Source: Desulfurobacterium indicum
Lineage (GTDB): Bacteria > Aquificota > Aquificia > Desulfurobacteriales > Desulfurobacteriaceae
Reading direction: 5' to 3'
Assembly: GCF_001968985.1 (NCBI RefSeq)
Contig: NZ_MOEN01000005.1
Span: forward strand, 1 to 64,000
Length of the DNA: 64,000 nucleotides
Part shown: in pieces, positions 1-64,000 of the stretch
Numbering within the stretch: the first letter of the stretch is position 1
How the letters are laid out: each line of letters begins with the position of its first letter
Notes under the pieces: generated by a model
What the model saw: only the letters and a program-made list of their open reading frames with translations
The model's database searches: none
What the model was told of the DNA's origin: nothing
Translations under genes and position numbers: made by a program

Positions 1-378
1 TATTTCCTCTAAGGTTACCTGCGATATTTTGCTTATGGTTGAGGGTGAGTATTTAAGTTCAAACACGCTTTCAAGAGCCTGGGCTACTGCTCTTGCACTC
101 ATACCAGAGGCAAACATCCCAAGTATTAAGTCTTCAAGATTGATATCTCTTCTTCTATAAGGTTCTATCAACTTTGTTCTGAATTTTCCCTCTCTATCTC
201 TTGGAATTCTCAGATTTTCAAGCTTACCGATAACAGTATCTAAGTTTCTAACGTAAAAGCCGTTCTTTGTTCCTCCATGTTCTTTAAGAAACACTTCTCT
301 TTCAGCCGTCATGATTGACTCTAAGGTTTGCTTTACCACTTCCTTAACTAGGTCTGGTAAAATCTTCTGTAGTTCCAT
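1..378 (-). CDS. IS256-family (mutator-type) transposase, N-terminal part
   Basis: The reading frame is open from an ATG at 376-378 to the window edge (126 codons) and has no stop, so the gene is cut by the window rather than visibly broken. The translation shows the N-terminal features of mutator-type transposases: a Lys/Glu-rich start, the segment HGGTKNGFYVRNLDT, the segment KLENLRIPRDREGKF, then YRRRDINLEDLILGMFASGMS. The catalytic DDE residues would lie in the missing part. A strong Shine-Dalgarno sequence (CCAGGAGG on the minus strand, 384-391) precedes the ATG, but it lies in a perfect inverted repeat. Recognition is from family knowledge and the exact IS name is not known. Confidence 0.85.
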   Translation of the reverse strand, partial: MELQKILPDLVKEVVKQTLESIMTAEREVFLKEHGGTKNGFYVRNLDTVIGKLENLRIPRDREGKFRTKLIEPYRRRDINLEDLILGMFASGMSARAVAQALESVFELKYSPSTISKISQVTLEEI

Positions 379-383
379 TTTTG

Positions 384-422
384 CCTCCTGGGGTTGGTAT
401 TTGTGGGGTGTTCCCCAGGAGG
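384..422 (-). promoter_or_regulatory. Inverted repeat that sequesters the transposase ribosome-binding site
   Basis: The arms cctcctgggg (384-393) and ccccaggagg (413-422) are perfect 10-bp complements separated by 19 bases. In a minus-strand transcript starting outside the repeat, the arm nearest the gene contains the Shine-Dalgarno sequence of the transposase. Read-through transcripts from outside the element would therefore be poorly translated. Structures like this are known to protect other insertion sequences; its role here is inferred. Confidence 0.6.
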
Positions 423-534
423 TTATCCCATTTCTCAAGCTTACACAAAATATCGTACACTACCAAATTAACTGAAAGTGCCGAATTTTCACTATATTTA
501 TTTGTAGATAAATGGAAAACAGAGGGGGAAAGTC

Positions 535-936
535 ATGGAAGCAACCGTTAAACCAAAAGCACCTATAAGGAGATTTGACATATTCGCAGAGTGGAACAGA
601 ATAAAAGGGATAAGGGAACTGGGACTTGATCCAGAAGATGCAAAATCTTACGGGCTTGCCGTTGCGGAAGTTGTAGCTGCAAGGAAATTTTACGGACACA
701 GAACAAAATACAGGGGAGCAACGAGAGAATACATAGAAAAGCATGAAGGAACTCCCTGGTGGCGCAAAATGGCCTCACCTGCCGAATTTGACGAGAAAAT
801 AGTCGAAAGAATGGGAAGGGAGTTCTATGAAAAAGTTTTTTCCAAAGCGATAGAAAAAGCATTCAACGAGGGTAAAGACTATATGGATATCAGGGATTCT
901 CTGCGAAAAAAATGGAACGAACTTTTAAAGAGATAA
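535..936 (+). CDS. Conserved-looking hypothetical protein, 133 aa
   Basis: I do not recognise this protein. It starts at ATG 535 behind a purine-rich ribosome-binding site (gaggggg). It is highly charged and soluble, with no signal peptide, membrane segment or cysteine. An aromatic/basic centre (residues 45-75, including KFYGHRTKYRG and TPWWRKM) is followed by long Lys/Glu helices to the C terminus. It stands alone between the insertion sequence and the converging hflX, whose 3' end it overlaps by 12 bases. The codon use looks like that of its neighbours, so it is probably a native gene rather than IS cargo. Confidence 0.7.
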   Translation: MEATVKPKAPIRRFDIFAEWNRIKGIRELGLDPEDAKSYGLAVAEVVAARKFYGHRTKYRGATREYIEKHEGTPWWRKMASPAEFDEKIVERMGREFYEKVFSKAIEKAFNEGKDYMDIRDSLRKKWNELLKR

Positions 937-2013
937 CGTTGTAACTATCTCTTCCACTTTTGTGAGAAAACTGCCAACGCCTTCTCCTGTTTTTGCCGAA
1001 AGAAAAACAGAATTCTCAGAATTTTTAACCTTTCCTGCAATCATCAACCGGAAAAGCTCTTCTTTTCCTTCAACAAGGTCTATTTTATTAAATACCGTTA
1101 TCCTTGGTTTGTCAGAAGCTCCTATCTCTTTGAGTATTTTTCCAACCGCTTCTGATTCTGTGTAAAGGTTCGGAGAGGTAATGTCATAAACAACAGCTAC
1201 AATATCTGAATCTGCAACTTCCTGAAGCGTCGCTTTGAAAGATGCTATCAACTCATGAGGAATATCTTTTATAAACCCCACAGTGTCTGTTATTAAAATT
1301 TTTCTATTTATACCTCTGAGAAAGATTCTTCCCGTTCTGGTATCCAGTGTGGCAAAAGGAATATTTTTAATAAAAAGGTCCTCTCCCGTGAGGCGCCTAA
1401 CAAGTGTTGATTTGCCGACATTCGTATAGCCTGCTACAGCAACCGTAATAAGGCCGCTCTTTCTTCGTCTTTCTGTAAAGAGAGAACGTCTCTTTGCATA
1501 CTTTTCTATCTCTCTTTTTAAAGAGTGTATCCTTCGCCTTATAGCCCTTGATTCCGTTTCCAGCAAGGTTTCACCGGGCCCTCTGGTCCCTATTCCGCCA
1601 CCAAGCCTTGAAAGCCCTTTTCCTTTTCCCCTTAACCTTGAAAGCTGATGATAACACCTTGCAAGTTCCACCTGTATCTTTGCCTCTTTAGTCCTTGCTC
1701 TTTCGGCGAATATATCCAGAATAATCTCGGTCCTGTCTCTAACTTTTAGCCCGGTTGCCTTTTCTATATTTCTTATCTGAGACGGAGATAGATTATGGTA
1801 GGTAACAACTAAAGAAGCGTCTTTTACTTCCGCAAATCTCTTTAGTTCTTCTATCTTTCCTTTTCCGACATAGGTTGAAGGATCAAAAGAGCGGCGGTGC
1901 TGAACAACAGAACCAACAACCTTGTAGCCCAAAGCTTCTACAAGGCCGGAAAGCTCTTCAATATCCGGCTGCTCACCGTGTTTTATAACTGAAAGAAGAA
2001 TAACCTTTTCTAT
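925..2013 (-). CDS. hflX: GTPase HflX, ribosome-associated
   Basis: HflX is a ribosome-associated GTPase that splits or rescues stalled ribosomes. The glycine-rich linker GGGIGTRGPGE and the G1 motif GYTNVGKST (about residue 195) are present. They are followed by the G3 motif DTVGF and the G4 motif NKID. The only canonical in-frame start is a TTG at 1930-1932, which would remove 27 clearly HflX-like residues (beginning M/I-EKVILLSVIKHGE). Upstream, the frame closes at a TGA inside hfq. The best-placed initiation codon is an ATA at 2011-2013, just after GGTGAGG and overlapping the hfq stop as ATAG. I therefore give the longer 362-aa form and treat the start as unusual. It is the last gene of the hfq-miaA operon, the classic order in proteobacteria. 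Confidence 0.9.
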   Translation of the reverse strand: MEKVILLSVIKHGEQPDIEELSGLVEALGYKVVGSVVQHRRSFDPSTYVGKGKIEELKRFAEVKDASLVVTYHNLSPSQIRNIEKATGLKVRDRTEIILDIFAERARTKEAKIQVELARCYHQLSRLRGKGKGLSRLGGGIGTRGPGETLLETESRAIRRRIHSLKREIEKYAKRRSLFTERRRKSGLITVAVAGYTNVGKSTLVRRLTGEDLFIKNIPFATLDTRTGRIFLRGINRKILITDTVGFIKDIPHELIASFKATLQEVADSDIVAVVYDITSPNLYTESEAVGKILKEIGASDKPRITVFNKIDLVEGKEELFRLMIAGKVKNSENSVFLSAKTGEGVGSFLTKVEEIVTTLSL

Positions 2014-2246
2014 CTTTCCTCACCCTCTGAAAATAGATTTCTCACAGGCCTTGAAGGAACTATTGTTGCAATAGAGTGTTTATAGACAAGCTGCTGGCTA
2101 TCACCTTCTTCGAGAACAATTGTAAACTGGTCAAAATAGGTTATAACCCCCTGCAATCTTGTTCCCTTAGCAAGGAAAATATTAACTGGAATTCTCTCTT
2201 TTCTTAACCTGTTTAAATAAGCATCCTGAACCTTAACAACACTCAT
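2010..2246 (-). CDS. hfq: RNA chaperone Hfq
   Basis: The product is a 78-aa Sm-like protein that forms hexameric rings and matches small RNAs to mRNAs. The Sm1 region (NIFLAKGTRLQGVITYFD) and the Sm2 motif YKHSIATIVPSR, equivalent to the YKH motif of Escherichia coli Hfq, are intact. The C-terminal tail is very short (about 10 residues), so only the core is present. The ATG overlaps the miaA stop by 4 bases and the hfq stop overlaps the proposed hflX start, implying translational coupling through miaA-hfq-hflX. Confidence 0.97.
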   Translation of the reverse strand: MSVVKVQDAYLNRLRKERIPVNIFLAKGTRLQGVITYFDQFTIVLEEGDSQQLVYKHSIATIVPSRPVRNLFSEGEER

Positions 2247-3157
2247 AAAACGCCTCCCTTCCTTAAATCATCTTTTATAACGTTAATTACTTCTTCTTCC
2301 GGTATTTCCGAAAGATTAATCCACTTAAAGCCTTTCTCTCTCCTGAACCAGGTAAACTGCCTTTTTGCAAACTGTCTTGTTCGCCTCTTTAGATCTCTCA
2401 CCGCCTCTTCAAGAGAAACTTTACCTTCAATATAGGGCAACAGCTCTTTGTAGCCAAGAGCCTGAAAGGCTGTTATTCCCTTTCCGTAGGAGAGTAACTT
2501 CCTCGCCTCCTGAACAAGTCCTCTCTCTATCTGAGAATCAACCCTGTTGTTTATCCTTTTATAAAGTTCATCTCTGTTACGATAGAGGAAATACCCGTAA
2601 AATTCGTAACGAGGCTTTTCGGGCAGCTTGAAAGATGACAGAGGCTTACCTGTAAGCTTGTAAACTTCCAGAGCCCTTATAATGCGCTTTCTATCCGTTT
2701 TATGAATCTTTGATGCATAACCGGGATCTACCTTTTTTAAGGAACTGTAAAGTTCTTCCGTAGAAACTTTGCTCAGCTCCCTCCTTATGCTTTCGTCAGC
2801 CGGTGGGACAGGAGAAAGACCGTAGAGAAGAGCTCTTATGTAAAACGCCGTTCCTCCTACTATGAGAGGAAACTTTCCCCTTTTCCTTATTTCTCTTATT
2901 GCCCTATCCGCCTCTTTAACAAAGTCTGCCACGGAAAAATAGACATCGGGGTATACAATATCTATCAAGTGATGAGGAATCCCTTCCATCCTATCCGATG
3001 AAATCTTGTCTGTTCCTATATCAAGTTCTCTGTAAACCTGCATCGAATCGGCACTGATTATCTCACCACCAATGGCTTTTGCAAGCTTTATAGAAAAATC
3101 AGTTTTTCCCGCCGCCGTGGGTCCGGTAATGACAATCAGAGGCTTTTCTCTTTCCAT
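2243..3157 (-). CDS. miaA: tRNA dimethylallyltransferase MiaA
   Basis: MiaA transfers a dimethylallyl group to N6 of A37 in tRNAs that read UNN codons. The 304-aa protein has the N-terminal P-loop GPTAAGKTD (residues 12-20), the SADSMQVYRELDIGTDK segment and the DRKRIIRALEVY segment of the family. The C-terminal tRNA-binding region has the RRTRQFAKRQFTWFR motif. Its 5' end overlaps the lpxL-like gene by 22 bases and its 3' end overlaps hfq by 4 bases, placing it inside one transcript. Confidence 0.96.
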   Translation of the reverse strand: MEREKPLIVITGPTAAGKTDFSIKLAKAIGGEIISADSMQVYRELDIGTDKISSDRMEGIPHHLIDIVYPDVYFSVADFVKEADRAIREIRKRGKFPLIVGGTAFYIRALLYGLSPVPPADESIRRELSKVSTEELYSSLKKVDPGYASKIHKTDRKRIIRALEVYKLTGKPLSSFKLPEKPRYEFYGYFLYRNRDELYKRINNRVDSQIERGLVQEARKLLSYGKGITAFQALGYKELLPYIEGKVSLEEAVRDLKRRTRQFAKRQFTWFRREKGFKWINLSEIPEEEVINVIKDDLRKGGVL

Positions 3158-4023
3158 CTCTTAAACTCCGGTGAATTGCTCCATCTTCTGTGACTCCAGA
3201 ACCACTGCTCCGGTCTTTTTTTCACTGCCATCTCTATCCAGTCAGAGTAAATTTTAGTGAGCTCTTCAACGCTCTTTCCTTCAGGATAGATAGGCCTATG
3301 TATCTCAAACGTGTAGCTGTTATCCGGTTCCATGTAACAGAAAGCAGGTATTACAGGCTTACCGGTTTTAACGCTCAAAACGGCAGCTCCTTTGTTAACA
3401 AATGTATCTCTTCCCAAAAACTTAACAAGAACACCGTCTTTTTGTCTCGGGCGTTGATCAAGGAGAATTCCTATAAAACGCTTTCTTTTTAAATCTTTTA
3501 TTATTTCAAGAATGTTACCAGTAGGAATAACCTTTATGTTCCAGTGGTTTCTTATACTATTAACCATCTCATTTACGTAAAAATTTTTCAGCGGTTTGGC
3601 AACAACGGATAATCTCCCGCCGCTGACATGAGAAAACCATCCGCCTAAAAGTTCCCAATTCCCTATATGAGCCGTAAGTAGTATTCCTCCGCTAAGGGAA
3701 ACAAGTTCATCCATTGAGATTGTGCTCTCTTTTCTAAGGGAAAAGATGGAATCAAGAAAATCAAATGAGTAGTTCTCAGAACGAAAAAAATCAACACTAC
3801 ATTTCACAAAAGTTTTAAACGCCTCTTTTCCTATTGAAAAAGGCATACCAACAAATCTTAAATTCTCCTCCGAAACCCTCTTAACACGGGGATAAGCGTA
3901 AAAAAGAGAAGCAAAAGAATCTGCGACTTTTAAAGCTCTATTACGGGAGAATTTCCTTAAAAACTTTTCCTTCAGTAACCTGAGAAGCAGATACTCCGTC
4001 CGGTAAGAAAGCTTTTTGTTCAT
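3136..4023 (-). CDS. lpxL: Lipid A biosynthesis acyltransferase, LpxL/HtrB family
   Basis: This is a Kdo-lipid A late acyltransferase type enzyme, which adds a secondary acyl chain to the lipid A precursor at the inner membrane. The catalytic motif is HIGNWE (HX4E form of the HX4D/E motif), preceded by SGGILLTA. The frame is open to 4092, but the ATG at 4023 is preferred because it has ATGAGG six bases upstream and gives the usual beginning (295 aa). This start lies inside the 3' end of lpxK, giving an 83-base same-strand overlap. With waaA and lpxK upstream it forms a lipid A/Kdo cluster. Substrate chain length cannot be read from the sequence. Confidence 0.88.
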   Translation of the reverse strand: MNKKLSYRTEYLLLRLLKEKFLRKFSRNRALKVADSFASLFYAYPRVKRVSEENLRFVGMPFSIGKEAFKTFVKCSVDFFRSENYSFDFLDSIFSLRKESTISMDELVSLSGGILLTAHIGNWELLGGWFSHVSGGRLSVVAKPLKNFYVNEMVNSIRNHWNIKVIPTGNILEIIKDLKRKRFIGILLDQRPRQKDGVLVKFLGRDTFVNKGAAVLSVKTGKPVIPAFCYMEPDNSYTFEIHRPIYPEGKSVEELTKIYSDWIEMAVKKRPEQWFWSHRRWSNSPEFKRWKEKSL

Positions 4024-5050
4024 CTTTTTCCTCATGTTTCTCAACATTCTTAATCCTGTTAACAATAAACTCCTTAAGTCCGAATACTTCAACGCTCAAA
4101 ACGGGAAACTTAAAGGATAATTTTCCTTTTAACTTTACAGCATCTTTTTCTGTAGTAACAAGGTTAGGATATTTACAAAGTCTTTCAATATCTTCATCCG
4201 TATAAGTATAGTGATCAGGAAAAAGAAAAACTTTTTCAAGATCAAATCCTTTTAACTTGAGCATCTCAATAAACTGCTCCGGATTTCCTATCCCACAAAA
4301 AACATTAATATCCCTGGGAGGCGGTGAAGTCTCAGAAAGATTCTCGTCCATCCAGCCATTAAAAGTCTGATGTGCCCTAAAAACAGGTTTTTTAAAAGTT
4401 TTTAGATAAAGCTCTATTGAATTTATCTTTTCAACAGGTGCAAGATTTGACCTGGAAAGAACAAAGCAGTGAGCCCTCTCAAGAGCCGAAACGGGCTCTC
4501 TCAATGTTCCTAAGGGGAGACAGTGATTTCCCCCAAAGGGATTGAAGGGATCAACCACAACAATATTAACAGTGGAAACTATTTTTAACTGTTGAAATCC
4601 ATCATCAAGGACAACTATGTTGGCACCTTTCTCAGCGGCAAAATCTATTCCTTTTAGCCTATCCCTGCTGACGACAACTCTGAAACCTCTTCTGGCGAAG
4701 ATCACTGCTTCATCACCGAACTTTTTTGCATCGTCCCGAGCAAGTACAGGCCCTTTTTCAGTCCCACCGTAACCTCTCATAACGATTGCAGGAGAAAAGC
4801 CCATATCCTCAAGCATCCTGTAAATAAACTCAACGAGGGGAGTCTTCCCGGCTCCACCGACAACTATGTTCCCAACGGATATAACAGGAATTTTTGGAAC
4901 AACAGACGTCAAAATACCGTGACGATAAAGATCTATTCTCGCAGAAGAAACTAAGCAGTAAATCTTTGACAAAAGATAGAAAATAGGATAAAGCAAAGCC
5001 CAACCTTTTTCTTTTTTAAAAACCTTTTTTCTAATCTCCTCAAGTCTCAA
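3941..5050 (-). CDS. lpxK: Tetraacyldisaccharide 4'-kinase LpxK
   Basis: LpxK phosphorylates the 4' position of the lipid A disaccharide. The 369-aa protein has an N-terminal hydrophobic anchor (LYPIFYLLSKIYCLV), the P-loop segment GNIVVGGAGKTP near residue 65 and the VLDDGFQ motif of the family. The start is a TTG whose bases form TTGA with the waaA stop. The tail after about residue 330 is Lys/Glu-rich and poorly conserved in appearance, and its coding sequence is shared with the start of the next gene. It is slightly longer than typical LpxK. Confidence 0.95.
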   Translation of the reverse strand: MRLEEIRKKVFKKEKGWALLYPIFYLLSKIYCLVSSARIDLYRHGILTSVVPKIPVISVGNIVVGGAGKTPLVEFIYRMLEDMGFSPAIVMRGYGGTEKGPVLARDDAKKFGDEAVIFARRGFRVVVSRDRLKGIDFAAEKGANIVVLDDGFQQLKIVSTVNIVVVDPFNPFGGNHCLPLGTLREPVSALERAHCFVLSRSNLAPVEKINSIELYLKTFKKPVFRAHQTFNGWMDENLSETSPPPRDINVFCGIGNPEQFIEMLKLKGFDLEKVFLFPDHYTYTDEDIERLCKYPNLVTTEKDAVKLKGKLSFKFPVLSVEVFGLKEFIVNRIKNVEKHEEKDEQKAFLPDGVSASQVTEGKVFKEILP

Positions 5051-6249
5051 ACAAAAACCTCTTTCAAAATTCTTTCCGTAACACTTCTTTCTTTCTCCAA
5101 AACTCTCTTACCGCAAACTCCAACACGGTGTCTCAATTCGTCATTTTTAATCAACAGACTAATTTTATCAAATAGATTTTCATGAGTTGAAAAGATAATA
5201 CATTCTTTAATTTTTGAAATCACTCCTTGGAAATGGGAGTAATAGGGACCTAAAACAACCGGTATGCCAAAAACCATAGGTTCCAGAGGATTATGCCCAC
5301 CAACTTTTTCGTTGAATGTTCCGCCTATAACGGCAATATCTCCGAGACTATAAAAAGATGAAAGTTCACCAACGGTATCCACAATGTAAAAATCTGTATC
5401 TGAAGGAACATTTTTTGACTGTGTTCTTAAAACAGCTTTTCCCGGCAGAAGAGAGAGCAAAGATTCCGCTCTGCCGACGTGTCTAGGAGCAACAATCGTT
5501 AAAATTTGTGGAAACTCTTCTTTCAACTTTACATGGATTTTACCAGCAAGCACCTCTTCACCCTCGTGAGTGCTCCCCCAAACAATTATGGGGAAACGGT
5601 TACCTATGCTGACATTAACAGGTTTTGGTTTCATCACGCTGTCAAATTTCAGGTCACCTACCGTCTTAACCTTTGCAAATCCCAGTTCTTTTGCCCTCTC
5701 TGCATCTTTGTCACTTCTGGCAAGAAAAACGGAAGAGTTAAAAATCTCTTTCAGAACCAAAGATAACCTTTTATAAAGAGAAAAACTACTTTCTGTTATT
5801 TTACCGCTGACAAAATAGACCTCTACTTTCTGCTCAATAGCCGAAGTCAGAAGGGAAGGCCAGATCTCCGTTTCATAAACAAGAAGCTTCTTCACACCCA
5901 GGCTTTTAACAAAACGATCCGTAAAGGGCTTCATATCGGGAGGAATCACATAAACAGGAATTTCCGGAAAAAGTTTTAAAGCCCTATCCGCACCGTAATC
6001 GGTAAAAGTCGTAACAATAGCTCTATCTTTTAACTTTTCTATAAGCGGTCTTGCAGAATTTACCTCTCCAATACTGGCACAGTGAATCCAGATATCTCTT
6101 CCTTCTACCTGTGACTCAGAGGGGAATGAAAAAAAACGTCTTTTTACAGAGAAACCGCCGCGCTTTTTTGACGTAAACTTTGCAACTGTTAAAAGGACAG
6201 GCAGAGAAACTCCGTAGAGAAGATTGTAAATAAAAAGGCCGATCCTCAT
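5047..6249 (-). CDS. waaA: 3-deoxy-D-manno-octulosonic acid transferase (KdtA)
   Basis: WaaA adds Kdo sugar(s) to lipid IVA. The 400-aa protein has one N-terminal membrane segment, the glycosyltransferase-like CASIGEVNSARPLIEKL region near residue 55, YETEIWPSLL, WGSTHEGEE, and the C-terminal GGTFNEKVGGHNPLEP nucleotide-sugar motif. It overlaps queE by 4 bases upstream and lpxK by 4 bases downstream. Whether it is mono- or bifunctional cannot be told from the sequence. Its presence is strong evidence for a lipopolysaccharide outer membrane. Confidence 0.96.
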   Translation of the reverse strand: MRIGLFIYNLLYGVSLPVLLTVAKFTSKKRGGFSVKRRFFSFPSESQVEGRDIWIHCASIGEVNSARPLIEKLKDRAIVTTFTDYGADRALKLFPEIPVYVIPPDMKPFTDRFVKSLGVKKLLVYETEIWPSLLTSAIEQKVEVYFVSGKITESSFSLYKRLSLVLKEIFNSSVFLARSDKDAERAKELGFAKVKTVGDLKFDSVMKPKPVNVSIGNRFPIIVWGSTHEGEEVLAGKIHVKLKEEFPQILTIVAPRHVGRAESLLSLLPGKAVLRTQSKNVPSDTDFYIVDTVGELSSFYSLGDIAVIGGTFNEKVGGHNPLEPMVFGIPVVLGPYYSHFQGVISKIKECIIFSTHENLFDKISLLIKNDELRHRVGVCGKRVLEKERSVTERILKEVFV

Positions 6250-6914
6250 TTTATTCCTACTAATTTATGAATCTGAGGGATAACCCTCACGTTAAACCGG
6301 AAAAGTATAGTTTTTTCTCTCATAACAAGGTCTATAGCTCTTTTCACACTTTCAGAATAGGGCTTCTCCGGAATTCCTATCGGCTGAAAAATGATGCCTT
6401 TTTTAGAAAAATAATTCTCATATTTCCTTACAATCTTAAGAATCCAAATAAGATCCTCTTCTGAAAGAATCAAAAACTTAACCTGCACCCTATCGGGAAA
6501 GTTAACAATAAAATTCTCAAGAGATTCTAAAGGAAAATCCATTCCCATAGAAGGGGGCTTCGGAGAAATATTTACAAAAACTTTCTTAACAAATATATCC
6601 GCTTTATAAAAGAATCCACTCGTCTCAACAAAAATCCTTTTGACCCAGGTTTCGGACGAAAGTTTGAAGAGAAAATCGGGAAGGCCGTCTTGAGAAAGAG
6701 GTTCACCACCGGTAACAACTACATACGAAAGACCAAGATTTTTAAGCTCACCGATTATCTCTTCATGAGAAAACTCCGTTCCTCCAATCCTTGCCTCCTG
6801 GGTATCACAATACCTGCACTTTAAGGGACAACCGGCAAAACGAACAAAGGAAGCAACAAGCCCGACATCAACTCCTTCACCCTGAACAGAAGAAAATATC
6901 TCGTAAACTTTCAT
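6246..6914 (-). CDS. queE: 7-carboxy-7-deazaguanine synthase QueE (radical SAM)
   Basis: QueE makes 7-carboxy-7-deazaguanine from 6-carboxytetrahydropterin on the queuosine pathway. The N-terminal KVYEIFSSVQGEG signature is followed by the radical-SAM cluster motif CPLKCRYC (CxxxCxxC) and VVTGGEP. The frame extends to 6938, but the ATG at 6914 is preferred because it begins exactly at the conserved MKVYEIF. It also sits 5 bases after the hom stop, with GAAGAG as ribosome-binding site (222 aa). No other queuosine gene is in the window. Confidence 0.92.
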   Translation of the reverse strand: MKVYEIFSSVQGEGVDVGLVASFVRFAGCPLKCRYCDTQEARIGGTEFSHEEIIGELKNLGLSYVVVTGGEPLSQDGLPDFLFKLSSETWVKRIFVETSGFFYKADIFVKKVFVNISPKPPSMGMDFPLESLENFIVNFPDRVQVKFLILSEEDLIWILKIVRKYENYFSKKGIIFQPIGIPEKPYSESVKRAIDLVMREKTILFRFNVRVIPQIHKLVGIK

Positions 6915-6919
6915 CAAAT

Positions 6920-8200
6920 CTACTCTTCTATCATACACAAGAATGTGGGCTTCACTATAACGTCAAGTTTATCAATCTCAGCAATTGCCACCTTAACCGT
7001 TTTAAACGAAGCCTCATGAGTTGTCATAACAACAGGAACGCCACCGTTTAAAGCTATGCTTTTCTGAAGTGCCATCTTTATACTTATATTGTATTTCCCC
7101 AGGATACTTGAAATTTTCGCAAGAACACCCGGCTTATCAACGGCGGTAAATCTTATATAAAAGCTTGAAACAAACTCTCCAGGCCTTTTAACAGGTATCT
7201 TTGCCCCTCTCTTTAAAAGAGAAACCGGAACGCTACTCCCCCTTCCGCAGGCTATATCCGCTATGTCGGCAACAACAGCACTTGCAGTCGGTCTCTGACC
7301 GGCTCCCATACCGTAGTAGAGCGTAGGTCCCACAAAATCTCCCTCTATAAGACATGCATTAAACACTCCATCAACCGAAGAGAGAATATGGTCTTCGGGA
7401 AGCATGGCAGGATGAACCCTTACCTCTACCTTGCCGTTGTCAGGTTTTGCCACTGCAAGAAGTTTTATCCTGTATCCAAACTCATGAGCAAAATCTATAT
7501 CAAGAGGTGTTATATCCCTTATTCCCTTAACATAGACATCATTTATAGTTACCCAACCACCGTAAGCTATTGACGCAAGAATGGCTATCTTATGAGCAGC
7601 GTCTATACCGTCAACATCAAGAGAAGGATCAGCTTCAGCATATCCTTTTTCTCCTGCGATTTTAAGCGCTTCCTCAAAAGAGATTCCCCTTGTTGTCATC
7701 TCTGTAAGAATGAAATTGGCCGTTCCATTTATAATTCCCAGTATCTTCTCTATCCTGTTTGCCACAAGGCCTTCATTAAGAGCTTTTATAACGGGAATAC
7801 CCCCGCCGACGCTTGCCTCAAACCTTATTGAAACACCATTTTCAAAAGCCGCTGAAAAAAGCTCTTCTCCGTAAGAGGCAAAGAGGGCTTTATTGGCACT
7901 GACTACATGTTTTCCATTTTCAAGAGCAGATTTCACGATGTCTTTAGCAACAGTCGTCCCACCGATAAGCTCAACAACTATATCAACTTCAGACTCAACA
8001 ACTTTAAATCCATCGTTAACAATAAATTTCTCCGGAACGCCGAGTTTTTTAACCTTTTCAACATCCCTATCGGCAACCATTGAAAGCTCTATTTTCTTCC
8101 CTATCCTCTCCTCAATAATATCTCTATTCTGAAGAAGTATTTTAACCACACCCGAACCGACTGTTCCGCATCCGACAATACCTACCTTAACTGAATCCAT
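6920..8200 (-). CDS. hom: Homoserine dehydrogenase
   Basis: The enzyme reduces aspartate semialdehyde to homoserine on the threonine/methionine pathway. The 426-aa protein has an N-terminal Rossmann motif (GIVGCGTVGSGVVK), the catalytic-domain segments GIINGTANFILTEM and KGYAEADPSLDVDGIDAAHK, and a C-terminal ACT domain (about 345-420, beginning FTAVDKPGVLAKIS). The ACT domain suggests threonine feedback control. It follows alaC by 9 bases and runs into queE. Confidence 0.97.
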   Translation of the reverse strand: MDSVKVGIVGCGTVGSGVVKILLQNRDIIEERIGKKIELSMVADRDVEKVKKLGVPEKFIVNDGFKVVESEVDIVVELIGGTTVAKDIVKSALENGKHVVSANKALFASYGEELFSAAFENGVSIRFEASVGGGIPVIKALNEGLVANRIEKILGIINGTANFILTEMTTRGISFEEALKIAGEKGYAEADPSLDVDGIDAAHKIAILASIAYGGWVTINDVYVKGIRDITPLDIDFAHEFGYRIKLLAVAKPDNGKVEVRVHPAMLPEDHILSSVDGVFNACLIEGDFVGPTLYYGMGAGQRPTASAVVADIADIACGRGSSVPVSLLKRGAKIPVKRPGEFVSSFYIRFTAVDKPGVLAKISSILGKYNISIKMALQKSIALNGGVPVVMTTHEASFKTVKVAIAEIDKLDVIVKPTFLCMIEE

Positions 8201-8209
8201 AATCTACTC

Positions 8210-9427
8210 CTAAACATTGATGTTCCTGAGTCCATACTTTTCAAATGCTCTTTTAATACCTCTAACTGCTTGCTTGATTCTTAATTCATTCTCTACAAGT
8301 GCAAATCTAACATACTCGTCCCCATATTCACCAAAACCTATACCGGGAGAAACTGCAACCTTCCCGTCAAGGAGAAGCATCTTTGAAAACTCAAGAGAAC
8401 CCATGGAACGAAACTTTTCAGGAATCTTTGCCCATACAAACATAGTAGCTTTGGGTTTTTCAACGTGCCACCCTATACGGTTTAAACCGTTAACAAGAAC
8501 ATCTCTTCTCTTTTCATATATTTTTCTGTATTCTTCAACGCAGGATTGATCCCCTTTAAGGGCAATAATAGCAGCAATCTGAATCGGCTGGAACATACCG
8601 TAGTCAAGATAGCTTTTCATTCTGTAAAGTGCATGAATAACATCCTTGTTACCTGCTGCAAAGCCAACCCTCCAGCCAGCCATGGAGTAAGTTTTTGAAA
8701 GAGAATAAAACTCTACTGCAACATCTTTTGCACCTTTAACTTGAAAAATACTCGGAGGAACATAATCGTCAAAAGAGATTTCAGAATAGGCAAGATCCTG
8801 AATAAGTAAAAGGTTATTCTCTCTTGCAAAATCAACTATTTTTTCAAAAAATTTTATATCCACACAGGCCGTTGTCGGATTGTGAGGAAAGTTTAAAAGA
8901 AGAACTTTCGGCCTTGGCCAGCTCTCCTTATAAGCCTTTATGATGGATTCAAGAAAAGCATCCTCATCAAATCCGTCGTCCGTAAGCAGCGGAATACTTC
9001 TTACGTCTCCCCCTGCTATTATAAAAGAGTAAGGGTGAATCGGATACGCAGGTGTCGGAACCATAACAACATCACCGGGATTAACAAGTGTCAGAGCAAG
9101 ATGTGCAAGTCCCTCTTTTGAACCTATTGTTGTTATAACTTCTGTTTCAGGATCAAGATCAACGTTATACTTTCTTTTATACCAAAGGGCAAGTGCTTCC
9201 CTTAACTTAAACAGGCCTTTTGTCTGAGAATATCTATGATTACGCGGATTTTTCGCTGCCTCACACAGTTTATCAACAATATGTTTTGGCGTGGGAAGGT
9301 CAGGATTTCCCATACCAAGGTCAACAATATCTTCCCCCGCTCGCCTGAGTTTCGTTTTCAAATCATTAACAACAGCAAAAACGTAAGGGGGAAGTCTGTC
9401 AATACGTGCAAACTGAAAGTTCGGCAT
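8210..9427 (-). CDS. alaC: Pyridoxal-phosphate aminotransferase, AlaC-like
   Basis: This is a class I/II aminotransferase of 405 aa. The N-terminal segment [15 protein letters not shown], the NFPHNPTT motif and the PLP-lysine motif [15 protein letters not shown] are clear. The overall form matches the AlaC/YfdZ alanine aminotransferase clade, which is close to LL-diaminopimelate and aspartate aminotransferases. The exact substrate is therefore uncertain. It lies upstream of hom in the same operon, consistent with amino-acid biosynthesis. Confidence 0.85.
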
Positions 9428-9467
9428 AGTTAACTCTCCGGATTTTAAATTTAAAAGTTATTTTAAA

Positions 9468-10019
9468 CTATATTTTTCTATCTGTAACCGTTTCTTTAAA
9501 GAGATTTACAGTTTCTTCGTCTATTGAAATAAACCTTATCTCCTTCAACGAACTTTGAGAATTTTTCAAAAGCCAGCTTAAAACCTCATCAACTATAACA
9601 AACACACCTTCCCTCCTGGGATAACCGAATATACCAGTGCTTATGGCAGGAATAGAAATAGAAGAAAGGCCAAGATTGGAAGCAACTTCAAGAACCGAAT
9701 CAACAGCACTTCTCAGCTTTCTCTCCTCGTCACCTTCACCCCAGACAGGACCGACAGTGTGAATAACAAAACGGCAGGGAAGTTTTCCCGCCGTTGTAAA
9801 CACCGCCTTACCAACGGGAAGATAACCGATTCTGTTGCTCTCCTCCTGAATAATCTTTCCACCTTTTCTAACAATAGCGCCAGCAACTCCTCCACCGTGT
9901 TTGAGAGAAGAATTGGCTGGATTAACAATAGCATCAACAACTTCTTCGGTTATATCACCCTGAACAACTACAAGGTCTCTACCGTTCCAGTTTAAGCGTG
10001 CAACTTCTCTGTTATTCAT
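9468..10019 (-). CDS. Macrodomain protein, likely ADP-ribose/O-acetyl-ADP-ribose hydrolase
   Basis: This is a single macro domain of 183 aa. The ADP-ribose pocket motifs [19 protein letters not shown] and HGGGVAGAI are present. They are followed by [13 protein letters not shown] and the phosphate-loop segment [13 protein letters not shown]. Such proteins remove or bind ADP-ribose groups. No ADP-ribosyltransferase gene is adjacent, so a toxin-antitoxin role is not supported. It directly follows rsmE (2-base gap). Confidence 0.92.
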
Positions 10020-10021
10020 AG

Positions 10022-10744
10022 TTACTTAAGATCTCCCCATATATACTGGACAAGGGCAAGCCCAACAATGGCTGCCGTCTCCGCTCTGAGTATTCTCTTC
10101 CCTAAATGAATAACGTAAAAGCCTTTATCCCTTAAAAACTCCACCTCCTTTTCATCAAGACCACCTTCAGGACCGACAAGAAGGGAAACCGAAGTAGCAG
10201 TCACATCGGAAAAGCTTTCAAGACTCTTTCCGCCTCTTTCCCACAAAACGAATTTCAAATCGGAATTATCACTTATAGAAGAAAGCCTGACAGGCTCTTT
10301 AACTGGAGGGATAACGGCACGACCACACTGTTTTGAAGCATTCAGAACAATCTCATTCCAGCGGCGCAGTTTACCGCTCCAGTCTTTTACCTTTTCGCCG
10401 AAAGCCGAGCGCTGACATATTACCGGCACAATTTCGGTAACCCCGAGTTCCGTTGCTTTTTGAAGAGCAAATTCAAACTTCTGAAGTCTGTTCGTAAGTC
10501 CCATATAAAGGATTGTTTTCAAAGGGCTTTCTCTGTTTATCGTTATCTCTTCCAAAACTTTAAGTCTGACAGATTGTGTAGATGAAGCCTCTATAACGGC
10601 AAGATACTCCTTTCCGCTTCCGTCAAACACAACAATTTCGTCACCGGGACGAAGCCTTAAAACCTTTAACACGTGGCGCGCTTCCTGGCCTCTCAGATAA
10701 GCAACCTCTCCTTTTATCCCATCAACCTTAAATCTCCTCATCAC
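10022..10744 (-). CDS. rsmE: 16S rRNA m3U1498 methyltransferase RsmE
   Basis: RsmE is a SPOUT-fold methyltransferase that methylates U1498 of 16S rRNA. The 240-aa protein has an N-terminal PUA-like RNA-binding part (to about 70), then [28 protein letters not shown], and the knotted SAM-binding motif [16 protein letters not shown] near residue 190. Near the C terminus is [12 protein letters not shown]. Two adjacent Met codons (10744, 10741) could serve as start. Confidence 0.94.
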
Positions 10745-10930
10745 CTCTCCAATAAATAATGATGATATTCCAAACCTAACTAAAATTTTAACATTAACAG
10801 AGAAACAGAATCGAAACAGATTAATTAAAAATAGCGTCAGAACTTACTTTGAATGTTCCCATTTATACGAGAATCAAAACTTCCATCGATAATGGTGCTT
10901 ATAACAACACCTGAATTCTTTAATAAAAAA

Positions 10931-10961
10931 TATGTGGCAGTTTTTCGGAAACTGCCACATA
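10931..10961 (-). terminator. Rho-independent terminator of clpC
   Basis: A 13-bp perfect stem (tatgtggcagttt, 10931-10943, with its complement at 10949-10961) closes a 5-base loop. On the minus strand it is followed by a run of six T residues (complement of aaaaaa at 10925-10930). It lies 50 bases past the clpC stop and is one of the strongest terminators in the window. Confidence 0.93.
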
Positions 10962-11011
10962 GATTAGATAATAATGCTATTAAAGAATCGGCATTTTCGA
11001 AACATTATCAA

Positions 11012-13471
11012 TTATTTCATCTGCGCAGCTGCCTTTCTCCTCTTCTCTCTAACACTGATCTTCCCTTTAGGCGTAATGTCAAAGACAACTTCTCCGCCTT
11101 CAAGGAATCTTCCAGAAAGAATTTCATCAGTTAACCTGTCTTCTATCAGAGACTGAATGGCTCTTCTTATAGTTCTTGCACCATACTCTTTACGGAATTC
11201 TCTATCTACAATGTAATTTACAAATTTACTTGTTACATGAATCTTGAGATTTCTTTCTTTTAACTCCTCATTCAACCTATCAACCTGCTTTCTTACAATC
11301 TCTTTAACATCTTCTCTCGTAAGAGGATGGAATACCACTATTTCATCAAGCCTGTTTATAAATTCCGGTTTGAAGTATCTCTTTACTTCATCCATCACAA
11401 AAGACTTCATTCTTTCAAAAGCTTTTCTTTCCATATCTTCTTCCGTGCCAGTATCAAACCCCATACCCTTCTGAGCCGAAACAAGATGTTTGGCGCCAAG
11501 GTTTGATGTCATTATCAGTATCGTGTTTGTAAAGGAAACAGTCCTTCCAAGACCATCTGTCAACCTTCCGTCTTCCATTATCTGTAACAGAATATTAAGA
11601 ACATCAGGATGTGCCTTTTCGATTTCATCAAGAAGAATAACACTATAAGGTTTTCTTCTAACTATCTCTGTAAGCTGTCCTCCTTCTTCATAACCAACAT
11701 ACCCAGGAGGCGCACCGATAAGCCTGGAAACCGTATGCTTTTCCATATACTCAGACATATCTATTCTAATCATTGCTTTTTCATCACCAAAAAGAGCCTC
11801 TGCAAGTGTTTTAGCAAGCTCCGTCTTACCAACACCTGTCGGGCCGAGAAACAGAAAAGATCCTATTGGTCTGTTCAAATTAGTTCTGATACCTAATCTT
11901 GAACGCTTTATAGCACGTGCTACGGCACTTACAGCCTTTTCCTGACCTACAACTCTTCTGTGAAGCTCTGCCTCTAATCTCAGCAACTTTTCTCTTTCTG
12001 CCTCATGTAGCTGGTTAACAGGAATTCCCGTCCAAAGAGCCACTATCTCCTCTATCTCAAGAACATCAATAACAGGTTTTTCACTCTTCCTGTTAACAAA
12101 CCATTTCTTATTCAGCTCCTCAAGTTTTGAAGTTAACTTCATCTCTTCCTGCTTATACTCGTGAGCTTTCTCATACTCTGCCATAGCAAGTGCTTCTTCC
12201 TTAAGAGCTTTAATCTCCTGCAATCTCTCTTCTATTCTTTTGATATCTGAAGGCTTGGTTCCCATTCTCAGTTGAGCTTTGGCTCCCGCTTCATCAACAA
12301 TATCAATCGCTTTATCAGGAAGCTTTCTGTCATTTATATAACGAACAGCTAGTTTAACAGCTCTCTCTATAGCCTCATCGGTTATAGTAACGTTGTGGAA
12401 CTCTTCAAACTTAGGTTTTAGACCTTTCAAAATCTCAACAGTTTCTTCCACAGAAGGCTCTTCAACTAAGACAGGCTGGAATCTTCTCTCAAGAGCCCCG
12501 TCTTTCTCTATATATTTCCTGTATTCATCAAGCGTAGTTGCACCTATAACCTGTATCTCCCCTCTTGAGAGAGAAGGCTTCAAAATGTTAGAAGCATCCA
12601 TTGAACCTTCAGCAGCACCGGCACCGACGAGAGTATGAAGTTCATCTATAAACAAAATCACATCTTTGTTATTTTCAAGCTCCTTTACAACTGATTTTAA
12701 TCTCTCTTCAAACTGGCCTCTATACTTCGTCCCGGCAATAAGGGAAGCCATATCAAGAGAAACAATTCTTTTATCTTTCAATTTTTCCGGGACATTTCCT
12801 TCGGCAATTCTTATAGCCAGTCCTTCAACTATCGCAGTTTTACCAACACCGGGTTCACCTATTAAAACTGGATTGTTTTTACGTCTCCTTGCAAGAATGT
12901 GAATAACTCTTTCTATCTCTTTATCACGACCGATAACAGGATCAAGGGAACCTTCCTCTGCAAGTTTTGTCAGATCTCTTCCATATTTATCAAGATTTGG
13001 AGTGTTTGACTTTCTTGAAGTCTTAGCTTTTCCTAAAATCCCTTTCAATATAGCTGTTACTTCCCTGCGAAGAGTATAATGATCCAGTCCATAACTCCTC
13101 AGAATCCTCCCTGCAAGCCCAAGTCGCTCTTTAGCAAGACCTATAAAAATATGTTCAGGCCCGACGTAGGCATGTCCCAAAATTTTAGCCTCTTCAACCG
13201 CTTGTTCTAATGCCCGTCTTGCTTCAGTGGTAAAAGCAATTGTATTTACATCAACTTCATCTGGAGAAGGTTGAATCTGATGTATAACCATCTCCTGAAT
13301 ACGTATCTTTGAAATGTTATACTTACTTATTATCTGATTTACAATTTCATCTTCTTTAAGCAGAACAAGCAATAAATGCTCTGTTCCAAGATACGGAGTT
13401 CTGAGAGTAACAGCTTCTTCTTTAGCTTTTATTACAATTTGTCTTGCTTTTTTGGTAAACTTCTCAAACAT
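11012..13471 (-). CDS. clpC: ATP-dependent Clp protease ATP-binding subunit ClpC
   Basis: ClpC is an AAA+ unfoldase that feeds substrates to ClpP. The 819-aa protein has two N-terminal Clp-N repeats (1-150), a D1 domain with Walker [10 protein letters not shown], and a middle UVR-like coiled segment ([19 protein letters not shown]). The D2 domain has Walker [10 protein letters not shown]. The C-terminal D2-small domain is also present. The ATG at 13471 is preferred to the GTG two codons earlier, because that GTG is part of the GAGAGGTG ribosome-binding site. It sits 11 bases after lolD. The usual Gram-positive partners ctsR and mcsAB are absent. Confidence 0.95.
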
Positions 13472-13482
13472 ATACACCTCTC

Positions 13483-14154
13483 TTAAATATTAATAATGCC
13501 GTCTTTTATAAAGTATATCCTGTCGGCAAACTTTTCCAGTTCACGGTTATGCGTGGCAATAAAGAAGGTAGTCTCAGTCTCTCTGTTAAGTTCTGCCATA
13601 AGGGAAAGAACGGATTCTGAAGTCTTAGAGTCAAGATTTCCTGTTGGTTCATCAGCGAGAACAAGCTCAGGGGAATTAACAAGTGCACGGGCAATTGCCG
13701 TTCGCTGCTGTTCACCACCGGATATCTCAAACGGTTTATGAGTTAATCTATGCCCCAATCCTACCTTTTTCAACATGTCAACTGCCTTTTCTCTTGCCTC
13801 ATCAACATCTACTCCAGCTATTAAAAGAGGTGCCATAACATTTTCAATCAGGGTAAACTCCATAATTAAATAGTGAAACTGAAAAACAAAACCCAGATTT
13901 TTATTCCTAAAAAGTGCCAGCTTTTTTTCATTCATTGAAAACAGATCCTTCCCTTTATAAAAAACCTTTCCCGATGTCGGTCTGTCAAGAGTTCCAAGAA
14001 CATGTAGCAAAGTGCTTTTACCTGAACCTGAAGCTCCCATTATCAGAGCAAATTCCCCTTTATTCAAAACAAGGTTTATTCCCTTTAAAGCTTCAACGGT
14101 ATCACTTTCCGTTCTGTATATCTTCTTCAAATTTTTAACTTCTACCAAAATCAT
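13483..14154 (-). CDS. lolD: ABC transporter ATP-binding protein, LolD/MacB type
   Basis: This is the ATPase of a LolCDE-type exporter that releases lipoproteins from the inner membrane. The 223-aa protein has Walker A GASGSGKST, Q-loop region FQFHYLIMEFTLIEN, signature ISGGEQQRTAIARAL, Walker B LVLADEPTGNLD and a switch histidine (IATHNRELE). The MEFTLIENV segment after the Q-loop is the LolD-like form. No permease gene (lolC/E or macB) adjoins it, so the assignment within the MacB/LolD/FtsE family is an inference. Confidence 0.82.
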   Translation of the reverse strand: MILVEVKNLKKIYRTESDTVEALKGINLVLNKGEFALIMGASGSGKSTLLHVLGTLDRPTSGKVFYKGKDLFSMNEKKLALFRNKNLGFVFQFHYLIMEFTLIENVMAPLLIAGVDVDEAREKAVDMLKKVGLGHRLTHKPFEISGGEQQRTAIARALVNSPELVLADEPTGNLDSKTSESVLSLMAELNRETETTFFIATHNRELEKFADRIYFIKDGIINI

Positions 14155-14222
14155 ATTAAACCTCTCACCATGGGCAATTTAGACTTATAATACCATTATT
14201 TAATTGAAAGCATGGAGAAGCA

Positions 14223-15605
14223 ATGGAAAACCTTAAACAATTGGAAAACATACTTGAGAAAATTATTAACTGCGTAAAAGACGGATACATCGTTGGTGGA
14301 GCTTTAAGAGATTTTCTGCTGGGAATAGAGGATATAAAAGATGTAGATATAGTAATTTCCGGTAACTTTTATGAGACTATTCATTGCATAGAAAAAGCCA
14401 CCCAGCAAAAAGGTTTTCTTTATACAAGAGAAAAACCGGTTTACACATTCTATCTGAATAATATTCGAGTAGATATAACAAAACTTCAGGGAACCATAGA
14501 AGAAGATCTTTCGCACAGAGACTTCACAATAAATACAATCGCCTACAGTCTAAAAGAAAAAAAAATCATCGACCCTTTAAACGGAATAAAAGACCTGCAG
14601 AAAAAAATACTATGTCCGGTATCTTCTTCAGCGCTTAAAAAAGATCCTGTAAGGATTCTCAGAGGAATAAGGATTAAAAGCAAATTCCATCTATCCTATT
14701 CGAAAAAGTTTACCGAAAGTGCGAAAAAGTTTGCAAATTTGATAGAAAAAGAACCTAAAGAAAGAATTAGAGAAGAACTGATAAAAATTCTTAAATTGCA
14801 AAATGCATATGAAGCATTTAAAGACATGAGGGAACTTAACGTTTTATATTCAATTTTTCCTGAACTTGCCGAGGAAGAGAAAATACCACCTTCAGGACTT
14901 CATCAATATCCTCTTATAATTCATACGCTTAAGACCGTTGAATATATTTGCAATATCTTTAAACAGTGGGGGAAAATAAACCACTATGTTATAAAAGAGG
15001 TGTCAAATCTGACATTTTCTGGAAACATTTCTGGAAGAGAGCTACTGATCATCGCAGGACTTCTTCATGATATCGGTAAACCTTTAACAGTAAAAGAGAA
15101 AAATGGACATTTAACTTTTTATAACCATGATAAGATAGGTGCCAAGATGGCAGAAAAACGGCTTTTAACAATAGGATTTGGCAAAAAAACAGCCTCTTCA
15201 GCAAAAAAAATAATAGAACTCCACCTAAGACCGTTCTTCCTATTCCAACTTTTTAAAGGAAAGCAGCTATCCCCAAAAGCCGTATACAAATTTATCAAGG
15301 CGGCAGGATCTTTACTACCACTTATTGTAATTCACAGCATCGCCGACTTTAAAGCAACATCGGAAAAAATGAACAAAGACACAGATGAATTCATATGGTT
15401 TTTGAACGAAAAAGTAATAAATTTCTACTTAAAGGTAAAATCCGTAAAGCCGCTCCTATCGGGAAAGGAAATTATGAAAATAAAAGGAATACAAGAGGGG
15501 AAAGCCGTTGGCAGGATAAAAGATAAACTCATTGAGTTTCAGATTTTGGGACGTGTAAAAACAAAAGAGGAAGCAATTAAAGCCATAAAAGGATTCTCAC
15601 CGTGA
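14223..15605 (+). CDS. CCA-adding enzyme/poly(A) polymerase-family nucleotidyltransferase with HD domain
   Basis: This is a class II tRNA nucleotidyltransferase family protein (460 aa). The active-site motif GGALRDFLLG and the metal-binding DVDIV lie near residues 24-42. The HRDFTINTIAY motif and RILRGIR helix complete the head and neck. An HD phosphohydrolase domain follows (LLHDIGKPLT, near 287; ELHLRPFF). In Aquifex and relatives CC-addition and A-addition are done by two separate enzymes, and the sequence alone does not say which activity this one has. The stop overlaps the next gene as GTGA. Confidence 0.85.
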   Translation: MENLKQLENILEKIINCVKDGYIVGGALRDFLLGIEDIKDVDIVISGNFYETIHCIEKATQQKGFLYTREKPVYTFYLNNIRVDITKLQGTIEEDLSHRDFTINTIAYSLKEKKIIDPLNGIKDLQKKILCPVSSSALKKDPVRILRGIRIKSKFHLSYSKKFTESAKKFANLIEKEPKERIREELIKILKLQNAYEAFKDMRELNVLYSIFPELAEEEKIPPSGLHQYPLIIHTLKTVEYICNIFKQWGKINHYVIKEVSNLTFSGNISGRELLIIAGLLHDIGKPLTVKEKNGHLTFYNHDKIGAKMAEKRLLTIGFGKKTASSAKKIIELHLRPFFLFQLFKGKQLSPKAVYKFIKAAGSLLPLIVIHSIADFKATSEKMNKDTDEFIWFLNEKVINFYLKVKSVKPLLSGKEIMKIKGIQEGKAVGRIKDKLIEFQILGRVKTKEEAIKAIKGFSP

Positions 15606-16759
15606 GAAAAGCCATCGGTGCCGATTACATAATAGACTTTGATATGAACATAATAAAAAATGGCTGGCTGGTATTCCAAAGAGGTAAAGTAAAATTCTTA
15701 AAATACGAACCAGATGGAGATTTTCACGAAAAGGTAAAGCTGGCAAACACCGTAATTTTCCCATCTTTTGTTAATGCACACACACATCTCGAACTTTCAC
15801 TTATGAATTTTAATCCAATAAAAATCAAATCGTTTTTTGACTGGTTGTTATGGATAATATCAAACAGGCAGAAATTGGACAAAGAAGAGATCAAAATCGG
15901 CGTTACAAAAGGTATAGAATTATCAAAAAAGTGGGGAATCAGCTTTTTCGGAGATATATCATCATTCGACATTTCCCGCCACATAATCAAAAACGGAATT
16001 GTTTTTAATGAAATCATAGGCAATATATTCAATACCAACGCCAGACCTCCGTTATCCATACATGCGGTATATTCAACTTCGGTTGAAACAATAAAAAAAG
16101 CGGTTCAAAAATCTTTAAAATACGGAACTATCTATCAGATGCACGTAGGAGAAACCGCCGAAGAAGAAAAATTTGTAAGAGGTGAACCTAACCTTTTTGA
16201 ATCCTTAATCTACCCTACAATAGGGAGAAAGCGGTTTGAAAATATTTATGCAGAAAACATAGTAGCCTACCTTGAAAAAACTGGTGCACTCACAAATCTA
16301 CTTATTGCCGTTCACTGCACAAACTTATCCCGAAAAGAGCTTGAGATTCTTATGAGAAAAGAGTGTGGCATAGTAATCTGTCCAAGAAGCAACATTTTTT
16401 TAAAAACGGGATTCCCTGATATTGAATTTTTAATCGACTACGAGAAATTAGGAATAGGAACTGACGGACTGAGTTCAAACACTTCTCTATCAATGTTATC
16501 TGAGATAAAAGCAATCTACATTAAAGCAGAAGGTAAAATAGACGTTAAAAAACTTCTCAAAGCCGCCACAATAGGTGGAGCAAAAGTTCTAAACATTGAA
16601 GACACTTACAAACAAAGTGGTCTATTTACCGCCATAAGAACGGAGAAAAAGATAACTAATCCTTTAACAGCACTTTTAATGGATGATATTAAAGTAACCG
16701 CATTTGACTTAAAGGACGAAAAAGTGTTAAATTCTCTTAAGCAGCTTTCCAATAATTGA
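15602..16759 (+). CDS. Amidohydrolase, possible aminofutalosine deaminase
   Basis: This is a metal-dependent amidohydrolase of the TrzN/SsnA/MqnX group (385 aa). Metal ligands are visible: the HxH of NAHTHLEL (near residue 62), MHVGETAEE, HCTNLS and the aspartate of GTDGLSSNTS. Similar enzymes deaminate aminofutalosine on the futalosine menaquinone route. That fits an anaerobic thermophile and the neighbouring cytochrome genes, but guanine/cytosine-type deaminase substrates are possible. The GTG start overlaps the previous stop. Confidence 0.7.
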   Translation: MRKAIGADYIIDFDMNIIKNGWLVFQRGKVKFLKYEPDGDFHEKVKLANTVIFPSFVNAHTHLELSLMNFNPIKIKSFFDWLLWIISNRQKLDKEEIKIGVTKGIELSKKWGISFFGDISSFDISRHIIKNGIVFNEIIGNIFNTNARPPLSIHAVYSTSVETIKKAVQKSLKYGTIYQMHVGETAEEEKFVRGEPNLFESLIYPTIGRKRFENIYAENIVAYLEKTGALTNLLIAVHCTNLSRKELEILMRKECGIVICPRSNIFLKTGFPDIEFLIDYEKLGIGTDGLSSNTSLSMLSEIKAIYIKAEGKIDVKKLLKAATIGGAKVLNIEDTYKQSGLFTAIRTEKKITNPLTALLMDDIKVTAFDLKDEKVLNSLKQLSNN

Positions 16760-16796
16760 GAATCATTAGCGATGAATACAGACAGCGGAGGACTTA

Positions 16797-18158
16797 ATGC
16801 TCAAATCACTATATAGACTTTTCAGCTCAGTAAAAGTTGCCATAATAATTCTTCTCTCTCTTGCCGTAACTTCTATCATCGGAACAATCGTAGAACAGCA
16901 GCAAAATCCCGATAAGTATCTGAGAGAATACGGAGAGGTAACCTACAAAATATTTAAATTTTTAGGATTCACTGATGTTTACCATTCCTGGTGGTACATT
17001 TTGTTGTTGGTACTCCTCGCAATCAACCTCACAGTTTGCTCTATAGAACGTCTTCCGAAAATATGGAAAATAGCAAAAAATCCAAAAAAGAAGCTGAGAG
17101 AGGGAGCCGAAAACGCTTACAGATTGGTGCACAAGTTAACATTATCTGCAAGCAATCCGGATGAAGTAGCCGAAAAACTTGTCTCCATTCTAAAGCAGAT
17201 GGGATACAAGCCTGAAAAAGTTCCATCTGACGAAGAGAACACAAAGTATGTATTTGCAGATAAACACGTCTTTGCAAGATTCGGAGTATATATTGTTCAT
17301 GCAGGTATACTGATAGTCCTCGTGGGAGGGTTGTTAACCGCTATCTTCGGATACAGAGGTTATATGAACCTTGCCGAAGGTTCTAAAAGTAATCTTGTAA
17401 CCTTATTTGGGAACGGAAAGATCATAGAGCTTCCTTTTGAAGTTCAGTGTGACAAATTCACCATAGATTTCTACCCTTCCGGAATGCCTAAAGCCTACAT
17501 TAGCGATCTTGAAGTTATAGAAAATGGAAAAACCGTTAAAAAGCAGCGAATCGTTGTCAATACTCCACTTTCATACAGAGGAATCTATTTCTACCAGGCA
17601 AACTATGGAAAGGGAAGAGTTTACTTCTTCAAAAAGGTAAATCAAAAAGCAAAAGAACAACCTATAATAGACGCTTTAGGACAACCTTTTTACGTAGGAA
17701 AAGGAAAAGACGGCATCAAATATTACCTGTCACCAGTAGCAATGGACGGGCAGTTTATATTTGTAGATTTAATAACCCAAAACGGAGAAACGCTGGCACA
17801 GGCAAAGATGACATCCGGACAGTGGTATAGAATCCCTCAGACTGGGCAATTTGTAGCTATCGGTGGAGCCGACAATGCATTTTACACAGGTTTGCAAGTT
17901 TCCTACGACCCAGGCACATGGGTCGTATGGGCAGGAAGCACCATAATGGTAATAGGGCTTTTTGTGGCTTTCTTTATACCTCATAAGAGAATTCTTGCAA
18001 GAATTAGGCAGGTTAAAGAAGATAAGGTCAATATTGTAATAGCAGGTAGAACAAATAAAGGGTTTGAATCCCTTGAGAAAGATATGGAAAAAATCTTAGG
18101 GGTTCTTAAGTCTTCATACTGTAATATTTTAGCCCCTAAGGAGGAAAACCATGATTAA
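16797..18158 (+). CDS. resB: Cytochrome c maturation protein ResB (Ccs1)
   Basis: ResB is the partner of CcsA in system II cytochrome c biogenesis, handling haem and thiol-reduced apocytochrome at the outer face of the inner membrane. The 453-aa protein has N-terminal membrane helices (15-35, 62-80), a third near 165-185 and a final one near 375-395. A large periplasmic domain lies between the last two. The start has a good ribosome-binding site (GGAGGACTTA). It overlaps the next gene by 8 bases. Confidence 0.93.
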   Translation: MLKSLYRLFSSVKVAIIILLSLAVTSIIGTIVEQQQNPDKYLREYGEVTYKIFKFLGFTDVYHSWWYILLLVLLAINLTVCSIERLPKIWKIAKNPKKKLREGAENAYRLVHKLTLSASNPDEVAEKLVSILKQMGYKPEKVPSDEENTKYVFADKHVFARFGVYIVHAGILIVLVGGLLTAIFGYRGYMNLAEGSKSNLVTLFGNGKIIELPFEVQCDKFTIDFYPSGMPKAYISDLEVIENGKTVKKQRIVVNTPLSYRGIYFYQANYGKGRVYFFKKVNQKAKEQPIIDALGQPFYVGKGKDGIKYYLSPVAMDGQFIFVDLITQNGETLAQAKMTSGQWYRIPQTGQFVAIGGADNAFYTGLQVSYDPGTWVVWAGSTIMVIGLFVAFFIPHKRILARIRQVKEDKVNIVIAGRTNKGFESLEKDMEKILGVLKSSYCNILAPKEENHD

Positions 18159-19158
18159 TTCTGTCCAGCTCTTTAACATTGGAATGGTGGTTTTTCTTGC
18201 TGCTTCTGTCTTCTACACCATTCATGCATTTTCAAAATCAGAAACAGCCGGAAAAATTGCTACTTACCTTTCACTCCTGGGTGTCGGTGTCCAGGGTGTA
18301 GCATTTGTAGTAAGAGGAATGGAAAAAGCCAGGCTTAACATGGTAAGTGACTGGCTTGCATTTTACAAGTATGCACCTTTCACCAATATGTATGAATCCC
18401 TAATGCTCTTCGGATGGTCAATAGTGATCATCTATCTCATATTCGAGAAAAAATACAAAAACAAAATCTTCGGAATGTTTGTTCTTCCTCTGGCAGTAAT
18501 CTCTGAAGCTTCCACACAGATTTTAGGTTTCAACCCTGAAGCACAGCCTCTGGTTCCTGCTCTCCAGAGTAACTGGCTTCTGTTTCACGTCGTAACAACC
18601 TTTATCGGATACGCAGGCTTCGCAGTAAGTGCCGGAGTAGCATTTGCCTACTTTGCCAAAAGAGAAGACACCAATAGAACCGACTGGGCTGTTGTTTTCC
18701 TGACAACCGTTTTCACCGTATTCTTCATCATCTACTCAGCTTACAGAACCAACCTTCTTATGTTTTTAGCTATATCAGTAGTAGTAGCAGGACTTTTTAC
18801 ACTCTTTCTCATGTGGCTTAACAAGAGTAAATACTCCAAGTATCTACCGCCAATTGAAACTCTTGAAGATATTATGTATCAATCTGCAGCTGTGGGATTT
18901 GTGTTTTTAACTATCGGAATCATACTGGGTGCAGTATGGGCTAAATATGCGTGGGGCGGTTACTGGTCATGGGATCCAAAAGAGACATGGTCACTTATTA
19001 CGTGGCTTGTCTATTCTGCATACCTGCATGCAAGATATATTAAAGGGCTCTCTGGAAAACCGCTCGCATACTTCACAATCATTGGATTTTTATGTGTAAT
19101 CTTTACATACTACGGAGTAAATCTCATTTTACCTGGACTTCACAGCTACGCACAATAA
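18151..19158 (+). CDS. ccsA: Cytochrome c biogenesis protein CcsA/ResC (CcsB family)
   Basis: CcsA is the haem-exporting/ligating polytopic membrane protein of system II. The 335-aa protein has about eight membrane helices and the haem-binding WWD motif GGYWSWDPKETWSLITW near residue 270. Conserved histidines flank it (LFHVVTTFIGY, YLHARY). The gene follows resB with an 8-base overlap and ends at a clear terminator, so resB-ccsA form the end of the transcript. Confidence 0.95.
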   Translation: MINSVQLFNIGMVVFLAASVFYTIHAFSKSETAGKIATYLSLLGVGVQGVAFVVRGMEKARLNMVSDWLAFYKYAPFTNMYESLMLFGWSIVIIYLIFEKKYKNKIFGMFVLPLAVISEASTQILGFNPEAQPLVPALQSNWLLFHVVTTFIGYAGFAVSAGVAFAYFAKREDTNRTDWAVVFLTTVFTVFFIIYSAYRTNLLMFLAISVVVAGLFTLFLMWLNKSKYSKYLPPIETLEDIMYQSAAVGFVFLTIGIILGAVWAKYAWGGYWSWDPKETWSLITWLVYSAYLHARYIKGLSGKPLAYFTIIGFLCVIFTYYGVNLILPGLHSYAQ

Positions 19159-19186
19159 AAAAAGCCCGGTTTTACCGGGCTTTTTA
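19159..19186 (+). terminator. Rho-independent terminator after ccsA
   Basis: The stem aaaaagcccgg / ccgggcttttt with loop ttтta-type bases (19160-19185) is followed by a T run. It begins immediately after the ccsA stop and separates that operon from the tRNA-Val promoter. Confidence 0.92.
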
Positions 19187-19195
19187 CTCAAAAAC

Positions 19196-19223
19196 TTGCA
19201 ACAGAAGAGATTTAGACTATATT
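19196..19223 (+). promoter_or_regulatory. Sigma-70-type promoter of tRNA-Val
   Basis: TTGCAA (19196-19201) and TATATT (19218-19223) are separated by 16 bases and lie 15-16 bases before the mature tRNA. The position and consensus fit a housekeeping promoter; it has not been tested. Confidence 0.6.
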
Positions 19224-19238
19224 TTAGAAGCGTCATAT

Positions 19239-19313
19239 AGGACCGTAGCTCAGTGGGAGAGCGCCACCTTGACGCGGTGGAGGTCAGGGGTTCGAAACCC
19301 CTCGGTCCTACCA
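19239..19313 (+). tRNA. tRNA-Val (anticodon GAC)
   Basis: A complete 75-nt cloverleaf is present: acceptor AGGACCG/CGGTCCT, D stem GCTC/GAGC, anticodon stem CCACC/GGTGG with loop TTGACGC, and T arm AGGGG-TTCGAAA-CCCCT. The discriminator is A and CCA is genome-encoded. Anticodon GAC reads valine GUC/GUU codons. Its 3' end is one base from the stop codon of the converging acyl-CoA synthetase gene. Confidence 0.96.
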
Positions 19314-19314
19314 T

Positions 19315-20889
19315 TTAAATCTCCTTGTACATATCCGGAAGCATAAATCTCCTTAATTTTCCTATTCTTGTTCTCGGAAGTTCTCTATCTGTTAATTTAA
19401 ACTCCTTAACTTTCTTATAAGACTGAAGATGTCTTGTCGTTCTTTTCACTTCCTGCTTTATAAACTCATGAATATCTTCTACGCCTTCCTCTATTAAAAG
19501 TTCAAAATCAGGTCTGATAATAGCCTTGATAACACCATCTTCTTCAAAAACGCCAACTTCAAGGATATAGTTGCTCTTAAAAATTTCATTTTCAATATCT
19601 TCAGGATATACATTCTTACCGTTATCAAGCACAATAACATCTTTTGCACGTCCGGTAATGTGAATAAAACCATCATCATCAATAAAACCTAAATCTCCGG
19701 TATAAAACCATCCATCTCTTATAACCGCCTCTGTCTCTTCAGGACGGTTGTAATAACCTTTCATCACATTATCGCCTTTAACTACAATTTCTCCGTTAAC
19801 TATTTTTACTTCAACACCTTTAATCGGCAGTCCTGCCGAACCTATCTTCTTCTTATCAGGTCTATTAACAGAAACAAGGGGAGATGTTTCTGTAAGACCA
19901 TAACCCTCCAAAATATTAAAACCTAATGCTTCCAGACCTTTAGCAACTTCAACATTCAATTTAGCTCCACCAGAAATCATAAACCTTAAAGACGGTCCTA
20001 TCTTTTTATGAACCTCTTTAAACACCGCTCTTTGAAGCTTCTTTATGCCAACTTTCTTAAACAACTTAAGAGCAGAATTGACGATACTTTTCTTTGGACC
20101 TGAAAGTTTTCCTATTTCCACCATTATATTATGGTAAATAACCTGATAAAGCTTAGGAACACCTACCATAATGGTTACGTTCTGTTCCCTTATAGTAGAA
20201 AGTATGTCGTTCGGCGTAAGCTTCTCTATAAAAGCAACGGGGAGAGCTTCTACAATAGGTAAAATTGCCGTAACAAGCAGCGGGTAGGTATGATGGAAAG
20301 GTAAAATGGCGGCAAAACGGTCATTTTCTCTCAAAACTCCCGTATCTTCTATTCCTTCAATGTTATGATTAAGATTCTTATAAGTAAGCATTACACCTTT
20401 AGGATTCCCTGTAGTTCCCGAGGTGTAGAGAATAACAGCCACTTCATCAATATCTGGAACTTTAACCGTTAAAGGTTTATCTTCGTCAAAGGAGAGTTTA
20501 TCTACATTAATAACAGCCGGTTTATAACCAAGTTTCTTTACTGCTTTTTTAACCTTCTCTTCATTGGCAGACGAGGTAATTATGTAGCGGGGCTGAGCAT
20601 CCCTGAATATGTTGAAAATTTCTTTTTCTGAGAGAAGATAATCCGAAGGAACAGCAATTCCTCTCTTAAATATTACAGCAAATAGAGAAGCTATCCATAA
20701 CGGAGAATTTTCCATGAAAATAACCACTCTATCCTCTTCGTTCAACTCGGACAATTTATCCTGAATAGTGGAAATTCTTTTTTTTAAATCTTTAAAAGTC
20801 AAAGGAATATACTTTCCATTTTTTTTATCAATAAGCACCACCTTATCCGATTTTTTTTCTAGATTTTCCACCACTCTTTCAAGAAACAT
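19315..20889 (-). CDS. AMP-dependent acyl-CoA synthetase/ligase (FadD-like)
   Basis: This is an adenylate-forming enzyme that activates a carboxylic acid, probably a fatty acid, as acyl-AMP and then acyl-CoA. The 524-aa protein has the AMP-binding motif YTSGTTGNPKGVMLTYKN near residue 160, the GYGLTETSPL motif and DGWFYTGDLGFIDDDG. The C-terminal TGRAKDVIVLDNGKNVYPEDIE segment carries the hinge. The ATG at 20889 is chosen because GGAGG lies 7 bases upstream; an earlier in-frame start would lack this. It ends an operon begun at ymdB. Confidence 0.88.
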   Translation of the reverse strand: MFLERVVENLEKKSDKVVLIDKKNGKYIPLTFKDLKKRISTIQDKLSELNEEDRVVIFMENSPLWIASLFAVIFKRGIAVPSDYLLSEKEIFNIFRDAQPRYIITSSANEEKVKKAVKKLGYKPAVINVDKLSFDEDKPLTVKVPDIDEVAVILYTSGTTGNPKGVMLTYKNLNHNIEGIEDTGVLRENDRFAAILPFHHTYPLLVTAILPIVEALPVAFIEKLTPNDILSTIREQNVTIMVGVPKLYQVIYHNIMVEIGKLSGPKKSIVNSALKLFKKVGIKKLQRAVFKEVHKKIGPSLRFMISGGAKLNVEVAKGLEALGFNILEGYGLTETSPLVSVNRPDKKKIGSAGLPIKGVEVKIVNGEIVVKGDNVMKGYYNRPEETEAVIRDGWFYTGDLGFIDDDGFIHITGRAKDVIVLDNGKNVYPEDIENEIFKSNYILEVGVFEEDGVIKAIIRPDFELLIEEGVEDIHEFIKQEVKRTTRHLQSYKKVKEFKLTDRELPRTRIGKLRRFMLPDMYKEI

Positions 20890-20951
20890 AAACAGACCTC
20901 CAGTCAAAGAATATTAGAAGCCGCTTTATTTTACAACACTTACTGGAAGAA

Positions 20952-21239
20952 TCAAATAAGGTCAACAATATCTGATATAGACTTTTTTTTATCTTCAATT
21001 ATTCTTATTAATTCACGTGCCGTTTTTTTCGAAACGTTCTTTCCCGCAGGAATAGCTTCTATTTTAAATTTCAAGTATCTGTTAACGGTATCTATCTCTA
21101 TAACATCCCCTTCTTTAACCTCTTTTGAAGCTTTCACCACGGAACCGTTTAATCTTACAACTCCTTCGTCACACAGTATCTTCGCCTGACTTCTCCTCTT
21201 TACCACTCTTGAAAGTTTCAGAAACTGATCTATCCTCAC
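20952..21239 (-). CDS. S4-domain RNA-binding protein, RqcP/Hsp15-like
   Basis: This is a small 95-aa protein that is almost entirely an S4 RNA-binding domain (MRIDQFLKLSRVVKRRSQAK, then GVVRLNGSVVKASKEVKEGD). This form matches RqcP (YabO)/Hsp15, which act on stalled 50S-nascent chain complexes. No RqcH gene is in the window. The GTG start has AGGAGAGG upstream and lies inside the end of the LapA-like gene, a 71-base overlap. Confidence 0.85.
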   Translation of the reverse strand: MRIDQFLKLSRVVKRRSQAKILCDEGVVRLNGSVVKASKEVKEGDVIEIDTVNRYLKFKIEAIPAGKNVSKKTARELIRIIEDKKKSISDIVDLI

Positions 21240-21474
21240 TCTTTTTGCCTCTCCTGAAAGAGATAGAAAATAGCCTTGTTAAAAGAGAAAGAAAAGCTGC
21301 CGTTAAAAATCCGGCTATATACGAAACAACAATCAGCATAAAAAGCTTTGTCTTATAAGCACCTATAAAAGGAATTACAACATTAACATCCTGGAAATTT
21401 GAAAGTGCAAATAGAGAAACGGCTATAACAATTGCTGCAATAAAAATAGAATAAATAAGCTGTTTAAATGTCAT
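21169..21474 (-). CDS. lapA: LapA-domain membrane protein
   Basis: The 101-aa protein has two membrane helices (about 6-26 and 44-66) and a basic/acidic cytoplasmic tail. This is the arrangement of the LapA (YciS/DUF1049) family, which in Escherichia coli works with LapB in controlling lipopolysaccharide synthesis. No lapB-like gene adjoins it. Its ribosome-binding site (GGAGG) lies in one arm of an inverted repeat. Its last 24 codons overlap the RqcP-like gene. Confidence 0.75.
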   Translation of the reverse strand: MTFKQLIYSIFIAAIVIAVSLFALSNFQDVNVVIPFIGAYKTKLFMLIVVSYIAGFLTAAFLSLLTRLFSISFRRGKKSEDRSVSETFKSGKEEKSGEDTV

Positions 21475-21482
21475 TATCCAAT

Positions 21483-21522
21483 CCTCCGAAAAATTCTAAA
21501 GTTAAATTTATTACTTCGGAGG
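21483..21522 (-). promoter_or_regulatory. Inverted repeat covering the lapA ribosome-binding site
   Basis: The arms cctccgaa (21483-21490) and ttcggagg (21515-21522) are perfect complements 24 bases apart, between the ferredoxin stop and the lapA start. On the minus-strand mRNA the second arm carries GGAGG, the Shine-Dalgarno sequence of lapA, so folding would hide it. A regulatory function is inferred. Confidence 0.45.
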
Positions 21523-21529
21523 GGAATAA

Positions 21530-21724
21530 TCATTCCAAAATTTTAATTTCTATTGCATCGGTAGGGCAGTTTTCTTCACATATCCGGCATGCCATACACC
21601 TGTCAGGATATTCCACCACTGCCTTCCCTATATCACTCATTTCAAACACATCTACGGGACAGACATCTACACAAATACCACAACCGGTGCAAAGTTCAAC
21701 ACGAATGTAAGGTATATTTTTCAA
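21530..21724 (-). CDS. 2[4Fe-4S] ferredoxin
   Basis: The 64-aa protein has two cysteine clusters, CTGCGICVDVCPVDV and CMACRICEENCP, each CxxCxxC...CP, giving two [4Fe-4S] sites. It is a small soluble electron carrier whose partner is unknown. The ATG overlaps the folD stop by 4 bases. Its linkage to folD may reflect one-carbon and electron metabolism in an autotroph, but this is speculative. Confidence 0.93.
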   Translation of the reverse strand: MKNIPYIRVELCTGCGICVDVCPVDVFEMSDIGKAVVEYPDRCMACRICEENCPTDAIEIKILE

Positions 21725-22578
21725 ATTCCCTCTCTTAACTTAAACGCTTTAACCGTATTATACATTAACATGGCTATTGTCATAGGACCAACTCCGCCGG
21801 GAACCGGCGTAATGGCAGAAACCTTTTCCTTCACATTTTCAAAATCAACATCTCCTACAATTTTTCCGTTAACTCTGCTGATACCAATATCAATTACTAC
21901 CGCTCCCTCTTTAACCATATCTACTTTTATAAGATGAGGAACTCCTGTGGCAACACACAAAATATCTGCCCTCAACGTGTAAGATTTCAAATCTTCAGTA
22001 TAAACGTGACACACAGAAACAGTAGCGTTCTTATTAATCATCATATTGGCAAGAGGCTTACCCACAATATTGCTATGACCTACCATAACCGCATTTTTTC
22101 CTTGAAGTTCTATACCATAAGCCTCAAATATTTTCATAACTCCATACGGAGTGCAGGGCATAAGCCCCTCATCAAAAAGGCCAAGAACAACTTTACCCAT
22201 ATTGACAGGATGAAAACCGTCAACATCCTTAGCAGGGTCAATCAAATTTATTATTTTTTGAGAATCCAAATGTCCCGGCAAAGGGAGTTGAACCAAAATA
22301 CCGTCAACATCTTGTTGCTCGTTTAATGCAATAATTATATTTTCAAGCTCTTCTTGAGAAATAGAAGCCGGCTTTCTTATACCTATAGAGGTTATACCTA
22401 TCTCCTCACAGGCTTTTTCTTTATTTCTCACATAAATCTGACTTGCGGGATCCTCTCCTATAAGAACAACAGCTAATGTTGGTGGACGCCCTATACGTTC
22501 TTTCAAAACTCCCACTTCCTCTTTTAACTTCTCTTTTATCTTTGCCGCAAGGGCTTTTCCATCAAGAATAGTTGCCAT
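21721..22578 (-). CDS. folD: Methylenetetrahydrofolate dehydrogenase/cyclohydrolase FolD
   Basis: FolD interconverts methylene-, methenyl- and formyl-tetrahydrofolate. The 285-aa protein has the catalytic region YVRNKEKACEEIGI (Lys near 56), VDGILVQLPLPGHL, the Rossmann-type GHSNIVGKPLANMM and the C-terminal PVPGGVGPMTIAML motif. The ATG at 22578 is preferred over the GTG two codons upstream, which is part of the GAGGTG ribosome-binding site. Its 5' end overlaps ymdB by 17 bases. Confidence 0.95.
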   Translation of the reverse strand: MATILDGKALAAKIKEKLKEEVGVLKERIGRPPTLAVVLIGEDPASQIYVRNKEKACEEIGITSIGIRKPASISQEELENIIIALNEQQDVDGILVQLPLPGHLDSQKIINLIDPAKDVDGFHPVNMGKVVLGLFDEGLMPCTPYGVMKIFEAYGIELQGKNAVMVGHSNIVGKPLANMMINKNATVSVCHVYTEDLKSYTLRADILCVATGVPHLIKVDMVKEGAVVIDIGISRVNGKIVGDVDFENVKEKVSAITPVPGGVGPMTIAMLMYNTVKAFKLREGI

Positions 22579-23368
22579 CTTCACCTCTTATGTAAATTTT
22601 TTGTATTCTCTCAAAAGAAACTGCTTTTTTACTTTCCAAATCAAGCTCAAAAGAAACACCACATACCTGAATTTTAGACGGTTTCTCCGGAACCTTAAAG
22701 CGGACTGGCAACTGCTTGATAAACCTATCGATGCTTTCCGTCAAATCCATACCTATAACAGAATTAACAGCACCGCACATTCCTGCATCTGTTATATACA
22801 AAGTACCCTCAGGCAAAAGTCTTAAATCAGCTGTTTGAACATGGGTATGAGTCCCAAAAACAGCACAGGCCCTACCATCAACATAGTAACCAAATGCCTG
22901 CTTTTCTGACGTCGCTTCTGCATGAAAATCCACTATAAAAACATCATCGGGAAATTGATCATAAATTTTGTCAAAGGCTTTAAAAGGATTATCAAGACAC
23001 TCCATATATATTCTACCCATCAAGTTAAGCACCATAACATTAAAACCACCAAATTCAAATCTAATAAAACCCTTTCCAGGAGTTCCTTCGGGATAATTCA
23101 ACGGACGGAGAATAGGATAGTTATCCATAAAGTTGAAAATCTCCTTTTTATCCCAGGTGTGATTACCCATTGTTATAACATCAACACCTTGAGAAACAAA
23201 AGTCTTTGCTATTTTTTCCGTTATTCCAAAACCGGCTGCAGCATTTTCACCGTTTACAATACATAAATCATAACTGTTTCTGTTTTCCTCAAGCCATATC
23301 TGAAGCGCCTTTCTACCTGGCCGGCCGGAAATGTCTCCTAAAAAAGCAATCCTTATAACGGATGACAA
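22562..23368 (-). CDS. ymdB: YmdB-type metallophosphoesterase
   Basis: This is a dinuclear-metal calcineurin-like phosphoesterase of the YmdB family (2',3'-cyclic nucleotide phosphodiesterase). The 268-aa protein shows the ligand series GDISG, NGENAAAGFGI, GNHTWDKKEI, DFHAEATSEK and FGTHTHVQTAD. In many bacteria it neighbours the RNase Y gene (rny), which is not in this window. It heads the minus-strand operon that continues to the acyl-CoA synthetase. Confidence 0.92.
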   Translation of the reverse strand: MSSVIRIAFLGDISGRPGRKALQIWLEENRNSYDLCIVNGENAAAGFGITEKIAKTFVSQGVDVITMGNHTWDKKEIFNFMDNYPILRPLNYPEGTPGKGFIRFEFGGFNVMVLNLMGRIYMECLDNPFKAFDKIYDQFPDDVFIVDFHAEATSEKQAFGYYVDGRACAVFGTHTHVQTADLRLLPEGTLYITDAGMCGAVNSVIGMDLTESIDRFIKQLPVRFKVPEKPSKIQVCGVSFELDLESKKAVSFERIQKIYIRGEDGNYS

Positions 23369-23478
23369 AACTCACTCCTAAAAGCAGGAATCAGTGGAAT
23401 TTTACGACAATATCGGGATAAATCCAAGAAAAGAAACAGTTATGTTAAAATTTCAGATATTTAAGGAAGGAGGCTTTT

Positions 23479-24552
23479 ATGAACATAGAGAAAGTTCTTA
23501 AAGTTTATGACAATCCTGAAAAGCTAATCCATTTAATACATGAGCTTGCACCTAAAGATAGAAAAGTTAAGATAATGAATGTCTGCGGCTCTCATGAACA
23601 TACAATTACGTTTAGCGGTATGAGAAGTTTAATGCCCGAAACGATAGAGCTGGTTCCGGGTCCCGGATGTCCGGTATGTGTCTGTTCAGAAAGCGACATA
23701 ATCAATGCAATAAAACTTTCTCAAAGAGATGACACCATACTACTAACCTACGGAGACATGCTTAGAGTCCCTACAAAAATAGGTTCTATCAGAAGTGAAG
23801 GGAAAAACTATAAAATGATAAGCGCTCCACACGAAGTCTTAAAAATAGCCAAAGAAAATCCTGACAAAAATATCGTATTTTTCTCAATAGGCTTTGAAAC
23901 AACAACGGCTCCAACTGCGGCACTTATAGAGATGGAACTTCCGGAAAATGTAACAATACTTACATCACAAAAACTCACTCCTGAAATAATGGAAATTCTT
24001 GTAAAGGACAGTGAAGTTGGAGTTGACGCTTTTGTAGCTCCTGGACATGTTTCAGCAATAGTCGGTGCCAATGCATGGAAAAGATTCCCAGAAAACTACG
24101 GAATACCAACTGTCGTTGCAGGCTTTGAACCTGAGAACCTGCTTCTCGCGTTCACAGTAATACTTGCCCAGATAAAAGACGGAAAACCCAAACTGGAAAA
24201 TGTTTACAAAGGTGTTGTCAAAGACGAAGGCAATAAAAAAGCACTCGAGCTTATGTATAAATACTTCGAAAAAGCCGATGTAAACTGGAGGGGGATAGGA
24301 TACATTCCAAAATCCGGACTTGAACTAAAAAAAGAATATAACAATATCAACGCAAGAGTTAAATTCAATCTTCCCGAAATAAAAGAGGAAAAGATATCAG
24401 GATGTATATGCGACAAGATTGTCCTTGGAAAAGCTTACCCTTCACAATGCAAACTATTCGGCAAAGTATGCACTCCAAGAACACCAAAAGGACCCTGCAT
24501 GGTCTCCGGTGAAGGAGCCTGTAACATATGGTATAGAGCTGGAAATCAATAA
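23479..24552 (+). CDS. hypD: Hydrogenase maturation protein HypD
   Basis: HypD is an iron-sulfur scaffold that, with HypC, assembles the Fe(CN)2CO unit of [NiFe]-hydrogenases. The 357-aa protein has NVCGSHEHTI, PGPGCPVCVC, FFSIGFETTTAPTA and the C-terminal cysteine cluster (CICDK, PSQCKLFGKVCTP, GPCMVSGEGAC). The start follows AAGGAGG. No other hyp or hydrogenase gene is in the window, so the maturation genes are scattered. It supports hydrogen metabolism in this organism. Confidence 0.96.
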   Translation: MNIEKVLKVYDNPEKLIHLIHELAPKDRKVKIMNVCGSHEHTITFSGMRSLMPETIELVPGPGCPVCVCSESDIINAIKLSQRDDTILLTYGDMLRVPTKIGSIRSEGKNYKMISAPHEVLKIAKENPDKNIVFFSIGFETTTAPTAALIEMELPENVTILTSQKLTPEIMEILVKDSEVGVDAFVAPGHVSAIVGANAWKRFPENYGIPTVVAGFEPENLLLAFTVILAQIKDGKPKLENVYKGVVKDEGNKKALELMYKYFEKADVNWRGIGYIPKSGLELKKEYNNINARVKFNLPEIKEEKISGCICDKIVLGKAYPSQCKLFGKVCTPRTPKGPCMVSGEGACNIWYRAGNQ

Positions 24553-24659
24553 GTAAAAATATTTAAATTTCTAATAAATAGGAAAAGTTGCAATTTGGGG
24601 GGATTGGTATTATCTTTTTTCTGAACGGTTATTCACCCACTTAAATTGAGGATTGCTAC

Positions 24660-25745
24660 ATGGAAAAAACTATAAGGATCTTAATCGTTGATGACGAACC
24701 TTTCAATATAAATTTAATGAAAAAACTTGTCGAAAAAGCCATTGACAAAGTCTTCTCTATTTTTACTTTTGACATAAAAGCCACAACATCATCAAAAAAA
24801 GCACTTGAAATTATCAAAACAAACAGACCTCATCTTGTAATAACAGACATTATGATGCCGGAAATCAGCGGATATGATCTTATTAGAGAAACACGCAAAG
24901 ACTACAACATGGAAGAGTTGAAAATTATAGTTGTTACTAGCCTTGAAGATAAGGAATCCCGCGTAAAAGCACTTCTCTTAGGAGCAAATGACTATACAGT
25001 AAAACCGGTTGATTCAGTAGAATTTCCAATAAGAATAATGAATAACATAAAACTAATTGAAAACTACATTCTATTAAAAGACAAAACTTTACTTCTTGAA
25101 AACGCTGTCGCCGAAGCGGTAAAAGAAATAAGAGAAAGGGAGGAAGAAATTATCTTCCGCCTTGCAGCGGTAACAGAATACAAAGACCAATTCACAGGAA
25201 ACCACATCAAGAGAGTAGCAGAGTATTGCAAATTGATAGCAGAAAAATACGGATGCGATAAAAAATTCATCGAAGATATATATTTAGCTTCTCCACTCCA
25301 CGATATAGGAAAGATAGCCATTCCAGAAAGCATTCTGGGAAAAAGAGGGAAACTTACGCCAGAAGAATGGGAAATAATGAAAAAACATACCATTTACGGT
25401 GTTGAGATACTTAAAGGAACCAAAATACCACTGTTAAAATTTGCTTCAAAAATAGCCCTTTACCATCATGAAAAATGGAACGGCAAAGGATATCCGGAAG
25501 GATTGAAAGAAAAGGAAATTCCTCTTGAAGCAAGAATAACCGCCATAGCAGATGTATTTGACGCTCTAACATCTGTCCGGCCTTACAAAAGGGCATATTC
25601 CTTCGAAGAAGCAATGGAAATCGTAAAATCGGAAAGAGGCAAAAGTTTTGACCCTGAATTACTGGACGTCTTTGTCGAAAATGAGAAAAAAGTAAGAGAG
25701 ATCTACGAAACTCTTTCAAAAACGGAAGAGAGGGAGGCAGTATGA
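24660..25745 (+). CDS. Response regulator with HD-GYP phosphodiesterase domain
   Basis: This is a receiver domain (1-130; phospho-acceptor in LVITDIMMPEISGYD; LGANDYTVKPVD) joined by a short coiled linker to an HD-GYP domain (about 165-345). The HD-GYP motifs are complete: LHDIGKIAIPE, HTIYGVEIL, YHHEKWNGKGYPEGL and IADVFDAL. It should hydrolyse cyclic-di-GMP under control of phosphorylation. It overlaps the HPt gene by 4 bases, which with the following kinase forms one signalling unit. Confidence 0.93.
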   Translation: MEKTIRILIVDDEPFNINLMKKLVEKAIDKVFSIFTFDIKATTSSKKALEIIKTNRPHLVITDIMMPEISGYDLIRETRKDYNMEELKIIVVTSLEDKESRVKALLLGANDYTVKPVDSVEFPIRIMNNIKLIENYILLKDKTLLLENAVAEAVKEIREREEEIIFRLAAVTEYKDQFTGNHIKRVAEYCKLIAEKYGCDKKFIEDIYLASPLHDIGKIAIPESILGKRGKLTPEEWEIMKKHTIYGVEILKGTKIPLLKFASKIALYHHEKWNGKGYPEGLKEKEIPLEARITAIADVFDALTSVRPYKRAYSFEEAMEIVKSERGKSFDPELLDVFVENEKKVREIYETLSKTEEREAV

Positions 25746-26080
25746 CACAAATTAACCAGAAAATGATTGAAAATATAAATAGGAAAGCTAAAAAACATCT
25801 TGAAGGATTTGGATTCGAAAACGATGACATAAACGAACTCATAGAAGACGGTATAAATTCAATAAAAAGCAAACTGTTTCTCATAGAAAAAGCACTAAAA
25901 GAAAAGAATGCCGAGACTTTAATAAAGATAACACACGCTCTTAAAGGCATTCTTCTAAATATGGGAATGAAAAACGAAGCGGAAGAATTCAGAAAAGTCA
26001 AACGTCTATATGAAAAGGATAACAGTTTTGACAAACTTGAAGAACAGGTCAGAAAAGCGATAAGTAAACTTGAAGGATAA
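25742..26080 (+). CDS. Histidine phosphotransfer (HPt) protein
   Basis: The 112-aa helical protein carries the HPt signature ITHALKGILLNMGM, with the phospho-accepting histidine at residue 65 and the following Lys and Gly conserved. It has no membrane segment. Sitting between a receiver-HD-GYP protein and a hybrid kinase that lacks its own HPt, it is the likely shuttle from the kinase receiver to the HD-GYP regulator. Confidence 0.85.
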   Translation: MTQINQKMIENINRKAKKHLEGFGFENDDINELIEDGINSIKSKLFLIEKALKEKNAETLIKITHALKGILLNMGMKNEAEEFRKVKRLYEKDNSFDKLEEQVRKAISKLEG

Positions 26081-26085
26081 AGCTT

Positions 26086-28320
26086 ATGAAACAATTATCC
26101 TTAAGGACGAAACTTTTACTCCTCGTAATAGTATCACTGTTTGCTTTCCTGATTAATTTTTCATACATGCTTTTTTACAGCTACAAAGAATACAGAAAAA
26201 GCCTAAACAATCTACAATATTCACAAATTACTCTCTACCTCGTTGACTTCATAAATGAGGCAGAAAAAGAAAGAGGTCTATCTACAATATACGTTGCCTC
26301 TCACGATAAGTATTTTCGCAACAAAATGTACGAAGAGAGAAATATATTTGACGCCAAATTGGTAAGATTAGAAGAAAATCTAAACAATTCCTCAATTCCT
26401 ATATCAAAAACCATCAGAGAAAAACTGGAAAAAGATATTTCAAATCTTGAAAAAGTAAGAAAAACGATTGTCGAAAAGAGACCTGACTATAATGTAATTT
26501 TTTTATACTACTGCAACCTCATAGAAAACCTGTATGACTTTTTCAAATATAAAGAAGCGCCATCTAAATACTCTAACTTTATCTACCCGCTCGACAGACT
26601 GAAAAATATAGAAGGAAAACTAAGGGCCTATATAGGCGTAGGCCTTTTCACCGGATTTGACAAAGATCTCCTTAAAAATATAGAAAAAGCACTATACGAA
26701 AAGCACATAGTGTTAATATCTCACATCCCTCCCAATATAGAAGAAAGACTTGAAAAAATACAAGCATTGCCGGAAGGACAAAAAATTTACTACACCATCG
26801 AAGCAGTTTTACACAAAGAAAAACCCAGTATATCCGCAAAAGAATGGTGGGACATAGAAACACGCTACATAGAAAAATTAAAAGATTTTGAAGAAAAAAT
26901 AGTAAAACAAGAAATCCAGACTGCAATACAGACTGAAAAAAAAGCGAAAACAAACTTTATTCTCGCACTTTTATTCTTAATATGTTTCCTCGCAATACTG
27001 ATCTACTTCTTCTTCACAATTATCAATGACATATACAAAAACATAAACGACCTTAAAAAAGTTCTATCTCACGCAACAGTCGGCAAATTTGACATAAAAA
27101 TGGACGAAAATATTCCTGGAGAAATGGGAGAAATTGCCAGAAACATAAACAAACTTCTGGAAGCGTTTAAGAGATTTGCTTACAACGAAAAAATATTTAT
27201 CGCGTCAGTATCTCACGAACTAAGAACACCTCTTAACGGAATCATAGGCTTTCTTAACCTGCTGCTAAAAACAGACCTTACGAAAGAACAAGAATCCTAT
27301 GTGAAAAACGCGGAACTCTCTGCCCATCAACTTGTAGAATTGATAGAAGACCTTCTTGACACAACAAAAATTCAAACCGGCCAGATAGAACTTAAAGAGG
27401 AAGAATTTGATCTAAACCGCGTTATTCAAGACGTTATCGTTTCTACATCAACAAAGAAAAACGCAAATCTTGAGATAAGATGCAAAGTTCCACAGTTTGA
27501 TACTTTATTTATAGGTGACAAAAAACGGATAAAACAGATCTTTTACAACCTGGTATCAAATGCATGTAAATACACACAAAGAGGGTTTGTCGAAATAGGT
27601 GTTAAAGAAATGAAAGATCTTAAAGACAAAATCGAAATCACTTTCTACGTGAAAGATACCGGTATAGGAATACCTGAAGACAGAAAGAAAGATCTTTTCA
27701 AACCTTTCGGTAGAGTTTGCACAAAAGAAACTCAAGGAGTAAAAGGCACCGGTCTGGGACTGTATATTTCCAAAACATTAGCAAAACTTATGGGAGGAGA
27801 TATCTGGTTTGAATCAAAATACGGAAAAGGTAGCACTTTTTATGTTTCTCTTAAACTGAAAAAAGGTAGAGCAAAAACAGAAGAAGAGAAGAAAACAGCA
27901 CTATCCATCGATGAACTTCAAAAACACTATGACTTTTCAAACTTTAAAGTATTGGCCGCAGAAGACGAACCAATTAACAGAAAGCTGTTCCAGAAAATTC
28001 TTGAAAAGAACTTTAATATTAAAGATATAGATATGGTAGAAAACGGCGCTGAAGCTTACGAAAAGGCTGTTAAAAACAATTACGATGCTATATTCCTCGA
28101 TCTTCAAATGCCTGTAATGGATGGTTTTGAAGCACTTGAAAAAATGAGAAAAGCCGGAGTCAAAACTCCGATATACATGCTTACGGCAGATGCTTACAAA
28201 GATACAGAAATAAAAGCCAAAAAACATGGGGCAAACGGTTACATAACAAAACCGATAAACGTTGATAAACTTTACGAAATCTTTATAGAAATTAAAGAGA
28301 AGAAAGAAAAAGAAAATTAA
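26086..28320 (+). CDS. Hybrid sensor histidine kinase with NIT-like sensor and receiver domains
   Basis: This 744-aa membrane kinase has a first helix at 10-30 and an extracellular sensor (about 35-285). The sensor contains EAEKERGLSTIYVAS, reminiscent of the nitrate/nitrite-sensing NIT domain. A second helix lies at 288-310, followed by a HAMP region, a HisKA domain with H-box SVSHELRTPLNG (near 375), and an ATPase domain (NLVSNACKYT, DTGIGIP, GTGLGLYIS). A C-terminal receiver has its acceptor in FLDLQMPVMDG (near 670). The signal is not known; nitrate is only a suggestion from the motif. Confidence 0.88.
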   Translation: MKQLSLRTKLLLLVIVSLFAFLINFSYMLFYSYKEYRKSLNNLQYSQITLYLVDFINEAEKERGLSTIYVASHDKYFRNKMYEERNIFDAKLVRLEENLNNSSIPISKTIREKLEKDISNLEKVRKTIVEKRPDYNVIFLYYCNLIENLYDFFKYKEAPSKYSNFIYPLDRLKNIEGKLRAYIGVGLFTGFDKDLLKNIEKALYEKHIVLISHIPPNIEERLEKIQALPEGQKIYYTIEAVLHKEKPSISAKEWWDIETRYIEKLKDFEEKIVKQEIQTAIQTEKKAKTNFILALLFLICFLAILIYFFFTIINDIYKNINDLKKVLSHATVGKFDIKMDENIPGEMGEIARNINKLLEAFKRFAYNEKIFIASVSHELRTPLNGIIGFLNLLLKTDLTKEQESYVKNAELSAHQLVELIEDLLDTTKIQTGQIELKEEEFDLNRVIQDVIVSTSTKKNANLEIRCKVPQFDTLFIGDKKRIKQIFYNLVSNACKYTQRGFVEIGVKEMKDLKDKIEITFYVKDTGIGIPEDRKKDLFKPFGRVCTKETQGVKGTGLGLYISKTLAKLMGGDIWFESKYGKGSTFYVSLKLKKGRAKTEEEKKTALSIDELQKHYDFSNFKVLAAEDEPINRKLFQKILEKNFNIKDIDMVENGAEAYEKAVKNNYDAIFLDLQMPVMDGFEALEKMRKAGVKTPIYMLTADAYKDTEIKAKKHGANGYITKPINVDKLYEIFIEIKEKKEKEN

Positions 28321-28352
28321 TGTAAAATTCTTCCTACACAACGGGAGGTAAC

Positions 28353-29249
28353 GTGAAGCACGTTTTGATTATTATCGGTTTTCTTCTCCTGTCATCCTTT
28401 AGCACCTGCGGTAGAAGAGGAACCCCCCTACCTCCCAGGGACTTTCACCCACTGCCACCTGACAAAGTTAACTTTCAGCAAGTTGTATCAGCTCCGCTAA
28501 TTTACTGGAATCCCCCTGCAAAATTTGTTGACGGTGAAGCAATTCCTCTGAAAGAAATAAAAAAACTTAGCTATATAATTGACATCGACTTCGGGAAAAA
28601 GGTTTTCCAGACATCAAAAACATTTTTTAAATATAAACCTCTCCCTGTAGGAACAAAAGTGTGTTTCAGAGTAGCAGCAATTTATAAAACTTTCAAAGGA
28701 GATTTTTCTGAACCTACATGCAGAATTATAAAAACTTCTATTAAACAACCACCCGTGGTAAAAGAGATAAAGGCCGGAGACGACTCTGTCAAAATCAAAT
28801 TCGGGAAACTAACCTACAAGACAATAGAAATATTCAAATCTAACGGCAAAAATTTCAATCCGATAAAACCTTACAAAACAATATCAAGCACTATTTTTAT
28901 AGATAAAAACGTAATCAACGGAAAAATCTACTTCTACAAAGCACGATACGCCAATAATGAGCTAAAAGGACCTTTTACAAAAACTTTCTTAGTAAAACCG
29001 GTTGACAACATCCCGCCGGCACCGCCGGAAAATCTGATCTTGATAACAGATCACATCTGCTACCTTGTATGGGAACCTTCCACATCAAAAGATGTAAAGT
29101 ATTACAAAATTTTTTATAATGGTAAGTGCATCGGACAAACGACCGGCCTAACATTCACCATTAAAAACTGCCTAAAAGGCACTTACAGAATCGGTGCTGT
29201 TGATAAGGCAGGTAACATTACATTATCAAAACCTGCAGTCAGGAGGTAA
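28353..29249 (+). CDS. Probable lipoprotein with fibronectin type III-like repeats
   Basis: The 298-aa protein starts at GTG (28353) behind GGGAGG. An N-terminal signal ends at Cys19, followed by GRRGTPLPP. This Cys-Gly-basic-Gly-Pro-rich start resembles small LptM/YifL-type outer-membrane lipoproteins. The lipobox (FSTC) is not ideal. The remainder reads as repeated beta-rich, FN3-like modules (including PPAPPENLILITD and VWEPSTSKDVKYYKIF). Function is unknown; it is probably anchored in an outer membrane leaflet. Confidence 0.7.
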   Translation: MKHVLIIIGFLLLSSFSTCGRRGTPLPPRDFHPLPPDKVNFQQVVSAPLIYWNPPAKFVDGEAIPLKEIKKLSYIIDIDFGKKVFQTSKTFFKYKPLPVGTKVCFRVAAIYKTFKGDFSEPTCRIIKTSIKQPPVVKEIKAGDDSVKIKFGKLTYKTIEIFKSNGKNFNPIKPYKTISSTIFIDKNVINGKIYFYKARYANNELKGPFTKTFLVKPVDNIPPAPPENLILITDHICYLVWEPSTSKDVKYYKIFYNGKCIGQTTGLTFTIKNCLKGTYRIGAVDKAGNITLSKPAVRR

Positions 29250-29252
29250 AAA

Positions 29253-29594
29253 ATGTGTATATTTTGTAAAATCGTCAACAAAGAAATTCCTGCAAAAGTT
29301 GTATATGAAGATGACAAAGTCATGGCATTTCACGACATCAACCCACAAGCACCCATCCATATTTTAATTATCCCCAAGGAGCACATCCCAACAGTAAACG
29401 ACCTTGAAGAAAACCACAAGGAACTAATAGGACATATCTTCCTCGTGGCAAAGAAAATAGCTAAAGAGCTGGGAGTTGATGAAAAAGGATACAGAATGCT
29501 TGTGAATTGCAACAGCGACGGAGGACAGGAAATTTACCATATCCACTTCCATCTCTTTGCAGGAAAACCACTCGGCCCGATGATTTGTAAGTAG
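29253..29594 (+). CDS. HIT family protein (HinT-like)
   Basis: This is a histidine-triad nucleotide hydrolase of 113 aa that acts on adenosine phosphoramidate-type substrates. It shows CIFCKIVNKEIPAKVVYED at the N terminus and the catalytic triad IYHIHFHLFAGKPLGPM at the C terminus. It follows the lipoprotein gene after 3 bases and precedes tmk after 9 bases. Confidence 0.94.
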   Translation: MCIFCKIVNKEIPAKVVYEDDKVMAFHDINPQAPIHILIIPKEHIPTVNDLEENHKELIGHIFLVAKKIAKELGVDEKGYRMLVNCNSDGGQEIYHIHFHLFAGKPLGPMICK

Positions 29595-29603
29595 GCGGTA
29601 AAG

Positions 29604-30221
29604 ATGTTTATCACTTTTGAAGGAATAGAAGGTTCCGGAAAGACCACACAGGCAAAGCTTTTGCACGAATGGCTTATTGATAACGGCTACGAAGTAATAC
29701 TAACAAGAGAACCGGGTGGAACACCGGCTGCCGAAGAAATCCGGAAATTTATACTCTCAGACAGAGAAGAACCATTTCCCGAAATAGCCGAATTGATGCT
29801 TTATATGGCTGCCCGGTCTTTCCATGTTCAAAATCTCATAAAACCAGCCCTTAATTCGGGGACAATAGTAATCTCTGATAGATTCTCAGACGCAACACTG
29901 GCATATCAAGGATACGGTAGAGGACTCTCTTTAAAAGATATAAGCCACCTGAATAGTCTTGCAACAGAAGGACTAAAACCGGACATAACATTTTTAATAG
30001 ACGTTCCTGTAGAAATCGGAATGTTAAGGATAGAGGGAAGAGAGCACGACAGAATAGAAAAAGAAACACTAATTTTCCATGAAAAAGTTCGAAAGGGATA
30101 CCTGCAAATAGCAAGTGAAAATCCAGAAAGAATAGTTGTCATAGACGGCACTAAAAGAACAGAAGAGATATTTGAAGAAATAAGAAAAAACATAGAGAGA
30201 AGACTTAAAAATGGGATTTAG
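29604..30221 (+). CDS. tmk: Thymidylate kinase
   Basis: The enzyme phosphorylates dTMP to dTDP. The 205-aa protein has P-loop GIEGSGKTTQA, LTREPGGTPAAEEIR, the DR motif SDRFSDATLAYQGYGRG and TFLIDVPVEIG. The 3' end overlaps holB by 11 bases, the common tmk-holB arrangement. Confidence 0.96.
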   Translation: MFITFEGIEGSGKTTQAKLLHEWLIDNGYEVILTREPGGTPAAEEIRKFILSDREEPFPEIAELMLYMAARSFHVQNLIKPALNSGTIVISDRFSDATLAYQGYGRGLSLKDISHLNSLATEGLKPDITFLIDVPVEIGMLRIEGREHDRIEKETLIFHEKVRKGYLQIASENPERIVVIDGTKRTEEIFEEIRKNIERRLKNGI

Positions 30222-31029
30222 CACAGTAATAGGACATACCGAACAACTCCATATTATAAAAGAGCTGATCGAGAAAAACGCTTTTCCATCCTCTGTTTTA
30301 TTTTCAGGTCCAAAAGGAATAGGAAAAAAACTTGTGGCTGTTGAAACGGCTAAACTTCTAACCGAAAACTCATTTGGAATAAAGATTATCGGAGAAGATA
30401 AACCACCAACTATCGATGAAATACGAGACAGTTCCTCATGGCTGTTTAAAAAACCTCAATACTCTTCAAAAAAAGTCTTAATTATAGACAATGCTGAAAC
30501 TATGAAAACAGAAGCTGCAAATGCACTCCTTAAAACACTGGAAGAACCACCCAGCTATGCAGTAATAATTCTAATAACTTCAAATGAAAACTATTTACTT
30601 CCGACTATACGTTCGCGATGCAAAATATTCCGCTTCGGAAAACTAACTGAACAACAGGTAAAAACAGTCCTCCAAAACCTTGGTATTCAATACGATGAAA
30701 GAATCATCAAAATATGCGGTAACAGTCCTGGAAAAGCAATAGCTCTGGTAAATAGTAAAGTTCCTGACCTGATAGCTGAACTGATAAAACTCTTAAAAGA
30801 AAAAAAGCTATATGAAAACATCACCTCTTTTTCTGCCAATTTTTCATCCATGTCAAGAGAGGAAACAGAACTGTTCATTGATGCGTTAGAATTGCTTTTA
30901 TCCGAAAAGAAAACATTTCTAAAATGGTTCGAACCACTGGAAAAAGGAAGAACCTTTCTGAAATTTTACGGCAGGCCCCGAAACGTTATTGAATGGATCT
31001 TAATAAATATTACCGAAAACGGAGGCTAA
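30211..31029 (+). CDS. holB: DNA polymerase III delta-prime subunit (HolB-like)
   Basis: This is an AAA+ clamp-loader subunit of 272 aa. FSTVIGHTEQ opens the protein, the P-loop-like segment is SGPKGIGKK, and TLEEPPSYAVIIL plus TIRSRCKIFRF (SRC motif) are characteristic. The P-loop has Lys where Ser/Thr is usual and the zinc-binding cysteines of the DnaX family are missing. Both agree with delta-prime being a non-hydrolysing subunit. It overlaps tmk. Confidence 0.85.
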   Translation: MGFSTVIGHTEQLHIIKELIEKNAFPSSVLFSGPKGIGKKLVAVETAKLLTENSFGIKIIGEDKPPTIDEIRDSSSWLFKKPQYSSKKVLIIDNAETMKTEAANALLKTLEEPPSYAVIILITSNENYLLPTIRSRCKIFRFGKLTEQQVKTVLQNLGIQYDERIIKICGNSPGKAIALVNSKVPDLIAELIKLLKEKKLYENITSFSANFSSMSREETELFIDALELLLSEKKTFLKWFEPLEKGRTFLKFYGRPRNVIEWILINITENGG

Positions 31030-31030
31030 T

Positions 31031-31621
31031 GTGGAAAACGAAATTAAAAAATTAAAAGAAAAAATAATAAAAATCGGAAAATTGATTTTTGAAATGGGAC
31101 TTACAGACAGTCATGGAGGCAACATAAGTGCAAGATACAACGAATACATTCTGATCAAAAAGTCCGGGAAAATGCTCGGACGTCTTACAGAAAATGACAT
31201 TGTAATCACGACATTAGAACCTAACGAAAAACTTGACAGAGAAGCATCAATAGAATTAAAAGTTCACAGAAACATCTATAAACAACTACCTGAGGTAAAA
31301 GCAGTAGTCCATGCTCACTCCCCCTATACCGTAGCTGTTTCCCTGACGACAGATGAAATTGTTCCTCTTGATTCGGAAGTTAAATTTTTACTTGGAACTG
31401 TCCCCATCCTATCCGCAAAAAACGTTATAAGCTCCGATGAAGTAGCCGAAAAACTTCCAGAACTTCTTAAAAATTGTAAAATTGCAGTGGTAAAATCACA
31501 CGGGCCATTTTCAACTGGCAGAACGCTGGAAGAGGCATTTAAATACCTTTCTGCCGTAGAAAACTCATGTAAGATAATATCCATAGTTAAATCAATGGAG
31601 AGACAGAATGTGGGACTTTAA
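31031..31621 (+). CDS. Class II aldolase/adducin-family protein
   Basis: The 196-aa zinc-dependent aldolase-type protein shows GLTDSHGGNISARY, the zinc ligands HAHSPYTVA and a third histidine in VKSHGPFSTG. The family includes fuculose-phosphate aldolase, ribulose-phosphate epimerase and methylthioribulose-phosphate dehydratase. The substrate cannot be decided here. The GTG start follows GGAGG that spans the holB stop, and the end overlaps tyrA by 14 bases. Confidence 0.85.
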   Translation: MENEIKKLKEKIIKIGKLIFEMGLTDSHGGNISARYNEYILIKKSGKMLGRLTENDIVITTLEPNEKLDREASIELKVHRNIYKQLPEVKAVVHAHSPYTVAVSLTTDEIVPLDSEVKFLLGTVPILSAKNVISSDEVAEKLPELLKNCKIAVVKSHGPFSTGRTLEEAFKYLSAVENSCKIISIVKSMERQNVGL

Positions 31622-32474
31622 ACATATATCAATCATAGGTTTAGGACTTATCGGAGGCTCTTTTGCTCTTAATCTAAAAAAACACGGTTTTCCCGGAAAA
31701 GTAACGGCCGTTGACCTGAATCCCGAAGCCATTGAAAAAGGTATAAACCTAAAAGTTATAGACAACGGAGACACAACAGGAGATGTTTTAAAAGAAGCTG
31801 ACCTTATAGCTATCGCAACGCCTGTAGGAGTTTACAAAAATGTTTTAAAAACCATCAGAGAAAAAATTAATCCAGAAAAGAACATAATCGTAACCGACCT
31901 TGGAAGCGTGAAAGGGAATCTGGTTTACATGTGTGAAGAAGAGCTTAAAAACGTTGCTCGTTTCGTAGGCGGACATCCAATAGCAGGAACAGAAAAGTCA
32001 GGTGTTGAAAACAGCATCGAAGATCTGTTTAAAGGTGCAAAGTTTATCCTGACACCGACAGAAAATACAGACACGGAAGCAAAAGAAAAGATTAAAAAAC
32101 TATGGCACAACCTTGGTTCAAGAGTTATAGAAATGGATCCTTACTACCACGACAAGATATTTGCATCTGTCAGCCATCTACCTCATGTTGTTGCATATTC
32201 CATAGTGGATGCAATAGACATTCTTTCAAAACAGTTAAATGAAGACCTCTTTATGTTCACAGGAGGCGGCTTCAGAGACTTCACAAGAATTGCAATGAGT
32301 GATCCAGTAATGTGGAGAGACATCTGTATGGAAAATAGAGAAAACGTTTTAGAAGCGATAAAAACGTTCAAAGACTCACTAACTCACGTGGAAAAACTGA
32401 TAGAAGAAAATGACAGAGAAGGCTTAAAAGCATTCTTTGAAACGGCAAGGAAGAAAAGAAACAAAATATCTTAA
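31608..32474 (+). CDS. tyrA: Prephenate dehydrogenase
   Basis: TyrA converts prephenate to hydroxyphenylpyruvate for tyrosine synthesis. The 288-aa protein has the Rossmann motif SIIGLGLIGGSFAL, TDLGSVKG, FVGGHPIAGTEKSG and SHLPHVVAY. No fused chorismate mutase or ACT domain is present. It ends the plus-strand operon, facing the converging histidine kinase gene. Confidence 0.95.
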   Translation: MWDFKHISIIGLGLIGGSFALNLKKHGFPGKVTAVDLNPEAIEKGINLKVIDNGDTTGDVLKEADLIAIATPVGVYKNVLKTIREKINPEKNIIVTDLGSVKGNLVYMCEEELKNVARFVGGHPIAGTEKSGVENSIEDLFKGAKFILTPTENTDTEAKEKIKKLWHNLGSRVIEMDPYYHDKIFASVSHLPHVVAYSIVDAIDILSKQLNEDLFMFTGGGFRDFTRIAMSDPVMWRDICMENRENVLEAIKTFKDSLTHVEKLIEENDREGLKAFFETARKKRNKIS

Positions 32475-32483
32475 ACTGACATA

Positions 32484-33626
32484 TCAAGCAATATTTTGAG
32501 GAATCTCAATTAACATAATCGTCCATCCATCCTTAACATAAGCCTCAAGCCTACCACCGTGAGCCTTAACTATTCGTCTTGAGTTATAAAGACCGAGTCC
32601 GAACCCTCCTTCCTTAGTTGTTTTAAAAGGTTTAAAAATCTCATCGGGAAGATAGCCTCCGTTGTCTTTAATGTAAACTCTGACAAGATTACCATCCTTT
32701 TCCACAGCTATTTCTACCATTCTGTCTCCTTCCTTTTCGGCAACTGCTTCAATGGCATTTTTTATAAGATTCCTTAAAACAATTAGAAACTTATCCTTAT
32801 CAATAAAAACCGGAATATCAGCATTAACGTTTAGATTTATCTTTACCTCTTCTGCCTGAGCAACATCAGAAAATTCAGAAACGACATCAAATAACAACTT
32901 TCTAAGGGAGACCATCTCTCTATTTAAGACGATAGGTTTATTAATCTTTGAAGCCTCTTCTACGAAAAGACCAAGTTTCTGCACTTCACTTTGCATTAAT
33001 CTGGCATACCTTGATGACGACTCTTTGCTAACTCTATAAGCAAGCATATTCAGGCGACTCAAGGCATTTTTAACTTCATGAAGAATAGAAGAAATAGCTA
33101 TCGATACACTTTTTAATCTCTCTTTCTCGTGCTTTTCCTTGTCAAAAGATAACTTTTGAGAAAAATAGAGCCTTAAAGAAAAGGCAATTCCCAAAAGTAG
33201 CAAGATGTTTATCAAAAGTCCTACAAGAAATTGAAAAAGGATATGTCTATTTATCTCTTTCCTGTAAGAGGTATCAAAAAAAAGATAAAGTTTGAAAGGT
33301 TGAGAACTAATCTCTATTTTTTCAAAATCACCGCTAAAGTCAGAACCGGGAACTACTATTTCTCTTCCTTCAAATTCAACCTTAATACCCTTAAGTAATC
33401 TGGAATTTTCAACATAAGATGAGAGACTCTCTATAGGATCACCACCTCCACCGACCGTACTTGCAACAAGAGATTTAACCCTGTCTGCCTCATTTTTAAC
33501 AGCAATCTGAAAAAAAGAATTCCATTCAAGCCTCAGTCTGTAAAAGTTATAACTGAAAAATACCATCAAAAGTGCTGTAAGAAACAGTGGAATTAAAAGA
33601 TAACTTTTCTCTTTTCTATATTCCAT
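32484..33626 (-). CDS. Sensor histidine kinase, NtrB-like
   Basis: The 380-aa kinase has two membrane helices (about 12-32 and 148-170) around a small extracytoplasmic sensor. It then has a HisKA-like H-box (ISSILHEVKNALSRL) and an ATPase domain (RNLIKNAIEAV, GGFGLGLYNSRRIVKAHGG). It is the partner of the sigma-54 response regulator, whose 3' end it overlaps by 11 bases. The stimulus is not evident. Confidence 0.88.
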   Translation of the reverse strand: MEYRKEKSYLLIPLFLTALLMVFFSYNFYRLRLEWNSFFQIAVKNEADRVKSLVASTVGGGGDPIESLSSYVENSRLLKGIKVEFEGREIVVPGSDFSGDFEKIEISSQPFKLYLFFDTSYRKEINRHILFQFLVGLLINILLLLGIAFSLRLYFSQKLSFDKEKHEKERLKSVSIAISSILHEVKNALSRLNMLAYRVSKESSSRYARLMQSEVQKLGLFVEEASKINKPIVLNREMVSLRKLLFDVVSEFSDVAQAEEVKINLNVNADIPVFIDKDKFLIVLRNLIKNAIEAVAEKEGDRMVEIAVEKDGNLVRVYIKDNGGYLPDEIFKPFKTTKEGGFGLGLYNSRRIVKAHGGRLEAYVKDGWTIMLIEIPQNIA

Positions 33627-34923
33627 ACTTTTTCCGTTTATACCTTAAAGATTTCTCATCTATTCCAAGTAGCTTTGCTGCCCTCGTTTGAACAAAATTC
33701 GCTTCCTCAAGAGCATTTAAAAGAATAGCTTTTTCTATCTCATCAATGTAATCTGGAAGCCTTTTTCCAGGAGGAAGAACACAAGAAAAAACAGATTCCT
33801 TTTTATTAATTCCAAGATGTTCAGGTTTTATCTCTCCATCCGCAACAAGAACAGCCCTATGCAAAATATTTTCAAGTTCTCTAACATTACCGGGAAAATC
33901 ATAAGACAGAAGCAAATCAATAGCTTCAGAAGAAAGAGCAATCTGCTTACCATACTTTCTGGAAAATCTGTTTATAAAATAACCAGACAGTTCAAGGATA
34001 TCCTCTTTTCTTTGCTTTAAAGGAGGTATTTTCACTCTAAGCACATTAAGTCTGTAAAAAAGGTCCTCTCTAAACTTTCCCTCTTTAACAAGGTCTTCTA
34101 AATTTCTATTTGTTGCTGCAACAACCTTAACATCAACTTTTTTTGTTTCAAGACCGCCAACCCGTCTAACTTCTTTCTCCTGCAAAAACCTCAAAAGTTT
34201 TGCTTGAAGAGAGAGCGACAGATCCCCTATCTCATCAAGAAAAAGAGTCCCTCCATCGGCTTCTTCTATAAGTCCCGGCTTAGATTTGACAGCTCCAGAG
34301 AAAGCTCCCTTTTCATACCCGAACAACTCACTCTCAAAAAGATTCTCAGGAATAGAAGTGCAGTTTACCGGAACAAATTTACCTTTTCTTCCACTCTCTT
34401 TATGTATATATCTCGCTATCACTTCCTTACCTGTTCCGCTTTCACCGGTTATAAGCACCGGAGCATCGGCCTTTGCAAAAAGGGAAGCCATTGAAAGGAT
34501 TCTCTCCATAACAGGTGAAGCAAATATAATTTTATCTTTATCAAGCAGAGCCCTCCTTAAACGAGAAAGCTCACAACACTTTTTAACTAAATTAATTAAA
34601 ACATCTACATCATAAGGTTTCGTAATGTAATGAAAAGCTCCCAACTTTATGGCTTTAACTGCATCATCAATATTTGAAAAAGCAGTTACAACTATAACTT
34701 CAACATCTCTTACTCTCTTTACAGACTTTAGAAACTCTATCCCTGATTTTCCCGGAAGTCTAACATCGGTTATAACTACATCAATATTTTCTTGTCCCAC
34801 AAGCTTTTCGCCCTTTTCTGCAGAATGAGATGAAAAAACGATAAAACCATTCTCAACAAGAATATCAACCAACAATTCCCTCTGAATTTTGTCATCTTCA
34901 ATAACAAGTATTTTGCATGCCAT
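33616..34923 (-). CDS. Sigma-54-dependent response regulator, NtrC family
   Basis: The 435-aa protein has a receiver domain (1-120; VITDVRLPGKSG), an AAA+ domain and a C-terminal Fis-type helix-turn-helix (VQTRAAKLLGIDEKSLRYK). The AAA+ domain has Walker A GESGTGKEVIA, Walker B GGTLFLDEIGD and a sigma-54 contact loop reading GAFSGA instead of GAFTGA. It activates sigma-54 promoters. I found no convincing GG-N10-GC element next to it, so its targets are probably elsewhere. Confidence 0.94.
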   Translation of the reverse strand: MACKILVIEDDKIQRELLVDILVENGFIVFSSHSAEKGEKLVGQENIDVVITDVRLPGKSGIEFLKSVKRVRDVEVIVVTAFSNIDDAVKAIKLGAFHYITKPYDVDVLINLVKKCCELSRLRRALLDKDKIIFASPVMERILSMASLFAKADAPVLITGESGTGKEVIARYIHKESGRKGKFVPVNCTSIPENLFESELFGYEKGAFSGAVKSKPGLIEEADGGTLFLDEIGDLSLSLQAKLLRFLQEKEVRRVGGLETKKVDVKVVAATNRNLEDLVKEGKFREDLFYRLNVLRVKIPPLKQRKEDILELSGYFINRFSRKYGKQIALSSEAIDLLLSYDFPGNVRELENILHRAVLVADGEIKPEHLGINKKESVFSCVLPPGKRLPDYIDEIEKAILLNALEEANFVQTRAAKLLGIDEKSLRYKRKKYGI

Positions 34924-35030
34924 AAATAACCCCTTTTGTTTAATTTACCTTAAGCCAAAAAGAAAGGCAAGAAATGCAACAAAAATTTATAGCCCTATAT
35001 TTAATATAAAAGGGGAAAAGGAGGTAACCT

Positions 35031-35534
35031 ATGGGACACAACTATATCCCTGCTACAAGAAAGGAGTACACATGGGAAAGCGAAAATCCCTACTACGAAG
35101 GGCAAAAATATCCGGAGCCAACCGTATGTCCAGAGTGCGGTGCCGTTTTTAAAGACGGAAGATGGCAGTGGAAAGAGGATATTAAAGAGAAATTACCTGA
35201 TGATGTTAATGAAGCACTTTGTCCTGCATGCAGAAGGAAGAAAGACCATTACCCAGGCGGAATAGTTATCCTAAAAGGAAAATTCTTAAAAGAGCACAAA
35301 GAGGAAATTTTAAATAGAATCAAAAACGTCGTTGAAGACGTTTCGGCATTAAGGCCTCTTCAGAGAATCCTATGGATGGAAGAGAAAGATGACGGAACAA
35401 TAGAAATAGCAACGACCAGCGAACACCTTGCAAGACATATAGGGGAGGCAATCAACAGCGCCTTTAAAGGAAATTTCGAGATTAAATATAATGAAAATGA
35501 AAAGTTTGCAAGGGTTATGTGGAAAAGAGACTGA
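35031..35534 (+). CDS. Zinc-ribbon protein, BCAM0308-like family
   Basis: The 167-aa protein has two cysteine pairs (TVCPECGAVF near 32 and ALCPACRRKK near 63) that should form one zinc ribbon. They are separated by the GRWQW segment. An alpha/beta C-terminal half (90-165) resembles a small RNA-binding fold. This layout matches my recollection of the BCAM0308 family of unknown function. It has a good ribosome-binding site (AGGAGG) and ends at a terminator shared with atpE. Confidence 0.7.
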   Translation: MGHNYIPATRKEYTWESENPYYEGQKYPEPTVCPECGAVFKDGRWQWKEDIKEKLPDDVNEALCPACRRKKDHYPGGIVILKGKFLKEHKEEILNRIKNVVEDVSALRPLQRILWMEEKDDGTIEIATTSEHLARHIGEAINSAFKGNFEIKYNENEKFARVMWKRD

Positions 35535-35544
35535 ATTTATAGGA

Positions 35545-35568
35545 AAGGCGGGCCTTCCTGCCCGCCTT
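35545..35568. terminator. Bidirectional hairpin between converging genes
   Basis: The 9-bp GC-rich stem aaggcgggc / gcccgcctt with a 6-base loop lies between the zinc-ribbon gene (plus) and atpE (minus). U-tracts are weak on both sides, so efficiency is uncertain. Confidence 0.7.
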
Positions 35569-35572
35569 AATA

Positions 35573-35896
35573 TTAAAACACGAAGAGAAGAATAAGTGCA
35601 ACAACGAGAGCGTAAATAGCAAGAGCTTCGATAAGGGCAAGACCAATAAACATGTTTGTTGTAAGTCTTCCAGCTGCACCAGGATTTCTTGCAATAGCTT
35701 CCTGAGTTCCTTTAAGACCAAGACCCTGTCCAACACCAGCACCGGCTGCACCTCCACCAATAGCAAGACCTGCACCGATTGCTGCCGCAGCTTTAATTGA
35801 AGCAGCTGATGCACCACCTTCTCCAGCCATAGCAGGAACAATACCTGCAAGCAGAAGGAAAAGTGTGTAGAGAAGGCTTTCCTTCTTAATTTTCAT
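35573..35896 (-). CDS. atpE: ATP synthase subunit c with N-terminal signal peptide
   Basis: This is the proteolipid of the Fo rotor ring. At 107 aa it is longer than the usual 70-80 aa. The extra part is an N-terminal signal sequence (KIKKESLLYTLFLLLAGIVP, cleavage probably after AMA near residue 24). Then come the glycine-rich helix 1, the polar loop ARNPGA, and helix 2 with the ion-carrying glutamate in GLALIEALAIY. A signal peptide on subunit c is known from Aquifex. The glutamate without extra sodium-type ligands suggests proton use, but this is not certain. Confidence 0.95.
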   Translation of the reverse strand: MKIKKESLLYTLFLLLAGIVPAMAGEGGASAASIKAAAAIGAGLAIGGGAAGAGVGQGLGLKGTQEAIARNPGAAGRLTTNMFIGLALIEALAIYALVVALILLFVF

Positions 35897-35926
35897 GTCC
35901 TACCTCCATAACCTCTTAGTGTTCTA

Positions 35927-36589
35927 TTAGTGCTCTTCCTCTTCGGAGTGTATTGCAAGAGAAAGGTAAACAACTGTCAGCATACAGAATATGTACGTCT
36001 GAAGAAAACTGTTTCCAAAAACAATAGCAAGACCGAAAACAGGTACAAGTAAAGGCACCATTTTAAGGAGAACCCATACAATCATCTCATCACCGTACAT
36101 GTTACCGAAAAGACGCAGAGAGAGAGAAAGAATCCTTGAAATATGAGAAACAACTTCAATAGGGAACATCAAAGGTGCAAGAGCTTTTACAGGTCCCATA
36201 AAATGCTTAATGTAGTTAAAGAGCCCTTGTTCTTTAACTGCTACAATGTTGTAAGCAATAAAAGCAATAAGAGCAAGTGCAACAGTCGTATTCAAGTTTG
36301 ATGTCGGCTGATGAGCTCCCGGAATCAAACCGACCAGGTTTGTAAAAAGAATAAAGAAAGCAAATCCACCAACAAGCGGTAAAAATGAAAGCCCTTTTTC
36401 TTCACCGATAGCATCTGAAAGAACGCCCGCTATGAAACTGATAAAAGCTTCAAAAAGGAACTGAATCTTTCCAGGAATCTTTTTAAGATTCCTGCTTACC
36501 AGGAAAGAAATTACGATTACAAAAGCCATGGTAATCCATGTCCAGTAGACTATCGGCCATGCGATGAGTTGTGCTCCTCCATGCTCCAT
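35927..36589 (-). CDS. atpB: ATP synthase subunit a
   Basis: This is the stator half-channel subunit of Fo. The 220-aa form starts at ATG 36589, behind GAGAGGAG; the frame is open further upstream but that part is not AtpB-like. It has five or six membrane helices and the essential arginine in SLSLRLFGNMYGDE. It is encoded between the AtpI-like gene, which it overlaps by 40 bases, and atpE. Confidence 0.95.
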   Translation of the reverse strand: MEHGGAQLIAWPIVYWTWITMAFVIVISFLVSRNLKKIPGKIQFLFEAFISFIAGVLSDAIGEEKGLSFLPLVGGFAFFILFTNLVGLIPGAHQPTSNLNTTVALALIAFIAYNIVAVKEQGLFNYIKHFMGPVKALAPLMFPIEVVSHISRILSLSLRLFGNMYGDEMIVWVLLKMVPLLVPVFGLAIVFGNSFLQTYIFCMLTVVYLSLAIHSEEEEH

Positions 36590-36960
36590 CCGCTCCTCTC
36601 CTTTAGTAGAGTAGTTATCGTTATTGTGAAGGCAAAAGTAGCCCACACAGCACCGCTAATTATAGCAAACATAAAGTTTGGCGCAAGCCTAATACCTAAA
36701 TAAAGAAGGGGGAAAATTATAAAGTATCTTAAGAGCATTCCACCAAAAGTTACACTTCTCTGAAAAGATTTTTTCATAATTAACGAAGAAGAAAATCTAG
36801 CAAAAATGAAAAAATCAAGGATAATCACAAAAAATCCATATATAAAAGAAGCTGCATTAGTAAAATTAATTCCCCTCCACAACAAAAATACCAACATACC
36901 CAAAATGCCAGCAACGAAAAGTCTAGAAAAAACTTTTTTATACATCTTTACTGTCTCCAT
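36550..36960 (-). CDS. atpI: ATP synthase subunit I (AtpI-like)
   Basis: The small membrane protein (136 aa from ATG 36960; another candidate ATG is at 36945, with GGAG nine bases upstream) has four hydrophobic helices and a short hydrophilic tail. Its position between AtpZ and AtpB and its helix pattern fit the AtpI assembly factor. Sequence similarity in this family is weak, so the call rests partly on context. Confidence 0.75.
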   Translation of the reverse strand: METVKMYKKVFSRLFVAGILGMLVFLLWRGINFTNAASFIYGFFVIILDFFIFARFSSSLIMKKSFQRSVTFGGMLLRYFIIFPLLYLGIRLAPNFMFAIISGAVWATFAFTITITTLLKERSGWSMEEHNSSHGR

Positions 36961-37186
36961 TACTACTATATCCTTCTTTAACTGCCATGTAAATATTCTT
37001 AAACCCCGCTGCAAGACCAATAAAAAGCCAGATTATTGTCATCCATGGAGATGTTTTTAACCATTTATCAAGATAATAACCCACAAAAAAACCGATAGCT
37101 ACGGCAAATGCAAAACTTAAACCTACAGTTGATAAAGAAGCATCCTTTATATCCTGCTGCGTTATCTTAAATCTTTTCTTAGCCAT
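36938..37186 (-). CDS. atpZ: AtpZ/AtpI-type F0F1 assembly protein
   Basis: The 82-aa protein has two membrane helices linked by the FFVGYYLDKWLKTSPWMTI segment typical of AtpZ, a partner of AtpI. The ATG at 37186 follows GAGGG and begins MAKKRFKI; the earlier in-frame start lacks this. Its start lies 1 base after the stop of the GGDEF gene, which suggests co-transcription. Confidence 0.85.
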   Translation of the reverse strand: MAKKRFKITQQDIKDASLSTVGLSFAFAVAIGFFVGYYLDKWLKTSPWMTIIWLFIGLAAGFKNIYMAVKEGYSSNGDSKDV

Positions 37187-37187
37187 T

Positions 37188-38672
37188 TCAACCCTCAATT
37201 TCTATGCGATTTTTACCTTTTTGCTTCGCCCTATAAAGAGCAACATCAGCCCTGTGGAAAAGGGAATCCATATTATCTCCATTCTTATAACCGGCAACTC
37301 CAGCACTAAAAGTAATTTTAACCTTCCCATCTATCTCCGGCACATAAACATCTTTTAGCCGCCTTTTTATTCTCTCAACAATCTGAACTGCTGTTTTTAG
37401 ATCGGTTTCCGGAAGAATAAGTCCGAACTCTTCTCCACCTATCCTGGCAAATGTATCAAAGCTCCTTACAGTTGATGAAACAGACTTCGCAAAATTTTTA
37501 AGAACCAGATCTCCTGCCACATGCCCATAAGTATCATTAATATTTTTGAAATCATCAAGATCAAAAATAACAAAAGAGAGAGGCCTTCCTGTCCTCTTTG
37601 CCCTCTCTATCTCTTCTTCAAACTTCTTGGAAAAATAGAGTCTGTTGTAAATACCTGTTAGCGGATCCGTAGAGAGATTCACCGACAACTGTCTGGCAAT
37701 TTTCTTAATATTCTTTGTAAGACTTCCAAGCTCATCATCTCTCTGACAAAACTCATCAAGATTTTCAAGGGCATTAAAATCACCCTCCGAAAGTCTTTTA
37801 AGCGATGAAGTAATACTTCCAAATGTTTTTTTCATTGCATCATTAATAGAATTAGCTACCAAAGAAAAAGCACCTATATAAACCACAAGAATAACTACCA
37901 CAATTAAAATAAATAATCTGTTCATATTTTTAAAAATGTTAATTACAAGCATATCCTCATAAAAACCAAACAGACCAACAATTTTATTATCTATATCTTT
38001 CATAGGAAAGGTATAGATCAAATCACTGGCTTTCAACACTTTAACGCTAGGAACAGCCTTTATACGAGCAGACAGAATTTGACCATACATCTTTAACGTC
38101 TTACCATTAACCTCATGAGCAAAATAAATAAACCCATAGGAAGCCACACTTCCATCATTCCAGCATAAAGGTAAAACACCAACATGATAAATTCTGCCCC
38201 CATAGATATGGAAAAATATAACAGGTTTTCCCGGTTGACCTTTTCTAAACCTTCTCTTTATAAAGCTGGATACTTTTAACACTTCTACTCTGGAAAATAT
38301 GAGATTTTTAACATATACAGGATAATTTTTAAAATTATACACCCCGTAAGAGCTAAATTGAGAAGTTACCATATCATCATCTTCAAACATTTCTTTTATC
38401 CAGCTAACATTCTTCAGCTCAATATTATGAATCATATCGTCCCACATACCAAAACTATTAAGCATATTTCCTATTTTTTCGTCACAAAGATGAAGAAGGG
38501 CAGGGAAAGCTCTTTTTATCCTACAATATTCTTTCTTCTTTATCTCTGATTCCATCTTTTTAATTACAAAAAAATCAGATACACCCGATAATAAAGCAGA
38601 CAAAGCCACTAAAATAAGAATCATAAAAAGAGTTCTTCCTATAAAAGAACGTTTAATGTTCTTATATTTCAA
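37188..38672 (-). CDS. Membrane diguanylate cyclase with CHASE4-like sensor
   Basis: The 494-aa protein has a first helix near 12-32 and an extracytoplasmic sensor (to about 230) that includes GMWDDMIHN, resembling CHASE4 domains. A second helix near 250 and a HAMP-like stretch follow. The C-terminal GGDEF domain has active motif GGEEF and inhibitory site RSFD five residues before it, so it should make cyclic-di-GMP with product inhibition. A TTG at 38672 behind GGGAG is a better start than the upstream TTG. It abuts the Fo genes. Confidence 0.88.
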   Translation of the reverse strand: MKYKNIKRSFIGRTLFMILILVALSALLSGVSDFFVIKKMESEIKKKEYCRIKRAFPALLHLCDEKIGNMLNSFGMWDDMIHNIELKNVSWIKEMFEDDDMVTSQFSSYGVYNFKNYPVYVKNLIFSRVEVLKVSSFIKRRFRKGQPGKPVIFFHIYGGRIYHVGVLPLCWNDGSVASYGFIYFAHEVNGKTLKMYGQILSARIKAVPSVKVLKASDLIYTFPMKDIDNKIVGLFGFYEDMLVINIFKNMNRLFILIVVVILVVYIGAFSLVANSINDAMKKTFGSITSSLKRLSEGDFNALENLDEFCQRDDELGSLTKNIKKIARQLSVNLSTDPLTGIYNRLYFSKKFEEEIERAKRTGRPLSFVIFDLDDFKNINDTYGHVAGDLVLKNFAKSVSSTVRSFDTFARIGGEEFGLILPETDLKTAVQIVERIKRRLKDVYVPEIDGKVKITFSAGVAGYKNGDNMDSLFHRADVALYRAKQKGKNRIEIEG

Positions 38673-38737
38673 TTCTTCTCCCAAAAAGGTTATGGAAATT
38701 TTACAAAAAGATTGGGTAAGAAGTAAACTTTAATCCA

Positions 38738-40666
38738 TTAATTCAATGTAGTCAGAGACTCCATATAGCTAACACCAAGTGTATTGGCCTTAATATAACG
38801 TGACAATTCCGTTTTTAACGGAATTGAGGGAAGAGGATAATAACTTTTAACAATCTCTTCATAAGAAGGTAAAAACTTCCCACAACCATAGATAGAACAA
38901 AGCTTCTCAGCAATTTCTGCCCAGGGGGGAGAAGAAAGTCTTCCACCGTCAGCACCACGCCACAACGTTTTATAACTATCTCTGCCAAACCACACGCTCA
39001 TGACAAAAGAAGTTGTAAAACCTGTAAAATATGCATCCCGCCAGCTGTTTGTCGTTCCAGTCTTTCCCGCAACATCAAATCTCTTAGAAAGATACGAAAT
39101 TCTCCTTGCCGTCCCCTTTTTAACAACATCCTGAAGGATAGAACGCAAAATAGCAATATTCTTTGTGTCTGCAACCTTTTTAAAAGAAGGAGTTCCCCTA
39201 TAAATAAGCTGATCATTTTTATCAAGTACTTCTTTAATTACAAATGGTCTATACAGAACACCTCCGTTCTCTATTGCTGAAAAAGCCCTCAAAATTCTGT
39301 AAAGGTTTGATGGAAAACTTCCCAGAACATAAGACAGGTTAAAATCTCCTCTGGTAAATTCAAATTTTTTGAAATTCTGACGAATTTTAGAAGGTATCTT
39401 CATCGCCAGATGTATCGTCGCAAGGTTAACTGAATATGTCAATCCATTTTTTACTTCCAAATAATCTGTATAATGATGGGAATAGTTTTCTGGTCGCCAG
39501 TATTTATCCTCTCCATTTTTCCTGGTTTTCTTTCCCGCCTCTTCCATGGGTAATTCCAGAGGTGTATTTTCAACATAATCATAAGGAGAAATTCCTTTTT
39601 CAAAGGCAGAAAGATAAGTTATTGGTTTTGCTGTTGAACCGATAGGTCTTAAAATCTGAAAGGCTCTATTTAGTTTTGTCTTACTGTAATCAGTTCCTCC
39701 AACAACAAAGAGAACTTCCCCAAGTCTCGTCATTGCCATTCCAGCACACTGCAAATCATTAAGGTTATGCTCTTTGGAATATTTTTCAGCGTAAGACGCC
39801 AGAATCTTTTGAGCAAAGTTTTGAACATTTTCATCAATAGTGGTCTTTATAGTCAAACCACCTGTATAAAGCTGGTCAGCAGAAAGCACTTTTTTTGCCA
39901 TGAATTTAACAAAATCAAGTTCATAACCAGCCGTTCTTGGTTTCTCTGGTTCTGGCAGAATTCCCAGGGGCTGATTTACAGCATCAAGATAAATATTTCT
40001 TGTTATATATCCGTTTTTATACATCTGCTTCAGAACCCAGTTTCTGCGTCTTAATGCCCTTTCAGGATGCTTAAAAGGATTGTAATACTCGGGCCCCCTT
40101 ATAAGACCGGCAAGTAAAGCACACTCCGTTAAAGAAAGATTCTTTAAATCCTTCCCAAAAAGAACTCTTGCAGCAGCTTTCACACCATAAGCGCCACTTC
40201 CAAGATAGACATAATTCAGATAAAGTTCCAGAATTTCATTCTTTGTAAGATTATTTTCCAGCTCTTTTGCTATACCTATCTCCTTCAATTTCCTCGAAAA
40301 TGTCCTCTGAGATGAAAGAAATACTAGTTTTGCAAGCTGTTGAGTTATTGTGCTTCCACCCTGAACAATTTTACCTGAAGTTATATCTCTTACCGCCGCA
40401 CGAAGAAGACCTATCGGATCTATGCCTTTGTGCTCGTAAAATCTTGCGTCTTCCGCTGATATTACTGCCCAGATAAGGTTTTGAGGAATTTCATCAAAAG
40501 GAGCATATAATCTAAAATGCTTCTTATAGAAGTAACCTATTACATTACCACGTCTATCAAGAACTGTCGTTGCAAAATCGGGAAGGAGCTTCTCCTTATA
40601 AGAGGGAGAAGCCCACGCATTTGAAAACAATAAAATAAATGAAAGGAAAAAAGCGAAAAGCCTCAA
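38738..40666 (-). CDS. Penicillin-binding protein, PBP1a/1c-type
   Basis: This is a bifunctional peptidoglycan synthase of 642 aa. The transglycosylase domain (about 50-220) has AEDARFYEHKGIDPIG and QGGSTITQQLAK. The transpeptidase domain has the SxxK site GSTAKP, YSVN and KTGT in AGKTGTTNSWRDAYF. The N terminus (FAFFLSFILLFSNAWAS) ends in a plausible signal-peptidase site (AWA-S) rather than a typical uncleaved anchor. The TTG start has GGAGG upstream. Confidence 0.92.
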   Translation of the reverse strand: MRLFAFFLSFILLFSNAWASPSYKEKLLPDFATTVLDRRGNVIGYFYKKHFRLYAPFDEIPQNLIWAVISAEDARFYEHKGIDPIGLLRAAVRDITSGKIVQGGSTITQQLAKLVFLSSQRTFSRKLKEIGIAKELENNLTKNEILELYLNYVYLGSGAYGVKAAARVLFGKDLKNLSLTECALLAGLIRGPEYYNPFKHPERALRRRNWVLKQMYKNGYITRNIYLDAVNQPLGILPEPEKPRTAGYELDFVKFMAKKVLSADQLYTGGLTIKTTIDENVQNFAQKILASYAEKYSKEHNLNDLQCAGMAMTRLGEVLFVVGGTDYSKTKLNRAFQILRPIGSTAKPITYLSAFEKGISPYDYVENTPLELPMEEAGKKTRKNGEDKYWRPENYSHHYTDYLEVKNGLTYSVNLATIHLAMKIPSKIRQNFKKFEFTRGDFNLSYVLGSFPSNLYRILRAFSAIENGGVLYRPFVIKEVLDKNDQLIYRGTPSFKKVADTKNIAILRSILQDVVKKGTARRISYLSKRFDVAGKTGTTNSWRDAYFTGFTTSFVMSVWFGRDSYKTLWRGADGGRLSSPPWAEIAEKLCSIYGCGKFLPSYEEIVKSYYPLPSIPLKTELSRYIKANTLGVSYMESLTTLN

Positions 40667-40678
40667 CGCGCCTCCAGA

Positions 40679-41239
40679 CTAAAATTTAATAAGAGAAAAT
40701 ATTGGATAACCTCTATCCTCTATTTTCTTTCTACCTTCGAGGAAGGTAAGTTCAAGCAAAAAGTCAACACTAACAATATTCCCACCGAGTTTTTCAATTA
40801 AATCTATCGCAGCTCCCATGGTGCCACCTGTAGCAAGAACATCATCTATCAGAACAACCTTCATGCCTCTTTGAATAGCATCTTCGTGAACCTCTATTTT
40901 ATCCTCACCATATTCAAGAGTGTAAGTTGCACTTATTGTTTTGTAAGGAAGTTTCCCCGGCTTTCTGATAATCGCAAGCCCGGCACCTATTTTATACGCA
41001 AGTGCTGAAGCAAGAATAAAACCTCTTGACTCTATACCTGCAACAATATCTACACCGGCACCTACATATCTATTGCCTATGAAATCTATTACCTTTTGAA
41101 GCGCCCATGGCTTGTGAAGAAGCGGCGTAATATCCTTAAATATAATACCCGGCTTTGGAAAGTCAGGTATGTCCCTGATGAGGGAACGAAGCTCCTCTAT
41201 CTCCTTCTGAACGTTAAGATCTGTTTGAATCTCTGCCAT
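40679..41239 (-). CDS. apt: Adenine phosphoribosyltransferase
   Basis: The enzyme salvages adenine to AMP. The 186-aa protein shows PDFPKPGIIFKDITPLL, GIESRGFILASALA, RKPGKLPY and the PRPP motif VVLIDDVLATGGT. The ATG at 41239 is preferred (GGAGG-CAAAG-ATG). It precedes the penicillin-binding protein gene by 12 bases. Confidence 0.96.
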   Translation of the reverse strand: MAEIQTDLNVQKEIEELRSLIRDIPDFPKPGIIFKDITPLLHKPWALQKVIDFIGNRYVGAGVDIVAGIESRGFILASALAYKIGAGLAIIRKPGKLPYKTISATYTLEYGEDKIEVHEDAIQRGMKVVLIDDVLATGGTMGAAIDLIEKLGGNIVSVDFLLELTFLEGRKKIEDRGYPIFSLIKF

Positions 41240-41290
41240 CTTTGCCTCCATCTGTTTTGTAATAAGGGATAATTATACTAACTCCACAAA

Positions 41291-43276
41291 TCAGGCAGGA
41301 ACTATCAGCTTTCTCAACTCCTTTATTTTATCCCTTATCTTTGCAGCTTTTTCAAATTCCCAGTTTTTTGCAGCTTCTCTCATCTCCTTTTCAAGTCTGG
41401 CTATCTCTTCAAAAAGCTCTTCTTCCGTTTTAGGAAGTTCCTCTTTCTTAACTTTAATTTTAAAGAAAGGAGCAATTCCCGCATCCTCAAGAATACTTGA
41501 ATCTATATTTCTTTTTACCGTTTCAGGCTTTATACCGTGCTTTTCATTATAAGCTCTCTGAATTTCACGACGTCTATTTGTCTCCTCTATCGCTCTCTTC
41601 ATTGAGTCAGTTATCCTGTCTGCGTAAAGGATAACCTTACCGTGAACGTTTCTTGCCGCTCTACCCATAGTTTGAATAAGCGAAGTCGTCGAACGCAAAA
41701 ATCCCTCTTTATCCGCATCAAGGATCGCAACAAGAGAAACTTCCGGAAGATCAAGTCCTTCCCTCAGCAGGTTAACACCAACCAGAACATCAAACTCGCC
41801 AAGTCTCAAGGATCTTATAATCTCTACTCTCTCGACAGAATCTATCTCCGAATGAAGGTATTTTGCCTTTATACCCTTATCAAGCAAATAGTCGGTAAGC
41901 TCTTCAGCCGTCCTTTTAGTCAAGGTCGTAACCAGAACTCTCTCATTTTTAGCCGCTCTTTTTCTAATTTCAGAAAGGAGATCTTCCATTTGTCCTTCTG
42001 TCTTTCTAACCTCAACTTCAGGGTCAAGTAGCCCGGTAGGCCTAACAATCTGTTCAACAATCTGCTCCGAAACTTCCATCTCAAAAGGACCCGGAGTAGC
42101 AGAAACAAAAATCACCTGATTTAGCCTTTCTAAAAACTCTTCAAAGTTTAAAGGTCTGTTATCATAAGCCGAAGGAAGCCTGAAACCGTGTTCAACCAGA
42201 TTGAATTTTCTCGCTCTATCACCACGCCACATTGCTTTTATTTGTGGTATTGTAACGTGAGACTCATCTATAACAACAAGAAAATCATCCGGGAAATAGT
42301 CCAGCAGCGTAAACGGAGGCTCCCCGGGTTTCCTGCCGTCAAGATGCCTTGAGTAGTTCTCAATACCCTTACAGTGTCCTATTTCAAGGAGAAGCTCCAT
42401 ATCATATCTGGTTCTCTGCTCTATCCTTTTAGCCTCAACAATCTTATCCTGATTGAGAAAAAACTCTATTCTCTCCTCAAGTTCTGCTTCTATCGATTTA
42501 ACAGCTCTAACCAACTGCTCTTGAGGAGTAACATAGTGAGATGCCGGATAAACCGTATAAGAATCGAAATTCCTTATAACTCTACGATTAAAGTAATCCT
42601 GTTCTATTATCGAATCCACTTCATCACCAAAAAGCTCGACCCTTATAAACCTATCCTCAACGTCAGCAGGAAAAATATCTATAACATCTCCCCTTACTTT
42701 AAAAATTCCAGGACGCATATCAAATTCGCTTCTTTCATAGCCAAGATTGACCAACTTCCTGATAACATCATCTCTACTGATCTCCTCACCAACAGTAAAT
42801 CTCAAAGCCAGTTGAGAATAAAAAGAAGGGGAACCAAGACCATAGATACAAGAAACCGAAGAAACAACAATCACATCACGCCTTGTAAGAAGAGAAACAG
42901 TTGCAGCATGCCTCATCCTGTCAATAACAGGATTTATGGAACAATCTTTTTCTATATATAAATCTCTATTTGGCAGGTAAGCCTCAGGCTGATAATAGTC
43001 GTAATAGCTTATAAAATATTCAACGGCATTGTCGGGAAAAAAATTTTTAAGCTCATGGTAAAGCTGGGCAGCAAGTGTCTTATTGTGAGAAATCACAAGC
43101 GTAGGTTTTTGAACTTTCTCTATAACTTTGGCAATTGTAAAAGTTTTACCGCTACCCGTTATGCCCAGTAACGTCTGATACTTTAATCCCTTATTTAAAC
43201 CTTCCGCTAACTTTTTAATGGCTTTTGGCTGATCTCCAGCCGGTTTAAAAGGTGAATTTACTTTAAACTTTCTCAT
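41291..43276 (-). CDS. uvrB: Excinuclease ABC subunit B
   Basis: UvrB is the damage-verifying helicase-like subunit of nucleotide excision repair. The 661-aa protein has Walker [13 protein letters not shown], the beta-hairpin region [27 protein letters not shown], helicase motif [11 protein letters not shown], and a C-terminal UVR motif ([20 protein letters not shown]) for UvrC/UvrA contact. Confidence 0.98.
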
Positions 43277-43283
43277 GGTAGAG

Positions 43284-43289
43284 TATAAT
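43284..43289 (+). promoter_or_regulatory. Probable -10 element of the TPR-protein operon
   Basis: A perfect TATAAT lies in the 47-base gap between divergent uvrB and the TPR gene. The expected -35 position falls in the first codons of uvrB and is poor (ctttaa). The call rests on the -10 and location. Confidence 0.5.
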
Positions 43290-43323
43290 TTATACCGATG
43301 AACACAGACAGGGAGACAAAGAA

Positions 43324-46065
43324 ATGAAAAAAATTATAATAGCCTCTCTTTTTTTCGCGGCTACGGCAAGTGCAGCAGACATAAACTTCGGTCTGAAACT
43401 CTACAAGGACGGAATGTATGAGCTTGCAGATCAAACATTTTCGCAGATACTAACCTCCCCTCCTGAAAACCTCAAACCTTACCTGAGCCCTATGGCTGAA
43501 ACATTTCTTAAAACAAAGGATATAAACTCTTTAAAACGCCTCCTTAAAGTCTGGAAAGAAAGATATCCGTCATATAAAAAAGGTTATTATTTGGGTTTAT
43601 CAACATTTGTAAACATAAGCGAAGGAAAAAAATTAAAAGATGTCTTTGACGAAACTTCCTTTTTATCTTTACCGGTAAAAGAAAAGATAGACTTCCTGAA
43701 AGTTTTAGCAAAAGCTCCCCTTTCAACAGACGAGAAATTTTACATTCTTACCTTAGGCAAAAAAAGACTGGATGTAAAAGGGGCTCTGGCTGACAGTGGA
43801 TTTCTCGAAAAGTTTGCTGAGGAAACAATAAAAAACAAACATCAAGACATAACCGACTACATATTCGCAAATTATGGAGACTGGCTCAAAGGAAAAGAAT
43901 TTGAACTTCCATACATAAAATATCTGGAAAGACAGAAAAAATACGATGATGCTCTCATAAAACTGAGAAAACTCTACAAAAAAGATAAAAGCCCTGAAAT
44001 ACTGTTTGAAATGGCTAAAGTTTATTATCTGAAAGGAAACTACAAGACGGCGATAAAACTTGCCAAAAACATTAACACTACGGAAGCAAAGTTTTTAAGA
44101 GCCTGGGCTTACTTCAAATCAGGCAGGAAAAGAGAAGCCTTTAAAGAACTGAACATGAACATACAAAAACCTGTAATGCCTGAAAGTCTGAAAGTAGCAA
44201 TTAACTTTATAGAAGGAAAAATCAACCCCGATGAAATCAAAAAGTTCTATCCGGAATACTATTACAGGGCTCTCCTCTTTACATTCTCTCCTGCCGCAGA
44301 CGAAAAGGTAAAAAAGATAAACAACCATGATGCTGGAATGTTCTTTTATGAAAGAGGCAATTTTGAAAAAGCATTCGATTACTTAAAACGTGCGGTAAAC
44401 TCAAGGAAAGGTTTTTATTTAACCCCGAGAACACTCTACCTTATAGGAAAAGTTGCCGTTATAAACAAAGATATGGGAAACATGCTCTACTCGGAAATAG
44501 CCAATAATTTCCAAAACACACCATACTACAAAGCCTCAATAATACCCTACGCCCAATCCCTGATACTGAAGGGGAACTTCGATGCAGCGGCAAAACTCCT
44601 CAAATACGGAATTGAGCAATTCAAAATAGACAGCATACAGGCGAGAAAACTTCTCGGAGAAGCCTACTATTATGAAGGCAATTATAAAAAAGCAAGTTTA
44701 ACTTTAAAACCTATTATAAGCAAAGATGATGAAGCCTTTCATTTCTTCATCCTCTCTGAATTTTACGGCGGCAAAAAACGAGCAGCTTTTGAATACCTAA
44801 AAGTAAAACTGAACAACAACAGGCTATTCCCGGAAATAAACTACGGAAGACTGTGCTACTTAGCGGCAAAACTTGGAAAAACCTCCTCTTTAAAGAAAGT
44901 CCCACTGCCTAAGGAACCCTTTGCAGCTGCAATGTTCGCAGTCTTAACAAACAACAAAAAACTTATGAAAAGCCTGATTTATAAAACAACAGGAATGGTA
45001 AGAGAAGCTCTCCTTTACAAACTTGCAATCGGAGAAAAAACACCTGAAAAGCGTTTTGTTTATCTGTCACTACTTAAAGCGGTAGCGGAAAATCCGGAAA
45101 CGGCAAACTTTGCAGAAAAAATGGAAGAATATGACGCTTATAGATTCGGACGGTTTGACAATCTCCTTTTAAACAACCCTGAATTCATAGCATACAACCC
45201 TGAAAACGACATCTCAGACATAAATTCCATAATCGAAAAAGCCAACGACTATTTAGAATCAAATGGTATTCTGAAAGCCTACGGACTTTACAAACTGGCA
45301 GCCGAAAGAACAACAGATCCCAACATAAGAACAGAAGTGGTAACAAAAATGGTAAAAATTGACATGAAACTTAAAAACTATAAGAGAGCAATAAGAGACG
45401 TAAACCTTATTCCGGATGCTGGACAAAAAGAAAACGATATAAAAAACTACCTGCTGACTGAAATTTACTACAAGGAAGGAAGACTTCTTGACGCACTTAA
45501 CGCAGGAAAAGCCGTAACAAACATAAACAACATACCTGAAACCGAAAGAGTAAAATTTGCAGCAACTCTCGCGTCACTTTATAAACTTGCAGGGAACGAA
45601 GAAAAAGCAATGGAACTCTTAAATTACATAGTCAAAAAAGGTCATCTTTCAGAGATTAACTACGATGATCTGGTAAACCTTGCCCTGTTTCTGGACAAAA
45701 AAGGCAAACATACAGAAGCCATTGAACTTCTGAAGGAAGCTAACAAAAAGGCCAGAAAAAAAGAGCAAAAAGCAGAATCTTTATTCTGGCTGGCTTCCAT
45801 CGAAGAGGAAACGGGAAACCGTGAAAAAGCTCTAATGGATTACTTGAAGATATACTATGAAATCGGCGTGGAACCATGGACCTCTACCGCTCTTTACAGG
45901 GCAGCAAATCTTCTTGAAGAAAAAGGAAGTTACCAACAGGCTTTGAAGTTACTAAAGAAAGTGGTTAAAATTAAAGGGCAATCACCGGAAGGGATAAGAG
46001 CCTTTGAAAAAATCAAGGAAATCGAGAATAAGATGAAAGGAGGCGTTAATGCAGAAGGGCGGTAA
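43324..46065 (+). CDS. Secreted tetratricopeptide-repeat protein
   Basis: The 913-aa protein has a signal peptide ([16 protein letters not shown], cleavage before ADINF). The rest reads as a continuous array of TPR-like helix pairs, e.g. [34 protein letters not shown] and [20 protein letters not shown]. Such periplasmic TPR scaffolds occur near cell-envelope and gliding/adhesion systems, but no specific function can be given. It starts with a ribosome-binding site (gggag) and overlaps the DUF507 gene by 17 bases. Confidence 0.8.
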
Positions 46066-46627
46066 ATTCGTGCAACTCCTTGTAAACGAGATAACGAAAA
46101 ACCTTGTTGGAAAGGACTACATCATCGTTGACGACGAGAACTACTTTAAGGATAAAGTCCTTGAAATCATTATCAACGAATACAAGATTGAGAAAGAGTT
46201 AGAAGAAGAAGCTGAAAAAATATTGGAGGAAAATTCTGATGAAATTATGTATAGAGGTATCCCTTTCTTCAAAGCACGTAAACTTATAAAAGAAAAACTT
46301 GCAAAAGAAAGAGGCATTCCAGCTTCTGGCAGCATTTTCAGCAGAGAAAAGGCAAACTACCTGGCAGGAAAAATCCTAAAATTCATTCTGACTGATGATG
46401 AAATAGACTACACACAGGAAAGAGGAATCATAAGACAGGAAATAGTAAAAGCCTTCAACACAATAGCTCAACTTAAAAAAGAAGTTGATCAGGCAGCAAA
46501 ACACAAAATAGAATCAATGTCAAAACCTATACCGGAAGGAACTCCGGAATGGTTTGCTTTATACAGAAAATTTTACGAAGAAGAACTTATATCAAGAGGT
46601 CTCCTTGATACAGAAGAAACTGAGTAA
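46049..46627 (+). CDS. DUF507-family protein
   Basis: The 192-aa charged, helical protein has two similar halves, each ending in a basic turn (e.g. MYRGIPFFKARKLIKEKLAK). It resembles DUF507 (PF04368-type) proteins, found mainly in Aquificota and a few other phyla and of unknown function. The ATG has an ideal AAGGAGG upstream. It lies between the TPR protein and the FtsB-like gene. Confidence 0.7.
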   Translation: MQKGGKFVQLLVNEITKNLVGKDYIIVDDENYFKDKVLEIIINEYKIEKELEEEAEKILEENSDEIMYRGIPFFKARKLIKEKLAKERGIPASGSIFSREKANYLAGKILKFILTDDEIDYTQERGIIRQEIVKAFNTIAQLKKEVDQAAKHKIESMSKPIPEGTPEWFALYRKFYEEELISRGLLDTEETE

Positions 46628-46949
46628 ACTATTAATTATCGGGTGGGTAATTTTCCTGCCCTTTTATCTATACAGTTACATTTTCGGTGAAAACTCCCTC
46701 AAAACTTTGAGGGAACTTCAGAAAAACTACCAAAAACTTCAAGCGGAGAAGAACTACTGGAATACAAAAGTTGAAATCCTCAATGAAAGAATAAAAGCAA
46801 TAGAACAAAATCAAAAATTTTATTACGAAAAACTTGCAAGAGAAATGTTTGTAAAAGGAAAGAAAGGCGAACAAACCTTCCTATTCGTGACAAAAAAACA
46901 TCCTAAAATTCAAATTTTGAACAAAAACTCAACAAAGACAGAAGAATAA
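46605..46949 (+). CDS. FtsB/DivIC-like septum formation initiator protein
   Basis: The 114-aa protein has a short cytoplasmic start, one membrane helix (about 8-26) and a periplasmic coiled coil (LRELQKNYQKLQAEKNYWNT and onward). It ends in EKLAREMFVKGKKGEQ, the FtsB/DivIC signature. The TTG at 46605 is chosen: AAGAGG is six bases upstream, and the frame before it is DUF507 sequence in another frame. It should join the FtsQLB divisome complex. Its last 40 bases overlap the converging amidotransferase. Confidence 0.78.
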   Translation: MIQKKLSKLLIIGWVIFLPFYLYSYIFGENSLKTLRELQKNYQKLQAEKNYWNTKVEILNERIKAIEQNQKFYYEKLAREMFVKGKKGEQTFLFVTKKHPKIQILNKNSTKTEE

Positions 46950-47584
46950 ACTTTCAGCATTTCCCATTTTTTATCATCATCTCCCAATATCTGTTCTGGA
47001 GTTAATCCTTCAGAAACTACCTCGTCCCTATAAGCTTCAATCCACCTTTTAATATCATCCTTCGTAACTTCAATGTGGTACTGCAGACCAACAGCCCTGT
47101 TTAATCTGAAAGCCTGATTGGGATAGAGAGGCGTTGAAGCAAGTTTCGTTGCCCCTTCAGGTAGCTCAAAAGTATCACCATGCCACTCAAAAACATCCAT
47201 CTTGTGCCTATATAGAAATTCAAACTCATTTTGAGGATAAAGCTCATACCAGCCTATCTCTTTTCCCATTTCACCTTTATAAACTTTAGCACCTAAAACA
47301 TGAGCTATTATTTGAGCCCCAAGGCAGATCCCAACAATCCTTTTGTTCTTTCTCAAAGCCTCTTCAACCAGTCTAAACTCATCATTAAGAAAAGAATACT
47401 TTTTAGCCTCATAAACCCCCATAGGACCGCCCAATATCGTTATAAACTCATAGTCATCAACCGAATCAACCATTTCACCGCGAAAAGCATCAATAGTTTC
47501 AACTGCTACTCCTTTCCTCTCAAAAAGCGGCGCAAGTGTTCCCGGACCTTCGATTCCTATGTTTTTAACAAAAAGTGCCTTCAT
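46910..47584 (-). CDS. Class I glutamine amidotransferase (GuaA-N-like)
   Basis: This is a stand-alone glutaminase-type domain of 224 aa. It shows ITILGGPMGVYE, the nucleophile loop GICLGAQIIAHVLGA and the catalytic His-Glu in LQYHIEVTKDD. Stand-alone forms may hydrolyse gamma-glutamyl bonds or serve an unknown amidation; the partner is not visible. It converges with the FtsB-like gene with a 40-base overlap. Confidence 0.87.
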   Translation of the reverse strand: MKALFVKNIGIEGPGTLAPLFERKGVAVETIDAFRGEMVDSVDDYEFITILGGPMGVYEAKKYSFLNDEFRLVEEALRKNKRIVGICLGAQIIAHVLGAKVYKGEMGKEIGWYELYPQNEFEFLYRHKMDVFEWHGDTFELPEGATKLASTPLYPNQAFRLNRAVGLQYHIEVTKDDIKRWIEAYRDEVVSEGLTPEQILGDDDKKWEMLKVYSSVFVEFLFKI

Positions 47585-47623
47585 ACCTTACCTCCATTTA
47601 AAAATAACAATTAATATTCTAAC

Positions 47624-48700
47624 CTATTTTCTTTTTTTCACAGCATCAAAAAGGAATCTGAGAACATTCGTAGCATAGTGGCCTGACGGAAGAAAAAATT
47701 TCAGTATTACTCCACCTGCCGTTTCCTTAATCTCAAAATCTTTTATAGAAACAATCGTTTCCCTATTAAACCGGTGAAAAAATTTAGAAAAGTTTGAAAA
47801 CTGATCAAGAGACAACCCCATCTCATTTAAAAAAGAAACATACAACTCTTTAATTTCAAGAGAAAAAACCGGAACCTTCTCTGGAAGATAGATTCTTTCC
47901 AGAGGAAAAACCAGCTCTCCCAACTTATACTTGAAAACCAGCTTTTCATCAGTTTTTTTACTGACCAACTCACTAAGGTAGCGATTAAAAAGATAACTCT
48001 GAAAAACGTTAAACTGAAACTTTATTTCACTTTCAGGAACAAGAGATAGAGCTTCTCTGAAATTGTTTGACTTTTCAAGGAAAAGGGCTACCTTCTTTCT
48101 CCAGCCGGAAAAAAACCAGGCAGATTCTCCAAACCTACCAGCAACAAAGAGTTTTTTCCCTTTCCTCCCCCTCAAACTTTCCCAACCTGCCGGTGTAAAA
48201 AGGTAGAAAAGGGCATTTTTAAAATCATTTCTAATCAAATAATAAACAAAAAAACTATTCCTTCGAACAGACGTAAACCTCTGCTCTCCATAATAACCTG
48301 GAATCCCAAACTCCTCTAAAATATCAACTCTTTCAGGATACCTAAAAAATTCTCTAACATGAACTTCAAAAAAGTTACCGTTAACTGCAGACGGAGAAAC
48401 TTTTTTTCTGGAAAATCCTGCAAAAATCACCTTTAAATTCCTGTCCGCCACCTCTTTAAGTCTGAATCTTTCAGGCACAGAGATAAACTGAACCGTAATG
48501 GCATTTTTATCCTTTAAACCACCGTAACCTATAAATCTGTGAGAAAGACCAGAAATCTTAGCTATTTTCTTTATAGCTTCTTCCGTTTCCAATCCTTTTT
48601 TCCAGAGAGAATAAACCCGATAACCTCTTCCCTCCAAAAAGCCCGGTTTCAAAACTTCTTTCACCTTGAAATCTTCCGGCTTTACCTTTATTCTTGCCAA
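47624..48700 (-). CDS. truD: tRNA pseudouridine synthase TruD
   Basis: TruD makes pseudouridine 13 in tRNA-Glu. The 358-aa protein has the N-terminal KVKPEDFKVKEVL and the catalytic GYGGLKDKNAITVQFISV (Asp in KDKNA). It also has NFFEVHVR, a GIPGYYGEQRF motif (G-x-P-N/G-Y-F/Y type) and the family's long insertion. The start is TTG at 48700 with perfect AAGGAGG five bases upstream; the 17 codons before it are not TruD-like. Confidence 0.92.
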   Translation of the reverse strand: MARIKVKPEDFKVKEVLKPGFLEGRGYRVYSLWKKGLETEEAIKKIAKISGLSHRFIGYGGLKDKNAITVQFISVPERFRLKEVADRNLKVIFAGFSRKKVSPSAVNGNFFEVHVREFFRYPERVDILEEFGIPGYYGEQRFTSVRRNSFFVYYLIRNDFKNALFYLFTPAGWESLRGRKGKKLFVAGRFGESAWFFSGWRKKVALFLEKSNNFREALSLVPESEIKFQFNVFQSYLFNRYLSELVSKKTDEKLVFKYKLGELVFPLERIYLPEKVPVFSLEIKELYVSFLNEMGLSLDQFSNFSKFFHRFNRETIVSIKDFEIKETAGGVILKFFLPSGHYATNVLRFLFDAVKKRK

Positions 48701-48773
48701 TATTACCTCCTTAACCTTTTCTGAAGAATGAAAAAGGACAATATTAAACATAAGAAAATGTCGCAGGTGAAAA

Positions 48774-49997
48774 ATGAAAAACTACGATAAAGTAAAAGAA
48801 CGAATTAAAAATTTTGGACCTGGAATAATAACGGGAGGGGCGGACAACGACCCTGCTGGAATAATCACCTACACGATGATAGGTGCAACAACCGGACTTA
48901 AGCAACTGTGGCTCATGGTTTTCTCTACACCAATGATGATAGCTGTTCAGGATTCTGTTGCAAGAATAGCAATAGTCACTGGCAAAAGCCTATCGGAAGT
49001 TCTAAAAACCTTTTACACAAAAAAAACAGCAACAATCGTCATATCATTACTACTCATAGCAAACCTTTTCACAATAGCCGCTGATATGGAAGCAGTTGCA
49101 CAGATATTTGAAATTGTAACAGGAATCCATGCAATATACTGGTTAATACCAATAAATATTTTAATAGGCTATCTCGTAATCTTTAAAACTTACAGAACGG
49201 TAAAAAAAACTCTGGTGTCTCTTACAGCAATACTGGCTGTTTACATATTTTCTGCAATAAAATGCAAACCTGATATCAGCACACTAATAACAAACACACT
49301 AATTCCTCATATAAAATTCTCGGGCGCATTTTTTATGGCCGCTCTGGGACTGTTAGGCACAACCATTTCTCCCTATATGATGTTCTGGCAGGCAACGGAA
49401 GAAAAGATAGAGCACAAAACGGTTGTTCAAATAGAGGACGCCACCCTCGATACTGTTGCCGGTATGATCTATTCAAATGTTGTCGCATACTTCATAATTA
49501 TTGCTGCCGCTTACACCCTGTTTGGACATCACATTTTTGTATCCACCATAAAAGAAGCGGCAATTGCAATAAAGCCTGTCGCGGGAAGTTTCTCCTTCAC
49601 TCTATTCTCAATAGGCATCATCGCCGCCGGATTCATCGCCATACCCGTTCTTGCAGGTTCATCTGCCTACGCAATAGCAGATCTATTTGGATGGAGAAAA
49701 GGTTTTGAAGAAAAAGTTAGCAGTGCCAAAGGATTTTACATCGTATTCTTGGGCTCCCTTCTCATAGGGGACATTATCAATCTTTCTCCAATATCAGCGG
49801 TTAACGCTCTTTATTACAGTCAAATACTGGACGGTATGTTGTTACCTTTTCTGGTAGCCGTCATAGCAATCGTAGCAAACAACAAAAAGATAATGGGAGA
49901 CTTCACAAATACTGCTTTCAACAATATATTTTGTTTTGTAACCTTTATTATTTCGCTGGCCTGTATCGTTATTATGCTCTGGCAAATGATTGTTTGA
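48774..49997 (+). CDS. Nramp-superfamily divalent-cation transporter, non-canonical type
   Basis: The 407-aa membrane protein has about 11 helices of the LeuT fold. GPGIITGGADNDPAGI replaces the canonical TM1 motif DPGN with D-P-A-G. The TM6 region reads TTISPYMMFWQ instead of MPH. These substitutions occur in Nramp-related clades with altered metal preference. The substrate (Mn, Fe or Mg) is therefore open. The tRNA-Thr promoter -10 begins directly after the stop. Confidence 0.85.
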   Translation: MKNYDKVKERIKNFGPGIITGGADNDPAGIITYTMIGATTGLKQLWLMVFSTPMMIAVQDSVARIAIVTGKSLSEVLKTFYTKKTATIVISLLLIANLFTIAADMEAVAQIFEIVTGIHAIYWLIPINILIGYLVIFKTYRTVKKTLVSLTAILAVYIFSAIKCKPDISTLITNTLIPHIKFSGAFFMAALGLLGTTISPYMMFWQATEEKIEHKTVVQIEDATLDTVAGMIYSNVVAYFIIIAAAYTLFGHHIFVSTIKEAAIAIKPVAGSFSFTLFSIGIIAAGFIAIPVLAGSSAYAIADLFGWRKGFEEKVSSAKGFYIVFLGSLLIGDIINLSPISAVNALYYSQILDGMLLPFLVAVIAIVANNKKIMGDFTNTAFNNIFCFVTFIISLACIVIMLWQMIV

Positions 49998-50003
49998 TAT
50001 AAT
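49998..50003 (+). promoter_or_regulatory. -10 element of the tRNA-Thr promoter
   Basis: TATAAT immediately follows the transporter stop codon, 18 bases before the mature tRNA. The -35 region inside the transporter gene is weak, so only the -10 is called. Confidence 0.5.
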
Positions 50004-50020
50004 AGCCGCTGCTCAAAAAT

Positions 50021-50097
50021 GCCGGCGTAGCTCAGATGGCCAGAGCGGGGCACTCGTAATGCCCAGGTCAAGGGTTCGAATCCCTTCGCCGGCACCA
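50021..50097 (+). tRNA. tRNA-Thr (anticodon CGT)
   Basis: This is a complete 77-nt cloverleaf with acceptor GCCGGCG/CGCCGGC, anticodon stem GGGCA/TGCCC with loop CTCGTAA, T arm AAGGG-TTCGAAT-CCCTT and encoded CCA. Anticodon CGT reads threonine ACG. It lies between the transporter and gyrB. Confidence 0.96.
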
Positions 50098-50124
50098 TTC
50101 TCTCTCCTCCTTTCTTCCCCGAAA

Positions 50125-50133
50125 TGGTATAAT
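50125..50133 (+). promoter_or_regulatory. Extended -10 promoter of gyrB
   Basis: TGG-TATAAT (TG at 50125-50126, hexamer 50128-50133) is a consensus extended -10 element, 64 bases before the gyrB ATG. No good -35 is visible, which is normal for this class. Confidence 0.6.
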
Positions 50134-50196
50134 AAACCGTTCAAAATAAAAGAGTTTTACCTTTTTAGCACCGTTTTACCGTCTCAGGAGGATTAA

Positions 50197-52606
<2,410 letters not shown>

Positions 52607-52608
<2 letters not shown>

Positions 52609-52648
52609 AGTGAGCGCTCTGCTCACTTTTTCTTTTTCTTTTTCTTTT
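52607..52648 (+). terminator. Rho-independent terminator of gyrB
   Basis: The stem aaagtgagc / gctcacttt (loop gctct) overlaps the gyrB stop and is followed by a long pyrimidine tract made of repeated tttttc. The same tract encodes the lysine tail of the converging gene. Confidence 0.88.
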
Positions 52649-52922
52649 TATTGCTAAAAAACCTTAAAACAGAAAAGGTAACACTGAACGTTTCAAGAAA
52701 AGAATCAACCGTATTTCTTAAAGATTCCACTGTCTCTTTAACAACATCAACCGTATCCTTAACAGTATCAGCCACTTCTGAAACTTCAGGCTCTGTCCTC
52801 TCAAGGAATTCACTCAATCTTTTAAGAAAAGAATAGACACCAAATGCCATAACAACGATTGAAATAGTAATAAAAACCATACAAACAGCTATAATAACGA
52901 GAGAAACAGACTCTACACTCAT
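52623..52922 (-). CDS. Small membrane protein, DUF948-like, with octa-lysine tail
   Basis: The 99-aa protein has one N-terminal membrane helix (about 6-28) and an amphipathic/coiled helix rich in Val-Asp-Thr repeats (SEVADTVKDTVDVVKETVES). It ends in eight lysines. The layout fits DUF948/YtxG-type proteins of unknown function. The ATG follows GGGAGAGG. The lysine codons are four copies of AAAAAG, i.e. the complement of the gyrB terminator tract, and the TGA lies in the terminator stem. Confidence 0.72.
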   Translation of the reverse strand: MSVESVSLVIIAVCMVFITISIVVMAFGVYSFLKRLSEFLERTEPEVSEVADTVKDTVDVVKETVESLRNTVDSFLETFSVTFSVLRFFSNKKKKKKKK

Positions 52923-52961
52923 AACACCTCTCCCTTACGTAACTTGCTATTATTTTACCAC

Positions 52962-52977
52962 TTATTATATTTAATAA
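52962..52977. promoter_or_regulatory. AT-rich palindrome, candidate Fur/PerR-type operator
   Basis: The perfect palindrome TTATTATATTTAATAA lies between the divergent membrane-protein gene and the Fur-family gene. It resembles the AT-rich inverted repeats bound by Fur/PerR proteins, which often regulate themselves. It is 74 bases upstream of the promoter -35, so repression by direct overlap is not obvious. Confidence 0.35.
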
Positions 52978-53050
52978 TGAGTAGTATTTGAAAATAAGGA
53001 TAGATAGTTGCAAATTATTAATGCTTAATGTTATATATTAGCAGCAAGCA

Positions 53051-53079
53051 TTGACTCAGAAATCCAAAAGTTATATTAT
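53051..53079 (+). promoter_or_regulatory. Sigma-70 promoter of the Fur-family gene
   Basis: TTGACT (53051-53056) and TATTAT (53074-53079) with 17-base spacing are close to consensus. Transcription would start near 53086, leaving a leader of about 65 bases. Confidence 0.65.
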
Positions 53080-53151
53080 TAGGTTTAACAAACTTTTAAC
53101 GGCAATTTACTATGCGATTTAGCAAGAAATTTCAGATAAAAGGAGTATCCA

Positions 53152-53577
53152 ATGAAAAATATAGAAACTATGATTGAAAACTTCAAGAAGATTGCACGCT
53201 CTAAAGGTATGAAAATCACTCCACAAAGAGTGGCAATTTACAGAGAACTAGTAAGCAGACACGACCATCCTTCGGCAGAGGACATCTACGACGCACTAAA
53301 AGGAAAATTTGCGGGAATATCTCTTGCAACAGTTTATAGAACACTTACAAGCCTGGAAAACGCAGGCCTTGCAATGAAAGTTGCAACGGTTAACGGTGTT
53401 GCAAGGTTTGACGGTAAAATAACACCCCACAGCCATTTCATCTGTAAAGTATGCGGTAGAGTAATCGACATAGACTGTGAAGTTAATGTAGAAACAGAAA
53501 AACTCAAAAAATACAATTTCAGCGTTGAAAAGTGTGAAATTATCTACTACGGTGTCTGCGACAAGTGTCAAAACTAA
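53152..53577 (+). CDS. Fur-family transcriptional regulator, PerR-like
   Basis: The 141-aa metal-dependent repressor shows a winged helix with KITPQRVAIYREL and GISLATVYRTL. The metal-sensing region includes FDGKITPHSHFIC. Two structural CxxC pairs are present (CKVCG and CDKCQ). The HPSAEDIYDAL segment and the spacing of the histidines fit PerR-type peroxide sensors better than Fur, but this needs phylogeny. It has its own promoter and terminator. Confidence 0.9.
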   Translation: MKNIETMIENFKKIARSKGMKITPQRVAIYRELVSRHDHPSAEDIYDALKGKFAGISLATVYRTLTSLENAGLAMKVATVNGVARFDGKITPHSHFICKVCGRVIDIDCEVNVETEKLKKYNFSVEKCEIIYYGVCDKCQN

Positions 53578-53580
53578 TGT

Positions 53581-53606
53581 GGGCGACTTTTCCTGTCGCC
53601 CTTTTA
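53581..53606 (+). terminator. Rho-independent terminator of the Fur-family gene
   Basis: The stem gggcgac / gtcgccc with a 7-base loop is followed by tttt, 3 bases after the stop codon. Confidence 0.85.
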
Positions 53607-53670
53607 ACATTTTCTCCCCCTTCCTTCTATTTGATAGAATAACTTCAAGAAATTCTATTAAGGTGAAAGA

Positions 53671-54876
53671 ATGAAATATAAACTATTTATGGATCCTGTT
53701 TATGACGAATTTGTAATGATAGAAAAAGGGGGAGCAGGTGAAAATATAATCAATTCTTCTCTTATGCAACGTTTAAGATACATAAGGCAACTCGGTCCAT
53801 GCTACTTTGTCTATCCTGGAGCAGAACACACCCGATTTCAACATTCCCTTGGTGTCTACTGGCTTGTAACAAAAGCTTTTGGATTTTTAGAAAAGAAAGG
53901 CTACTCTGTTGATGAAAATTTAAAATTCAACGTAAAAATTGCAGCTTTAACTCACGACCTCGGACACTCTCCATACTCTCACGCCCTTGAGAGAAAAATA
54001 GTTCCTTACAGTCACGAAGAATTAACACTTAAAGCTCTTGAAATGCTTGAATCAGAAGAAGTTTTAGAAAGCTCTACCGTTGAAAAAGTAAAGAAAATTA
54101 TAAAAAAAGAGTTTTCTATTCCTTTCGGGCATCAACTCATATCAAGTCAGCTTGACTGCGACAGACTGGACTATTTGAAAAGAGACGCCTTTCACACAGG
54201 CGTTAGCTTTGGAAAAGTTGACGTTAACAGAATACTTGCGTCTATTGAGATTGATAACAGTAATCTTGTATGGAATTACAAAGGCTTCAACGCCCTTGAA
54301 TCTTACGTCATGTCACGTTACCAGATGTATTGGACAGTTTACTTCCATCCTGTAAACATAGCGGCACAGGTGCTTCTCCAAAAAATGTTAAAACGACTGA
54401 GACATTTGCTATCAGACAGTTCATCAGTTGAAATGGATTCTTTACTAAAAGAGACAATAAAAACAAAAAGCGTTGAAAAGTTTTTTATGCTAACAGATGC
54501 TTCAATAATCTCTTCCGTATATCAATTTACATTATCAAAAGATTTTGTCCTGCAGGATTTAAGCAAAAGGTTTGTCAAAAGATCCTTTTTCAGAGCAATA
54601 GAAATTGAAAGCCCGCAAATCGTTCTCAAAGCAAGGGAAAAACTGATAAAAGAAGGTTTTGACCCTGAATACTACATGGACGTGATAGAACCTTCAAAGG
54701 TTGCGTATTCCTACTATTCACCAGAAAAACTTGACGCAATACTTGTAAAAATGAACGGTAAAATAGAAGAGGTATCAAACATTGCACCGACAGATGCCCT
54801 TAAAGCTCTATCCCGCCGTGTCAAAAAAGCTCTGCTTTTCATTCCACCGGAAGTAGAACTGAAATCATTACAATAA
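53671..54876 (+). CDS. HD-domain phosphohydrolase (COG1078-type)
   Basis: The 401-aa protein has SSLMQRLRYIRQLG, HTRFQHSLGVYWL, the HD motif LTHDLGHSPYSHAL and SQLDCDRLDYLKRDAFHTG. These belong to dGTPase/SAMHD1-like HD hydrolases of the YwfO group. It probably hydrolyses a nucleoside triphosphate; the substrate is unknown. The gene stands alone, after the Fur terminator. Confidence 0.9.
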   Translation: MKYKLFMDPVYDEFVMIEKGGAGENIINSSLMQRLRYIRQLGPCYFVYPGAEHTRFQHSLGVYWLVTKAFGFLEKKGYSVDENLKFNVKIAALTHDLGHSPYSHALERKIVPYSHEELTLKALEMLESEEVLESSTVEKVKKIIKKEFSIPFGHQLISSQLDCDRLDYLKRDAFHTGVSFGKVDVNRILASIEIDNSNLVWNYKGFNALESYVMSRYQMYWTVYFHPVNIAAQVLLQKMLKRLRHLLSDSSSVEMDSLLKETIKTKSVEKFFMLTDASIISSVYQFTLSKDFVLQDLSKRFVKRSFFRAIEIESPQIVLKAREKLIKEGFDPEYYMDVIEPSKVAYSYYSPEKLDAILVKMNGKIEEVSNIAPTDALKALSRRVKKALLFIPPEVELKSLQ

Positions 54877-54901
54877 ATAGTCAAGAGGAATTATTCCGCC
54901 C

Positions 54902-55166
54902 TTACAGATAGAGCTTCTGATAGGTGTTTTTCCACTCAGAAGACCCGTAAAGTGAGGGATAGCTAACCTGAAAATTGGCTCCAGGAAATATCTTCTTGAG
55001 AGATTCATAGTAAGTATTACCTTCTTATATGGATGTTTTCCTCAGGATACATCTCCCTTTCTTCCAAAATGGGCCTTTCAAAAGTTGTTTTGTAAATTCT
55101 TATAGTATCTCTTACCCTCATGAATTTCCTTTCGAAAATCTCATGAGAAAGTTTTGTATCTCTCAT
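54902..55166 (-). pseudogene. Possible small frameshifted gene
   Basis: I do not recognise this. An ATG at 55166, behind AAGG, opens 49 codons (MRDTKLSHEIFERKF... to ENIHIRR) ending in TAA at 55017. If one base near 55020 is skipped, the reading continues smoothly for about 39 more codons (GNTYYESLKKIFPG..., ending at 54902), giving a charged helical protein of about 87 aa. A different overlapping frame (ATG 55008 to 54868, 46 codons) is also open. So this may be a one-base-broken gene, two tiny genes, or chance. Confidence 0.35.
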
Positions 55167-55179
55167 GGTAACCTTCTCC

Positions 55180-55204
55180 TTTAGAAGTTTTTTTGACTTC
55201 TAAA
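55180..55204. promoter_or_regulatory. AT-rich hairpin upstream of the small ORFs
   Basis: The inverted repeat tttagaagt / acttctaaa (9 bp, 7-base loop of mostly T) lies 14 bases before the small ORF start. It could be a weak terminator on the plus side or a leader structure on the minus side; neither is secure. Confidence 0.3.
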
Positions 55205-55274
55205 ATCTATGGAGAAAGTTGCTTCTGGAATCTTAGTAAAACATAATTGATGGAATACTACCGCAGCAAATTTA

Positions 55275-55303
55275 AATAAAATTAACCAGACCAGCAATAT
55301 CAA
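55275..55303 (-). promoter_or_regulatory. Possible minus-strand promoter of the small ORFs
   Basis: On the minus strand TTGATA (complement of 55298-55303) and TTTATT (complement of 55275-55280) are 17 bases apart, downstream of the rpoC terminator. The match is moderate. Otherwise I see nothing coding between 55167 and 55340. Confidence 0.3.
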
Positions 55304-55341
55304 AACATCTGAAACTGTTCTTAAAAACCTCTCAAAATAGA

Positions 55342-55365
55342 AAAGGGGGCTTTAAAGCCCCCTTT
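55342..55365 (-). terminator. Terminator of the rpoBC operon
   Basis: The perfect 24-bp palindrome (arms aaagggggcttt and aaagccccc ttt, meeting at 55353/55354) lies 20 bases past the rpoC stop. On the minus strand it is followed by TTCTATTTT. Confidence 0.85.
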
Positions 55366-55385
55366 AAATTATTGGAACCACAATT

Positions 55386-58300
55386 TTACTTTGCCCTGGC
55401 TTCTTCTGTTTTTTCAGACTCTTTAGCCTTTTCACAATACTGCCATGTAATCTTTCTGTATTCTTTTCTACCTGTTCCAGCAGGTATGAGCCTTCCAATA
55501 ATAACGTTCTCTTTAAGGCCTCTGAGATAATCTCTCTTACCTCTAACCGCTGCTTCGGAAAGAACCCTTGTTGTCTCCTGGAAAGAAGCAGCAGAGATAA
55601 AGCTTTCCGTAGAAAGGGCTGCCTTTGTTATACCCGTAAGAACAGGCTTGGCTTTAGGTGGACGCTTACCTTCCTCAAAAAGCTTCTTTCTTACTCTTTC
55701 AAACTCTTCTCTGTCAACTATCTCTTCAACAAGGAAATTACTGTCGCCAGCGTCCTCTATCTTAACCTTTCTGAGCATTCTTTTGATAATCACTTCAAAA
55801 TGTTTATCGTTAATTTCAACACCCTGAGCACGGTAAACGGATTGTACCTCGTCAAGGAGAAATCTCTCAACAGCCCTTTCACCCATGATGGCAAGTATAT
55901 CATGAGGATTAAGCTGACCGTCCGTTAGAGGCTCACCAGCTTTAACATAATCTCCCGTTCTCACATAGATATACTTACCTTTCGGAACTTCATATTCCCT
56001 CTTAACACCTGTTTCAGGATTGAGAATCGTTATCTTCTTCTTGGCTCTTTCCGTTTCAACGTAAACCTTACCATCAATTTCAGCAAGAATAGCCGCATCT
56101 TTTGGCTTTCTCGCTTCAAGAAGTTCCGCAACTCTCGGCAGACCTCCAGTAATATCCTTTGTTCCGCCAATCTTTCTCGGAAGTCTTGCTAAAGGCGTTC
56201 CAATCGTTACCTTCTCACCTTCATGAACCATTATACGAGAACCTACAGGCAGAGGATAGAAGTCAACAACTTCACCGTTTTCATCAACTATCTCAATTGT
56301 CGGCTCATATGGAAGGGTTCTGTATTCAAGCACAACAGGCTCATTTTCAGATACGGTAACACCGGGGATAATATCTTTGTATCTGATTATCCCAGATTTA
56401 AGAGCAAGAATAGGCACAGCAAGAGGATCCCATTCAACAAGTATTGTACCGGGCTTAACCTTCTGTCCGTCTTTAACCCTCAGGTAAGAAGCGTAAGGAA
56501 TGTCATACCTTTCAAGGTGCTTACCTGTCTTTTCATCAATAACAGCAATTTTTCCAGCTCTGTTGATAACAATAACATTACCTTCCGTATCGGTAATTGT
56601 GTTAACGTCAAAAATTCTAACTATACCTTCATGCTTGGCTTTATATTCGGACTCTTCGGCACCACGCATAGCAATACCACCAATATGGAAGGTACGCATG
56701 GTAAGCTGAGTTCCCGGTTCACCAATTGACTGGGCAGCAATAATCCCCACAGATTCTCCTAACTGAACTGGCCTTCTCCTCGCAAGGTCTCTTCCATAAC
56801 ACTTAGCACAAACACCAAATGGTGCTTTACAGGTCATAACAGATCTAATCTTAACCTTATCTATACCAAGATTTTCAATCCTCTGTGCCATTTCATCTGA
56901 AATCTCTTCATTCTTACGGACCAAAATTTCACCGGTTATAGGATCCGCTATATCTTCAGCAGCATATCTTCCTGCAATCCTTTTGGCAAGAGGAATGATA
57001 ATCTCACCTGCTTCCATAAGGGCAGAAATTTCAATACCGTCATCACAGCCGCAATCTTCCATAGTTACGATAATATCCTGAGCAACATCAGCAAGTCTCC
57101 TTGTCAGGTAACCAGCGTCAGCGGTTTTAAGAGCAGTATCAGCAAGACCTTTTCTTGCACCATGAGTTGAGATAAAGTACTCAAGAACTGTCAAACCTTC
57201 ACGGAAACTTGAAATGATAGGTGTTTCAATAATTTCACCTGAAGGCTTGGCCATAAGACCCCTCAAACCTGCAAGCTGACGAATCTGCTGCTGGCTACCC
57301 CGGGCACCAGAAGCAAGCATCATGTAAACCGGATTAAATGTTCCATCATTAGGAAGCCTTCCACGGCTGTCAATATCGTGGGTTTTCATATATTCCATCA
57401 TATCCTTTGTTATCTGTTCTGTAACCCTTGTCCATATATCAACAATCTTGTTGTATCTTTCATCTTTAGAGAGAAGGCCTTTTCTGTAACCTTCTTCTAT
57501 CATTTCAACTTCTCTTTTCGCCTTTTCAACAAGTTCTTTCTTGGTTGGAGGAATGTGAAGATCGTCTATACCGATTGAAAGACCGCCGAGGGTTGCCATT
57601 AGGAATCCATTTTCCTTTAACCTGTCAAGCATATCAACGGTAACTTCATTACCATACTTTTTATGAATATCGGCAATCATCGCAGCAATGGCTTTTTTAC
57701 TCATTACCTTGTTAATATAAGGATAATCTTCCGGAAGAAGCAGGTTAAACTTTATCCTTCCGGCCGTCGTTTCAATAATTTCAGGTCTACCTGTTTCGCT
57801 CTTGTGAACAGGAATTCTCACCTTAATCTTTGCGTGAAGATCTATTAATCCAAGATCAAAAGCTCTAAGTGCTTCGTTGAAATCAGAAAATATCTTTCCT
57901 TCACCTTTAGCATCTTTCTTTTCAAGTGTAATGTAGTAAAGACCAAGAACCATATCCTGAGAAGGAACGGCAAGAGGTTTTCCGTGAGCCGGTGAAAGAA
58001 TGTTTTGAGTTGAAAGCATAAGTGTGTAGGCTTCAAGCTGTGCTTCAAGAGAAAGAGGAACATGAACGGCCATCTGGTCACCGTCAAAGTCAGCGTTAAA
58101 TGCCGCACAAACGAGAGGATGAAGCTTGATAGCCTTACCTTCAACAAGTATCGGTTCAAATGCCTGAACAGAGACTCTGTGCAGTGTCGGAGCACGGTTT
58201 AGAAGAACTGGATGTTCTTTAATAACTTCTTCAAGGCATTCCCATACTACCGGATCCTGCCTTTCAACCATTTTCTTGGCTTGCTTGACCGTGTTAGCGT

Positions 58301-59819
58301 AACCTTTTTCTTCAAGTCTTCTGTATATAAAAGGTTTAAAGAGTTCAAGTGCCATAATTTTAGGAAGACCGCACTGGTGCATCTTAAGGTCAGGACCGAT
58401 AACGATAACGGCACGACCTGAGTAATCAACCCTTTTACCTAAAAGGTTTTGTCTGAATCTTCCCTGCTTTCCTCTCAAAACATCTGAAAGAGACTTAAGA
58501 GGATGCCCTTTTGAACTTCTTACAGGCCTTCCTCTTCTTCCATTATCTATAAGAGTGTCAACCGCTTCCTGAAGCATTCTCTTTTCGTTTCTAATGATAA
58601 TATCAGGAGCGTCAAGCTCTATAAGTCTTTTAAGACGGTTATTCCTGTTAATAACCCTTCTGTAAAGATCGTTAAGGTCAGAAGTCGCAAACCTGCCACC
58701 TTCAAGAGGAACCAGAGGCCTTAATTCCGGCGGAAGAACAGGAAGAACCTCAAGAACCATCCATTCAGGCTTGTTATCGCTTTCTATGAAAGCTTCTACA
58801 AGTCTTAATCTTTTAACCAGCTTTTTAAGTTTAGCTTCTGTTGTATCTTTTCTTGTAGCCCTTCTAATTTCTTCCTTTACAAGCTCTTTGCTCTGAATTT
58901 TTCCAAGCTCAACAAGGTAATCTACATACCAGTCAAGGGCTTTTCCACCTTTTTCAACTTTCAACGTACATGTTTCTGAAATTTTCTTAAAGTCTTCGTA
59001 AGGAATAATCTGTCCCTTTTCAAGGTTGCTATCTCCAGGCTCAACTACAACAACAAGTGTCTTCTTAACAATACCAATAATGGTGTCTTCTGAAAGACCG
59101 GTGTAGTAAGAGATTGTCTCAACTGCCGCCTTAAATACGTTTGGCAGTCTCTTCTGAAGATCACTGTTTATTCCGTCAATCTCACCGGAATACATCCTTA
59201 TCTCTTCGCGAAGCTCTTCAGCAAGGTCTTCAAGGTTTACCCTTTTGAGAGCTTCTTTTATAGCTTCGGCACCGATACCTACTTCAAAAGCATCCTCTCC
59301 AAGTTCTTCTATTTTTTCTCTATACTCTTCTTCCGTTAATATCTGAAACTGTTTGAGACCTGTTTCTTCTTCATCTCCAGGATCAAGAACAATATAGCTT
59401 TCAAAGTAAACAACCCTCTCAACTTCTCTTACGGAAAGCCCTAAAAGGGCACCTATTTTACTCGGGACAGACTTTACGTACCAGATGTGTGTACATGGAG
59501 CTGCAAGCTCTATATGACCAAACCTTCTTCTTCTTTCTCTCGAAAGAGTAACTTCAACACCACATCTATCACAAATTACACCTTTATATTTAGAACCTCT
59601 ATATTTTCCACACAGACATTCCCAATCTCTTATAGGTCCAAATATTCTCGCACAGAAAAGGCCGTCCTTCTCTGGCTTTAATGTCCTGTAATTAAGTGTT
59701 TCCGGCAGCTTTACCTCACCGTATGACCATTCTTTAATCTTCTCAGGTGAAGCAAGGCCTATCTCTATTGCATCAAAATCAAAGGTTTTAGGTTCTTCTG
59801 AAAAGATAATCTCTTTCAC
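55386..59819 (-). CDS. rpoC: RNA polymerase beta-prime subunit
   Basis: RpoC is the 1477-aa catalytic subunit. The N-terminal zinc-binding domain has [20 protein letters not shown] (C68, C70, C83, C86). The catalytic [12 protein letters not shown] carries the three aspartates. The second zinc site ([17 protein letters not shown]) is near residues 940-1030. The trigger-loop region and C-terminal domain are complete. The GTG start has AGGAGG 7 bases upstream. It follows rpoB by 55 bases and is the end of the operon. Confidence 0.98.
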
Positions 59820-59854
59820 TACAGCTCCTCCTATAAAGGATTCTTTACATTAAA

Positions 59855-59868
59855 GGGGGCAGACCCCC
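59855..59868 (-). other. GC stem-loop in the rpoB-rpoC gap
   Basis: ggggg (59855-59859) and ccccc (59864-59868) form a 5-bp GC stem with a 4-base loop, followed on the minus strand by TTTAATG. It is too weak for a sure terminator; it may act as an RNA-processing or pausing site. Confidence 0.35.
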
Positions 59869-59874
59869 AAACTG

Positions 59875-62800
59875 TCACTCTTCTTCTTTTTCTTCAAATA
59901 GTTTTTCGGCCTCGCTCTTCTCAGGCTCTGATTCTTCTATCTGCTTGATGAACTTAACATCAAGAGCAAGTGCTTTAAGTTCTCTAACAAGAACGTTAAA
60001 TGATTCAGGAAGCCCAGGTTCAAACGTGTACTTACCTTTTACAATAGATTCGTAAACTCTTGACCTTCCTTCAACATCGTCAGATTTAACCGTAAGCATC
60101 TCCTGAAGTGTATAAGCAGCACCATAAGCTTCAAGTGCCCAGACTTCCATCTCTCCGAATCTCTGACCACCAAACTGTGCCTTACCGCCGAGCGGTTGTT
60201 GAGTGATGAGTGAATAAGGACCCGTTGAACGGGCATGAATTTTATCATCAGCAAGGTGAATCAGCTTGAGCATATACATGTAACCAACAGTAACATCCTG
60301 ATCAAACGGCTCTCCAGTTAAGCCATCGTAAACTGTAAGTCTTCCCGTTTCAGGAAGCCCTGCGAGTTTAAGAAGTCTTTTAATTTCCTTCTCTTTGGCA
60401 CCCATGAAAATCGGAGATTCGAAGTTAATACCTTTTGAAAGTTTTTTGGCAACTTCTCTCAATTCATCATCGGAAAGCGAATCGATAAGCTTGCTTATGT
60501 TTTCATCGTCGTAGATAGCCTTTATCTCTTCCCTAACAAGGTCAAGTCCGACTTTCATAAGCTTTTCAATTTTCTTACCGAGCTCTTTAGCAGCAAGCCC
60601 AAGGTGAACTTCAAGAATCTGCCCGACGTTCATACGAGACGGAACACCAAGAGGGTTAAGGGTAATATCAATTGGTGTGCCATCTTCAAGGAAAGGCATA
60701 TCTTCAACAGGTCTTATCTGAGAAACAACACCCTTGTTTCCGTGACGACCTGACATTTTATCACCAATTGTAAGCTTACGCTTGGTTGCTACATAAACTT
60801 TAACTACTTTGTTCACACCAGCAGGAAGATCATGGCCCACTTCAAGAGCGGCTTTCTTCTCTTCATAAATATTCTCAATAAGAGCAATCTTATCAACAGC
60901 TTTGATCCTTATCTCTTTAAGCTTCTTCTCAACTTCAGCATCATCTATGATTGAGGGCTTACGAAGAGCAAAGAAAACAACATCGCTAACTTTATCTTCG
61001 CTTATCTTTTCACCGGCAGCAACAAGAAGATTTCCGTTAGCGTCGTAAACGTCTTCCTTAACAGCCTTTCCAACGATAAGTTCCGCAGCTCTTCTGTCTC
61101 TGTCTGCCTTAACAAGGCCTATCTCTTCCTGTTTAGCTCTTTCAAGTTTTGCTTTCTCTTCACTTTCTATAAGCTGTGTTCTAATGTCTTTCTTTTCTCC
61201 CTTCCTTGAGAGAATCTTTACATCAATAACAACACCTTCGACACCGTGAGGAACATAAAGTGAAGAATCTTTAACACCTTTTGCCTTCTCACCAAAAATA
61301 GCCTGGAGCAGTTTCTCTTCAGGCGTTAGAACCTGTTCTCCCTTTGGAGTAACCTTTCCAACTAAGATGTCACCGGGTTTTACGTAGGTTCCGATTCTTA
61401 CAATTCCTGATTCATCAAGATTCTTAAGCAAAGATTCAGGAACGCCTGGAATATCTCTTGTTATCTCTTCCCTTCCAAGCTTTGTTTCTACCGCTTCACA
61501 CTCAAGTTCCTGTATATGGATTGATGTATAAACATCATCTTTCAAAAGTCTCTCACTAACAAGAATGGCATCTTCGAAGTTGTAACCGCGCCATGGCATA
61601 AATGCAATAAGAACGTTCTTACCGAGGGCAAGTTCACCATTATCCATTGAAGGGCCATCTGCGATTATTTCGCCTTTTTCAACCCTTTGACCTTTTTTAA
61701 CAATAGGTCTCTGGTTAAAGCAAGTTTTCTGGTTTGACTTCTTAAATTTTTTAAGCTCATAAACGTCAAAACCTGTATCAACAGAAAGTCCACCTTCTGT
61801 TATCTCTTCCGGATCAACTTTTATGATTATCTTATCAGCAGTCACGCTTTCAACGATACCTGAACGCTTTGCAACAACAGCATTTCTACTGTAAAGAGCA
61901 ACTGGTTTTTCCATTCCTGTTGCAACAAACGGCGCCTCTGTTTTAACTAAAGGAACAGCTTGACGCTGCATGTTTGAACCCATGAGGGCACGGTTGGCGT
62001 CATCGTGTTCGAGGAACGGAATGAGAGAAGCTGATACTGAAAATACCTGCTTAGGTGAAACGTCCATAAACTGAACTTCTTCTTTCTTTACAAGTTTGAA
62101 TTCAGCTTTGTGCCTTGCCATTACCATATCAGAAGTAAGGTTTCCTTCCTCATCAACAGGAGCGTTAGCCTGAGCGATAATATAGTTTTCCTCTTCATCA
62201 GCTGTCATGTAAACAATCTCATCAGTAACTTTTCCATTAACAACCTTTCTGTAGGGCGTCTCAAGAAAGCCAAGCCAGTTAATCTTCCCATAAGTGGTAA
62301 GAGAGTTAATGAGACCGATATTCTGACCTTCTGGTGTTTCAATTGGACAGATACGACCGTAGTGGGATGGATGAACGTCACGCACTTCAAATCCAGCTCT
62401 CTCTCTTGTAAGACCACCAGGACCAAGTGCTGAAAGACGTCTCTTATGCGTTGTCTCTGAAAGCGGGTTCGTTTGATCCATAAACTGGCACAGCTGTGTA
62501 AGGTTGAAGAACTCGTTTAGAGGATTAAGTGCCGTCCTTGGATTTATAAGATCCTGAGGCATAACAGACTCAACATCAGCAACACCAAGCTTTTCCCTTA
62601 CAGCCTTTTCAAGCTTGAAAAGACCTGATTTAAAGGCTATCTCAGCAAGTTCGCCAACGCCTCTAACCCTTCTGTTACCAAGGTGGTCAATATCATCGTA
62701 ACCTCTAATTCCAGCGTGAACCTCAAGTAATGCCTTTACAGTGCCTACAATATCAGCTTTGTGAAGAAGTCTTCCAGACTCATCGTAATCAGGCTCAACC

Positions 62801-64000
62801 GCTATCTTATCAACGTTGGAGAGCTCTAAAAGTTTAATTGCAACTTCTCTATCAAGGAATGTTCCTTTTGTTATAACAATGTCACCATCTTCGTTTTTAA
62901 TGTCTTCAGCAATTATGAGAGGCGGAAGCCAATCAATAGAAGTGAGATCTTCTTTTGTTATCTCTTTAAGTTTTTCCTGAGGATAAACCTTTTCGTTAAT
63001 CTTTGCCCTACCAACCCTTGAAAGGTCGTAGTGCTTGGTACTAAAGAACATAGTTTCAAATAGCCTTTTAGCACCTTCAACGGTAGCCGTATCACCAGGT
63101 CTAACCTTTCTAAAAATCTCAACGTAAGCAGCAATAAGGGGATCGTCTATCTTTTCTCTAACTCTGTCTTTCTTCTCTTTTCTTAAAGTGTTAATAATAA
63201 CAGCACCGTAAGGCTTTGCTTTTCTGTGAACTGCCTTAAACTCGGCACCTTCAGGAAGTTTCCTTGAACTTGTTGAAAGTTCCTCATAAGCTTCTTGAAT
63301 GACTTCACCTGTTTCAGGATCTATTAAATCTTCAATTAGGTAGTATCCAAGCATCTCTTCACTGGACTTAACGTTACCTTTTTCATCTACTATTTCACCG
63401 TTTACAATTTTAAATTTCTCTATAACGTCACCGTAGAAGATATCTATAATTTGTTCATCCGTTCTTACGCCAAAGGCTCTTAAAAGATACGTTCCAAGAA
63501 ATCTTCTCTTTCTGTCTATCTTAACGTAGAGAACTTCGTTGTGAGGAATTTCAAACTCTATCCATGACCCCATTGCGGGGATTATGCTTGCAATATCAAT
63601 AATCCTTGCAACCGTTGTCGTTTTAGAAACTTCATTTTTAAAGAAAAGACCAGGAGATCTATGAAGCTGGCTGACAACAACTTTTTGAGTACCATTAATA
63701 ATGAACGTTCCTCTCTCTGTCATGAGAGGAATTTCACCAAAATACATCTTGTTTTCTTTTATAATTGGAGCTATTTTTTCGCCGGTTCTTGGATCTTTCT
63801 GCCACACGTGAAGCTCAAAAAGAACCCTTAAAGGTGCGGTGTAAGAGATACCTCTTTCTATGCATTCGTCAGGAGTGTATTTTGGCCTAAATACAACTTC
63901 CATTCCACAGTTAGGACATACGACTCCTTTTCCACCAAGCCCCTGATATTTTCCACATTTACAGTACCAATCACCTATTTCATAGCCTTTATAGTGAATT
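59875..64000 (-). CDS. rpoB: RNA polymerase beta subunit, N terminus missing at the window edge
   Basis: The frame is open to 64000, giving 1374 codons plus stop; about 100 N-terminal residues are outside. Recognised segments include ECIERGISYTAPLRV, GTFIINGTQKVVVSQLHRSP, QFMDQTNPLSETTHKRR (rifampicin region), GPGGLTRERAGFEVRD, EDMPFLEDGTP and the C-terminal GGKAQFGGQRFGEMEVWALE. The first complete residues encode a four-cysteine ribbon (C-x-C-x12-C-x2-C, 63892-63972) placed just before the conserved PKYTPDECIERG. This ribbon closely resembles that of RpoC and is absent from model RpoB proteins. Confidence 0.97.
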   Translation of the reverse strand, partial: IHYKGYEIGDWYCKCGKYQGLGGKGVVCPNCGMEVVFRPKYTPDECIERGISYTAPLRVLFELHVWQKDPRTGEKIAPIIKENKMYFGEIPLMTERGTFIINGTQKVVVSQLHRSPGLFFKNEVSKTTTVARIIDIASIIPAMGSWIEFEIPHNEVLYVKIDRKRRFLGTYLLRAFGVRTDEQIIDIFYGDVIEKFKIVNGEIVDEKGNVKSSEEMLGYYLIEDLIDPETGEVIQEAYEELSTSSRKLPEGAEFKAVHRKAKPYGAVIINTLRKEKKDRVREKIDDPLIAAYVEIFRKVRPGDTATVEGAKRLFETMFFSTKHYDLSRVGRAKINEKVYPQEKLKEITKEDLTSIDWLPPLIIAEDIKNEDGDIVITKGTFLDREVAIKLLELSNVDKIAVEPDYDESGRLLHKADIVGTVKALLEVHAGIRGYDDIDHLGNRRVRGVGELAEIAFKSGLFKLEKAVREKLGVADVESVMPQDLINPRTALNPLNEFFNLTQLCQFMDQTNPLSETTHKRRLSALGPGGLTRERAGFEVRDVHPSHYGRICPIETPEGQNIGLINSLTTYGKINWLGFLETPYRKVVNGKVTDEIVYMTADEEENYIIAQANAPVDEEGNLTSDMVMARHKAEFKLVKKEEVQFMDVSPKQVFSVSASLIPFLEHDDANRALMGSNMQRQAVPLVKTEAPFVATGMEKPVALYSRNAVVAKRSGIVESVTADKIIIKVDPEEITEGGLSVDTGFDVYELKKFKKSNQKTCFNQRPIVKKGQRVEKGEIIADGPSMDNGELALGKNVLIAFMPWRGYNFEDAILVSERLLKDDVYTSIHIQELECEAVETKLGREEITRDIPGVPESLLKNLDESGIVRIGTYVKPGDILVGKVTPKGEQVLTPEEKLLQAIFGEKAKGVKDSSLYVPHGVEGVVIDVKILSRKGEKKDIRTQLIESEEKAKLERAKQEEIGLVKADRDRRAAELIVGKAVKEDVYDANGNLLVAAGEKISEDKVSDVVFFALRKPSIIDDAEVEKKLKEIRIKAVDKIALIENIYEEKKAALEVGHDLPAGVNKVVKVYVATKRKLTIGDKMSGRHGNKGVVSQIRPVEDMPFLEDGTPIDITLNPLGVPSRMNVGQILEVHLGLAAKELGKKIEKLMKVGLDLVREEIKAIYDDENISKLIDSLSDDELREVAKKLSKGINFESPIFMGAKEKEIKRLLKLAGLPETGRLTVYDGLTGEPFDQDVTVGYMYMLKLIHLADDKIHARSTGPYSLITQQPLGGKAQFGGQRFGEMEVWALEAYGAAYTLQEMLTVKSDDVEGRSRVYESIVKGKYTFEPGLPESFNVLVRELKALALDVKFIKQIEESEPEKSEAEKLFEEKEEE

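Follow-up and report, generated by a model that had tools for sequence, protein, structure and literature searches.

The hfq–hflX junction

The window analysed here is a 64,000-nucleotide stretch of the Desulfurobacterium indicum genome, in which lpxK (3944-5050), a lipid A acyltransferase gene (3139-4092), miaA (2243-3157), hfq (2010-2246) and hflX follow one another in this order on the minus strand. MiaA was assigned by TIGR00174 (306.2 bits) and Hfq by TIGR02383 (92.2 bits) and PRK00395.1 (98.2 bits), and the miaA stop codon and the hfq ATG share a conventional ATGA overlap (2246-2243). The hflX coding region extends from an ATA to the last sense codon (928-2013, minus strand), directly below which lies the stop codon TAA (925-927), the open reading frame ending at 925. 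Over residues 8-358, the 364-residue frame scores 396.4 bits with NCBIfam TIGR03156 (GTPase HflX; cut-off 216.75), which places the protein in the curated HflX GTPase family over its whole length; matches to Pfam PF13167, PF16360 and PF01926 and the alignment of solved HflX chains identify the same gene. Of the three other genomes of the genus, G001 is the nearest relative (84% protein identity). The order miaA–hfq–hflX is the known one, whereas the overlap of the genes, the proposed AUA start and the lipid A genes adjoining miaA distinguish this locus. Downstream, a convergent plus-strand frame (535-936; 133 residues, no Pfam match) overlaps the end of hflX with its own end, and just past it lies a Mutator-family transposase (PF00872; 1-438, minus strand), which is cut by the window edge.

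The hflX frame is closed upstream by a TGA (2020-2022, minus strand), after which it reads GGA AAG ATA GAA AAG GTT ATT and continues to a TTG at 1930-1932, its first conventional start and codon 28 counted from the ATA. The TGA leaves only GGA, AAG and ATA ahead of the conserved EKV, and the full codon list between the TGA and the TTG contains no ATG, GTG, TTG or CTG, in agreement with the original prediction that the frame lacks such codons before residue 28. The N-terminus as translated is EKVILLSVIKHGEQPDIEEL. Up to the first codons that look coding, the ATA proposed as the start codon (2011-2013, minus strand) is the only AUN codon with a workable Shine–Dalgarno spacing, and it is also present in the nearest relative. 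As had been predicted, it overlaps the hfq stop codon TAG (2012-2010) in a four-base ATAG (2010-2013).

A Shine–Dalgarno-like sequence, GAGGGTGA, is located inside hfq (2020-2027, minus strand), with 9 bases between the end of its GGAGG and the ATA in the scored register. A weaker GAGG register at 2021-2018 lies 4 bases from the ATA, and the GGTGAGG that had been described as ending 4 bases before it is indeed found there. The hflX ATA has a Shine–Dalgarno score of 14 at spacing 9, which is uncommon: of 187 genes whose conventional starts align between this genome and that of the nearest relative, 153 score at least 11, and only seven of these 153 have spacing 9, as against 109 with spacing 4-7. 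The TTG scores 8 at an unusable 20 bases. The 3' end of the 16S rRNA was sought twice in the assemblies of four genomes and was not found, and the anti-Shine–Dalgarno sequence was therefore assumed to be the usual one. The ATAG register occurs by chance in four other overlapping gene pairs of the sample compared, each with a canonical start close by; it is therefore uninformative alone, and was rejected as evidence in its own right.

Coding character of the codons ahead of the TTG

In a comparison with the nearest relative, hflX codons 2-27 carry one, one and nine substitutions at first, second and third positions, respectively, a third-position excess with P = 0.0014, and codons 4, 5 and 6, where the earliest changes occur, each differ in the third base. 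Since coding-like change is under way at codon 4 and a stop codon lies two codons above the ATA, the possible starts are limited to GGA, AAG, ATA and the few codons that follow. The TIGR03156 match begins at residue 8 (profile position 4), 22 residues ahead of the TTG. Among solved HflX chains, the alignments start at residue 1 for the mycobacterial 8vkw and 8vio, at residue 13 for E. coli HflX and at residues 18-19 for the archaeal and mitochondrial proteins; PF13167 begins at residue 17. In the AlphaFold2 model (20-sequence alignment, mean pLDDT 83.1, pTM 0.78), the first strand comprises residues 3-10 and the first helix residues 18-27, with block pLDDT values of 91, 75 and 90 over residues 1-30. 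The substitution pattern, the family and structure alignments and the predicted structure thus agree in indicating that the codons between the ATA and the TTG are translated, and the earlier proposal that they encode a genuine HflX N-terminus is borne out.

Start codons of hflX and infC in related genomes

The junction of hfq and hflX in G001 (L003), an independent assembly, contains the identical ATAG. In this genome an in-frame GTG also lies two codons above the ATA at a Shine–Dalgarno spacing of 3, which is rare (5/153 genes of the D. indicum genome and 4/157 of G001), and its hflX could start at either the GTG or the ATA. The junction of G003 (L005) consists of GGGGAGG, six bases, CTG and ATTAA, with no conventional start at a proper distance, and that of G002 (L004), a metagenome-derived genome whose contig matches L032, consists of GAGGAGG, six bases, CTG and AGTAA; here one ATG abuts the Shine–Dalgarno sequence (spacing 0, found in 0/153 of the D. 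indicum genes) and another lies farther up. Judged from these sequences, hflX in both G002 and G003 looks to start at the CTG, which a strong Shine–Dalgarno sequence precedes at the optimal distance of six bases. The genus thus has ATA at hflX in two of four genomes (one of them with the GTG two codons up) and CTG in the other two, and none of the four has an ATG at a proper Shine–Dalgarno spacing. All 16 other family loci that were read (L006-L021) have a normal hflX start (15 ATG and one GTG), and with the D. indicum Hfq as the query (E 1e-3) no hfq was found beside hflX in these 16 loci. The suggested comparison, whether ATG replaces ATA in relatives, thus gives a mixed outcome. G010 and G019, in which hflX is broken or partial, were left out of this count; in G010 (C11:35553-36598) stop codons and a change of frame disrupt the gene.

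A second gene of the genus appears to resemble hflX in its start. In all four genomes, infC, which encodes IF3 (G000:C2 near 100300, L144; also L143, L145 and L215), reads AAGGAGG, five bases, ATA AGT AAG AAA. The infC ATA of D. indicum has a Shine–Dalgarno score of 19 at spacing 5, compared with 14 at spacing 9 for hflX. A TTG is present just ahead of the infC Shine–Dalgarno sequence in D. indicum, G001 and G003; it is TTA in G002, which therefore has no conventional start at this position. The 15 other family genomes read have ATT (nine) or ATC (six) at the same place of infC, and outside the family this codon is ATT in four of four f3 genomes, ATG in the one f2 genome and TTG or ATG in the f4 genomes (the survey covered 41 genomes, four of which gave no infC match). 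Judging from these sequences, infC appears to begin at AUA in this genus, and the ATT and ATC of the relatives indicate that the group has long initiated this gene at an AUN codon, which became AUA here. The apparent AUA start of infC is a cleaner case than that of hflX and gives it its best support, so that the odd start of hflX is probably real. In E. coli, infC starts at AUU and is autoregulated by IF3. The hflX start resembles that of E. coli infC in being an AUN codon that IF3 would be expected to reject; however, HflX is not IF3, and any control by IF3 would act here on another gene.

Similar genes were screened for in 748,798 of the 1,605,600 bases of the D. indicum genome compared with 800,000 of the approximately 1.7 million bases of G001. 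The first screen gave 207 non-overlapping coding-like pairs, in 64 of which at least six aligned codons precede the first conventional start; most of these 64 have no third-position excess and consist of conserved Shine–Dalgarno and upstream-gene sequence. An excess over at least ten codons was found in hflX (27 codons, 1/1/9) and in two other frames: one at 20863-21189 of the window (95 codons), opposite a frame of similar length, and a cytochrome gene on G000:C6 interrupted by a TAA (15 codons, 1/0/7). This in-frame TAA (G000:C6:29474-29476, minus strand) lies outside the window; by eye, the frame it interrupts contains CxxCH-like haem motifs, and its counterpart in G001 is intact. The TAA marks either a pseudogene or an assembly error. 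In an extended screen of 397 pairs 14 frames passed, of which five lie opposite longer frames, two lie opposite frames of similar length and three share an ATG just past the conserved stretch; the remainder are the broken cytochrome, hflX, and two frames (C3 25915 and C9 13868) with a serine-rich head ahead of later ATGs. This screen misses infC because a TTG sits in the infC Shine–Dalgarno region.

A third screen, with thresholds of our own choosing, covered the 366 orthologous frames that reach 120 codons (31 shorter ones of the 397 being dropped) and retained those with an aligned AUN, CTG or ACG behind a strong Shine–Dalgarno sequence in both genomes and with no strong conventional start. 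Five of the 366 frames passed, and infC and hflX remain after three were set aside by eye, for an adjacent ATG (two frames on C8) or an ATG ten codons upstream with a weak Shine–Dalgarno sequence (C9). The screen is incomplete, because 37 of the 366 frames gave no aligned conventional start in the stretch scanned. For hflX, the codon list, the coding signal and this screen together place an AUN codon at the onset of homology with no credible conventional start.

Probable initiation at AUA and its possible consequences

The ATA at 2013-2011 is the best candidate for the hflX start, as originally proposed, and four other readings were weighed against it. A shorter HflX beginning at the TTG, with the codons upstream untranslated, is what a gene caller would choose, the TTG being the first conventional start; however, the codons ahead of it change like coding sequence, it has no usable Shine–Dalgarno sequence, and a start there would cost strand 1, helix 1 and about 11 residues of PF13167. 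The possibility, raised earlier, of relatives whose HflX begins at this shorter position found no support, as no conserved start at that position was seen among the relatives read and the TTG of D. indicum is TTA in the nearest relative. The short form is accordingly very unlikely, and was rejected on the upstream coding signal, the loss of the strand and helix and the lack of a Shine–Dalgarno sequence. The AUA might instead be a relic, with the real start at another odd codon (AAG at 2016-2014, GGA at 2019-2017 or the ATT at codon 5): the conserved stretch confines the start to about codons -2 to 5, and the GTG of G001 and the CTG of G003 may be starts situated one or two codons higher. This is an unlikely reading, however, since AUA keeps two of the three standard initiator-tRNA pairs (positions one and two), which none of the other candidates except ATT does, and the ATT lies about 21 bases from the Shine–Dalgarno sequence.

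HflX could also be made as an Hfq–HflX fusion by a -1 frameshift toward the hfq 3' end, hflX being in the -1 frame relative to hfq and the two frames overlapping. Inspected by eye, however, the overlap is open in both frames for only about seven bases (GGAAAGA) and contains no slippery heptamer in either D. indicum or G001, and in relatives outside the genus HflX is produced by itself, from a normal start; we consider such a fusion barely credible. A sequencing or assembly error concealing a conventional start is also highly improbable. The genome is a 61-contig draft in which the cytochrome gene at G000:C6 has its unexpected in-frame TAA, but an error at 2011, a concern raised with the original prediction, is disfavoured because the nearest relative, independently assembled, has the identical ATAG, formed by the same bases as the hfq stop codon.

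On the sequence evidence, hflX is likely to be initiated at AUA 2013-2011 with the assistance of a Shine–Dalgarno sequence and in coupling with hfq, giving little HflX and possibly being sensed by IF3. Ribosomes terminating hfq at UAG (2012-2010) would be held by GAGGGUGA inside hfq and would re-start one base back, at the AUA, with the initiator tRNA. The yield of HflX would be low because the third base of AUA mismatches the initiator anticodon, and the odd start probably keeps HflX scarce; few HflX molecules would be made per Hfq, at a yield that the strictness of IF3 toward poor start codons may set. The four-base stop/start overlap, the Shine–Dalgarno sequence within the upstream gene and the co-directional operon are shared with the ATGA and TGATG pairs that undergo termination–reinitiation, as described in PMC6728339; however, hflX combines AUA with UAG (AUAG) in place of the conventional AUG with UGA, and its coupling to hfq is putative.

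The closest experimental counterparts are in Staphylococcus aureus, for which infC, ccpN and citZ are described as having experimentally known AUA starts (PMC13009471). As proposed for hflX, these AUA codons lie behind a Shine–Dalgarno sequence and have a role in keeping output low, and infC is itself AUA-started, as it apparently is in this genus. According to the same study, S. aureus AUA or AUU starts give about 10% of the output of AUG, rising for ccpN to up to 30% in rich medium. The S. aureus sites were, however, mapped by Ribo-Ret, and cvfC1 (AUU), ccpN (AUA) and citZ (AUA) were tested with reporters, whereas the hflX start is predicted from sequence, and hflX is another gene in another phylum, with a start that overlaps the stop codon of the gene upstream.

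IF3 is reported to tolerate only Watson–Crick pairs at the first two start-codon positions and, in a reconstituted system, to prefer strong pairing at the third base and reject weak pairing (PMC10158994); IF3 is further described as blocking subunit re-association and HflX as splitting stalled ribosomes (PMC9067457). With infC apparently AUA-started as well, a fall in IF3 would be expected to move infC and hflX in the same direction. It is conceivable, if doubtful, that IF3 and HflX, each of which keeps the two ribosomal subunits separate in its own way, are tied in one feedback: both genes would start with codons that IF3 rejects (AUA for infC in all four genomes, AUA or CUG for hflX), a shortage of IF3 would raise both, and hfq translation would set the ceiling for HflX.

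In conclusion, AUA starts and stop–start overlaps are each already known, and the new part would be the AUAG overlap proposed to start hflX, of which no description was found in searches of the open-licence literature. AUA starts are few in bacteria, and gene callers restricted to ATG, GTG and TTG shorten the proteins that begin with them. Should the proposed start be correct, hflX would be a gene other than infC that naturally begins with AUA in a deep-branching thermophile, placed within an AUAG stop–start overlap, and the genus would offer, in infC and hflX, a small testable set for the question of whether IF3 controls other genes through the choice of start codon.
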